From NCBI GenBank assembly GCA_026987955.1, contig JALSME010000102.1:1-36258 (forward strand): a stretch of 36,258 bases of DNA, given 5' to 3'. The notes below the pieces were generated by a model. It did no database searches, was not told where the DNA came from, and worked only from the letters and a program-made list of their open reading frames with translations. Made by a program: the position numbers and the translations under genes. The stretch is from Sulfurospirillum sp. (GTDB lineage: Bacteria > Campylobacterota > Campylobacteria > Campylobacterales > Sulfurospirillaceae). Below are positions 1 through 36,258 of the stretch, in pieces. Each line of letters opens with the position of its first letter. The first letter of the stretch is position 1.

Positions 1-2
1 TA

Positions 3-137
3 AGCGATAAAACCCTAAAAACCATAGACAGCATACTTCAAAGAGCACAAAACCAAAATCAAAAGATGCTAGAACATGCTCAAAAGCTATTTGATTCACT
101 TTTAAATCAAATGGATAGGTTTGAGCTTTACATGTAG
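3..137 (+). CDS. C-terminal end of an unknown protein (5' end outside window)
   Basis: An open frame enters from the left edge and ends at TAG 135-137, giving 44 residues that finish in DRFELYM. The stretch is rich in Gln, Lys, Leu and Asp with no hydrophobic segment and looks helical, possibly coiled coil. No family can be assigned from this tail. The last codons lie in TTTACATGTAG, a degenerate relative of the CTCTACATGTAGAG palindrome seen elsewhere in the window. znuA begins 25 bases downstream on the same strand. That the frame is coding is inferred from its being open from the edge and from its amino-acid composition. Confidence 0.55.
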   Translation, partial: SDKTLKTIDSILQRAQNQNQKMLEHAQKLFDSLLNQMDRFELYM

Positions 138-149
138 CAGTAAAAGTTG

Positions 150-155
150 TATAAT
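150..155 (+). promoter_or_regulatory. Probable -10 box of znuA (possibly leaderless)
   Basis: TATAAT, preceded by TG (extended form TGTATAAT), ends only 7 bases before the znuA ATG at 163. Transcription starting at the normal distance would begin at or within a base or two of the ATG, and no Shine-Dalgarno sequence is visible between. This suggests a leaderless mRNA. It is an inference from spacing only. Confidence 0.4.
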
Positions 156-162
156 TTCACCT

Positions 163-999
163 ATGAAAAAAATACTATTTATACTACTTACACTTTCTTC
201 ATTTGTATTTGCAAATGTCAATGTTATAGTGAGCATAGCTCCTCAAGAAACTTTCGTACAAGCCATTGGTGGCGATAAAGTCAATATAACACTTATGGTA
301 AAACCAGGCAACTCTCCTCATACTTATGAGCCAAAACCATCGCAGATGAAAGCTATATCAAAAGCAGAACTATACTTTTCGATAGGTGTTGAGTTTGAAG
401 ATGTTTGGCTAAAAAGATTTCAAAATCAAAATCAAAATATGATTATCATAGATAGTTCTAAAAATATAAAAAAAATTAACATGTTAGAACATTCACATAG
501 AGCCGAAGAACATGAAATAGAAGCAAAAGATCCACATATATGGACAAATCCTAAAAATGTAAAAATTATAGCTCAAAATATCTATGAGGCATTGGCTGAC
601 TTTGATCCTGAAAATCAAAAGTATTATAAAGAAAATTTAAAAAGATATTTAGAATATATAACAAGTATTGATAAAAAAATAAAAAATATAATTAAGCCCA
701 ATAGTAAATTTATGATATTTCATCCATCTTGGGGATATTTTTCAAAAGAGTATAATATCACTCAAATCCCAATAGAAGTAGCTGGTAAAAGTCCAAAACC
801 AAAAGAGTTAAAGCAACTAATAGAAAAAGCAAAAAAAGAGAAAGTAAATGCCATATTTACCTCACCTGAATTCTCAGACGCAATTGCAAAACAGATATCA
901 AATGAGCTAAAAATACCTGTAATAAAAATCAGTCCACTTGCTAAAAACTGGGGTGAAAACCTTATCTATTTTGCTAAAAATATCTCTAATGAAAACTAG
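163..999 (+). CDS. znuA: Zinc ABC transporter substrate-binding protein, ZnuA/TroA family
   Basis: Periplasmic metal-binding lipoprotein-type or soluble receptor that delivers Zn2+ (or Mn2+) to an ABC importer. The 278-residue product starts with a classic signal peptide (MKKILFILLTLSSFVFA). It has the cluster A-1 fold markers: a His in SPHTYEPKPSQ, a short His/acid-rich loop (HSHRAEEHE), DPHIWTNPKN, FHPSWGYF and the C-terminal TSPEFSD segment with the last acidic ligand. The modest His-rich loop favours zinc. I place the start at 163 because the signal peptide begins there; an in-frame TTG at 121 would add 14 residues that overlap the upstream gene. The 3' end overlaps the convergent fliP gene by 14 bases. 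No znuB or znuC is present in the window. Confidence 0.88.
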   Translation: MKKILFILLTLSSFVFANVNVIVSIAPQETFVQAIGGDKVNITLMVKPGNSPHTYEPKPSQMKAISKAELYFSIGVEFEDVWLKRFQNQNQNMIIIDSSKNIKKINMLEHSHRAEEHEIEAKDPHIWTNPKNVKIIAQNIYEALADFDPENQKYYKENLKRYLEYITSIDKKIKNIIKPNSKFMIFHPSWGYFSKEYNITQIPIEVAGKSPKPKELKQLIEKAKKEKVNAIFTSPEFSDAIAKQISNELKIPVIKISPLAKNWGENLIYFAKNISNEN

Positions 1000-1720
1000 C
1001 CACTAGATTTCCAACAAGCAAATTCCAACCATCTACGAGAACAAATATAAGTAGTTTAAATGGTAAGGAAATCATAACAGGTGGAAGCATCATCATACCC
1101 ATACTCATGAGAACTGAAGCCACAACCATATCTATAACCAAAAATGGAAGAAATAGCAAAAAACCTATTTGAAAGGCTGTTTTTAATTCACTTATTATAA
1201 ATGCTGGCATAGCAACAGTCAGAGGTACATCTTCAATATTTTTTGGGTTATCTAAGTTTCTTATACGAAAAAATAGTGCAAGGTCCTTTTCTCTTGTATT
1301 TCTTACCATAAAAGCCTTAAATGGCTGAACACCCTTCTCAAATGCCTCTTGATAACCAATCTCTTGTGCTAAATATGGCTTTACAGCTATATTGTAAGAT
1401 TTTGTAGCAATAGGCTCCATAATAAAAAATGTCAAAATCAGAGCAAGTGAAACTAAAACCTGATTTGGTGGCATCTGCTGTGTTCCAAGTGCTTGTCTTA
1501 AAAATGAAAAGACAACAATTAGTCTCAAAAAACTAGTGCCTATAAATATAATAGAAGGAGCCAAAACTAAAATAGTAAGTACAACAAGAAGGTTTAAGCT
1601 AGTAACTAACTGCTGTGGAGAATCAGGTGCCGTTAGACTTAAATTTACTGTTGGAATTGCATCTGCACCTACAAGCAGGTTTGTTCCTAAAAGTAAAAAA
1701 GAAATCAATATTCTATTCAA
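986..1720 (-). CDS. fliP: Flagellar type III export apparatus protein FliP
   Basis: Integral membrane component of the flagellar protein export gate (with FliQ and FliR). The 244-residue product has a cleavable N-terminal signal segment (about 1-20), a hydrophobic helix near 43-75, a hydrophilic central loop, and paired helices near 180-205 and 212-240. Typical FliP blocks are visible: SFLRLIVVFSFLRQALGTQQMPPNQVL and the C-terminal LMSMGMMMLPPVMISLPFKL (given here as two separate signatures). It starts with TTG directly abutting the motB stop codon (TAATTG), so translational coupling with motB is likely. From memory, C. jejuni also has fliP next to glmU (Cj0820c/Cj0821). Confidence 0.95.
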   Translation of the reverse strand: MNRILISFLLLGTNLLVGADAIPTVNLSLTAPDSPQQLVTSLNLLVVLTILVLAPSIIFIGTSFLRLIVVFSFLRQALGTQQMPPNQVLVSLALILTFFIMEPIATKSYNIAVKPYLAQEIGYQEAFEKGVQPFKAFMVRNTREKDLALFFRIRNLDNPKNIEDVPLTVAMPAFIISELKTAFQIGFLLFLPFLVIDMVVASVLMSMGMMMLPPVMISLPFKLLIFVLVDGWNLLVGNLVASFH

Positions 1721-2506
1721 TTATTTTGCCTTAGCTGCTGTATCAAGTACACTTTTTTGAGCCCTATCTTTCATACCATTATCTAATGAAAAGAATTGCA
1801 AATCTACTCTTCTATTTTTAGCTCTTCCTTCTTCAGTTGCATTTGAAGCGATAGGGTCGAACTCAGCTTTTCCTGCCGCAGATATTTTTTTAGGATCAAC
1901 ACTGTTTTTTATAAGTTCTTTGACAACACTAACAGCTCTAGCAGTTGAGAGTTCCCAATTGTCTTTATATGGACTAGTACTATCTGGTGGATTTATATCT
2001 GTATGCCCTCTTGCCCGTACATGAAGTTTTTCCGGAAGTTTTTTAACTATAAGTGCAATTCGTTTTAAAAATAGAAGTGCATCTTCGTTTTGTATCACTG
2101 CAGAGCCTGGTTTAAAAAGAAGCCCATCTGGAAGTCTTATTATAAAGCCATCTTCTGCCTCTTCTAGTTGAATTTCTGGTCCACCTGAAGTCTTTAGCAT
2201 CTCGTTTATTTCGGTAATTGCTTTTTTGAGTTGAGTAGTTACAACTCTATTTGATGTCTCCTCACTTGTCTCAATCGGAGTAGCCTGTTGTTGTCTTTCT
2301 CGACTTATCTCTGTTTTAGTTCCACCCTCAAGAACACTAAGAGCACCTGCAAGTGAGCCAATAGCCTCTTGAATTTTTTTTGCATCCATAGTTGACATGG
2401 AAAGAAGAAGAACAAAAAAGCACAGAAGTAGTGACATCAAATCACCAAATGCAGCAAGCCATCCTGGCATACATTTAGGACAATCAGGACATTTTTGTTT
2501 ACCCAT
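1721..2506 (-). CDS. motB: Flagellar motor stator protein MotB
   Basis: Peptidoglycan-anchored half of the proton-driven stator. The 261 residues comprise a short cytoplasmic N terminus, one transmembrane helix (about 20-40) carrying the proton-binding Asp22 in AFGDLMSLLLCFF, a linker, and a C-terminal OmpA-like peptidoglycan-binding domain (about 125-245) with RGHTDINPP, ELSTARAVSVV and GRAKNRRVDL. The N terminus contains three closely spaced cysteines, C6-x2-C9-x2-C12, just before the helix. It lies 8 bases after motA and immediately before fliP, in one operon. Confidence 0.95.
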   Translation of the reverse strand: MGKQKCPDCPKCMPGWLAAFGDLMSLLLCFFVLLLSMSTMDAKKIQEAIGSLAGALSVLEGGTKTEISRERQQQATPIETSEETSNRVVTTQLKKAITEINEMLKTSGGPEIQLEEAEDGFIIRLPDGLLFKPGSAVIQNEDALLFLKRIALIVKKLPEKLHVRARGHTDINPPDSTSPYKDNWELSTARAVSVVKELIKNSVDPKKISAAGKAEFDPIASNATEEGRAKNRRVDLQFFSLDNGMKDRAQKSVLDTAAKAK

Positions 2507-2514
2507 TTTTTTGC

Positions 2515-3279
2515 CTAATCAAACTGTGAAGTTCTCTCTTTAGGTGGCAAAAATGATAAAAGTTTACCCTCTAAAGTTCTTGGATTATCTCCTGCTTGGA
2601 TAGCCATAATACCCTCTAGTATGAGTGTTTTTGCCAGCGTTTCATCGGCATCTCTAATACCAAGTATATTAGCAACCGGACCACCAACAATGTTACCAAT
2701 CATAGCACCATACATGGTTGTAAGTAACGCAACTGCCATAGCAGGACCAATTGCTGAAGGATCTGCCATATTTAAGAGCATCGCAACAAGACCTATAAGA
2801 GTACCAATCATACCCATAGCACCTGAAAAACCACCCATCTGTTCAAAAATTTGTGCATTTGATTGATGACGAGAACTTGTTTGTTCCATATCTATCTCAA
2901 GAAGATCTCTAATCGTATCTGGCTCATTTCCATCTACTGCCATACTAAGACCTTTTTTTAAAAACTCATTTTCTTCGCTATTTGCATCAGCTTCGAGAGC
3001 TAGTATGCCATCTCTTCTAGCTTTTGTTGAGTATTCAACCATTTTTTTTATAAGTGCTGGAACATCTTCTTGTGGAGGCTTAATTGCAATCATAAAAACT
3101 TTGGAAAGACTCTTCATCTGCTCCATTTTAAAGCCGACTAAAAGAACACCTGTCGTACCACCAAAAACAATCAATATAGATGGAATATCGATATAAGGGC
3201 CGATACCAACACCCATAGCCATAGCACCAAAAAGTAGTGCCAATGTAAGTACTAAACCAACGACCGTTCCTAAATCCAT
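2515..3279 (-). CDS. motA: Flagellar motor stator protein MotA
   Basis: Proton-channel half of the MotAB stator. The 254-residue product has four hydrophobic segments: two at the N terminus (about 3-50) and two at about 150-205. The MotA signature GAMGMIGTLIGLVAML is followed by DPSAIGPAMAVALLTTMYG, which holds a conserved proline. The long cytoplasmic loop between pairs carries the charged torque-generating region. A good Shine-Dalgarno sequence (AAGGA, complement at 3285-3289) precedes the ATG. motA is the first gene of motA-motB-fliP and diverges from glmU across a 147-bp gap that must hold both promoters. Confidence 0.95.
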   Translation of the reverse strand: MDLGTVVGLVLTLALLFGAMAMGVGIGPYIDIPSILIVFGGTTGVLLVGFKMEQMKSLSKVFMIAIKPPQEDVPALIKKMVEYSTKARRDGILALEADANSEENEFLKKGLSMAVDGNEPDTIRDLLEIDMEQTSSRHQSNAQIFEQMGGFSGAMGMIGTLIGLVAMLLNMADPSAIGPAMAVALLTTMYGAMIGNIVGGPVANILGIRDADETLAKTLILEGIMAIQAGDNPRTLEGKLLSFLPPKERTSQFD

Positions 3280-3380
3280 GTGCGTCCTTGCATAATTCTA
3301 TATTTTTACATAGTTTATTTGTTTTTATGTTAAAAAGTGGTTAAAAGAACCATTTTATAACGATTAAAACATTATTTAGT

Positions 3381-3386
3381 TAAAAT
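3381..3386 (+). promoter_or_regulatory. Candidate -10 box for the glmU operon
   Basis: TAAAAT lies 40 bases before the glmU start within a very AT-rich stretch, as is usual for Campylobacterota vegetative promoters, which lack a strong -35. A Shine-Dalgarno sequence AAGGGG (3416-3421) stands 5 bases before the GTG at 3427. Assignment of the -10 rests on match and spacing only. Confidence 0.35.
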
Positions 3387-3426
3387 ATCGTCTATTCAAA
3401 TAAAAAATTTACTCTAAGGGGTTTAG

Positions 3427-4728
3427 GTGAATACATCTATTGCTATTATGGCTGCTGGATTTGGTACAAGAATGAAATCAAAAAAACCAAAAGTTTTACA
3501 TGAAATTAGTGGATTTTCTATGCTGTATCACATCATAAAAGAGGCTCAAAAAATCTCTGATGATATACATGTAATCCTACATCACCAAGCAGAACTAATC
3601 CAAAAAAAAATGAATACAGATTTTCAGAACCTAAACTATGTACTACAAGACCACAAAAACTACCCTGGTACTGGTGGTGCAATCATGGGTGTTAAGCCAA
3701 AGTATGAAAGAGTTTTAGTACTAAATGGCGACATGCCTCTTTTGGAAGCTGATGATATGAAAGCTTTTTTTACAGAAAATACAAAAGTTGTTATGAGTAG
3801 TTTTACATGTAGTGACCCAACAGGATACGGAAGAGTTGTTATGGATAGCTCAAATAGAGTATCTAAAATAGTAGAGCATAAAGATGCAAATGAAGATGAA
3901 CTAAAAATCAAAAATGTAAATGCAGGTGTCTACCTTTTTGAAACAAACTTTTTAAGTCAAAACTTACAAAAACTTTCAAACGACAATAGCCAAAAAGAGT
4001 ATTATATAACCGATCTAGTTAGTATCGCAAATGAGCAAAATATAACAGTAAAAGCAGTACAAGTTAATGAACAAACATTTATGGGTGTAAATTCTAAATA
4101 TCATCTTAGTATCGCTGAAGAGATTATGCAAAGAAGAATTAAAAGACGATTTATGGAGGCAGGTGTTAGTATGAGACTACCTGAAACTATATATATTGAG
4201 AGTGATGTTATCATTGAGGGTGAATCTGTTTTAGAGAGTGGTGTTTCACTTTTAAATGGTAGTAAAATTATAAACTCTATTGTAAAAACAAATTCTGTTG
4301 TAGATGATAGTATGATAAAAAATTCCGAAGTTGGTCCAATGGCAAGGATAAGACCAAAATCTGTTCTAATTGATAGTAAAATAGGAAACTTTGTAGAGAT
4401 AAAAAAATCAACTCTAAACGGTGTAAAAGCAGGACATCTAAGTTACTTAGGCGATAGTGAAATAGACAGTGGTACAAACATAGGTTGTGGGACTATTACT
4501 TGTAACTATGATGGTAAAGCAAAATACAAAACGATTATAGGTAAAAATGTGTTTGTTGGAAGTGACTCACAACTTGTTGCTCCAGTTACGATTGAAGATG
4601 ATGTCATCATTGCAAGTGGAACAACCGTTACACAAAATGTAAAAAAAGGATCACTAGCAATTGCAAGAGTAAAGATGAAAATACTAGATGACTTCTTTTA
4701 TAAATTCTTCGGAAAAAACAATGCTTAA
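3427..4728 (+). CDS. glmU: Bifunctional UDP-GlcNAc pyrophosphorylase / glucosamine-1-phosphate acetyltransferase
   Basis: Cytoplasmic enzyme making UDP-N-acetylglucosamine for peptidoglycan and LPS. The 433 residues hold an N-terminal nucleotidyltransferase domain with AAGFGTRMKSKKPK (about 9-22) and the metal-binding LNGDMPLL. A left-handed beta-helix acetyltransferase domain (about 245-425) follows, with hexapeptide repeats and GCGTITCNYDGKAKYKT. It is slightly shorter than the E. coli enzyme (456), as usual in this phylum. The start is GTG, fixed by the AAGGGG ribosome-binding site. It heads a run of seven overlapping genes. Its stop overlaps coaBC by 8 bases. Confidence 0.96.
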   Translation: MNTSIAIMAAGFGTRMKSKKPKVLHEISGFSMLYHIIKEAQKISDDIHVILHHQAELIQKKMNTDFQNLNYVLQDHKNYPGTGGAIMGVKPKYERVLVLNGDMPLLEADDMKAFFTENTKVVMSSFTCSDPTGYGRVVMDSSNRVSKIVEHKDANEDELKIKNVNAGVYLFETNFLSQNLQKLSNDNSQKEYYITDLVSIANEQNITVKAVQVNEQTFMGVNSKYHLSIAEEIMQRRIKRRFMEAGVSMRLPETIYIESDVIIEGESVLESGVSLLNGSKIINSIVKTNSVVDDSMIKNSEVGPMARIRPKSVLIDSKIGNFVEIKKSTLNGVKAGHLSYLGDSEIDSGTNIGCGTITCNYDGKAKYKTIIGKNVFVGSDSQLVAPVTIEDDVIIASGTTVTQNVKKGSLAIARVKMKILDDFFYKFFGKNNA

Positions 4729-5893
4729 AAACAAAAATATTTTAGTTGGTGTTACAGGAAGCATCGCTATATACAAAACTCTTGAGATTATTCGTCTGTT
4801 TATAAAAGCACGAGCAAATGTAAGAGTTATCATGAGCGAGGAAGCAAAAAGATTTATTACCCCTCTTACCTTTGAGGCTATTAGCCAAAATTGTGTCCTA
4901 CATTCACAAAGTGAAAGCTGGGCAGATGAGCTAAACCACATACACATTGGTAAATGGGCAGATATCTTTCTTATAGCTCCTATAACTGCAAACAGTATAA
5001 ACAAACTAGCAAATGGTATTGCTGATAATCTTCTTACTCAAACCATACTTGCCTTCAATAAACAGGTCATTATAGCCCCTTCTGCGAATACAAATATGAT
5101 TTTAAACCCTATAACTAAAGATAGTTTAGAAAAACTTAGAAAACAAAACTTCATAATCTGTGAACCACAAAATAAACTTTTAGCTTGCTTAGATGAAGGA
5201 ACTGGTGCCCTTGCAGAACCTCAAAAAATCTTTGATATAACTGCTCGTGAACTCTTAAAAGATGATTTTTGGATTGATAAAAAAGTAGTAGTGACAGGTG
5301 GTGGGAGTGTAGAAAAAATCGATGATGTAAGATGTATTACAAACTTTTCAAGTGGCAAACAAGCAGATGCTCTAGCATATGCTTACTTTCTTGCAGGTGC
5401 AGATGTAACACTCATCAGCTCAAAAGAGCCTCTACATGTAGAGCCGATTCTAGTACAAAGCTCATCTGAATTTAAAAGTGCTATTGAGAGCTCTACATGT
5501 AGAGGATGCTACCTTGTAATGTGTGCTGCGATTAGTGATTTTGTCCCAAAACATATAACAAATGGAAAACTAAAAAAAGAGAATCTTGGTCAAGAATGGA
5601 GTCTAGAGCTTGTTAAAAATGAAGATATTCTTTTAAATCTAGATAAAAAAGGTATGAAAACTATAGGTTTTAAGGCTGAGATAGATAAAAATAGTGCTTT
5701 AAAAAGTGCAAAAGATATGCTTGTGAAAAAATCTCTTGATGCTGTTTGCCTAAATGTATTAGAATCTAAAAACAGTTTTGGAAGTAATCAGAATGAAGTT
5801 ACTTTTATTACAAAAGATAGTGATGTTGCACTTAAATTTGCATCAAAACATGAAATTGCAAAACAGATAGTTGAGCTTTCAAAAAACATATGA
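4721..5893 (+). CDS. coaBC: Bifunctional phosphopantothenoylcysteine decarboxylase / phosphopantothenate-cysteine ligase
   Basis: Catalyses two consecutive steps of coenzyme A synthesis. I start it at ATG 4721 (390 residues), where the flavoprotein fold begins (NILVGVTGSIAIYK); an in-frame ATG at 4688 would add 11 residues inside glmU. The CoaC domain shows His73 in HIHIGKWAD, the PSANTNM segment (Asn123) and the active-site Cys156 in LLACLDEG. The CoaB domain shows TGGGSVEKIDDVRCITNFSSGK and KLKKENL. Two exact copies of the palindrome CTCTACATGTAGAG lie inside the CoaB domain, read as LHVE (238-241) and SSTCR (257-261), in a region where the family is loosely conserved. The next gene begins at an ATGA overlap. 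Confidence 0.95.
   Translation: MLKNKNILVGVTGSIAIYKTLEIIRLFIKARANVRVIMSEEAKRFITPLTFEAISQNCVLHSQSESWADELNHIHIGKWADIFLIAPITANSINKLANGIADNLLTQTILAFNKQVIIAPSANTNMILNPITKDSLEKLRKQNFIICEPQNKLLACLDEGTGALAEPQKIFDITARELLKDDFWIDKKVVVTGGGSVEKIDDVRCITNFSSGKQADALAYAYFLAGADVTLISSKEPLHVEPILVQSSSEFKSAIESSTCRGCYLVMCAAISDFVPKHITNGKLKKENLGQEWSLELVKNEDILLNLDKKGMKTIGFKAEIDKNSALKSAKDMLVKKSLDAVCLNVLESKNSFGSNQNEVTFITKDSDVALKFASKHEIAKQIVELSKNI
5430..5443. repeat. Palindrome CTCTACATGTAGAG, copy 1 (inside coaBC)
   Basis: Perfect 14-bp palindrome, translated here as the LHVE stretch of CoaB. It cannot be extended; the flanking bases do not pair. A second copy lies 61 bases further on. See copies at 5491, 9429, 22684 and 34632. 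Confidence 0.85.
5491..5504. repeat. Palindrome CTCTACATGTAGAG, copy 2 (inside coaBC)
   Basis: Identical 14-bp palindrome, read here in a different frame from copy 1 (SSTCR instead of LHVE). The two use different codons, so shared protein sequence cannot explain the identity. A large hairpin between the two copies is also possible. Confidence 0.85.
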
Positions 5894-6600
5894 TGAACAC
5901 TATTTCAAAGTTAGCTAAACTCGACTCTTCTATCAGCAGCAAAGGAGCTCATAGATTTAATGGCTCACTTCCAATAACCATAAAAGTTCTAAAAGTACTT
6001 AGCTTGGATAGATACAAACTTCTTTTAGGAACAAAAGAGTTTACAACTAAATCAAAAAAAGAGCTGGAGCATGGTGCAAGCTACTGGGGTAGTTTTGGTG
6101 AGGGGAAGAACGGTATTATTACTATATCAAATCTTGTAAAAAAACCAGATTTTTTACAAAACAAAAAAAACTTTTTAGATATAGAAGTTACAGAATTTTT
6201 AAAACAAATCTCGCAAGTTCCTTCACCAATAAGCACTTTTAAAGAGTGGATAATAGAAAATCTTGAAAAAGATAGTACAAAAAAAGATGATTTTATGCTC
6301 TTCAGTGATATGCTTTTAGCACTAAAAGAGAACATCATTCATCTTCCTCTTAAACACAACTCTATACCTAACTTACTACAAATAAAACTAGGCAATGAAT
6401 ATATGGAGTTTTACTCTGCTTTTGAAAACTTAGGTCCTCTTAGGGGGATTGTAGAAGGTGAAACTTTTCGTTTAGATGTTCTTTTTGATAAAACTTATTA
6501 CTTTTTACAAAGAAGTGGAATCACTTCTTATATACAAATAGTAAAACCAATTGAGCCCCTTTTTAGCTCAGATAGATTGATACTAGATTTGAAAGGTTAA
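5890..6600 (+). CDS. Conserved Campylobacterota protein of unknown function
   Basis: I do not recognise a domain. The 236-residue product has no signal peptide and no membrane helix. It is Lys-, Leu- and Ser-rich, with a central helical region (about 95-145) and a beta-rich C terminus (about 160-236) ending in VKPIEPLFSSDRLILDLKG. It is translationally coupled to coaBC (ATGATGA overlap; two adjacent ATG codons, so the first Met is uncertain by one residue) and followed by uppS after 2 bases. By position it matches the unknown gene between dfp and uppS in C. jejuni (Cj0823, from memory), so the linkage appears old. A role related to envelope or flagellar assembly is only a guess from the neighbours. 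Confidence 0.7.
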   Translation: MMNTISKLAKLDSSISSKGAHRFNGSLPITIKVLKVLSLDRYKLLLGTKEFTTKSKKELEHGASYWGSFGEGKNGIITISNLVKKPDFLQNKKNFLDIEVTEFLKQISQVPSPISTFKEWIIENLEKDSTKKDDFMLFSDMLLALKENIIHLPLKHNSIPNLLQIKLGNEYMEFYSAFENLGPLRGIVEGETFRLDVLFDKTYYFLQRSGITSYIQIVKPIEPLFSSDRLILDLKG

Positions 6601-6602
6601 AT

Positions 6603-7283
6603 TTGATAAATAATTTAGATCACTTAGCAATCATAATGGACGGCAATGGAAGATGGGCAGAGCGTCAAAATAAAAGTCGATCTTCTGGACATGAGATGGG
6701 TGCAGAAAATGTACGAATCATTACTGAGTATTGTGCAAAGATTGGTGTTAAGTATCTAACTCTTTATGCATTTAGTACAGAAAATTGGAAACGACCAAAA
6801 GCAGAAGTGGAATTTTTAATGAAACTTCTTAGTAGATTTTTAAAAAAAGAGATAAAAACACTACTTAAAAACAACATCAAGTTTGATGTTATTGGAGATA
6901 TTAGTAAATTCTCAAAATCTTTACAAAAAACAATTCTTCGTGCGAAAGAAGAAACTATAAAATGTACTGGATTAACACAAATACTTGCTATAAACTATGG
7001 CTCAAGAGATGAGATAACAAGATGTGTAAACAAACTGATTCAAAAAGGACAATTGGTAAAAGAGGAGGACATATCTAATATGCTAGATACTTCAAGTTTT
7101 CCAGATGTCGATCTTCTTGTAAGAACGGGCGGCGACCAAAGACTTTCAAACTTTTTACTTTGGCAAAGTGCATATGCTGAACTATTTTTTACAAACACTT
7201 TATGGCCAGATTTTAGTACAGGAGAGCTTGAAACTGTTCTTGCAAAATACAGAACAACATCTAGGAGGTATGGAGCATTATGA
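6603..7283 (+). CDS. uppS: Undecaprenyl diphosphate synthase (cis-prenyltransferase)
   Basis: Makes the C55 lipid carrier used for peptidoglycan and surface polysaccharides. The 226 residues show the family signature from the first line: HLAIIMDGNGRWAE with catalytic Asp13, then YLTLYAFSTENWKRP, and near the end LVRTGGDQRLSNFLLWQSAYAE (split signature) and WPDF. The length is normal. It starts with TTG at 6603, supported by AAAGG at 6592-6596 and by the lack of any other in-frame start before the catalytic Asp. The stop overlaps the following ATG (ATGA). Confidence 0.95.
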   Translation: MINNLDHLAIIMDGNGRWAERQNKSRSSGHEMGAENVRIITEYCAKIGVKYLTLYAFSTENWKRPKAEVEFLMKLLSRFLKKEIKTLLKNNIKFDVIGDISKFSKSLQKTILRAKEETIKCTGLTQILAINYGSRDEITRCVNKLIQKGQLVKEEDISNMLDTSSFPDVDLLVRTGGDQRLSNFLLWQSAYAELFFTNTLWPDFSTGELETVLAKYRTTSRRYGAL

Positions 7284-8026
7284 TTACATCTACTTTAGCA
7301 TTGGTTATATTTTTTGGCTTTATTGGTCTAGCTGTTGGATCATTTTTAAATGTTGTTATCATACGAGTTCCAAAAGGTAAAAGTATCTCTTTGCCTGCTT
7401 CACACTGTGTTATATGCAAACATCCGCTAAAATGGTACCACAATATACCTATCTTTTCTTGGGTTTTTCTTGGAGGTAAGTGTGCTTTTTGTAAAGAAAA
7501 AATCTCTATACAATATCCTATCATTGAAGTATTGACTACATTTATATTTGTCTCTACTGCCTACCAAATTGACTCCGTATCTAATGCACTTATTGTCTCT
7601 ACACTTTTTACTATGCTCTTAGCACTTAGTGTGATTGATTTAAAATACAAGGCTGTACCAGACAGTATAAGTATACCAGCTCTTTTTGTGTCACTTTTTG
7701 TAGATGATTTTATGATCTCACTTAACGATGCCCTTCTTCTTGCAGGTGGATTTGCACTCCTTCGTATCGTTGTTTCTTGGGTTATAAAAAGAGAGGCAAT
7801 GGGTGAAGCTGATATTATCATTGCAGGTGTTATTGGTGCTACTGTAGGGCTTGAGCTTGGACTTGCTGCAATTTATATATCTGCACTCATTGCACTTCCT
7901 GTTTTTATGATAGTTAAGAAAAAGGGATATGAGTTGCCTTTTATACCATTTTTGGCACTTGGACTATATATTACATGGGTGTTTAAAGCAGAAGTTATGT
8001 CTATTTTAAGGATGATTTATGGGTAG
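7280..8026 (+). CDS. pilD: Prepilin peptidase / N-methyltransferase (type IV leader peptidase)
   Basis: Inner-membrane aspartyl protease that cleaves and methylates type IV prepilins or type II secretion pseudopilins. The 248 residues contain about eight membrane segments. The cytoplasmic N-terminal methyltransferase loop has both CxxC zinc pairs (C43-C46 and C68-C71). The catalytic aspartates are Asp120 in VIDLKYKAVPD and Asp178 in GEADIIIAG, a variant of the usual GxGD motif. No pilin or secretion gene lies in the window, so the enzyme acts on substrates encoded elsewhere. From memory, C. jejuni has the same gene at this place in the operon. It overlaps the next gene by 8 bases. Confidence 0.92.
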   Translation: MITSTLALVIFFGFIGLAVGSFLNVVIIRVPKGKSISLPASHCVICKHPLKWYHNIPIFSWVFLGGKCAFCKEKISIQYPIIEVLTTFIFVSTAYQIDSVSNALIVSTLFTMLLALSVIDLKYKAVPDSISIPALFVSLFVDDFMISLNDALLLAGGFALLRIVVSWVIKREAMGEADIIIAGVIGATVGLELGLAAIYISALIALPVFMIVKKKGYELPFIPFLALGLYITWVFKAEVMSILRMIYG

Positions 8027-9044
8027 AGTAAGCCACTATCTTTTGGGACACTTTAGTTCACTATTTGCATCACTGTTTTTTACACTTTTCTTTATAACAT
8101 CTATTGTTTTCTTTATTAAAATAGCAAGTATTACAGCTGTAATACATATAAACTTTTATGAACTTGGCTTAATGTATCTATATCTGTTACCAAATATACT
8201 TTTATATACTCTTCCAATAACATTTTTTGTTGCTCTTTGTATCTCTTTGTTTAACCTCTCAAAAGAGAATGAAACAATAGTTCTTTTTACACTTGGCTAT
8301 CAACCAAAAAAGATTGTAAGGCTTTTTGTTATCGCAGCAGTTATACTTTCAACTTTACTAATAGTAAATATTTTAGTTTTAATTCCAATTGCTAAGCAAT
8401 TAAATGCGAACTTTTTAGACTATAAAAGAGCGGAAGCTAAATTCAACATCAAAGCAACAGAGTTTGGACAAAAATTTTCTGATTGGTTAGTTTATATTGA
8501 TAAAAGTAACAAAAAAGACAGTTATAGCGGTATTGTACTATATCAAGAAGAGAGTAAAAACAGTAGTGAAAAAATTATTACTTCAAAAAGTGCGAATCTA
8601 AACAACAATAAAGGTACACTTAAACTAAAACTTGATAATGGTAAAGCATTTGAAATAACAAAAAACAAAATTGAGCAAGTTGATTTTAAAGAAATGTACC
8701 TAAATAGTGAACCAAAAGATAGAGTAAGCAGCGTAGTAGGTATTGTAGATTATTGGAAAAAAGCACTCAATAACAAAAAAAGGGCATATGATTTGTCATT
8801 TTTTATGCTAATTGCCTTATTTCCTCTAGCAACAGTACTATTTGCAGTTGCAATAGGGATTGTAACATATAGGTATGAAAAGAGTGGTATATATTTATCT
8901 ATGACTACTGTTATTTTTGCTTATCTAGTACCTGGAGTTTTGCTAGTTAGGTATGCTCATCTCTATGCAGTTTTAATAATATTTTTATCATCAATGTTAA
9001 TTTCATATATATTTTATAGAAAAAAAATAGCCCTTAGATACTAA
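8019..9044 (+). CDS. LPS export ABC transporter permease, LptF/LptG family
   Basis: Inner-membrane permease of the LptB2FG complex that extracts lipopolysaccharide and passes it to LptC. The 341 residues have the family layout: three N-terminal helices (about 10-35, 48-75, 100-125), a periplasmic beta-jellyroll domain (about 130-255, with WLVYIDKSNKKDSYSGIVLY), and three C-terminal helices (about 262-335). Conserved PNILLYTLPITFF and LSKENETIVLFTLGY precede the coupling-helix region. I cannot decide between LptF and LptG from this copy alone. It overlaps the gene before by 8 bases and truA by 1 base (TAATG). Confidence 0.88.
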   Translation: MGRVSHYLLGHFSSLFASLFFTLFFITSIVFFIKIASITAVIHINFYELGLMYLYLLPNILLYTLPITFFVALCISLFNLSKENETIVLFTLGYQPKKIVRLFVIAAVILSTLLIVNILVLIPIAKQLNANFLDYKRAEAKFNIKATEFGQKFSDWLVYIDKSNKKDSYSGIVLYQEESKNSSEKIITSKSANLNNNKGTLKLKLDNGKAFEITKNKIEQVDFKEMYLNSEPKDRVSSVVGIVDYWKKALNNKKRAYDLSFFMLIALFPLATVLFAVAIGIVTYRYEKSGIYLSMTTVIFAYLVPGVLLVRYAHLYAVLIIFLSSMLISYIFYRKKIALRY

Positions 9045-9775
9045 TGCATATAAAGATACAGCTAAGCTATGATGGTAGCAAGTTCAATGGCTTTCAAATA
9101 CAAAACAATCTTCAAAAAGTTAAAACCGTAGCTGGTGAGCTAACAAAAGCCTTCAAACAAGTTAATATAGACACAAATCTAGTTGGAAGTGGAAGAACAG
9201 ATAGAGGAGTTCATGCTATTTCTCAAGTAATCAGCTGCGATATACCAGACTTTTGGTATGATTTAAAAAGACTCAAAAAAGAGTTGAATCGCATAATAAA
9301 ACCAAATATATACATCAAAAATATAGAAGCTGTTGAAAATAAATTTCATGCAAGATTTAGTGCAAAGAAAAGATTATATAGGTATGTTTTGTATAGTGGA
9401 AGTTATCAGCCTTTTTTGAGCGATTATGCTCTACATGTAGAGTATATAGATACACAAAAACTAGATAATATTGTAAAACAATTTGTTGGAATTCACAATT
9501 TTAAAAATTTTAAAAAACAGGGTAGTCAGACTTCATCTGATGTTAGAGAGATTTTTAAGGCAGGTGCTTATAACTACGGTAAATTTACAGTTATATACTT
9601 TTTAGGAAACTCATTTTTAAGAAGTCAAGTAAGAATGATGTCTAATTTCGCACTTGAAACTATGAAAGATAATTTAACTTCTCAGCATTTAAATGAGCAA
9701 TTAAGTTGTATTATCAAGCACTCGACAGGGGTAATACCTTCTAGTGGTCTTTACTTAGCCAAAATTTTTTACTAA
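9044..9775 (+). CDS. truA: tRNA pseudouridine(38-40) synthase
   Basis: Isomerises uridines 38-40 in the anticodon stem-loop of many tRNAs. The 243 residues have the diagnostic active-site loop GSGRTDRGVHA with catalytic Asp53, KFHARFSAKKRLYRY, and the C-terminal NSFLRSQVRMM and STGVIPSSGLYLAKIFY. It is the last gene of the glmU operon and overlaps the convergent dgkA by 21 bases, leaving no room for a terminator between them. One palindrome copy (9429-9442) encodes LHVE around residues 129-133, where TruA proteins often have a Tyr-x-x-His pattern, so it sits in a permissive spot. Confidence 0.95.
   Translation: MHIKIQLSYDGSKFNGFQIQNNLQKVKTVAGELTKAFKQVNIDTNLVGSGRTDRGVHAISQVISCDIPDFWYDLKRLKKELNRIIKPNIYIKNIEAVENKFHARFSAKKRLYRYVLYSGSYQPFLSDYALHVEYIDTQKLDNIVKQFVGIHNFKNFKKQGSQTSSDVREIFKAGAYNYGKFTVIYFLGNSFLRSQVRMMSNFALETMKDNLTSQHLNEQLSCIIKHSTGVIPSSGLYLAKIFY
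9429..9442. repeat. Palindrome CTCTACATGTAGAG, copy 3 (inside truA)
   Basis: Exact 14-bp copy, read as LHVE as in coaBC copy 1. The next bases outward (G and T) do not pair. Confidence 0.85.
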
Positions 9776-10117
9776 GATAATTCCCCAAGTAATAACACTA
9801 AGACAAATACTTAAAAATACAATTGCACTACCAACATCCTTTGCTCGCCCTGCCATTACATTGTGATCTAAAGTAACAAGATCTACAACACGCTCAATCG
9901 CACTATTAATTGTTTCAGCTATTATTACTCCTACCATAGTAGTAATAAGGAAAAGTTTTTCAACAAGTGGTATATCTATAAAAAATATTAATGGAATTAA
10001 AAAAATACAAATTATAAGTTCTATTTTAAATGAACTCTCATATTTTATAATATCTTTTAGACCATTTAGTGCATAGGTTGTATTTTTAAAGAAGTTGTAT
10101 TTTGGTTGATTTCTCAT
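9755..10117 (-). CDS. dgkA: Diacylglycerol kinase
   Basis: Small trimeric membrane kinase that phosphorylates diacylglycerol to phosphatidic acid. The 120 residues have three membrane helices (about 32-48, 53-68, 95-115) and the catalytic and metal-binding signature AETINSAIERVVDL followed by AGRAKDVGSAIVFLS. It overlaps the stop of the phosphoethanolamine transferase by 4 bases (ATGA), so the two are coupled. The transferase leaves diacylglycerol behind when it takes the head group from phosphatidylethanolamine, and DgkA recycles it. From memory, the eptC-dgkA pair is also adjacent in C. jejuni (Cj0256-Cj0257). Confidence 0.95.
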   Translation of the reverse strand: MRNQPKYNFFKNTTYALNGLKDIIKYESSFKIELIICIFLIPLIFFIDIPLVEKLFLITTMVGVIIAETINSAIERVVDLVTLDHNVMAGRAKDVGSAIVFLSICLSVITWGIILVKNFG

Positions 10118-11679
10118 TTAAACATATCCTTTTTATTGTTATATACCTCTGTATCTATATCAAATAGACCTAATAAAGTGTGAAAAAGATTATCTTGTGA
10201 AAATTTCATATTTTCAATACGAGAAAATTTATCTGTTTTGTTACTATCCCCAAACCAAATCATAGATCCTATATGTTTTTGTGCATCAGGAGCCATAAAA
10301 TATGGAAGTCCATGTAGATACACCCCACCTTCTCCCAAACTCTCTCCATGATCACTCATATAAAGCATTGCAACTTCATTGCCCTTACTATATGGTTTTA
10401 AAAACTCAATAACTTTAGTTAAAAAATAGTCGGTATAGAGAATTGCATTATCATAGGCATTGCTAACCTCTTCTTGAGTACATTTTTCAATTTGATTTGT
10501 TTTACATACTGGTTTAAATTTTTCAAACTCTTTTGGATACCGCTTATAATACGCTGGTCCATGGTTGCCCATCTGATGAAGAACAATTAATACATCTTTA
10601 CTACCTGCATTTTTAATTCTTTCATCAAGTCCAACAAGCATTCCTTCATCTCTACACTCACCTTCACATCTAACAAACTTATTTGAACTTTTAAACCCTT
10701 CATAATCAACCCTTAAAGCAACACCTTTTGAATCAGAGTTATTATCTCTCCATAAAATATCTACTTTTTTCGTTCTATTAATAACATCGAGCACATTTTC
10801 AGTACTTATTCCTTTTTTATAGTTATAATCTTCTCTATCATACATAGAAAACATGCAAGGTACACTATGAGCCGTACTTGTACCACATGAGTACATATTT
10901 GAAAAATTTATTAATTTTTCATGTTTAAGTAGTGGATTTGTATCTCTATTATATCCATTTAGTGAAAATCTATCTGCTCTTGCAGCTTCTCCAACAACCA
11001 TAATAACTATTTTTCTTTTTGATGAATTAGAATCTATTTTTGCATCTAACCCAATCTCTTTTAAAACTAATGGTTGAGTATTGTATGTTCTATCTATATA
11101 CTTACCTATACTATATATCCAATATGTAGGGTTAGTGTAGTATCTAAGCGGTTTATTTTCTCTAAAAAACGATGTGTAAAACTTACTAAAACTAAATAAA
11201 ATAATAACTATTAATAAAATACTAAGAACAATAGTTTTAAGCTTTAAAAACAACTCTTTTCCAAAACTTTTATACTCTATTTTGCTCTTATAAACTAAAT
11301 ATGAAGGTAAAATTCCTAGAAATAAAACATATAAAACTAATTTAAAAGTAAAAAGATCCATCGACTCTGCCATATCTGTCTGTAAAGAGTTTCTTATCAT
11401 ACTATCATCAATTATAATATGATATGTATTCATAAAATAACTAGTAAAAGCTGATACAACCAATGTTAAAATTAAAAGTGGTTTTGTAGTAAACTTTGAA
11501 CTTAAAAGAGTAAAAAACAGCACTAAAAACAGAAGTAAAAATAGTCCTGTAGAAACCACATAATAACTGTTTTGCTCAAATGGATATACCTTTAATACAT
11601 TTTCAAAAAATGAATAGTTATCAAATAAAACAAAAAATAACGATACTAAAAAGATAAGTCTATACTGTGTAATTTTCAA
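10114..11679 (-). CDS. eptA: Phosphoethanolamine transferase, EptA/MCR family
   Basis: Transfers phosphoethanolamine from phosphatidylethanolamine to lipid A or another periplasmic acceptor. The 521 residues have five N-terminal membrane helices (to about 165) and a periplasmic alkaline-phosphatase-fold domain. The catalytic set is complete: Glu231 in VGEAARADRFSLNGY, nucleophile Thr267 in SCGTSTAHSVPCMFS, His373 in HQMGNHGPAY, Asp443-His444 in MSDHGESLGE, and His456. Six cysteines (265, 275, 338, 342, 392, 400) match the three disulfides of MCR-type enzymes. Resemblance to MCR-1 is strong through RDNNSDSKGV and the catalytic core. The start is TTG with AAAGGA ahead. In C. jejuni the related EptC also modifies the flagellar rod protein FlgG. 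Confidence 0.93.
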   Translation of the reverse strand: MKITQYRLIFLVSLFFVLFDNYSFFENVLKVYPFEQNSYYVVSTGLFLLLFLVLFFTLLSSKFTTKPLLILTLVVSAFTSYFMNTYHIIIDDSMIRNSLQTDMAESMDLFTFKLVLYVLFLGILPSYLVYKSKIEYKSFGKELFLKLKTIVLSILLIVIILFSFSKFYTSFFRENKPLRYYTNPTYWIYSIGKYIDRTYNTQPLVLKEIGLDAKIDSNSSKRKIVIMVVGEAARADRFSLNGYNRDTNPLLKHEKLINFSNMYSCGTSTAHSVPCMFSMYDREDYNYKKGISTENVLDVINRTKKVDILWRDNNSDSKGVALRVDYEGFKSSNKFVRCEGECRDEGMLVGLDERIKNAGSKDVLIVLHQMGNHGPAYYKRYPKEFEKFKPVCKTNQIEKCTQEEVSNAYDNAILYTDYFLTKVIEFLKPYSKGNEVAMLYMSDHGESLGEGGVYLHGLPYFMAPDAQKHIGSMIWFGDSNKTDKFSRIENMKFSQDNLFHTLLGLFDIDTEVYNNKKDMFK

Positions 11680-11713
11680 TTTGATCCTTTAAAATTGTTA
11701 TTTTATCATTTTA

Positions 11714-12760
11714 TTATAAATCAATTATAACAATAGTACCTTTTTTTTCTTTAGACTCTATATGCATAGTACCATCATGAAGCTCAACTGAATTTTTTAC
11801 TATGCTTAATCCTAATCCAAAACCTTTTATTTTTCTGTTTCTTGATTCATCAACCCTATAAAATCTATGTGTAAGTTTTTGTATCTTATCTTTTGGTATA
11901 CCTATGCCTTCATCTTCGATTATAAAGCGTATTTTCTCCTTTTGAAAAAGTGATATATAGATATTTTTATCTTTATTACTATATTTTATGGCATTATCTA
12001 TTAAATTTGAAAAAATAGACTCTATTAAGACAGGATTGACTTTTTTCTTAATTTTTTCTATATTTTTTAGGTGAATATTTATATTTTTGTTTTTAAGTTG
12101 AATTTTATATCTATCCAAAACTTTAAAAAGTATATAATCTAATTCACAAAATTCAAATGAATGCTTAATATTTGATTTAGAGTATTTAGATAAAAAAAGA
12201 AGAGACTTAATCATATTTTCTATTTGTGATGCTTCTTCACCTATAATTTGTAAACTTTTTATATATTCCGCTGATTTTCTTGGTCTATCTAATGTTATCT
12301 CAACTTCTCCCTTTATAACTGTCAAAGGTGTTTTTAATTCATGTGATACATCGTGATTAAACCTATCCATTCTTTCTACACCATCTTTTAGTCGATATAT
12401 CATACCATTAAAAGACCTTACAAACTCTCTTACCTCATCATTATCAGTGGGTTCTTCTATGCTACTTGAAAAATCGCTAATACTTATTTCATTTGCTGTT
12501 TTAGTTATCTCTTTTATAGGATTTAAAACTTTATCTATGACCCTACTGACTAAAAATATCAAAATAATAAGTAAAATAGGTACTAAAATCCAAAGAGTAT
12601 ACTCTATATATTCGGCCATTTCATACATACTATTTATCGATTTGTTATTTATAGAATGTTCTAGTGTATTGTATAAGATAAAACTAATTAAAAAAAATGC
12701 TATACTGCTAACAAAACCAAACCATAAAAGTACTCTAAGTTTTAAATGCCTAATCTTCAA
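11714..12760 (-). CDS. Sensor histidine kinase (PmrB-like position)
   Basis: Inner-membrane kinase partner of the overlapping response regulator. The 348 residues contain a first helix (about 9-31), a very short periplasmic loop of about 23 residues, a second helix (about 55-76), a HAMP linker, the dimerisation helix with phospho-acceptor His140 in FNHDVSHELKTPL, and a HATPase domain with LIDNAIKYSN, EDEGIGIPKD and GFGLGLSIV. The loop is too small for a folded sensor domain. Together with its position next to a phosphoethanolamine transferase, this resembles PmrB/BasS kinases, which sense metals or cationic peptides through a short acidic loop. The signal here is unknown. It overlaps the regulator gene by 11 bases. 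Confidence 0.92.
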   Translation of the reverse strand: MKIRHLKLRVLLWFGFVSSIAFFLISFILYNTLEHSINNKSINSMYEMAEYIEYTLWILVPILLIILIFLVSRVIDKVLNPIKEITKTANEISISDFSSSIEEPTDNDEVREFVRSFNGMIYRLKDGVERMDRFNHDVSHELKTPLTVIKGEVEITLDRPRKSAEYIKSLQIIGEEASQIENMIKSLLFLSKYSKSNIKHSFEFCELDYILFKVLDRYKIQLKNKNINIHLKNIEKIKKKVNPVLIESIFSNLIDNAIKYSNKDKNIYISLFQKEKIRFIIEDEGIGIPKDKIQKLTHRFYRVDESRNRKIKGFGLGLSIVKNSVELHDGTMHIESKEKKGTIVIIDL

Positions 12761-13406
12761 CTTTATAACCTAGCCCGCGATAACTTTTTATGTACTCTTT
12801 GCCTATTTTTTTTCTTAGATTATAAATAGTTACTTGAATAACATTACTATTTATAAAGTCATTATTCGACCACAATTGCTCTTGAATCATAGAATTTGAT
12901 ACCATTGCATTTTTATGTTTAAATAAAAAAGTGAGTAACTCATACTCCTTAAGATTTAAAGATATCTCTTCACTGTTTTTTATAACTCTTTTCAAAGAGA
13001 TATTTAACTCAATATCTTTTATCTTCATAATATTTGATCCATCTGATATAGCTCTTCTATATAGAGACTCCACTCTTGCTCTTAACTCTTTAAAACTAAA
13101 TGGTTTAGATAGGTAATCATCAGCACCATGTTTTAAACCTAAAATCTTATCATCAATATCAGATTTTGCACTCAACATGATAATTGGTGTTTTAATACTA
13201 TTGCTTCTTAAGTTTTTTAAAATATCTATACCATTTTTCTGTGGTAACATCCAATCTAAAACAATAACATCATATTGATTTATAGTAGCCATATACTCAC
13301 CATCTTCACCATCTTCTGCCAATTCGACATTAAATCCATACTCAATAAAACCCCTATGTAATAATGAACGAATATTTTCATCATCTTCTATTATCAAAAT
13401 TTTCAT
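12750..13406 (-). CDS. OmpR/PhoB-family response regulator
   Basis: DNA-binding regulator, predicted to be phosphorylated by the adjacent kinase. The 218 residues hold a receiver domain (1-115) with the acidic pocket Glu7-Asp8-Asp9, phospho-acceptor Asp51 in VIVLDWMLP, Ser79 and Lys101. A winged-helix C-terminal domain (about 125-218) follows, with LKEYELLTFLFKH and VIQVTIYNLRKKIG, ending in SYRGLGYKVED. It lies 23 bases after the sulfatase-fold gene and overlaps the kinase. Its natural targets are likely the flanking envelope genes, including its own operon. No operator repeats could be identified with confidence. Confidence 0.93.
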   Translation of the reverse strand: MKILIIEDDENIRSLLHRGFIEYGFNVELAEDGEDGEYMATINQYDVIVLDWMLPQKNGIDILKNLRSNSIKTPIIMLSAKSDIDDKILGLKHGADDYLSKPFSFKELRARVESLYRRAISDGSNIMKIKDIELNISLKRVIKNSEEISLNLKEYELLTFLFKHKNAMVSNSMIQEQLWSNNDFINSNVIQVTIYNLRKKIGKEYIKSYRGLGYKVED

Positions 13407-13429
13407 ATTTTATACCAACACATACAATT

Positions 13430-15340
13430 TTAATGTTTTTTCCATCTGTTTAATCCATTTTTATACATGTAACTAGCACTCTGGTAGTAAGTAATAGCAT
13501 CCTCTTCATCTTTAGGTATAACATTTATATCTCTATACTTATTATTATAAAGTGTTTGATCAATTATATCATACTCCTTTGTACTTTTATTGGGTTCTAA
13601 AATAGTTAATCTATTTTTTTTCAATAAACCAAGTTTTTGATAATTACCTATAAATGCTCTTTGTTTAAAATTATCATCTAAAATATCATTCCCATAAAAT
13701 TTACTATCATAACTCCAATTCACAAGAGAAAAAAGCGTTGGCATTAAATCAACTTGTGAAGACAGCTTTGATACGACTTCTGGTTTAACAATTTTAGGAG
13801 CATAAAGAATAAATGGTATTTTATATCTCCACACTGGCAAAGAAGTTTTTCCAGCACTTCCTCCATTATGATCAGCTACAATTATAAAAATTGTATTATC
13901 AAACCAAGGCTTCTTTTTTGCTTCATTTATAAACTTATTGATAGAAAAATCTGTATACATTACAGCTCCACTTCTTCCTGTATGAGATGGTATATCAATT
14001 CTTCCTTCAGGATATGTATATGGTCTATGATTTGATGTTGTCATTACATAATTAAAAAATGGTTTTTTATTTTTAAATGCCTTATCAGACTCTTCAAGAA
14101 CTACTCTAAAAAGATCTTCATCACTAACACCCCATACATTTGAAAAAATTATCTTCTTATCATCCATATCTGTTCTATCTATAATACCAAAACCATTATG
14201 TGAGAAAAAACTATTCATATTGTCAAAATAACCATGCCCTGCATATATAAATTTATTTTCATATCCTTTATCTTTAAAAATAAATCCTGATGAAAACATA
14301 TCAAAGTTATCTGGTCTTTTAACAACGCTTCTTCCTGGTGTAGGTGGCAGTGAAAGTGTTACAGCTTCCATACCTCTTACAGTTCTTGTTCCTGTTGCAT
14401 AAAAATTATTAAAAAATATAGATTTTTTTGCTAATTTATCTAAATTTGGTGTCAGTCCTCTTTTATCGCCAAAGATGCCCATGTATTCAGCGCTTAAACT
14501 CTCTACCATAATCAAAACAACATTTGGCTTTTTCTCTTTACCAATTTTTCTTACTTTCTTAACCTTTGATCCGTTAAACCCTTCTAATTCTAATAGTCTA
14601 TCCATAACTTTATCAATATTATCTTTTTTATAGAATTCATTATAATCTAATGAGTTATTTCTAAATGCAGAAAAAAGAGAGTAAAACCCATTTTTAGCAA
14701 GTTCATTATTATAAGAATTAGATGAAATATTAGATATATTTTGTTTATCAAAAACAGTAAAAATAAAAAATGGCGAAATTAAAAAAACTACACCAATTTT
14801 TAATCTTTGCAAGAAATTATCTGTAGATGTAAATGCATTTTTTAATATAACACACTTCTTATATAAAAAGAAAAAGCTAATAAGTGACAATAACAATACA
14901 ATGCTCACCAAAAGAGGTATAGGATAAGACTCTAATATATTTCTTATAACTTCATGAGTATATACAAGATAATCAACTGCAATAAAATTAAATCTTTTAC
15001 CAAATTCATCCCAAAAAAACCATTCAGAAAAACTATTGAATATAAAAGCAAAAATTTGTGTTATTATAAAAAAATAAAATATATTTTTATGTAATTTAGA
15101 ATTAAATATACGATTTGGAACGATTATTAAATAAATACTAATAATTGAAATATAATACAACGATGCCAACAAATCATATAAAAAACCTGATAAAAATATT
15201 TTTAAGATATCAATTATACTAATATCTATGTATGATATATTTGCAACTACAAATACAAATCTTGTTAAAAAACTAATCCCAACAAAAAGCATTATTAACA
15301 ATAATGCCAGAGACAGTCTATCTTTACTTATCTTCTCCAT
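13430..15340 (-). CDS. LTA-synthase-like sulfatase-fold membrane transferase
   Basis: Predicted membrane-anchored phosphoglycerol or phosphoethanolamine transferase of the LtaS/OpgB type. The 636 residues have five hydrophobic N-terminal segments (about 11-34, 42-74, 86-104, 140-160, 181-198) and a periplasmic alkaline-phosphatase-like domain (about 270-590). Metal and catalytic residues are visible: Glu280 in MVESLSAEYMG, a threonine pair at 318/320 in ATGTRTVRGMEAV, and Asp490-His491 in IVADHNGG. An LTLSLPPTPG segment and TSNHRPYTYPEG are typical of Gram-negative members. It is the first gene of the cassette, with GGAG ahead of ATG. The acceptor is unknown; periplasmic glucans, LPS core or a glycoprotein are candidates. 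Confidence 0.85.
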   Translation of the reverse strand: MEKISKDRLSLALLLIMLFVGISFLTRFVFVVANISYIDISIIDILKIFLSGFLYDLLASLYYISIISIYLIIVPNRIFNSKLHKNIFYFFIITQIFAFIFNSFSEWFFWDEFGKRFNFIAVDYLVYTHEVIRNILESYPIPLLVSIVLLLSLISFFFLYKKCVILKNAFTSTDNFLQRLKIGVVFLISPFFIFTVFDKQNISNISSNSYNNELAKNGFYSLFSAFRNNSLDYNEFYKKDNIDKVMDRLLELEGFNGSKVKKVRKIGKEKKPNVVLIMVESLSAEYMGIFGDKRGLTPNLDKLAKKSIFFNNFYATGTRTVRGMEAVTLSLPPTPGRSVVKRPDNFDMFSSGFIFKDKGYENKFIYAGHGYFDNMNSFFSHNGFGIIDRTDMDDKKIIFSNVWGVSDEDLFRVVLEESDKAFKNKKPFFNYVMTTSNHRPYTYPEGRIDIPSHTGRSGAVMYTDFSINKFINEAKKKPWFDNTIFIIVADHNGGSAGKTSLPVWRYKIPFILYAPKIVKPEVVSKLSSQVDLMPTLFSLVNWSYDSKFYGNDILDDNFKQRAFIGNYQKLGLLKKNRLTILEPNKSTKEYDIIDQTLYNNKYRDINVIPKDEEDAITYYQSASYMYKNGLNRWKKH

Positions 15341-15403
15341 CTTAACTCCATAACTATGTTTAAAACAAAATAATAGAGTATAAAAATGAATTGAAAATGA
15401 AAA

Positions 15404-16624
15404 CTATAGTTTTATTGGCTCACCATCTTTAAAAACTTTTACTACTTTGCCAAAAAGTTCATCTCCATCATAAAGTGAAGTCTTATCGGATACTGTTTTA
15501 GTTATCTTTTCATCAAATATAACCATGTCTGCCTTGTAACCTACTTCAATTTTACCTATATTTTCCTGCTCAATTATCAATGCTGGATTTAATGAACACA
15601 ACTCTGTAAGCCTTTGCATATCTATAATCTCACTTTTAACTAGGTGTGTATAACATAATGACAAATACTCTTCAATAGAACCAATTCCAAACTCAGCATT
15701 TTCAAAAGCCACATCTTTATAGCTAACCGATTTTGGAGAGTGAGCACTTGTAAGTATATCTACATTTCCAAGAGCTAATTCACTCAGCATTTTAGACCTC
15801 TCTATTTCATCTCTTAATGGTGGCATAATTTTTGCATATGTATTAAAACCGTCACATGCCTCCTCAGTTTTACATAGATGGTGGATTGAGAGTTCACTAA
15901 AAATATTTTTATTTATTTTTTTAATCTCTCTAACTATATTAATAGAGCGTTTTGTTGAAAGAGATTGAAAGATAATCTTTGTATTATTTATTAAAGAAAG
16001 CTCTGCAATTTTTGCTACTTCTGAGTTTTCTGATACTTTTGATATGCCAGATAGCCCAAGTCTAAACGAGAGTTCACCTTCATTCATAACCCCACTATCA
16101 TCAAGATTTTCATCATAACATCTACAAAAAATAGGTGCTTGTTTCATTCTCGCATACTGAAAGCCTCGCTTAAGGACATTTGGATTACATGATGATGTTG
16201 TCCAAATTGCAGTAGCACCATGCTTTAAAAGAGTAGCAATATTATTTAATTTATCCTCTTCATTTGAAAGTGGTGCTGCTACATGAAAATCGCACTCTTC
16301 GTTTTGAGCTTTAATTTTAAAATGTTCTAAAAGAGTTGAATTATCTAGTCTTGGAGTAAAATCTGGCATAATTAGGCTTGTAGTTACTCCCCCTCTCAAG
16401 GCAGTTCTTGTAAGTTTTTTTAGTGAATCTCTATTTAAAAATGAGTTTGCTAACCTTACATTTAGGTCTACTAAGCCTGGCAATAAAAAAGACTTTTTTG
16501 CATCAATAACTCTCATATTATCAACAGTTTTTATCTTATTTTCAATCTTTGCAATTTTTCCATTTGTAATCAAAATATCTTTAATATCAAGGTTTGCTAA
16601 CTTCGCATTTTTAATTAATACCAT
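15404..16624 (-). CDS. Dihydroorotase-like protein lacking catalytic residues (PyrC' type)
   Basis: A 406-residue member of the dihydroorotase branch of the amidohydrolase superfamily, by fold and layout: N-terminal beta sandwich, LLPGLVDLNVRLA, GGVTTSLIMPDF, SIHHL and a C-terminal VGYKADMVIFD. The active site is broken. The metal pair of the family's DxHxH motif reads Asp53-x-Asn55-x-Arg57, the usual His of the central metal site is replaced in CRCYDEN, and the catalytic TDHAP motif reads SAHSP (Ala294 for Asp). Known noncatalytic homologues (PyrC') support the assembly of aspartate transcarbamoylase, which is the likely role. From memory, C. jejuni pyrC2 (Cj1195c) is beside gpsA and gatB too. 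It overlaps the gene before by 14 bases. Confidence 0.85.
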   Translation of the reverse strand: MVLIKNAKLANLDIKDILITNGKIAKIENKIKTVDNMRVIDAKKSFLLPGLVDLNVRLANSFLNRDSLKKLTRTALRGGVTTSLIMPDFTPRLDNSTLLEHFKIKAQNEECDFHVAAPLSNEEDKLNNIATLLKHGATAIWTTSSCNPNVLKRGFQYARMKQAPIFCRCYDENLDDSGVMNEGELSFRLGLSGISKVSENSEVAKIAELSLINNTKIIFQSLSTKRSINIVREIKKINKNIFSELSIHHLCKTEEACDGFNTYAKIMPPLRDEIERSKMLSELALGNVDILTSAHSPKSVSYKDVAFENAEFGIGSIEEYLSLCYTHLVKSEIIDMQRLTELCSLNPALIIEQENIGKIEVGYKADMVIFDEKITKTVSDKTSLYDGDELFGKVVKVFKDGEPIKL

Positions 16625-17678
16625 TTTTTAGTCCTACTATTCTTTTATAAGAGTTTATTATCTTTTCTTCTCGAATTTCACCGTTTTTTACTGCTGATTT
16701 TATAATTTTAGTAACATCATTAATCACACTTGTATTTTTTGTAAAATAGCTTGAGTAAACCAAAACATCAACACCTGCATTTATAGCTAAGATTATACTA
16801 TTTTTAAAACCATATATATCACTTATTGCTTTCATATTCATATCATCACTAAAAACCACACCTTTAAATCCTAGCTTGCCTCTAAGAAGTCCCTCTATTA
16901 TTCTTTTAGATAGAGATGCTGGATACTTACTATCAAAAATATCAAGATTAATATGTCCAACCATGATAGCATCTACTTTTTCATACTTTATAAAATTATA
17001 ATATGGTTTTAACTCTCTATATTCCCAAGTTTTACTGACATCAGTTAGTCTTTTGTGCGAATCATTTAAAGCACTTCCATGACCTGGAAAGTGTTTCAAA
17101 ACACTAATTATACCAGCATCACTGCTAGCATTTAAAAATTCACTACTATAAGCTATGACAATCTCCTCATATGCTGAGTAACTTCTCTTTTTTGCACCAA
17201 TTGCTGGCGATTTTTGATTTATATTTAGATCAACAACAGGAGCAAAGTTTAGATTAAACCCATACTCTTTTAGCTCATCTGACATCTTTTTATAAATTTC
17301 ATAACTCTGTGCAAGTGTTCTATTTTTTGCTATATCTTCGGCCGATGGGTATGAGCTAAATCCATTTTTTTTATTTAGTCTTTGAACCTCTCCTCCCTCT
17401 TGATCAACAGCAATAAAAGGTGGGTATTTACTATCTTTGGGGCTTAAAAATGTAGTTAACTCTTTTAGCTGCTTAGGGCTTTGAATATTATTTGCAAAAA
17501 ACAGAACTCCGCCAACTTTTCCTTGTTCAATATCCACTTTAAGTTTTTTAACCCATTTTTCATCTGTTCTACTTCCACTTACTCCTACCATAATCATCTG
17601 TCCTATCATCTCATCTAGTGATGGTGACTTTGCAAAAAGTGTTGAAAATAGGAAGAAAAAGATAAATATATATTTCAT
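16611..17678 (-). CDS. nagZ: Glycoside hydrolase family 3 beta-N-acetylhexosaminidase
   Basis: Removes terminal N-acetylglucosamine, as in muropeptide recycling. The 355 residues carry the GH3 features AVDQEGGEVQRL, the KHFPGHG motif at 195-201 with the Asp206-x-His208 catalytic pair, MVGHI, and the nucleophile aspartate in VVFSDDMNMKAI (278-279). Unlike the cytoplasmic E. coli NagZ, it begins with a clear signal peptide (MKYIFIFFFLFSTLFAKS), so it is likely exported to the periplasm. It overlaps gpsA by one base (TAATG) and the degenerate dihydroorotase gene by 14. The symbol follows sequence family; the location argues for a somewhat different role. Confidence 0.88.
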   Translation of the reverse strand: MKYIFIFFFLFSTLFAKSPSLDEMIGQMIMVGVSGSRTDEKWVKKLKVDIEQGKVGGVLFFANNIQSPKQLKELTTFLSPKDSKYPPFIAVDQEGGEVQRLNKKNGFSSYPSAEDIAKNRTLAQSYEIYKKMSDELKEYGFNLNFAPVVDLNINQKSPAIGAKKRSYSAYEEIVIAYSSEFLNASSDAGIISVLKHFPGHGSALNDSHKRLTDVSKTWEYRELKPYYNFIKYEKVDAIMVGHINLDIFDSKYPASLSKRIIEGLLRGKLGFKGVVFSDDMNMKAISDIYGFKNSIILAINAGVDVLVYSSYFTKNTSVINDVTKIIKSAVKNGEIREEKIINSYKRIVGLKNGIN

Positions 17679-18562
17679 TATGCCAACAAGTCTTTCAAGC
17701 TTTGCTTAGGAGATTTACCGCCTAAAACAAGTGAAACTTCGCTTGCTATTGGTGTATATATTTCATGTTTTTTGGAAAGTTCTAATATAGCTTGAGTTGT
17801 AAATACGCCCTCTGCTACTTCTCCAAGCTCCTCTAAAATCTCATCTAAACTCTTCAATTTAGCTAAAGAAAAACCAACTCTATAGTTTCTTGAAAGCTCA
17901 CTTGAAGCTGTTAAAAACAGATCTCCTGCCCCACTAAGACCCAAAAATGTTTCATCATCTGCCCCAAAGAATTTACCAAACCTTCTCATCTCAATTAGAC
18001 CACGAGATATCAAACTTGCCCTTGCATTATTGCCAAGATTTAACCCATCACAAATACCACTTGCAATTGCTAAAACATTTTTATATGCCCCACAAATTTC
18101 AGCTCCTATTACATCACAAGATGTATATGTTTTCATAAAAGTAGGGAAAAAAGACGCAAACTCATCTGCTAAATCTTGATTTTTTGAGTTAATTACCACA
18201 CAAGTTGGAAGGGACTTCATAACCTCTGCTGCAAAAGATGGACCTGAAAGAAAAGAGAGATTTTTTTCAGGTATAAACTCTTTATAAATATCGTTTAAAA
18301 AAGCACCTGAACCTTTTTCTATGCCTTTTGCTGCAACTAAAATTTTTTGATTTGTGTACTTAAAATATTTTTTTAGCCACTGTCTTACTACTTGAGCAGG
18401 TAGTGCAACAACAAGATATTCGCACTCTAGTGCTTCTTTAAGTGAAACAAAATTTTCTATATTTTTTTTTGTTCTAGAGCTTATTTTACATCTATTATTT
18501 TGTGAAATAGCAAAATGAAGAGCTTGACCCCACTTTCCTGCACCTATAACTGCTATACTCAT
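17678..18562 (-). CDS. gpsA: NAD(P)-dependent glycerol-3-phosphate dehydrogenase
   Basis: Reduces dihydroxyacetone phosphate to sn-glycerol-3-phosphate for phospholipid synthesis. The 294 residues have the N-terminal dinucleotide motif GAGKWGQAL (the usual Ser is Lys here), VVALPAQVVRQW, AAKGIEKGSG, LSGPSFAAEV with the conserved segment after it, and the C-terminal catalytic region EICGAYKNVLAIASGICDGLNLGNNARASLISRG (shown split in the protein as EICGAYKNVLAI then GNNARASLI). GLSGAGDLFLT and SRNYRVG are also typical. It overlaps the RCK gene by 4 bases. Confidence 0.95.
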   Translation of the reverse strand: MSIAVIGAGKWGQALHFAISQNNRCKISSRTKKNIENFVSLKEALECEYLVVALPAQVVRQWLKKYFKYTNQKILVAAKGIEKGSGAFLNDIYKEFIPEKNLSFLSGPSFAAEVMKSLPTCVVINSKNQDLADEFASFFPTFMKTYTSCDVIGAEICGAYKNVLAIASGICDGLNLGNNARASLISRGLIEMRRFGKFFGADDETFLGLSGAGDLFLTASSELSRNYRVGFSLAKLKSLDEILEELGEVAEGVFTTQAILELSKKHEIYTPIASEVSLVLGGKSPKQSLKDLLA

Positions 18563-19245
18563 GCTATTGCCTTTTTAAATTTTTTTATATTACTTTTACT
18601 GCCAAGTATAATTAGAACATCATTTTCATCTATTTTATGATTAATTCCCTCAGCATAAAAGATAAATTTATCTCCTAATTCTCTATCTAATATACCTAAA
18701 AAAATAAGATTGTACTCTCTAAATATAGTTAAATCATTAAAATATGCTCCATCCAAGATTGAGCCCTTTGGGATTTCAATTTCATTCATTGAGAGTTTAT
18801 TACTTTGAAGTGTAAAAAGATTTAAAACTTCTGAAACTTTTGGCTTATCTATAATTCTAAAGGCTTTTAATGCCCCTACATTATATGGACTAATTGTACG
18901 ATTAGCCCCTGCTAAAAGCATCTTTTTTTCATCCTCTTTTTTATATATTAAAGTTAAAATTTTTAGTTTTTTATCCATGCTTCTAGCAGAAAGAGTTATA
19001 AAAAGATTTAAGCTGTCATTTGTTGATGTACAAAAAAGGACTTCCACATCACGCCCAATACCAACATCTTCGAGCATACTATCATCTCTAAATTCCGAGT
19101 GTCTAGCAAAAAAACCATCTTCATTTGCCTTTGCAACCTGAAGTGGATTTTCATCTATAATTTGTAAGTCATATTCAGCACCTACCAATAACTTTGCTAT
19201 CTCTCTACCAGTTTTTGAGTAGCCAAATAGTACGATTCTCATCAT
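18559..19245 (-). CDS. RCK (TrkA-type) nucleotide-binding regulatory protein
   Basis: Cytosolic regulator of K+ transport with an N-terminal Rossmann RCK_N domain (IVLFGYSKTGREIAKLL, about 3-20, then an acidic Asp at the end of strand 2) and a C-terminal RCK_C domain (about 145-228, ending in ENDVLIILGSKSNIKKFKK). The 228 residues have no membrane segment. It follows the K+ channel gene with an ATGATGA overlap, so the start is one of two adjacent ATGs. The channel already carries its own RCK domains, so this free copy may mix into the gating ring or serve a Trk/Ktr importer encoded elsewhere. Confidence 0.85.
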   Translation of the reverse strand: MMRIVLFGYSKTGREIAKLLVGAEYDLQIIDENPLQVAKANEDGFFARHSEFRDDSMLEDVGIGRDVEVLFCTSTNDSLNLFITLSARSMDKKLKILTLIYKKEDEKKMLLAGANRTISPYNVGALKAFRIIDKPKVSEVLNLFTLQSNKLSMNEIEIPKGSILDGAYFNDLTIFREYNLIFLGILDRELGDKFIFYAEGINHKIDENDVLIILGSKSNIKKFKKAIA

Positions 19246-20795
19246 GTAAACTGCCTTGTTATACTTTTCTTCACAGTATTAATGTTTTCTTTATTTCCAA
19301 TAACAACGACATCATCATTTACCTCAAACTTATACTCGTTACAATCTGGATTAAAAATAAAATTTCTGCTACTACCATTTTTTAAAATAGCAAGTGTTGT
19401 AATACTCATTTTATTTAATCCTATTTCTGAAATACTCTTCCCAACCATGCTACTACCATCAAATATATGTATTTCATCTAATGTTATATCACTTTTTCTC
19501 AGAATTATGTTCTCAATTGCATCAAACTTAACTGCATTACCAATATATTCAACGGCAACTTCTGCTACGGTTTCATATGGAAAAATTATAAAATCTGCCT
19601 TTGCAATTTTGAACTTTTTTCTATTTTCATCATTGTTTGCTCTTACTATTACTTCTATATCACTTTTTTCAGCTTTTATTGTTAACAAAATAGAAAGATT
19701 TAAAGCATCATTTTCAGTGGTAATTACAACTTTTTTGACATCATTTCTAAATACAATGTTATTAATTGCCACATAGTCAGCGGCATCTGCCTTCATATAT
19801 AAATACCCTAGTTCTTTTGCTTTTTCAATGCTTTCATCACTATTATCCACAACGATAAAATTTTTCTTATCTAAATGTAATTCACTACAAAGAGCCATGC
19901 CCATTCTTCCAAAACCAAAAACAACTATAAGCTCTGATAATTTACTAGCTTTTGAAAGTAGTTGATTTTCCCTGACTACCTCAATCTTATCTGAAAGCGC
20001 ATTTGTAACAATAGATGTAGCAAGGACTAAAATCCCAAAACCTCCTGCAACAAGAAAAAAAGTAAGGATTTTTCCAGTAAGTGTTACGGGAGTTATATCT
20101 CCATAACCAACTGTTGAGATTGTGATAATTGACCAATAAATAGCATCTATATATGATTTTATATTTGGATTGTTTCCAATACCTTCAAAAACATACATAA
20201 TAGTAGCTGACATAAATACCGCAAAAATACCAATAACAAAAAGAAAGTTAAACTCAAACTTTTTCTCACTTAAAATTTTAAAAAATATATTAATATTTTT
20301 TGTATATCTAAAAATCTTAAGCAATCTAAATATTAGAAAAACTCTAAGAATTCTAAGTGGTCTATAAGTAGGTAAGATTGCAAGAAGATCTATGATTGAC
20401 ATAGGTGAAAATATATATTTCATCTTTTGTCTAAATATGATTTTTATAATATCTATAAACTTTGGTCTCTTTTTAAGTTCTAATTGTTCTTCATGGTATT
20501 TTATAATTAGATATCTTAAATCATCGTGTATCCAAAACCTACCCAGCCACTCCAAAATAAATATCGATACTGCAACATTCTCAATGATTTCAAAATGATA
20601 ACTAAGATGATGTGCAATATCATATATAAGAATTGAAACAGTTAGAATAACTAAAAATATGATAAAAGCATCAAAATATGGCTTTATCTTGGACTTTTCA
20701 TTCTCAAGCAGATCATAAGCAAAACTCTTCACTCTTTTATAACTCTTTGATGAATCTAAAAGATATGCAAAAGAGACAATGAGTTTTGCAAGCAC
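19242..20795 (-). CDS. Voltage-gated-type potassium channel with RCK domains
   Basis: Six-helix K+ channel with a cytosolic gating domain, 517 residues. Helices S1-S3 fall at about 40-60, 70-88 and 128-143. An S4-like segment (145-164) carries regularly spaced arginines (RPLRILRVFLIFRLLKIFR). The pore loop has the selectivity filter TVGYGD at 228-233, then S6 (about 243-265). A RCK_N domain starts with VVFGFGRMGMAL (292-302), and a RCK_C domain ends the protein. The start is GTG four bases after the gatB stop; the next upstream alternative would lie inside gatB. It forms an overlapping pair with the free RCK protein. Confidence 0.9.
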   Translation of the reverse strand: MLAKLIVSFAYLLDSSKSYKRVKSFAYDLLENEKSKIKPYFDAFIIFLVILTVSILIYDIAHHLSYHFEIIENVAVSIFILEWLGRFWIHDDLRYLIIKYHEEQLELKKRPKFIDIIKIIFRQKMKYIFSPMSIIDLLAILPTYRPLRILRVFLIFRLLKIFRYTKNINIFFKILSEKKFEFNFLFVIGIFAVFMSATIMYVFEGIGNNPNIKSYIDAIYWSIITISTVGYGDITPVTLTGKILTFFLVAGGFGILVLATSIVTNALSDKIEVVRENQLLSKASKLSELIVVFGFGRMGMALCSELHLDKKNFIVVDNSDESIEKAKELGYLYMKADAADYVAINNIVFRNDVKKVVITTENDALNLSILLTIKAEKSDIEVIVRANNDENRKKFKIAKADFIIFPYETVAEVAVEYIGNAVKFDAIENIILRKSDITLDEIHIFDGSSMVGKSISEIGLNKMSITTLAILKNGSSRNFIFNPDCNEYKFEVNDDVVVIGNKENINTVKKSITRQFT

Positions 20796-20799
20796 TTTT

Positions 20800-22227
20800 C
20801 TAACCTAATCTATGTTTTAAAAGTTCATTAACTTTAGCTGGATTAGCTGTACCCTTACTAGCCTTCATAGTCTGCCCAACAAAAAAGCCAAATAATTTAT
20901 CTTTTCCAGCCTTGTACTGCTCAACTTTATCTCTATTTGCTTCAATAATAGTATCAATTAACTCCAATATTGCCCCATCATCGCTAACTTGTTTTAATCC
21001 AAGTTTTTCTATGGCCTCATCTACCTCTATACTATTTTTCATTAAAAAGTCTAGAACCTCTTTAGCCGCTTTTCCACTAATAGTTCCATCTTCTATGCGT
21101 TTTACTAAAGTTCCAAGCTTAATAGCATTTACAGGGGAATTTAAAATTGTGACATCACCACTCAGGCGAGCAAGAAGCTCAACTGTAAGCCAAGTAACAC
21201 TCATCTTAGCTCCCGCACCCTCTTTTATCATTGTTTCAAAAAAGTTAGCCATCTCAATAGCACTAGTAATAACAGCGGCATCGTACTCTTTTATACCATA
21301 TTCAGTAACAAATCTTTTTTTCTTTGCATCTGGCAGTTCAGGAATTTTACTATATTTTTCCATCATCTCATCTGGAATAATTACAGGAAGTAAATCAGGA
21401 TCAGGAAAATAGCGATACTCTGCACTATCTTCTTTTCCTCTCATGCTTACTGTTATTCCTCTTTCAACATTGTAAAGACGAGTCTCTTGAACCACTTCTG
21501 TTTCATAGACACCATCTTCCCAAGCTTCAGTCTGTCTAGTAATTTCAAATTCAATAGCTTTTTGTATAAATTTAAATGAGTTTAAATTTTTAATCTCAGC
21601 TCTTGTATAGAGTTTGGTATCTCCTTCTGGGCGAATAGAGATATTTACATCGCATCTAAAACTGCCCTCCTGCATATTTGCATCACTAATATCAAGATAT
21701 TTCAAAATAGCATGAACTTTTTTTAGGTATTTTAACACTTCATCTGCGCTTCTCATATCTGGTTCACTTACAATCTCAAGCAGAGGTGTTCCAGCACGAT
21801 TTAAGTCAACATGACTATATGCACCATAGTGAGTATTTTTACCAGCATCCTCTTCAAGATGAGCTCTTGTAATACCAATTGTTTTTTGAGACCCGTCTTC
21901 AAAATCTATAACAATCTCACCACCCTCAACAATAGGAATTTCAAACTGACTTATCTGATATCCCTTTGGAAGATCCGGATAAAAGTAATTTTTTCTATTA
22001 AAAATTGATTTTTTATGTACAGTTGCACCAATTGCCGTTCCAAATGCAATAGACTTTTTAACTGCCTCTACATTTAAAACAGGCAATGCACCAGGAAGTG
22101 CTAAACAAACCGGACATACATTTGTGTTTGGTTCATCTCCAAAACTAGTTGGACATGAACAAAATATCTTTGTTTTGGTATTAAGTTGAGTATGGACTTC
22201 AAGTCCAATTACTACTTCAAATTTCAT
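20800..22227 (-). CDS. gatB: Asp-tRNA(Asn)/Glu-tRNA(Gln) amidotransferase subunit B
   Basis: Transamidates mischarged Glu-tRNA(Gln) and Asp-tRNA(Asn) together with GatA and GatC. The 475 residues start with the hallmark [18 protein letters not shown], then the zinc-binding cysteines in CSCPTSF and [28 protein letters not shown] (recognised in parts), [10 protein letters not shown]-like [23 protein letters not shown], and a C-terminal YqeY-like tail with [16 protein letters not shown]. gatA and gatC are not in the window. It is preceded by the long non-coding stretch with the structured element and followed after 4 bases by the K+ channel. Confidence 0.96.
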
Positions 22228-22313
22228 CTAAATTACCTTACTTTATAAAATATCGAATAGAGACAAATCCAAGATTGTCTTTCATCTATGATTCCGCCAA
22301 GAGCGAAACAATC

Positions 22314-22585
22314 TATAGGGCACCTCTAAAAACCCTTATATCCTCAGAGTTAAAGAGAGAGGTAAGATTGTGCAGAACTTTTTTTGAGTCATAGCCTTAG
22401 CTATGGCGATGAAAAATTCTGTGCAAGATTGCTTCTCTCTTTGGCTCCCTGCGGGCATTATAGCAAATATGCTACTGCTTCGTTGAAATCATTTGAAGCT
22501 ACTAGTAGCTCCTGCATAATTTCGCCTTGCATTAGCAAATTTTCTATAAAGCTGAGGATATAAGGGTTTTTAGAGGTGCCCTATA
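22314..22585 (-). mobile_element. Structured inverted-repeat element, copy E1 (272 bp)
   Basis: The ends are a perfect 34-bp inverted repeat (22314-22347 with 22552-22585), TATAGGGCACCT inward. Inside are two arms. On the minus strand the first arm is closed by TTATAG...GCT with AGC...CTATAA (14 of 16 paired) and holds GCTAATGC, AGGC, GCTTCAAA, AACGAA and CAGTAGC. The second arm is closed by AAAGAGAGA with TCTCTCTTT and tipped by CATAGC-TAAG-GCTATG. There is no open reading frame of useful size and no transposase. It shares length, layout and motifs with the element at 34199. Strand is given as the one on which the shared motifs read forward; this is also the direction of gatB and of the upstream gene. 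Whether it acts as DNA (MITE-like) or as RNA is not known. Confidence 0.75.
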
Positions 22586-22683
22586 CTTATTTTACCATTT
22601 ATTTCTTTTAACTTCTCTAAACCTTTTAGATTCTCACCTGTTTGGTATGTTTAAATAGAATTAAAAGTTGTAGCACTTACACC

Positions 22684-22709
22684 AAGAAGCTCTACATGTA
22701 GAGCTTCTT
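22684..22709. repeat. Extended 26-bp perfect palindrome around CTCTACATGTAGAG, copy 4
   Basis: The 14-bp core (22690-22703) is extended six bases on each side into AAGAAG...CTTCTT, giving 13 perfect base pairs per arm with no loop. It is intergenic, 92 bases downstream of the small membrane protein gene. No T-run follows on either strand, so it is not a standard intrinsic terminator. Confidence 0.85.
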
Positions 22710-22800
22710 CTAAAGTATTTAATTGTGTTTAACCACTTTTCTAGCATGACTTTTAAGAATTTTTTGAAAATATTTTAGGGTTTAAATATAAAAAAATGGG

Positions 22801-23073
22801 TTAGTTACTAGATAGCTTTTCATCTATCTTTTCTAAAAGTTTTGTCTGTTTTTTTAGCTCTTCAAGCTTGTCACTCTGCTGATGTGCTACTTCAAAAACC
22901 ACAACAAAAAATAGCCCGCAAAGAGAGCCAATAAAAGCACCAATAAGAGCAGTAAAAAGACCAAAAGGGTACAGAAAAGAGAAGAAAGATGTAGCACCTA
23001 CAACTACAAGTGCCCAAGAGGCGCCTTGAAGTAGACTAATAAGTCTATCGTAGATACTACGGTTTTTTAACAT
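22801..23073 (-). CDS. Small membrane protein following atpB, unknown function
   Basis: A 90-residue product with two adjacent hydrophobic helices (about 17-36 and 38-60), rich in small residues (GASWALVVVGATSFF, ALIGAFIGSLCGLFF), and a charged helical C-terminal tail (HQQSDKLEELKKQTKLLEKIDEKL) that could form a coiled coil. It lies 9 bases after atpB and is clearly co-transcribed. From memory, C. jejuni has a small membrane protein gene (Cj1203c) in the same place. Two-helix proteins encoded beside Fo subunits elsewhere (AtpI) help c-ring assembly, so a role in ATP synthase assembly is conceivable, but I see no AtpI signature. Confidence 0.75.
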   Translation of the reverse strand: MLKNRSIYDRLISLLQGASWALVVVGATSFFSFLYPFGLFTALIGAFIGSLCGLFFVVVFEVAHQQSDKLEELKKQTKLLEKIDEKLSSN

Positions 23074-23082
23074 ACTATATGC

Positions 23083-23757
23083 TTAGTGGTCACTTATCTG
23101 AACTGCACTTGCAAGATAAACATATGTAAGAATCATAAATATAAATGCTTGCAAAAATGCCATAAAAGTTAGAAGTCCAAAAGGTACCATTGGTGCTACC
23201 CAAGGAGCAAGCATCAAGATAACCATAAGGAACATATCATCACCTTTTATGTTTCCAAAAAGACGAAAAGATAGAGATACAATTCTAGAAAGATGAGAAA
23301 CTATCTCAATAGGAAACATCAACGGAGCAAGAATTTTCATAGGTCCCATAAAATGACCAAAGTATTTAATAAAACCATTAACTCTAATTCCTTCATAGTT
23401 ATAATATATAAAAACAACTATTGCTAAAACAAGCGTCATGTTTACATTGCTTGTTGGTGATTCAAAACCTGGAATAATACCAATAAGATTACCAACTAAA
23501 ACAAGAAGTCCAATAGTTGCTATTAGAGGTAGATATTTTCTAGCAAGTTCAACACCTATAACATCCTTACCCATAGCAATAACGCCTTCAAGATAAGCTT
23601 CCATAATATTTTGTGCACCACTTGGTACAAGCTGCATTGCTTTTGTAGCTGCTTTTGCTATAGCTAAAACTATAATACCTACTAGTACAATATGAGCTCC
23701 GATTAGAAAATCATGATTGTGGCTAATAAGCCCTATAAATGTAAATACTTCACCCAT
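23083..23757 (-). CDS. atpB: F-type ATP synthase subunit a
   Basis: Membrane subunit that forms the proton half-channels against the c-ring. The 224 residues contain five to six membrane helices. The essential arginine is Arg165 in [16 protein letters not shown], with the conserved [18 protein letters not shown] earlier and a C-terminal [21 protein letters not shown] helix (described in parts). Short N-terminal tail ([11 protein letters not shown]) as in other Campylobacterota. The gene is far from any other ATP synthase genes in this window, consistent with the separated atpB of this phylum. Upstream is a TATAAT box and a GAAGGA ribosome-binding site. Confidence 0.96.
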
Positions 23758-23787
23758 TACATTTGTCCTTCAAGTAAAATTTACGAG

Positions 23788-23793
23788 ATTATA
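23788..23793 (-). promoter_or_regulatory. Probable -10 box of the atpB operon
   Basis: On the minus strand GATATAAT lies about 30 bases before the atpB ATG, followed by AAGGA (complement 23766-23770) as ribosome-binding site. It sits in the 59-bp gap after the start of transcription from the upstream gene on the same strand has ended. An exact TATAAT at correct spacing is moderate evidence. Confidence 0.5.
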
Positions 23794-23816
23794 TCTTTAT
23801 TGGCATTAATCTTTGG

Positions 23817-24554
23817 TTAATCAATTATTTTTTCTTGCCCTAATCTATAAAGTGCAAAATCAAACCTTATAGGATCGGATAAATCTATCTTTTTAAATGC
23901 TTCTGTTAACTCTAAGACTGCTTTAAAGTCATACCCTTTTCTTGTGATCAAACCGAGCTTTTGTCCAACTTTAAATGTATGAGTATCAAGAGGTACTAAA
24001 AGATCTTTTGTTTCAACACTTTTCCAAAGTCCCATATCTAGATTGTCCTCTCTTACCATCCATCTTAGATACATATGCCATCTTTTATATGGTGATGTGA
24101 TTTTAGTTCCAGGAATTTTACCTATTAAAAACTCATAACCACGAGATCTGTAGGGATTTATATCATACATATAAGATATGACTTCATGTAAACCATCCAT
24201 GACATTGTGTTTTGTTTTGTAACCTTCATAGAACTTTTCTTCTATTGATATAGATTTTTTAACTAGTCTCATTGTTTTAAAAAACTCTGCAATATCTCTT
24301 TTGCTTTGAAACCTATAGTATGAATTTTCCAATATATTTTTATCATTTTCCAATAAACCAAAATCTAAACTATTTAAAAACTTAACTATAAGACCAGCAT
24401 TACCATAGGCAAAAAGAGCACATATGAGTGATATATACTCATCATTGTACCTTTTAGCTACTAAGAGAGGATCTGGTTTTTCATCTGTAAGTTCTTTAGT
24501 GCTATTTCTATTTTTGGCCTCTTTTATGAGCAAATTTTTGATTTTACTATTCAT
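23817..24554 (-). CDS. TIGR02757 / DUF2400 family protein
   Basis: A 245-residue soluble protein of a conserved family of unknown function. Family marks are YISLICALFAYGNAGLIVKFL near the N terminus, SPYKRWHMYLRWMVREDNLDMGLW (recognised in parts), and LLVPLDTHTFKVGQKLGL, an arrangement reminiscent of helix-hairpin-helix DNA glycosylases. FALYRLGQE at the C terminus is also typical. No biochemical role is established to my knowledge. It overlaps the ABC permease gene by 8 bases and is the last gene of the run that starts at flgI. Confidence 0.85.
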   Translation of the reverse strand: MNSKIKNLLIKEAKNRNSTKELTDEKPDPLLVAKRYNDEYISLICALFAYGNAGLIVKFLNSLDFGLLENDKNILENSYYRFQSKRDIAEFFKTMRLVKKSISIEEKFYEGYKTKHNVMDGLHEVISYMYDINPYRSRGYEFLIGKIPGTKITSPYKRWHMYLRWMVREDNLDMGLWKSVETKDLLVPLDTHTFKVGQKLGLITRKGYDFKAVLELTEAFKKIDLSDPIRFDFALYRLGQEKIID

Positions 24555-25350
24555 GTTGCTCTTTAGAATCTGTTTTTGTCTGTAGATAATCAGAGATATT
24601 AATCAGCGAATAAGTAACAATAAATATCATAAGACCTGGGAAGAAACTAAGCCACCAAGCTATGTCGATAACCTCTTTTCCTTCACTTAAAATTGTTCCC
24701 CAGCTTATCTGTGGTGGATTTATACCAATACCTAAAAAACTAAGTCCACTCTCCGCTAAAATAGCCCCACTTATACCAAAAGTAAAACTGATAAAAAATA
24801 TGGGTGCAAGAATTGGTGTAAAATATTTTAGTATAATTTTTAAAGAGTTTACATCTGCTATTTTTAAAATTTTTATGTATGGTGCATTTGAAATGGCAAA
24901 ACTTTCACTCCTAATCATACGGGCCATACCCATCCAACCTGTCACAGAAATAACAACTATAATAACCCATACAGACGCATTTACATAGCTCACTAATGCT
25001 AATAATAGAAAAAAAGTAGGAAATGTCAAAAATAAATCAATTAAAATTATAATAACTTTATCTGTTTTACCTTGAAAAAATCCTGCACTAACTCCTATAA
25101 TAAGTCCTGCTAAACTAGTTACAACTGCACTTACTAAGCCAATGATGAGAGAAATCTGTCCACCTTCCATAATTCTTGCAAGCAAATCCCTACCAAGCCT
25201 ATCTGTACCTAATAGATTATCCCATGAAGGTGGTAAAAGTATACTTTGTGGGTCTAATATATATGCAGAACCACTATATACTAAAGGTCCCAAGAAACAT
25301 AAAAGAAAAACACCAATAATAGATACAAAACTAAATAGCGGAAATTTCAC
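24547..25350 (-). CDS. Oligopeptide/dipeptide-type ABC transporter permease, DppC/OppC family
   Basis: Inner-membrane permease of a peptide, nickel or related importer. The 267 residues have an N-terminal helix, the OppC signature NLLGTDRLGRDLLARIMEGGQISL (in parts), five more helices, and the EAA-type loop RSESFAISNAPYIKILKIA that docks the ATPase. No DppB-like permease, ATPase or binding protein is present here, so its partners lie elsewhere. The start is GTG, overlapping the flgK stop by one base (TAGTG). Its place behind flagellar genes is odd and may be operon accretion. Confidence 0.88.
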   Translation of the reverse strand: MKFPLFSFVSIIGVFLLCFLGPLVYSGSAYILDPQSILLPPSWDNLLGTDRLGRDLLARIMEGGQISLIIGLVSAVVTSLAGLIIGVSAGFFQGKTDKVIIILIDLFLTFPTFFLLLALVSYVNASVWVIIVVISVTGWMGMARMIRSESFAISNAPYIKILKIADVNSLKIILKYFTPILAPIFFISFTFGISGAILAESGLSFLGIGINPPQISWGTILSEGKEVIDIAWWLSFFPGLMIFIVTYSLINISDYLQTKTDSKEQHE

Positions 25351-27209
25351 TACTGTTTTATACCTAAAAGTGTTTGTAGCATTTGGTCAATTGTTGTAAT
25401 AATTTTGGCATTAGCACCATAAGATGCTTGGTACTTCATTAAATTTGTCAGTTCCTCATCAGTATTTACACCACTAATAGATTGAAATTCACTATTGACA
25501 GTATTGAATAGAGCTGTGCTTGTCTCATAATTTCTTCCCGCACTCTCACCATCTGTTGCTATTTGAGTTGTAACGGATCTGTAAAAACCTTCGATACTCT
25601 CGTTTATAACACTGCCATTTGCTTTATGAAAGTCAAAATTATCATACTGCATCTGAACCATATCATTTGCAACATCATTATTACCATCAATTGGAGCTCC
25701 ATATGCATTCATCAACGATGGATCATTCTTATACTTCAAAACTACATCCATACTACTTGCATCTTTGCCTTGCAAAAATGGACTCATTCCAATTGTACCT
25801 GCAAAATTTGTTCCATTATCTTCAATCGAAATTGTGTATCCTGCAAGTTCATCTTTTGCATCGAATGATAAAATACCACTTTTAGAGTCACTATCATAAC
25901 TATACACTGCATTAAAATAGTCATCTATATCATTTGTTGAATTATTATCTGCATTATCATCACTACTTGCATTAAACTGTGACACTATGCTACCAACTGA
26001 GCCATCATCCATGGTCGTTTGAGAGTGTATGTCTATAGTTTTTCTTCCTACTTCATTCCCCTGCTTATCATACATAACTACATCAAAATTACCTGTTTTT
26101 AGGCTATTTGTATAGTTTATGAGTGAACTATCTGGTTTTAAATCTTCATTAGCAAAAGAGCTCATTCTTGGCTGAGCACTTCTTGCATATATGTTATTTG
26201 TTTGTTCTATAAATGTTTTTGCAAAAGCATCTAAATCATCAACATAAGCCTGCAGAGTTCCATCGATTGGAAATCCACCATTTTTTTCACTATTGATTTG
26301 TCTTCCTCTCAAATCAAGCATTGAGCCTACTTTGCCTCCACTAATGCTATCTGTTATTTCAACTTTAGAGCCATCTTGTGAAACAGAATATATAGAATAG
26401 TAACTACTAGCATTACCATCATTCGATATTTCAAGAGGGTGAAATGTGAAGCCATCTACAAATGAGTGACCCTCTATATTCATATGATACGAACTACCCT
26501 GATCAGTCAAGTTAGGATCTATTATATTTTCTGTCCTCATATCACCTTTAAAAACAGATATATCTAGTAAATCAGATAGAGTAAGCTCTAATTTATCTCT
26601 TTGATCTCTTAAATCATTTGCTCTGTTTGGCTCAATCACCTCTGTTCTACTTATTGATTTATTTAAATTAGCAATTTGCTCCCCTATTCTATTGATTTCA
26701 TCTACATTTGTTTTTAATTGATCATTTATAGAATCTTGCAAATTTCTTACATTGTCTCTTGATTGTTTTAGATTTGTTGATAGTGTGATAGAATTTTGCA
26801 CTAATGCAATCTTCTGTGCTGCATCATCTGGATTTGATGCCAAATCGTTCCAAGAGGAAAAATAGTTTTCTATATCACTACCAAGTCCAACTCCATCTAA
26901 ATCTGGAAAATACTTCGCTACTTCCTCTAAGTTTCTCTTGGTGTACGCATCATAAGAGAGAGAGTTTGAGCTATCTTTTAGTCTTGTGTATGTAAACTCA
27001 TCATGAATTCTTGCAATAGTTGTAACACTAACACCGGTTCCAATATCTCCAGGAATAGTGTTAAGAGGTGTACTCGCTTGTGTTACTACTCTTTGTCTTG
27101 TATAGTAATCATTGTCAGCATTAGCTATATTGTGGCCAGTTACTGATGTAGCAAGTTCTGCTGCTTTTAGACCAGATACTCCTGTATTTAATGTACTAAA
27201 TAGACTCAT
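25350..27209 (-). CDS. flgK: Flagellar hook-associated protein 1 (FlgK)
   Basis: Forms the first hook-filament junction ring. The 619 residues show the conserved N-terminal D0/D1 region (SLFSTLNTGVSGLKAAELATSVTGHNIANADNDYYTRQR, split here: SGLKAAELATSVTGHNIAN), a variable central region, and the C-terminal coiled-coil region SISGVNTDEELTNLMKYQASYGANAKII ending in QMLQTLLGI. It follows flgN by 2 bases, consistent with FlgN being its export chaperone. Expression is probably from the flgM sigma-28 promoter and the flgI sigma-54 promoter. Confidence 0.95.
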   Translation of the reverse strand: MSLFSTLNTGVSGLKAAELATSVTGHNIANADNDYYTRQRVVTQASTPLNTIPGDIGTGVSVTTIARIHDEFTYTRLKDSSNSLSYDAYTKRNLEEVAKYFPDLDGVGLGSDIENYFSSWNDLASNPDDAAQKIALVQNSITLSTNLKQSRDNVRNLQDSINDQLKTNVDEINRIGEQIANLNKSISRTEVIEPNRANDLRDQRDKLELTLSDLLDISVFKGDMRTENIIDPNLTDQGSSYHMNIEGHSFVDGFTFHPLEISNDGNASSYYSIYSVSQDGSKVEITDSISGGKVGSMLDLRGRQINSEKNGGFPIDGTLQAYVDDLDAFAKTFIEQTNNIYARSAQPRMSSFANEDLKPDSSLINYTNSLKTGNFDVVMYDKQGNEVGRKTIDIHSQTTMDDGSVGSIVSQFNASSDDNADNNSTNDIDDYFNAVYSYDSDSKSGILSFDAKDELAGYTISIEDNGTNFAGTIGMSPFLQGKDASSMDVVLKYKNDPSLMNAYGAPIDGNNDVANDMVQMQYDNFDFHKANGSVINESIEGFYRSVTTQIATDGESAGRNYETSTALFNTVNSEFQSISGVNTDEELTNLMKYQASYGANAKIITTIDQMLQTLLGIKQ

Positions 27210-27211
27210 AG

Positions 27212-27640
27212 CTATGCCCTAATCTTCAGTAGTGATGCTGGCTTATGATTTATTTTTTGATAGCCATCTAGGTCTCTAGGAAAAACACTATCAAGAAGAG
27301 AGTTATAAAACTCACTTACTGTTACAACAAATCTTGCATACTCTTTATTTTTTTGTTTAAGTTGAGAGAGCCTCTCTTTCATACACTCAAGCATCTCTTT
27401 TTGAGATTTATCAAGTATATCCTCAAGAGGCTTATTATTACTTTTCTTTACTAATTTTATAAGTTCATTATCTAGCATAGACTTCTTGTTTTCAAAAGAT
27501 TTAACTAAATCACTTTTGATTTTTGTTCTTTTAAAAACTGCCTCATGTTTCGCTTCTTTTATATCAAGTATATCTTTTTGTGTTAATTCTATTAAATTTT
27601 CTATATCTTCTATTGAAGTCTTAAGATAGTGTGATAACAT
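27212..27640 (-). CDS. flgN: FlgN-like flagellar export chaperone
   Basis: A 142-residue, almost wholly helical, highly charged protein (NLIELTQKDILDIKEAKHE, then a long Lys/Glu-rich coiled coil to about residue 105), as expected for FlgN, which binds the C termini of FlgK and FlgL before export. Sequence similarity across the family is low, and the call rests mainly on size, helical character and position between flgM and flgK, matching C. jejuni order (Cj1464-Cj1466, from memory). Confidence 0.7.
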   Translation of the reverse strand: MLSHYLKTSIEDIENLIELTQKDILDIKEAKHEAVFKRTKIKSDLVKSFENKKSMLDNELIKLVKKSNNKPLEDILDKSQKEMLECMKERLSQLKQKNKEYARFVVTVSEFYNSLLDSVFPRDLDGYQKINHKPASLLKIRA

Positions 27641-27659
27641 TGTTTGTCCCTTTATAGGA

Positions 27660-27851
27660 CTAAATCAAATCTTTGGCTACCGCCTCTGCAGTCTTTTGGA
27701 TATCTACTTTATAGCTACCATTTTGAATCTGCTCTTTTAAAGACTCGACTTTGTCCATCTCTTTTGATTCACGAACGGCTGTACCCTCTTTTTTTTGAGA
27801 GTTCAACTGCTGCAAATAGGCTGCTGAGCTAGCCTTTACATTTGAAATCAT
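27660..27851 (-). CDS. flgM: Anti-sigma-28 factor FlgM
   Basis: Binds and holds sigma-28 (FliA) until the hook is complete and FlgM is exported. The 63 residues are typical of the short Campylobacterota FlgM: a flexible N terminus (SSAAYLQQL), and a C-terminal FliA-binding segment with VESLKEQIQNGSYKVDIQKTAEAVAKDLI, recognisable by the IQNGSYKVD core. It lies 19 bases before flgN. A candidate sigma-28 promoter precedes it, which would give negative feedback. Confidence 0.88.
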   Translation of the reverse strand: MISNVKASSAAYLQQLNSQKKEGTAVRESKEMDKVESLKEQIQNGSYKVDIQKTAEAVAKDLI

Positions 27852-27882
27852 CTTTAACCTTCCTTATATTGCTTATACAACT

Positions 27883-27908
27883 ACATCGGTCAAAAGATAA
27901 AAAACTTA
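27883..27908 (-). promoter_or_regulatory. Candidate sigma-28 promoter of flgM-flgN-flgK
   Basis: On the minus strand TAAG (27908-27905), then 14 bases, then ACCGATGT (27890-27883), compared with the sigma-28 pattern TAAA-N15-GCCGATAA. The TAAG overlaps the flgJ stop codon. The CGAT core is exact but the spacer is one short and the last bases diverge. Confidence 0.5.
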
Positions 27909-28190
27909 ACGCCCCTCTTTTAAAAAATTGAATAACATCTCACTAAAACCAAACTTACCAGTTAAGGAGTTACTCATAGCATCATTATACATTGAGTTGT
28001 ATATCTTATCTCCAGCATCTTTTTCAAAAAGTGTATTATCATTTTTTAGTGAAATGTCAAGAACTTTTTTTATAAAAAAAGCTTCAAACTTATCTGTTTG
28101 CTCTTTTAGTCTTACATCTGTGCTATTATCTAAACTTATATTTTTTGGTGTATAGTTTGCACTCATAAGTGCCAATGAATTATCTATCAT
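27906..28190 (-). CDS. flgJ: Rod-binding domain protein (FlgJ N-terminal type)
   Basis: Rod-cap scaffolding protein. The 94 residues carry just the FlgJ rod-binding domain (EQTDKFEAFFIKKVLDIS, then DAGDKIYNSMYNDAMSNSL and GFSEMLFNFL). The C-terminal muramidase domain of enterobacterial FlgJ is absent, which is normal for this phylum, where a separate enzyme cuts peptidoglycan. Its start overlaps the flgI stop by one base. Confidence 0.85.
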   Translation of the reverse strand: MIDNSLALMSANYTPKNISLDNSTDVRLKEQTDKFEAFFIKKVLDISLKNDNTLFEKDAGDKIYNSMYNDAMSNSLTGKFGFSEMLFNFLKEGR

Positions 28191-29251
28191 TAGATTACCT
28201 CCAATTTAGCTGTAATTGCACCTGCTCTTTTAATAGTCTCCAAAATTGAGATAATATCTTTTGGTTTTGCACCCAATTTATGAAGTGCTCTTGTCAAGTT
28301 AGAAACTGTAATTTTGTCATCTTCTATATTTAAAAGATTTTCATTTGCACTTATCTTTACTCCATCTTTCATGTCTATACTGTTTTCTATATCATTTGGA
28401 GCCAAAATATTTTGTGGGGAAATTTTAATAGTAATATCACCATGAGTAATAACAACTGGATCAACTTTTATGTTTATTCCAGATACAATAGTTCCAGTTC
28501 CTTCATCTATAATTATCTTCTCTTCTCTTTGATATTTTACATCCACTTCTAAAACTGATGCCAAAAACTCAATCATAGATGCATTTGTGGGTTTTTTTAA
28601 CCTAATAGTTCTAGGATCTATTGCAACTGCAATATTTTCATCAAAAAACTTATTTATACCATCTTGAATAGAGATTGCTGTTTTAAAGTTTGAAGTTTTT
28701 AAGCTCAAGTTTGCAAAATTTTGATTATAAATATCGTATGTAACTTCTCGTTCAACTACACCGCCACCAAAAATTTTACCAGCTGTGGTATGATTTTTAG
28801 CACCACCACCTTTTCCATTTCTTCCACCAATTGTAACTGATCCTTGTGATAATGCATATATGTTTCCATCTACACCTTTAAGTGCAGTCATAAGCAGAGT
28901 TCCACCTTCAAGTGACTTTGCATCGCCTAATGAAGAAATTTTAACATCTAGTTTATCTCCTTGTCTTGCAAACGAAGGAAGAGATGCTGTAACCATAACA
29001 GCTGCAACATTTTTTGATTTTATATTTTTTGGATCAATCCTAACTCCAACGGTTTGAAGCATATTAGAAAGTGATTGTATTGTAAATTCTGAAGATGAGC
29101 CATCTCCTGTGCCATTAAGACCCACTACAAGACCATAACCTATGACTTGGTTTTCTCTTACTCCGATTATATTTGCAATTTCACGAATCTTTTGAGCATT
29201 TAAAGATGTAAAACTTAACAGTAGTAAGAAAAAAATAACTACAAATCTCAT
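28190..29251 (-). CDS. flgI: Flagellar P-ring protein FlgI
   Basis: Periplasmic protein that forms the peptidoglycan bushing of the flagellar rod. The 353 residues begin with a signal peptide cleaved near SLNA/QK. The family block IGVRENQVIGYGLVVGLNGTGDG follows (in parts), then SLSNMLQTVGVRIDPKNIKSKNVAAVMVTA and GGTLLMTALKGVDG, and a C-terminal LTRALHKLGAKPKDIISILETIKRAGAITAKLEVI (seen as the LGAKPKDIISIL core). GGAAG stands just before the ATG. It heads flgI-flgJ-flgM-flgN-flgK, with a sigma-54 promoter 55 bases upstream. Confidence 0.96.
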   Translation of the reverse strand: MRFVVIFFLLLLSFTSLNAQKIREIANIIGVRENQVIGYGLVVGLNGTGDGSSSEFTIQSLSNMLQTVGVRIDPKNIKSKNVAAVMVTASLPSFARQGDKLDVKISSLGDAKSLEGGTLLMTALKGVDGNIYALSQGSVTIGGRNGKGGGAKNHTTAGKIFGGGVVEREVTYDIYNQNFANLSLKTSNFKTAISIQDGINKFFDENIAVAIDPRTIRLKKPTNASMIEFLASVLEVDVKYQREEKIIIDEGTGTIVSGINIKVDPVVITHGDITIKISPQNILAPNDIENSIDMKDGVKISANENLLNIEDDKITVSNLTRALHKLGAKPKDIISILETIKRAGAITAKLEVI

Positions 29252-29272
29252 GATCTTCCTTTAACTTAATTA

Positions 29273-29306
29273 AGGGCACCTCTAAAAACCCTTAATAGAG
29301 TTAAAG
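29273..29306 (-). mobile_element. Remnant of the E1-type element in the flgI leader
   Basis: AGGGCACCTCTAAAAACCCT plus TA (29273-29294) matches the left end of E1 without a mismatch. After a short gap AGAGTTAAAG (29297-29306) matches E1 22346-22355. So it aligns with about 39 bp of E1's left end, with a 5-bp net deletion, and nothing of the rest. It is in the same orientation as E1 and lies between the flgI sigma-54 promoter and the flgI start. Confidence 0.75.
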
Positions 29307-29320
29307 CAAATGGTGTTCCA
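29306..29320 (-). promoter_or_regulatory. Sigma-54 promoter of the flgI operon
   Basis: On the minus strand TGGAAC-ACCAT-TTGC followed by T. Compared with the sigma-54 consensus TGGCAC-N5-TTGCW it has one mismatch, and the GG and GC dinucleotides are exactly 10 bases apart. Expected start of transcription near 29295 gives a leader of about 45 bases. Sigma-54 control of rod, ring and hook genes is established in Campylobacter and Helicobacter. Confidence 0.8.
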
Positions 29321-29323
29321 TGT

Positions 29324-29887
29324 TTATGTATAATAAGTTAGAGTACTCTTTCCGAATTTTTTAGTTTTTTTAAGGGTATAGCTGCCTATAACTTCTGGCA
29401 TCTTTTGCTTGCTCATATGTTCAACTATGATAAGATGAGCAAGCTCTTTTGGTATCATCTCTATGAGTTTTAAAGTATTTTCATATATATCTTCCATACC
29501 ATCTCTAATAGAAAAAGGAGGATCAAAATAAAAAAATGACTTATGTTTTAATTTTTTAATAAACTTAGGAAACTCTACAAAGCTGTCCCCACCAATACAA
29601 GTAGTATCATTTTTTGCAATTCTATTGCAGTTATCTTTTAAAACTAAAAAAGCTTTTTTGTCTTTTTCAAAAAAATAGGCATGGCTTCCACCACGGCTCA
29701 AAGCTTCTAAACCCATAGAACCGCTACCACCAAAAACCTCCACAAAAGGCTCATTTACAATGTCAAATTGAAGAGTATCGAAAAGAGACTCTTTCATGAT
29801 AGATTTTGTACTTCTTGTACTATCTAATGAAGGTAAGTTTATCAACATATTTTTATATTTACCAGCTACTATTTTTTTAGTTATCAT
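29324..29887 (-). CDS. rsmD: 16S rRNA (guanine966-N2)-methyltransferase
   Basis: Methylates G966 of 16S rRNA using S-adenosylmethionine. The 187 residues show RSTKSIMKESLFDTL, the SAM-binding EVFGGSGSMGLEALSRGG (about 50-67), and the catalytic DPPF at 122-125. Size and order are typical. It overlaps the preceding unknown gene by 11 bases. The flgI sigma-54 promoter stands immediately beyond its stop codon. Confidence 0.93.
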   Translation of the reverse strand: MITKKIVAGKYKNMLINLPSLDSTRSTKSIMKESLFDTLQFDIVNEPFVEVFGGSGSMGLEALSRGGSHAYFFEKDKKAFLVLKDNCNRIAKNDTTCIGGDSFVEFPKFIKKLKHKSFFYFDPPFSIRDGMEDIYENTLKLIEMIPKELAHLIIVEHMSKQKMPEVIGSYTLKKTKKFGKSTLTYYT

Positions 29888-30239
29888 AATAATCTTTTAT
29901 AGTTTTTACCAAATCATCTCTAAAACTGTTAGTTAGTTTTAAAATTTTCTCTTCTAGCTCTTTCATATCTACTTTTTTAACAGTATTGTCTACTTTTTCT
30001 TTAGTTTCTTTGGAAAATGAATCATAAAACTTTTCTATTTTTAGCATTAAGGCACTCTTTGAAAATGGTAAATCAAGATCAGAATTCTCTGTAGCAATAT
30101 AAAAAAGAGGTTTATCAATCTCTATTTGTTTGTCACTAATTACAATTTCACACTGCTTATACGGTACGATATAACTCTTTAAAAATATTTCTAAAGACTT
30201 TTCAAGTAAAATTGACTGACATGCTAAAGCTATTTTCAA
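29877..30239 (-). CDS. Unknown conserved protein upstream of rsmD
   Basis: A 120-residue soluble protein I do not recognise. It begins MKIALACQSILLEKSLEIFL and has an alternating beta/alpha first half (CEIVISDK, PLFYIATENSDLDLPFSK) that might be a degenerate receiver-like or Rossmann-like fold. The helical, charged second half (KVDNTVKKVDMKELEEKIL) ends in FRDDLVKTIKDYYDN. The start is TTG, supported by GGAG nine bases upstream. It is coupled to rsmD by an 11-base overlap and divergent from flaG. Real coding is likely from length, overlap and composition. Confidence 0.65.
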   Translation of the reverse strand: MKIALACQSILLEKSLEIFLKSYIVPYKQCEIVISDKQIEIDKPLFYIATENSDLDLPFSKSALMLKIEKFYDSFSKETKEKVDNTVKKVDMKELEEKILKLTNSFRDDLVKTIKDYYDN

Positions 30240-30303
30240 TGACCTACTCCGAGTTTATTTGCAATAATTTTATAGTAATTCAAATAATAACCATATAAAA
30301 GTA

Positions 30304-30330
30304 TAAAAAAAAATCTTTTATAACCGATAT
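30304..30330 (+). promoter_or_regulatory. Sigma-28 promoter of flaG-fliD-fliS
   Basis: TAAA (30304-30307), exactly 15 bases, then ACCGATAT (30323-30330), closely matching the sigma-28 pattern TAAA-N15-GCCGATAA. It lies 33 bases before the flaG ATG. Late filament-cap genes are sigma-28 targets in related organisms. Confidence 0.75.
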
Positions 30331-30362
30331 ATGTTTAAGAAATATTTGTCAAGGAGGACACA

Positions 30363-30731
30363 ATGGATATCTTCAGCTCAACTAGCAAACAAGTAGAAAG
30401 CATAGTTAGCACACCAAAAACTCAGGCATCAGCACCCACAAGAGAAGTAGAAAACTCTCATCAAGTTGCAAAAAGTGCAAGAGAAAATAATCAAAATCAA
30501 CAAAGTGATATAGAAAAATTAACTCAAACAGTTGATAAGCTAAACAAGCAAATGGACTCATTAGGAACAAATGTTCAATTTGGTTTTAATGACAAGATAA
30601 ATGTACTATTTGTAGATGTAGTAGAAAGAAGTACAGGAAAGCCAATTAGAAAAATACCGACCGAAGAAGCAATGGCACTTTCTGAAAAAATGAGAGAAAT
30701 CATAGGCACAATCTTTGATAAAAAAGGATAG
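30363..30731 (+). CDS. flaG: Flagellar protein FlaG
   Basis: Limits filament length in Campylobacter and related bacteria. The 122 residues have a low-complexity N-terminal half rich in Ser, Gln and Asn and the conserved C-terminal FlaG domain (about 55-122): LNKQMDSLGTNVQFGFNDK, then VDVVERSTGKPIRKIPTEEAM. A perfect AGGAGG at 30352-30357 precedes the ATG. It is the first gene of the operon and ends 3 bases before fliD. Confidence 0.92.
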   Translation: MDIFSSTSKQVESIVSTPKTQASAPTREVENSHQVAKSARENNQNQQSDIEKLTQTVDKLNKQMDSLGTNVQFGFNDKINVLFVDVVERSTGKPIRKIPTEEAMALSEKMREIIGTIFDKKG

Positions 30732-30734
30732 ATT

Positions 30735-32120
30735 ATGGCATCTTCATTAAGCACATTAGGACTTGGTAGTCAAGGTGTATTAAACTATGATATTATTGAA
30801 CAACTAAGAGAGGTTGATAATGCAAATCAAGTAGCACCAATAGATAGAAGACTTGATGACAATAGCACTAAAACACAAGATTTATCTATATTAACTACCT
30901 TAACTGCTTCACTAAAAGGCTCAACAAGTACTCTCAGTGATGATGCAACCTACTTAAAAAGAGATACTTCTGTTAGTGGAAGTGCAGCTAGTGTAAATGC
31001 TAGCTCAGGTACAGCATTACAAGACTTTAGTCTAAATGTAACTCAATTAGCAAAACAAGATATACATCAATCAAACTCATTTAACAGTGATACAAGTACA
31101 TTCACCTCCACTAATGATACTATAAATATAAATATAGATGGAAAAGATTATAGCTTTGATGTGAATAGTACAACAACTCTGACAGATTTAAAAAATATGA
31201 TAAATGACAGTACAGACGGAAAAGTTATAGCATCCACACTAAATGTAGGAGGTACAAACCCATATAAACTTGTACTAAAATCAGCCCAAACCGGAGAGAG
31301 TCAAAATATGACTATCACATCAACTGGTGGTGGTACTGCAGTTAGTGACTTAGGTCTTGATTTGGTAAGCAACAATATACAAAGTGCTCAAGATGCTATA
31401 GTACAATACAATGGTATAGACATACAAAGATCTTCAAATAATATTAATGATTTAATAGTTGGAGTTGAAATTACCCTTAATGAGTTAGGTGAAAGCAATG
31501 TAAGTATAGTTCAAGATACTACTGATATCAGCTCTGGTTTAGCAGACTTTACCTCAAAGTATAATGAACTTATGAATAACTTGAACGAGAGTACAAAGTA
31601 CGATGTTGATACTAAAGCTAGTGGCAGTTTTCAAGGCGTAAATGAGATAACTTCTATGAAGTCTTCACTAAATAGAATGCTTATATCAGTTGATGCAAAT
31701 GGCACAAGTCTAAGTGAATTTGGTCTCTCTTTAAATGATGCTGGTATGTTAGAATTTGATGAAAATATTTTTAATTCAAAAATGACAGAAAATCCAGATG
31801 GAGTAAAAAACTATTTTGTAGGTAGTTACGATGTAAATACAGAAACAACAACTAGTGGTATTTTTACAAAATTCAATAACCTATTAGCAGATTTAGCTAC
31901 AAATGATAACTCTGTATTAGGACTTTACGAGGGTAGTCTAACAAATCAAAAAACATCACTAGAAACAGAAAAAGCAAAAACTATTGCGTCTTTGGATGCA
32001 AAATATGAAACAATGACTCAAAGGTTCATGGCATATGATGCCATGATAGGAAAGCTAGATATGCAAGCACAATCTGTTCAATCTATGATAGATGCTGCAA
32101 ATAACAATAATTCAAATTAA
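30735..32120 (+). CDS. fliD: Flagellar filament cap protein FliD
   Basis: Forms the cap that folds flagellin at the filament tip. The 461 residues show the N-terminal region with LGLGSQGVLNYDIIEQLREVD, a FliD domain pattern in the middle (AQDAIVQYNGIDIQRSSNNINDLIVGVEITL, characteristic core INDLIVGVEITL), and a helical C-terminal region with DAKYETMTQRFMAYDAMIGKL and QSMIDAANNN. It is shorter than the 640-residue C. jejuni protein and near the enterobacterial length. It is rich in Ser, Thr and Asn, like other exported filament proteins. Confidence 0.94.
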   Translation: MASSLSTLGLGSQGVLNYDIIEQLREVDNANQVAPIDRRLDDNSTKTQDLSILTTLTASLKGSTSTLSDDATYLKRDTSVSGSAASVNASSGTALQDFSLNVTQLAKQDIHQSNSFNSDTSTFTSTNDTININIDGKDYSFDVNSTTTLTDLKNMINDSTDGKVIASTLNVGGTNPYKLVLKSAQTGESQNMTITSTGGGTAVSDLGLDLVSNNIQSAQDAIVQYNGIDIQRSSNNINDLIVGVEITLNELGESNVSIVQDTTDISSGLADFTSKYNELMNNLNESTKYDVDTKASGSFQGVNEITSMKSSLNRMLISVDANGTSLSEFGLSLNDAGMLEFDENIFNSKMTENPDGVKNYFVGSYDVNTETTTSGIFTKFNNLLADLATNDNSVLGLYEGSLTNQKTSLETEKAKTIASLDAKYETMTQRFMAYDAMIGKLDMQAQSVQSMIDAANNNNSN

Positions 32121-32134
32121 AAAAAGAGGGAAAA

Positions 32135-32515
32135 ATGAGATCAAATTTAGCTTACACAGCATACTCACAGAACAACATATCTATTGAATCTTCAGAAAAA
32201 CTAATAAAAATGCTTTATGAGGGCATATTAAAATTTACTTCTCAAGCTAAACGATATATAGAGACAAATAATATAGAAAAAAGAGTCTACTGGATAAATA
32301 GAACTACAGCAATATTTTCTGAGTTACTGAATTCACTCAATTATGACGGTGGAGATATAGCACACTATTTAAGTGGCTTATATACTCATCAAATTAAACT
32401 ATTAACAGAAGCTAATATGCACAACGACACTAAAAAGCTTGATGAAGTTATAAATGTCACCAAAATACTTCTTTCCTCTTGGAACGAGGAGACAGCTTAT
32501 GACTTGGAACGATGA
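32135..32515 (+). CDS. fliS: Flagellin chaperone FliS
   Basis: Cytoplasmic four-helix chaperone that binds flagellin and prevents early polymerisation. The 126 residues begin with AYTAYSQNNISIESSEKLIKMLYEGILKF (recognised by the LIKMLYEGIL core) and continue with INRTTAIFSELLNSLNYDGGDIAHYL, with the family motif LNxxxGGxIAxxL. GAGGG sits just before the ATG. Its 3' end overlaps the next small gene by 17 bases. Confidence 0.93.
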   Translation: MRSNLAYTAYSQNNISIESSEKLIKMLYEGILKFTSQAKRYIETNNIEKRVYWINRTTAIFSELLNSLNYDGGDIAHYLSGLYTHQIKLLTEANMHNDTKKLDEVINVTKILLSSWNEETAYDLER

Positions 32516-32714
32516 GCTTAAAATTGCTATTGTTGAGGGAGATACAACAAAGATAGGCACTCTTACACAAACTCTACCTAAGTATAAAACCAAAGAGAGT
32601 GCCGAGGAAGCTTTAGCTCTTATTACAGAAGCAATTAAACTTATTGATGAGAGAAAACAAGAAACATTAAAGTCCATGAACAAGCTAAAACAAGCAAAAT
32701 CATATTTTTCTTAA
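32499..32714 (+). CDS. Small FliT-like protein after fliS
   Basis: A 71-residue, helical, Lys/Glu-rich product (TWNDELKIAIVEGDTTKIGTL, then EEALALITEAIKLIDERKQETL). I start it at ATG 32499, overlapping fliS by 17 bases; an earlier in-frame alternative at 32454 would overlap fliS by 62 and adds residues without family character. In many bacteria the gene after fliS is fliT, a small FliD chaperone, and from memory C. jejuni has an unnamed small gene (Cj0550) here. The FliT call is by position and size only. Confidence 0.6.
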   Translation: MTWNDELKIAIVEGDTTKIGTLTQTLPKYKTKESAEEALALITEAIKLIDERKQETLKSMNKLKQAKSYFS

Positions 32715-32752
32715 AATATCACTTACACTATTTAACTTTTTTTGGTAAAATA

Positions 32753-32780
32753 AAGGGTACCTCTTATACTAGGTACCCTT
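32753..32780. repeat. 10-bp hairpin between the flaG operon and the aldo/keto reductase
   Basis: AAGGGTACCT and AGGTACCCTT pair perfectly around an 8-base loop. On the plus strand the hairpin is followed by A-rich DNA, on the minus strand by TTATTTTACC, so the T-tract points the wrong way to end the flaG operon, although the hairpin alone may slow polymerase or protect the mRNA end. The arm (GGGTACCTCT) resembles the ends of E1 (GGGCACCTCT) and E2 (AAGTACCTAA), so it could be a collapsed remnant of that family. Confidence 0.55.
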
Positions 32781-32801
32781 AAAAATAAATAGGATATTAT
32801 A

Positions 32802-33821
32802 ATGAAATATAGATATATAGGAAAAAGTGGACTAAGAGTTACACCAATCTGCTTAGGCACTATGACATTTGGTACTCAAGCTGATAAAAAGATGGCTTTT
32901 AGAATTATGGATAAAGCATATGATAGAGGTATTAATTTTTTTGATACTGCAGAGCTATACCCTGTTCCTCCTAGTGCAGATAAAGCAGGAATTACCGAAG
33001 AAATTATAGGTGAATGGCTACAAACAAAGCCTAGGGACTCTCTTATTATAGCATCAAAAGTTGCTGGTGCTGCTAATGGCTGGTTTGTTCCTCCTATTAG
33101 GCATGGATTAACCGCGATCGATAGATTTCACATAACAAAAGCACTTGATAAAAGTCTAAAAAAACTAAAAACTGATTACATAGACCTGTATCAAGTTCAT
33201 TGGCCAGATATGACAGTACCTATTGAAGAGAGTCTATATGTACTAGATGAGTTCATAAAAGCTGGTAAAATTAGATATATAGGTACTTCAAATGACTCAG
33301 CATATGGACTAACTAAAGCAAATGAGATTTCTAAGTTTAAAAATCTTTCTAGGTTTCAATCTATTCAAAACAATTTTTCTATGCTAAATCAAAGATTTAT
33401 GGACGAGTTAGCAACAGTATGTAAAAAAGAGGACATATCACTTCTACCCTATTCTCCTTTAGCAGGTGGTGTACTGACAGGTAAATACAATCAAAAAATT
33501 CTACCAGATAACGCAAGATTTTCCAAGTATGTAAATAGTAAAAATCCTAGATTACAAGCACAAGCAGCTAGATTTTTAAATGATAGAACCATATCTTCAG
33601 TTGAAAAATATTTGGAGATTGCAAAAGAGCATAATGTTAGCTTAACAACACTTGCAACTGCTTGGAGTATGCATTTTGACTTTATAGCTTCAACTATTAT
33701 TGGTGCAACTACTGATGAGCAACTAGACGATACATTTGCTGCTCTTGATTTTAAAATTAGTAGTGACCTTATGAAAGAGTTAGATGCTGTTCATCAAGAT
33801 ATTTTATACCCTATGGGTTGA
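32802..33821 (+). CDS. Aldo/keto reductase
   Basis: NADPH-dependent oxidoreductase of the AKR superfamily, resembling Tas/YghZ-type members. The 339 residues form a TIM barrel with the full catalytic tetrad: Asp and Tyr in NFFDTAELYP, Lys in IIASKVAGA, His in YQVHWPD. Further marks are GKIRYIGTSNDSAYGL, QNNFSMLNQ, LLPYSPLAGGVLTGKY and the coenzyme-binding C-terminal IIGATTDEQLDD. The physiological substrate cannot be told. It starts a plus-strand group with ychJ, whose start overlaps its stop by 4 bases. Confidence 0.92.
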   Translation: MKYRYIGKSGLRVTPICLGTMTFGTQADKKMAFRIMDKAYDRGINFFDTAELYPVPPSADKAGITEEIIGEWLQTKPRDSLIIASKVAGAANGWFVPPIRHGLTAIDRFHITKALDKSLKKLKTDYIDLYQVHWPDMTVPIEESLYVLDEFIKAGKIRYIGTSNDSAYGLTKANEISKFKNLSRFQSIQNNFSMLNQRFMDELATVCKKEDISLLPYSPLAGGVLTGKYNQKILPDNARFSKYVNSKNPRLQAQAARFLNDRTISSVEKYLEIAKEHNVSLTTLATAWSMHFDFIASTIIGATTDEQLDDTFAALDFKISSDLMKELDAVHQDILYPMG

Positions 33822-34201
33822 TTTTGAGTGTAAATAGTAAATGCCCTTGTGGAAGTGGAATCAAGTACAAAAAATGTTGCAAGCCATACCACGATGGTAA
33901 AACAGCAAACAATGCCCTCATACTAATGAAATCAAGATATAGCGCGTATGCAAAGCAGCAGTATAAATATATAAATAATACATCAAATAAAGAAGAAGAT
34001 ATTGAAAGCATAAAAAACTTTTCAAATAATTCTAAATTTGAAAACTTAAAAATTATAGAGTTTATAGATGGGGAAAATAAAGCTTTTGTAACATTTAAAG
34101 CGACTATTTTTTCTAACGGCATAGATAGCTCATTTTGTGAAAAAAGTAGATTTATAAAAGCTAATAACAAGTGGCTATATCTTGATGGCGAGATTATATA
34201 A
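33818..34201 (+). CDS. ychJ: YchJ-like protein with one SEC-C zinc motif
   Basis: A 127-residue UPF0225/YchJ protein: an N-terminal SEC-C motif (CPCGSGIKYKKCC, residues 9-21) followed by an NTF2-like domain with LMKSRYSAYAKQQYKYI, CEKSRFIKANNKWLYLDGE. Enterobacterial YchJ (152 residues) has a second SEC-C motif after this point; here the protein stops directly after the domain, and the TAA stop codon is formed by the first three bases of element E2. Truncation by the element is therefore possible. The start is TTG 33818 or TTG 33824, without a clear ribosome-binding site. Function is unknown; SEC-C motifs bind zinc in several protein-binding contexts. Confidence 0.85.
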   Translation: MILSVNSKCPCGSGIKYKKCCKPYHDGKTANNALILMKSRYSAYAKQQYKYINNTSNKEEDIESIKNFSNNSKFENLKIIEFIDGENKAFVTFKATIFSNGIDSSFCEKSRFIKANNKWLYLDGEII

Positions 34202-34468
34202 GTACCTAACCCTAAATAACCCCAACTTAAGAATTTAAAAGAAGGGGCTAATGCGAGGCAAAAACTTAAAGTTGCACTTATTGTGCTTCAAAAGTTTTTA
34301 ACGAAACAGTAGCCCCTTCTTTTAAATTTCCTTCGGACGATAAGAGAAAAGCTCTATTGCGTCGTTAGATTAGTTCACCTTAGCTAAGGCTAGGCTTTCA
34401 CTAATCTGCCTAGCACTAAAACTTTTCTCTTATCGCTTAAATTGGGGTTATTTAGGGTTAGGTACTTA
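34199..34468 (+). mobile_element. Structured inverted-repeat element, copy E2 (270 bp)
   Basis: The ends pair over 33 bp with one mismatch (34199-34231 with 34436-34468; the outer 27 bp are perfect). The first inner arm is an 18-bp perfect stem (34232-34249 with 34311-34328) enclosing AATGC, AGGC, a small GCAC/GTGC hairpin, GCTTCAAA, AACGAA and CAGT. The second arm is a 14-bp stem (34338-34351 with 34422-34435), a further 8-bp stem AGATTAGT/ACTAATCT, and the tip TAGC-TAAG-GCTA. No protein is encoded. It fills the whole gap between ychJ and the EamA gene, overlapping the stop of the first and ending one base before the ATG of the second. It is homologous in plan to E1 although nearly all stem sequences differ. 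Confidence 0.75.
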
Positions 34469-34469
34469 A

Positions 34470-35357
34470 ATGCCAGTGTATATCTTACTTATTTTATGTG
34501 TTTTATTTTGGTCTGCAAACTTTATAATAGGAAGAGGAATCCATGATGATGTTGATCCAATACAGTTAGCGATGTTTAGATGGAGTGGTGCGGCAATCAT
34601 TGTTTTACCAGTATTAATCAAAAGTTTTTCAAAAATTAGCTCTACATGTAGAGCTAATTTTCTAATACTCAATATACTAGCAATTCTAGGAATAGCTGGA
34701 TTCAATACAATTCTTTATGTAGGTTTACAAAGTACAACTGCAACAAATGCTCTGCTCATTAACTCTTTTGTACCGATTTTGATTTTGATTTTTTCATATT
34801 TTATACTAAAAATTTCGATAAAATCAATACAACTTACCGGAATTATTCTCTCAACAATTGGAGTGATGTTTTTAATAGCTAGAGGCGAGATATATAATAT
34901 AACTCAAATCACTCTAAACTATGGAGATATATGGGTTTTAGTATCATCATTTACATGGGCATTATACTCTGTTTTAGTTAAATTTAAACCAAAAAATTTA
35001 ACTGATTTTGAGTTCTTCACTACAATTGTTTATATTGGATTATTTTGGATTTTTACTGTATATTTTACAATGGGATATAACCTAATCGAAGATATTACTC
35101 TAATAAAAACCCACTATATGGAATTTGCTTATGTTGCAATATTCCCTTCTGTACTATCATACTACTTTTGGCACAAAGGTATCCACAAAATTGGTGCAAA
35201 TAAAACAGGACAATTTACTCACCTAATGCCATTTTTTGGATCACTTCTAGCATATATATTTTTAAATGAAACACTACATTCATATCATGCACTAGGAGCT
35301 ATACTCATAGGATTTGGAATCTATCTTTCACTATTTACAAAAAAGGAGCTATCATGA
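34470..35357 (+). CDS. EamA/DMT-family transporter
   Basis: Ten-helix drug/metabolite transporter made of two EamA repeats (about 1-135 and 145-292), 295 residues. Marks include FWSANFIIGRGI near the start, LGIAGFNTILYVGLQSTTATNALLI, and in the second repeat WALYSVLVKF and FPSVLSYYFWHKGIHKIGANKTGQFTHLMPFFGSLLAYIFLNE (core GANKTGQFTHLMPFF). The substrate is unknown. Its only visible ribosome-binding site, TTAGG at 34458-34462, lies in the 3' arm of element E2. A 30-bp perfect palindrome encodes residues 55-64 (KISSTCRANF) between helices 2 and 3. The stop overlaps the methyltransferase start by 4 bases. Confidence 0.9.
   Translation: MPVYILLILCVLFWSANFIIGRGIHDDVDPIQLAMFRWSGAAIIVLPVLIKSFSKISSTCRANFLILNILAILGIAGFNTILYVGLQSTTATNALLINSFVPILILIFSYFILKISIKSIQLTGIILSTIGVMFLIARGEIYNITQITLNYGDIWVLVSSFTWALYSVLVKFKPKNLTDFEFFTTIVYIGLFWIFTVYFTMGYNLIEDITLIKTHYMEFAYVAIFPSVLSYYFWHKGIHKIGANKTGQFTHLMPFFGSLLAYIFLNETLHSYHALGAILIGFGIYLSLFTKKELS
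34632..34661. repeat. Extended 30-bp perfect palindrome around CTCTACATGTAGAG, copy 5 (inside the EamA gene)
   Basis: The 14-bp core (34640-34653) is extended by eight bases on each side (AAAATTAG and CTAATTTT), giving 15 perfect pairs per arm inside a coding sequence. It is read in the same frame as coaBC copy 2 (SSTCR). The extension differs from that of copy 4, so only the core is shared. Confidence 0.88.
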
Positions 35358-36079
35358 CAAAATGGGATCAAAAAGCAAAAAATTATTCAAGATACAATGA
35401 AGATAAAGAGAGTTTTGAGCAAGGTATCTTTAAAGCACTTAAAAATTTTAACATTAACTTTAAAGATAAAACACTACTAGATATTGGGTGTGGAACTGGT
35501 GTATATACAATTCACCTTGCTAAACAATGTAAAAAGGTTGATGGTATTGACTCTTCTATGGAAATGCTAAAAGTCTTAGAAGAAGATGCAAAAAATGTTA
35601 ATATATCAAATATTAAAACAACTCATACCAATTGGGACAACTTTATATGCGAAGATATATATGACTATGCACTTTGCACCATGTCTCCCGCTATAAGAAG
35701 TGACGAAGATTTAGAAAAGATGAATAACTGTGCTAAAACAAAAATCTATCTTGGGTGGGCAGGTAAACGAGAAACACAAATCATAGAAGCTCTTTTTGAA
35801 GCACACAATGCAACTTATACGCCACCAAATGGAGCCAAAAAAGTAAAAAACTGGCTAAATAATAAAAACAAATTTTATCAAGTTTTAAAACTAGATGAAG
35901 AAAAAATCAGAAAAAGAGAGTTTAACAAAAGCGTAGAGAACTTTAAATGGCACTTAGAAGTCAGAGGTCTGGCTCCAGATACCAAAAAAATAACTGAAGT
36001 ATTAGAAAAATTCCGTGACAAAGATAATTTTATCACGGAAAAAACGATAAATCATTTCAATCTGATAGTCTGGAATTAG
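35354..36079 (+). CDS. Class I SAM-dependent methyltransferase
   Basis: A 241-residue methyltransferase with the SAM-binding motif I LLDIGCGTGVYTIHLA (about 40-55), acidic motif II VDGIDSSMEMLK, and a post-motif region TNWDNFICEDIYDYALCTMSPAI. A charged helical C-terminal segment (about 185-235) is untypical of small-molecule methyltransferases. The substrate is not predictable. It overlaps the EamA gene by 4 bases (ATGA), so the two may handle the same compound. Downstream is a 53-bp AT-rich gap without a visible terminator hairpin, then RNase P RNA on the other strand. Confidence 0.88.
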   Translation: MTKWDQKAKNYSRYNEDKESFEQGIFKALKNFNINFKDKTLLDIGCGTGVYTIHLAKQCKKVDGIDSSMEMLKVLEEDAKNVNISNIKTTHTNWDNFICEDIYDYALCTMSPAIRSDEDLEKMNNCAKTKIYLGWAGKRETQIIEALFEAHNATYTPPNGAKKVKNWLNNKNKFYQVLKLDEEKIRKREFNKSVENFKWHLEVRGLAPDTKKITEVLEKFRDKDNFITEKTINHFNLIVWN

Positions 36080-36132
36080 TCATCATTATAACGATAAAAA
36101 TAAATTAAATTTTCTATAAATTATAATATACA

Positions 36133-36258
36133 AAGGCACAGCATAAGCCGAGTTATGTCAAAGGATGACAATTTATCTACTTACTATCTTGCAATAGTAC
36201 TCTAGCGAATGGTAAAATTATGAGACTGACCAATCCATTCTTGCTGCAGGTTGGGTTT
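36133..36258 (-). ncRNA. rnpB: RNase P RNA, 3' portion (5' part outside window)
   Basis: The minus strand shows the conserved bacterial type A 3' region: AAACCCAACCTGCAGCAAGA (the AAACCC...GAGCAAG segment), then TTCGCTAGAG, TAGTAAGTAGATAAATTG, and GACATAACTCGGCTTAT, which corresponds to GACAGAACCCGGCTTAT in E. coli. The RNA is the catalytic part of the enzyme that matures tRNA 5' ends. The 3' boundary is estimated from the match (within a few bases of 36133). The rest lies beyond the right edge. Confidence 0.9.

Follow-up and report, generated by a model that had tools for sequence, protein, structure and literature searches.

The stretch of Sulfurospirillum sp. DNA considered here (the window, 36,258 nucleotides) contains two palindromic elements of about 270 bp, E1 (22314-22585) and E2 (34199-34468), which raise the question of what they are and of which part of them, the ends or the folded inside, is conserved. 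MITEs, small non-coding and non-autonomous transposons, are usually classed by their ends, their insides being regarded as filler that happens to fold. A first-pass annotation, made from the sequence alone, had proposed that E1 and E2 are members of one family under selection for folding, as a structured RNA or a single-stranded DNA substrate. Folding, shuffled controls and an inverted-repeat search all agree with the positions it gave, and the motifs it listed as shared by the two are all there, in the same order. That reading was nevertheless supported only in part, as it missed the transposable element evident from multiple copies, TA or A/T-rich targets and empty sites in relatives: E1 and E2 are MITEs.

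Both elements have a common plan (Table 1), in which a terminal stem of about 33 bp encloses two arms separated by a CCCNNNGGG mini-hairpin (3 bp with a 3-nt loop), the latter being present in 36/36 home-genome elements checked as against 4% of shuffled centres. Their folding energies, -123.1 kcal/mol for E1 (z -12.5 relative to dinucleotide shuffles) and -127.9 kcal/mol for E2 (z -15.2), were reached by none of the shuffles, and no other inverted repeat at that spacing in the window is as strong. The arms themselves are less uniform than the proposed "same two arms in the same order", for those of E2 are a single motif (type 1) in inverted orientation, whereas the second arm of E1 is of a different type (type 2), folding at -56.5 kcal/mol on the + strand and -30.7 kcal/mol on the opposite one. 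The type-1 arm of E1 runs, in order, through stem 1, an A.G mismatch, TGC, the internal loop AAGGC/AACGAA, an 8-bp stem 2 and an apical hairpin. It scores 88.5 bits (E 7e-25) against R1, a covariance model whose training set includes this arm, and 76 bits (E 1.5e-20) against R2, a model built without Campylobacterales. With E-values of about 1e-19 to 1e-25 for the arms of the window, and dozens of copies in the home genome, E1 and E2 are far beyond chance.

Table 1. Features of E1, E2 and a lone terminal repeat in the window, with strand and basis of assignment.
Feature	Position	Strand	Basis or remark
E1, A-type element with flanking TATA repeats	22314..22585	-	element proper about 22318-22581; empty sites in two congeners
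E1 terminal inverted repeat, end 1 (outer part GGGCACCTCTAAAAA)	22552..22585	-	inverted-repeat search
E1 terminal inverted repeat, end 2	22314..22347	+	inverted-repeat search
E1 type-1 arm	22465..22543	-	covariance models R1 and R2
E1 mini-hairpin CCCGCAGGG, between arms	22447..22455	-	mini-hairpin in 36/36 elements vs 4% of shuffles
E1 second arm, type 2	22347..22447	+	better fold on + strand
E2, B-type element, TAAGTACC...GGTACTTA	34199..34468	+	sequence, fold, home-genome copies
E2 terminal inverted repeat, end 1	34199..34231	+	inverted-repeat search, copies
E2 terminal inverted repeat, end 2	34436..34468	-	inverted-repeat search, copies
E2 type-1 arm 1	34240..34319	+	R2 66.5 bits, E 1e-17; R1 71 bits
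E2 mini-hairpin TCCTTCGGA	34329..34337	+	sequence
E2 type-1 arm 2, inverted relative to arm 1	34347..34427	-	R2 57.7 bits, E 6e-15; R1 77 bits
Lone A-type terminal repeat TTAAGGGCACCTCTAAAAACCCTTAA, best read as a scar	29270..29295	+	exact match, 0 expected

The anatomy is that of a mobile element. In the home genome (1.97 Mb in 143 contigs), dozens of copies measure 266 +/- 3 bp, or 262-269 bp in the 14 whose limits were set by hand, and no ORF of at least 80 aa was found inside the elements. Copies of E2 at unrelated sites are 98-99% identical and those of E1 91-94%, and further elements have the same inside with unrelated ends. The terminal inverted repeats, about 33 bp and nearly perfect, cluster into at least nine unrelated classes (nine at a loose threshold); the second arm is the type-1 motif inverted in B, D and other classes, and of a different type in A, C, K and others. 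Elements lie flush against TA or other A/T-rich sites. The E1 site is uninterrupted in two congeners (G232 and G104), where it reads AATCTATATCTATTTT, and is occupied in the home genome as AATCTATA[E1]TATACTTATTTT; the single TATA of the empty sites as against two at the occupied one suits a 4-bp duplication, and the four outermost bases of E1, TATA, look like target sequence and not element. At other targets the repeats are TA or W-rich and 2-4 bp long, with an apparent length that depends on the class (2 bp, TA, in two classes and 3 bp in others). The lone A-type repeat of Table 1 is best read as what was left of a third element, deleted between short repeats inside its palindrome, and about ten similar scars occur elsewhere in the home genome.

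Structured MITEs are an already known kind, bacterial examples being Correia/NEMIS, ERIC, YPAL and RUP, and, as described in the consulted parts of two reviews, they resemble E1 and E2 in size (100-300 bp), in their terminal inverted repeats with terminal TA, in target duplication (apparent at E1), in being intergenic and non-coding, and in having transcripts predicted to fold stably (PMC2229807, PMC10969869). What sets E1 and E2 apart from the structured MITEs reviewed in those parts is one precise inner hairpin found across phyla and many unrelated end classes (PMC2229807, PMC10969869). ERIC was considered as a relative and set aside, as neither R1 nor R2 gave two Escherichia coli copies more than about 7 bits over the ERIC core, and the loops did not align. 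REP/REPIN sequences with their RAYTs are likewise short hairpins, frequently arranged as inverted pairs and bearing conserved unpaired tags, but E1 and E2 are much larger and have terminal inverted repeats and A/T targets (PMC3733652); moreover, their conserved feature is an internal loop, RAGGC/AACGAA, instead of a terminal tag, and they show no link to a Y1 gene. Integron attC sites too are imperfect hairpins in which the stems vary freely and a few unpaired positions are fixed; they offer a resemblance only, the terminal-repeat and target-site anatomy being foreign to them. The claim that the family is undescribed stands for Rfam and for the literature searched, though not for its kind. At the gathering thresholds of Rfam 15 nothing in the window matched, and 20 element-holding loci yielded only two tRNAs; relaxed thresholds gave only chance microRNA-like matches in the E2 region. 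A search of the open-access literature found no report of a MITE inside common to several phyla, which is weak evidence of absence.

The type-1 arm consists of a 10-bp outer stem, a purine-purine mismatch and three pairs (TGC/GCA), followed by the loop RAGGC/AACGAA, an inner stem (eight pairs long in almost every copy) and an apical hairpin. The loop is invariant in the arms, and the stems vary freely. In a hand alignment of 15 home-genome arms, both partners have changed in 27/29 pairs, and 89% of cells are paired, compared with 32-47% when the partners are slid; the arm covariation analysis gave 94.3% of cells paired against 34-49%. A covariance-model search for more copies, which the first-pass annotation had suggested as a check, found them in number (about 65 strong arms in the home genome with R1), their stems freely changing yet paired.

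R1 matches 91/299 genomes of the order, in 30/81 genera, and nearly all the copies examined in other genera lie inside complete terminal-repeat elements. A simple DNA pattern proved unsuitable over the order, where the coding background was too high, and the covariance model was used instead. When 84,980 species genomes were scanned with a stringent pattern, the motif was found beyond Campylobacterota in Oscillospiraceae and other Clostridia, in Acinetobacter sedimenti and in Lactococcus reticulitermitis, and R1 matches MITE-like repeats of Clostridia, Acinetobacter and Lactococcus outside the order. These comprise two-arm elements of 277-280 bp in Clostridia, one-arm elements of 165 bp in Oscillibacter, about 15 one-arm elements with ends TATAGTCGAAG...CTTCGACTATA in A. 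sedimenti, and four arm-bearing loci in Lactococcus. R2, trained solely on foreign (non-Campylobacterales) copies and one viral contig, recovers the three type-1 arms of the window at 76, 66 and 58 bits with no other match in its 36 kb; since the foreign copies were gathered with R1, this serves as a reciprocal check and falls short of independent discovery. An arm conserved across phyla and paired with unrelated ends appears to be new.

Some of these distant copies have settings of their own. In L. reticulitermitis, two tandem type-1 arms of the same orientation (L292, 4174-4340) lie in a ribosomal-protein operon, between rplE and rpsH and antisense to the genes. The one-arm elements of A. 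sedimenti (L374-L390, L355) often lie 9-23 bp past a stop codon, a placement that lets their TATAG end overlap or provide the stop. The pattern also matched 18 times in viral contigs, an arm-like fold being found in one only (L318, from IMG/VR), whose type-1 arm (167-248), with no terminal repeat detected, lies between two genes and antisense to both.

Which strand folds can be read from the mismatches. On the RAGGC/AACGAA strand of 79 non-redundant arms there are 194 G.T pairs against 13 A.C mismatches, and in 37 arms from outside Campylobacterales 66 against 15, whereas the terminal stems of the same elements, a fair control because they were not aligned by the covariance model, have 30 G.T and 35 A.C and no asymmetry. 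Double-stranded DNA alone would give equal numbers, and the arms depart from this. These counts support selection on a folded single strand of the arm, and on one particular strand. The proposed selection on folding is thereby upheld for the arms, with their many copies, varying paired stems and one folding strand, and not for the outer stem of about 33 bp, whose supposed covariation is adequately accounted for by terminal inverted repeats. Across 29 elements with one arm of each type, arm 1 averages -42.6 kcal/mol on the top strand and -30.3 on the bottom, and arm 2 -45.5 on the bottom and -29.8 on the top; nine elements with two type-1 arms behave alike (-44.1 top vs -37.9 for arm 1; -40.5 bottom vs -33.9 for arm 2). 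The top strand thus favours arm 1 and the bottom strand arm 2, and reading inward from either end gives a hairpin that folds. Where a one-arm element lies between co-directional genes, its folding strand is antisense in 26/34 cases (p = 0.003), a count from a small sample with simple ORF calls and one Lactococcus locus entered twice; Acinetobacter contributes 10/12 (alone p = 0.04) and Oscillospiraceae 12/18 (alone p = 0.24). The bias is modest, and insertion relative to replication could produce the same.

As to what moves the elements, the A-type outer end (17-19 bases, AAGGGCACCTCTAAAAA), whose outer part in E1 (GGGCACCTCTAAAAA) also marks one end of a Sulfitobacter IS5-family element, lies there just upstream of the transposase gene (DUF772 + DDE_Tnp_1), on a plasmid. 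E1 and E2 differ from that IS in having no gene, as it does in having no arm in the copy examined, and its second end was looked for and not found. The C-type end (TAGACTTCTTGC[A/G]TAAC) also occurs in Oscillospiraceae elements. No convincing partner end accompanied other plasmid matches to C-type or A-type ends (cyanobacteria, Lactococcus, Azotobacter), and a similarity search found no plasmids similar to E2. Searches of the home genus detected neither IS5-type (PF01609) nor IS630-type (PF13358) transposases; the mover is therefore either missing, hidden by gaps in the assembly or a member of a different family. Given an A-type end at an IS5 gene, no second end and no such transposase in the genus, mobilisation in trans, by IS5-type enzymes, seems likely. 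A Y1/RAYT partner was rejected: the home genome has three Y1 (HUH) transposase genes, with no arms or element ends at any of the three loci, and Y1 occurrence does not track that of arms, one genome (G289) having many arms without a Y1 gene and two others (G091 and G232) Y1 genes without an arm match.

The account we favour, and judge somewhat better than evenly probable, is that of a MITE with trans-mobilised ends and an inner hairpin module that folds as a single strand, probably RNA, with a role in cis. The outer repeats of about 33 bp would be ends recognised by DDE transposases, some at least of the IS5 type, acting in trans and inserting the element into A/T-rich, often TA, sites, and the inside would be a conserved hairpin module of one or two arms per element. 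The arm would fold single-stranded, most likely as RNA, when transcription from outside enters the element; read-in from either side would first produce a correctly folding arm, the one nearer the 5' end on each strand, which may act in cis on the read-in transcript through processing, stability or termination and so make insertions tolerable. The antisense orientation in 26/34 cases fits an effect on mRNA. G.T pairs are tolerated in DNA hairpins too, and REP hairpins are recognised by RAYTs and attC sites by the integron integrase. The main rival, rather unlikely in our estimate, takes the arms to be folded single-stranded DNA, extruded in replication or transfer and recognised by a nuclease or recombinase that drives movement, the outer repeats being mainly structural. 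Strand-specific folding, invariant unpaired motifs and freely varying stems would suit structure-recognising enzymes, and the home genome does have Y1 genes, but these are not linked with the arms, and TA/W-rich flanks consistent with target duplication, together with IS5-like ends, point to DDE transposition.

The arm may instead be the binding site of a conserved host protein (a nuclease, say, or a ribosomal protein) that many MITEs captured independently, the transposon being only its vehicle; that the same loops accompany unrelated ends in three phyla or more, at one or two arms per element, and that a lone arm lies in a viral contig agree with this, but there is no candidate protein and nearly all other copies examined sit in terminal-repeat elements, leaving it quite improbable. 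Selection could be dispensed with altogether if the stems were kept paired by shared descent or by quasipalindrome correction (template switching in hairpins), to which palindromes are prone, and the deletion scars do attest to hairpin-mediated slippage. Such correction would, however, erase internal loops, yet RAGGC/AACGAA and the purine-purine mismatch have remained unpaired from phylum to phylum, and it should treat both strands alike, while G.T exceeds A.C about 15-fold in the arms and not in the terminal stems; we regard this rival as very improbable. Beyond the favoured account of a trans-mobilised MITE with a folding inner module, it is conceivable, if short of probable, that the hairpin is a portable RNA or single-stranded DNA module, serving a cross-phylum factor and joined to many unrelated IS ends, in which case it would define a MITE superfamily by the inside and not the ends. 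The conserved part is the inside, whose fixed loop and 8-bp stem persist in Campylobacterota, Clostridia, Acinetobacter and Lactococcus while the ends differ. The two covariance models provide an end-independent handle for finding such elements anywhere, and the invariant loop makes the reason for the folding of MITE transcripts directly testable.

E1 lies within what is left of a decayed thiE-like gene, so named from its sequence, upstream of gatB (window about 22227-22800, minus strand); the thiE-like gene is intact in the congener G232 (L232, 1194-1739). E2 starts on the stop codon that closes the ORF upstream (33818-34201), and its end is one base ahead of the ATG of the next (34470-35357), so that any ribosome-binding site for the latter would have to come from the end of E2. 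A separate palindrome, CTCTACATGTAGAG, has five exact copies in the 36 kb (5430-5443, 5491-5504, 9429-9442, 22690-22703 and 34640-34653), with 0 expected by chance, and recurs in many flanks genome-wide.
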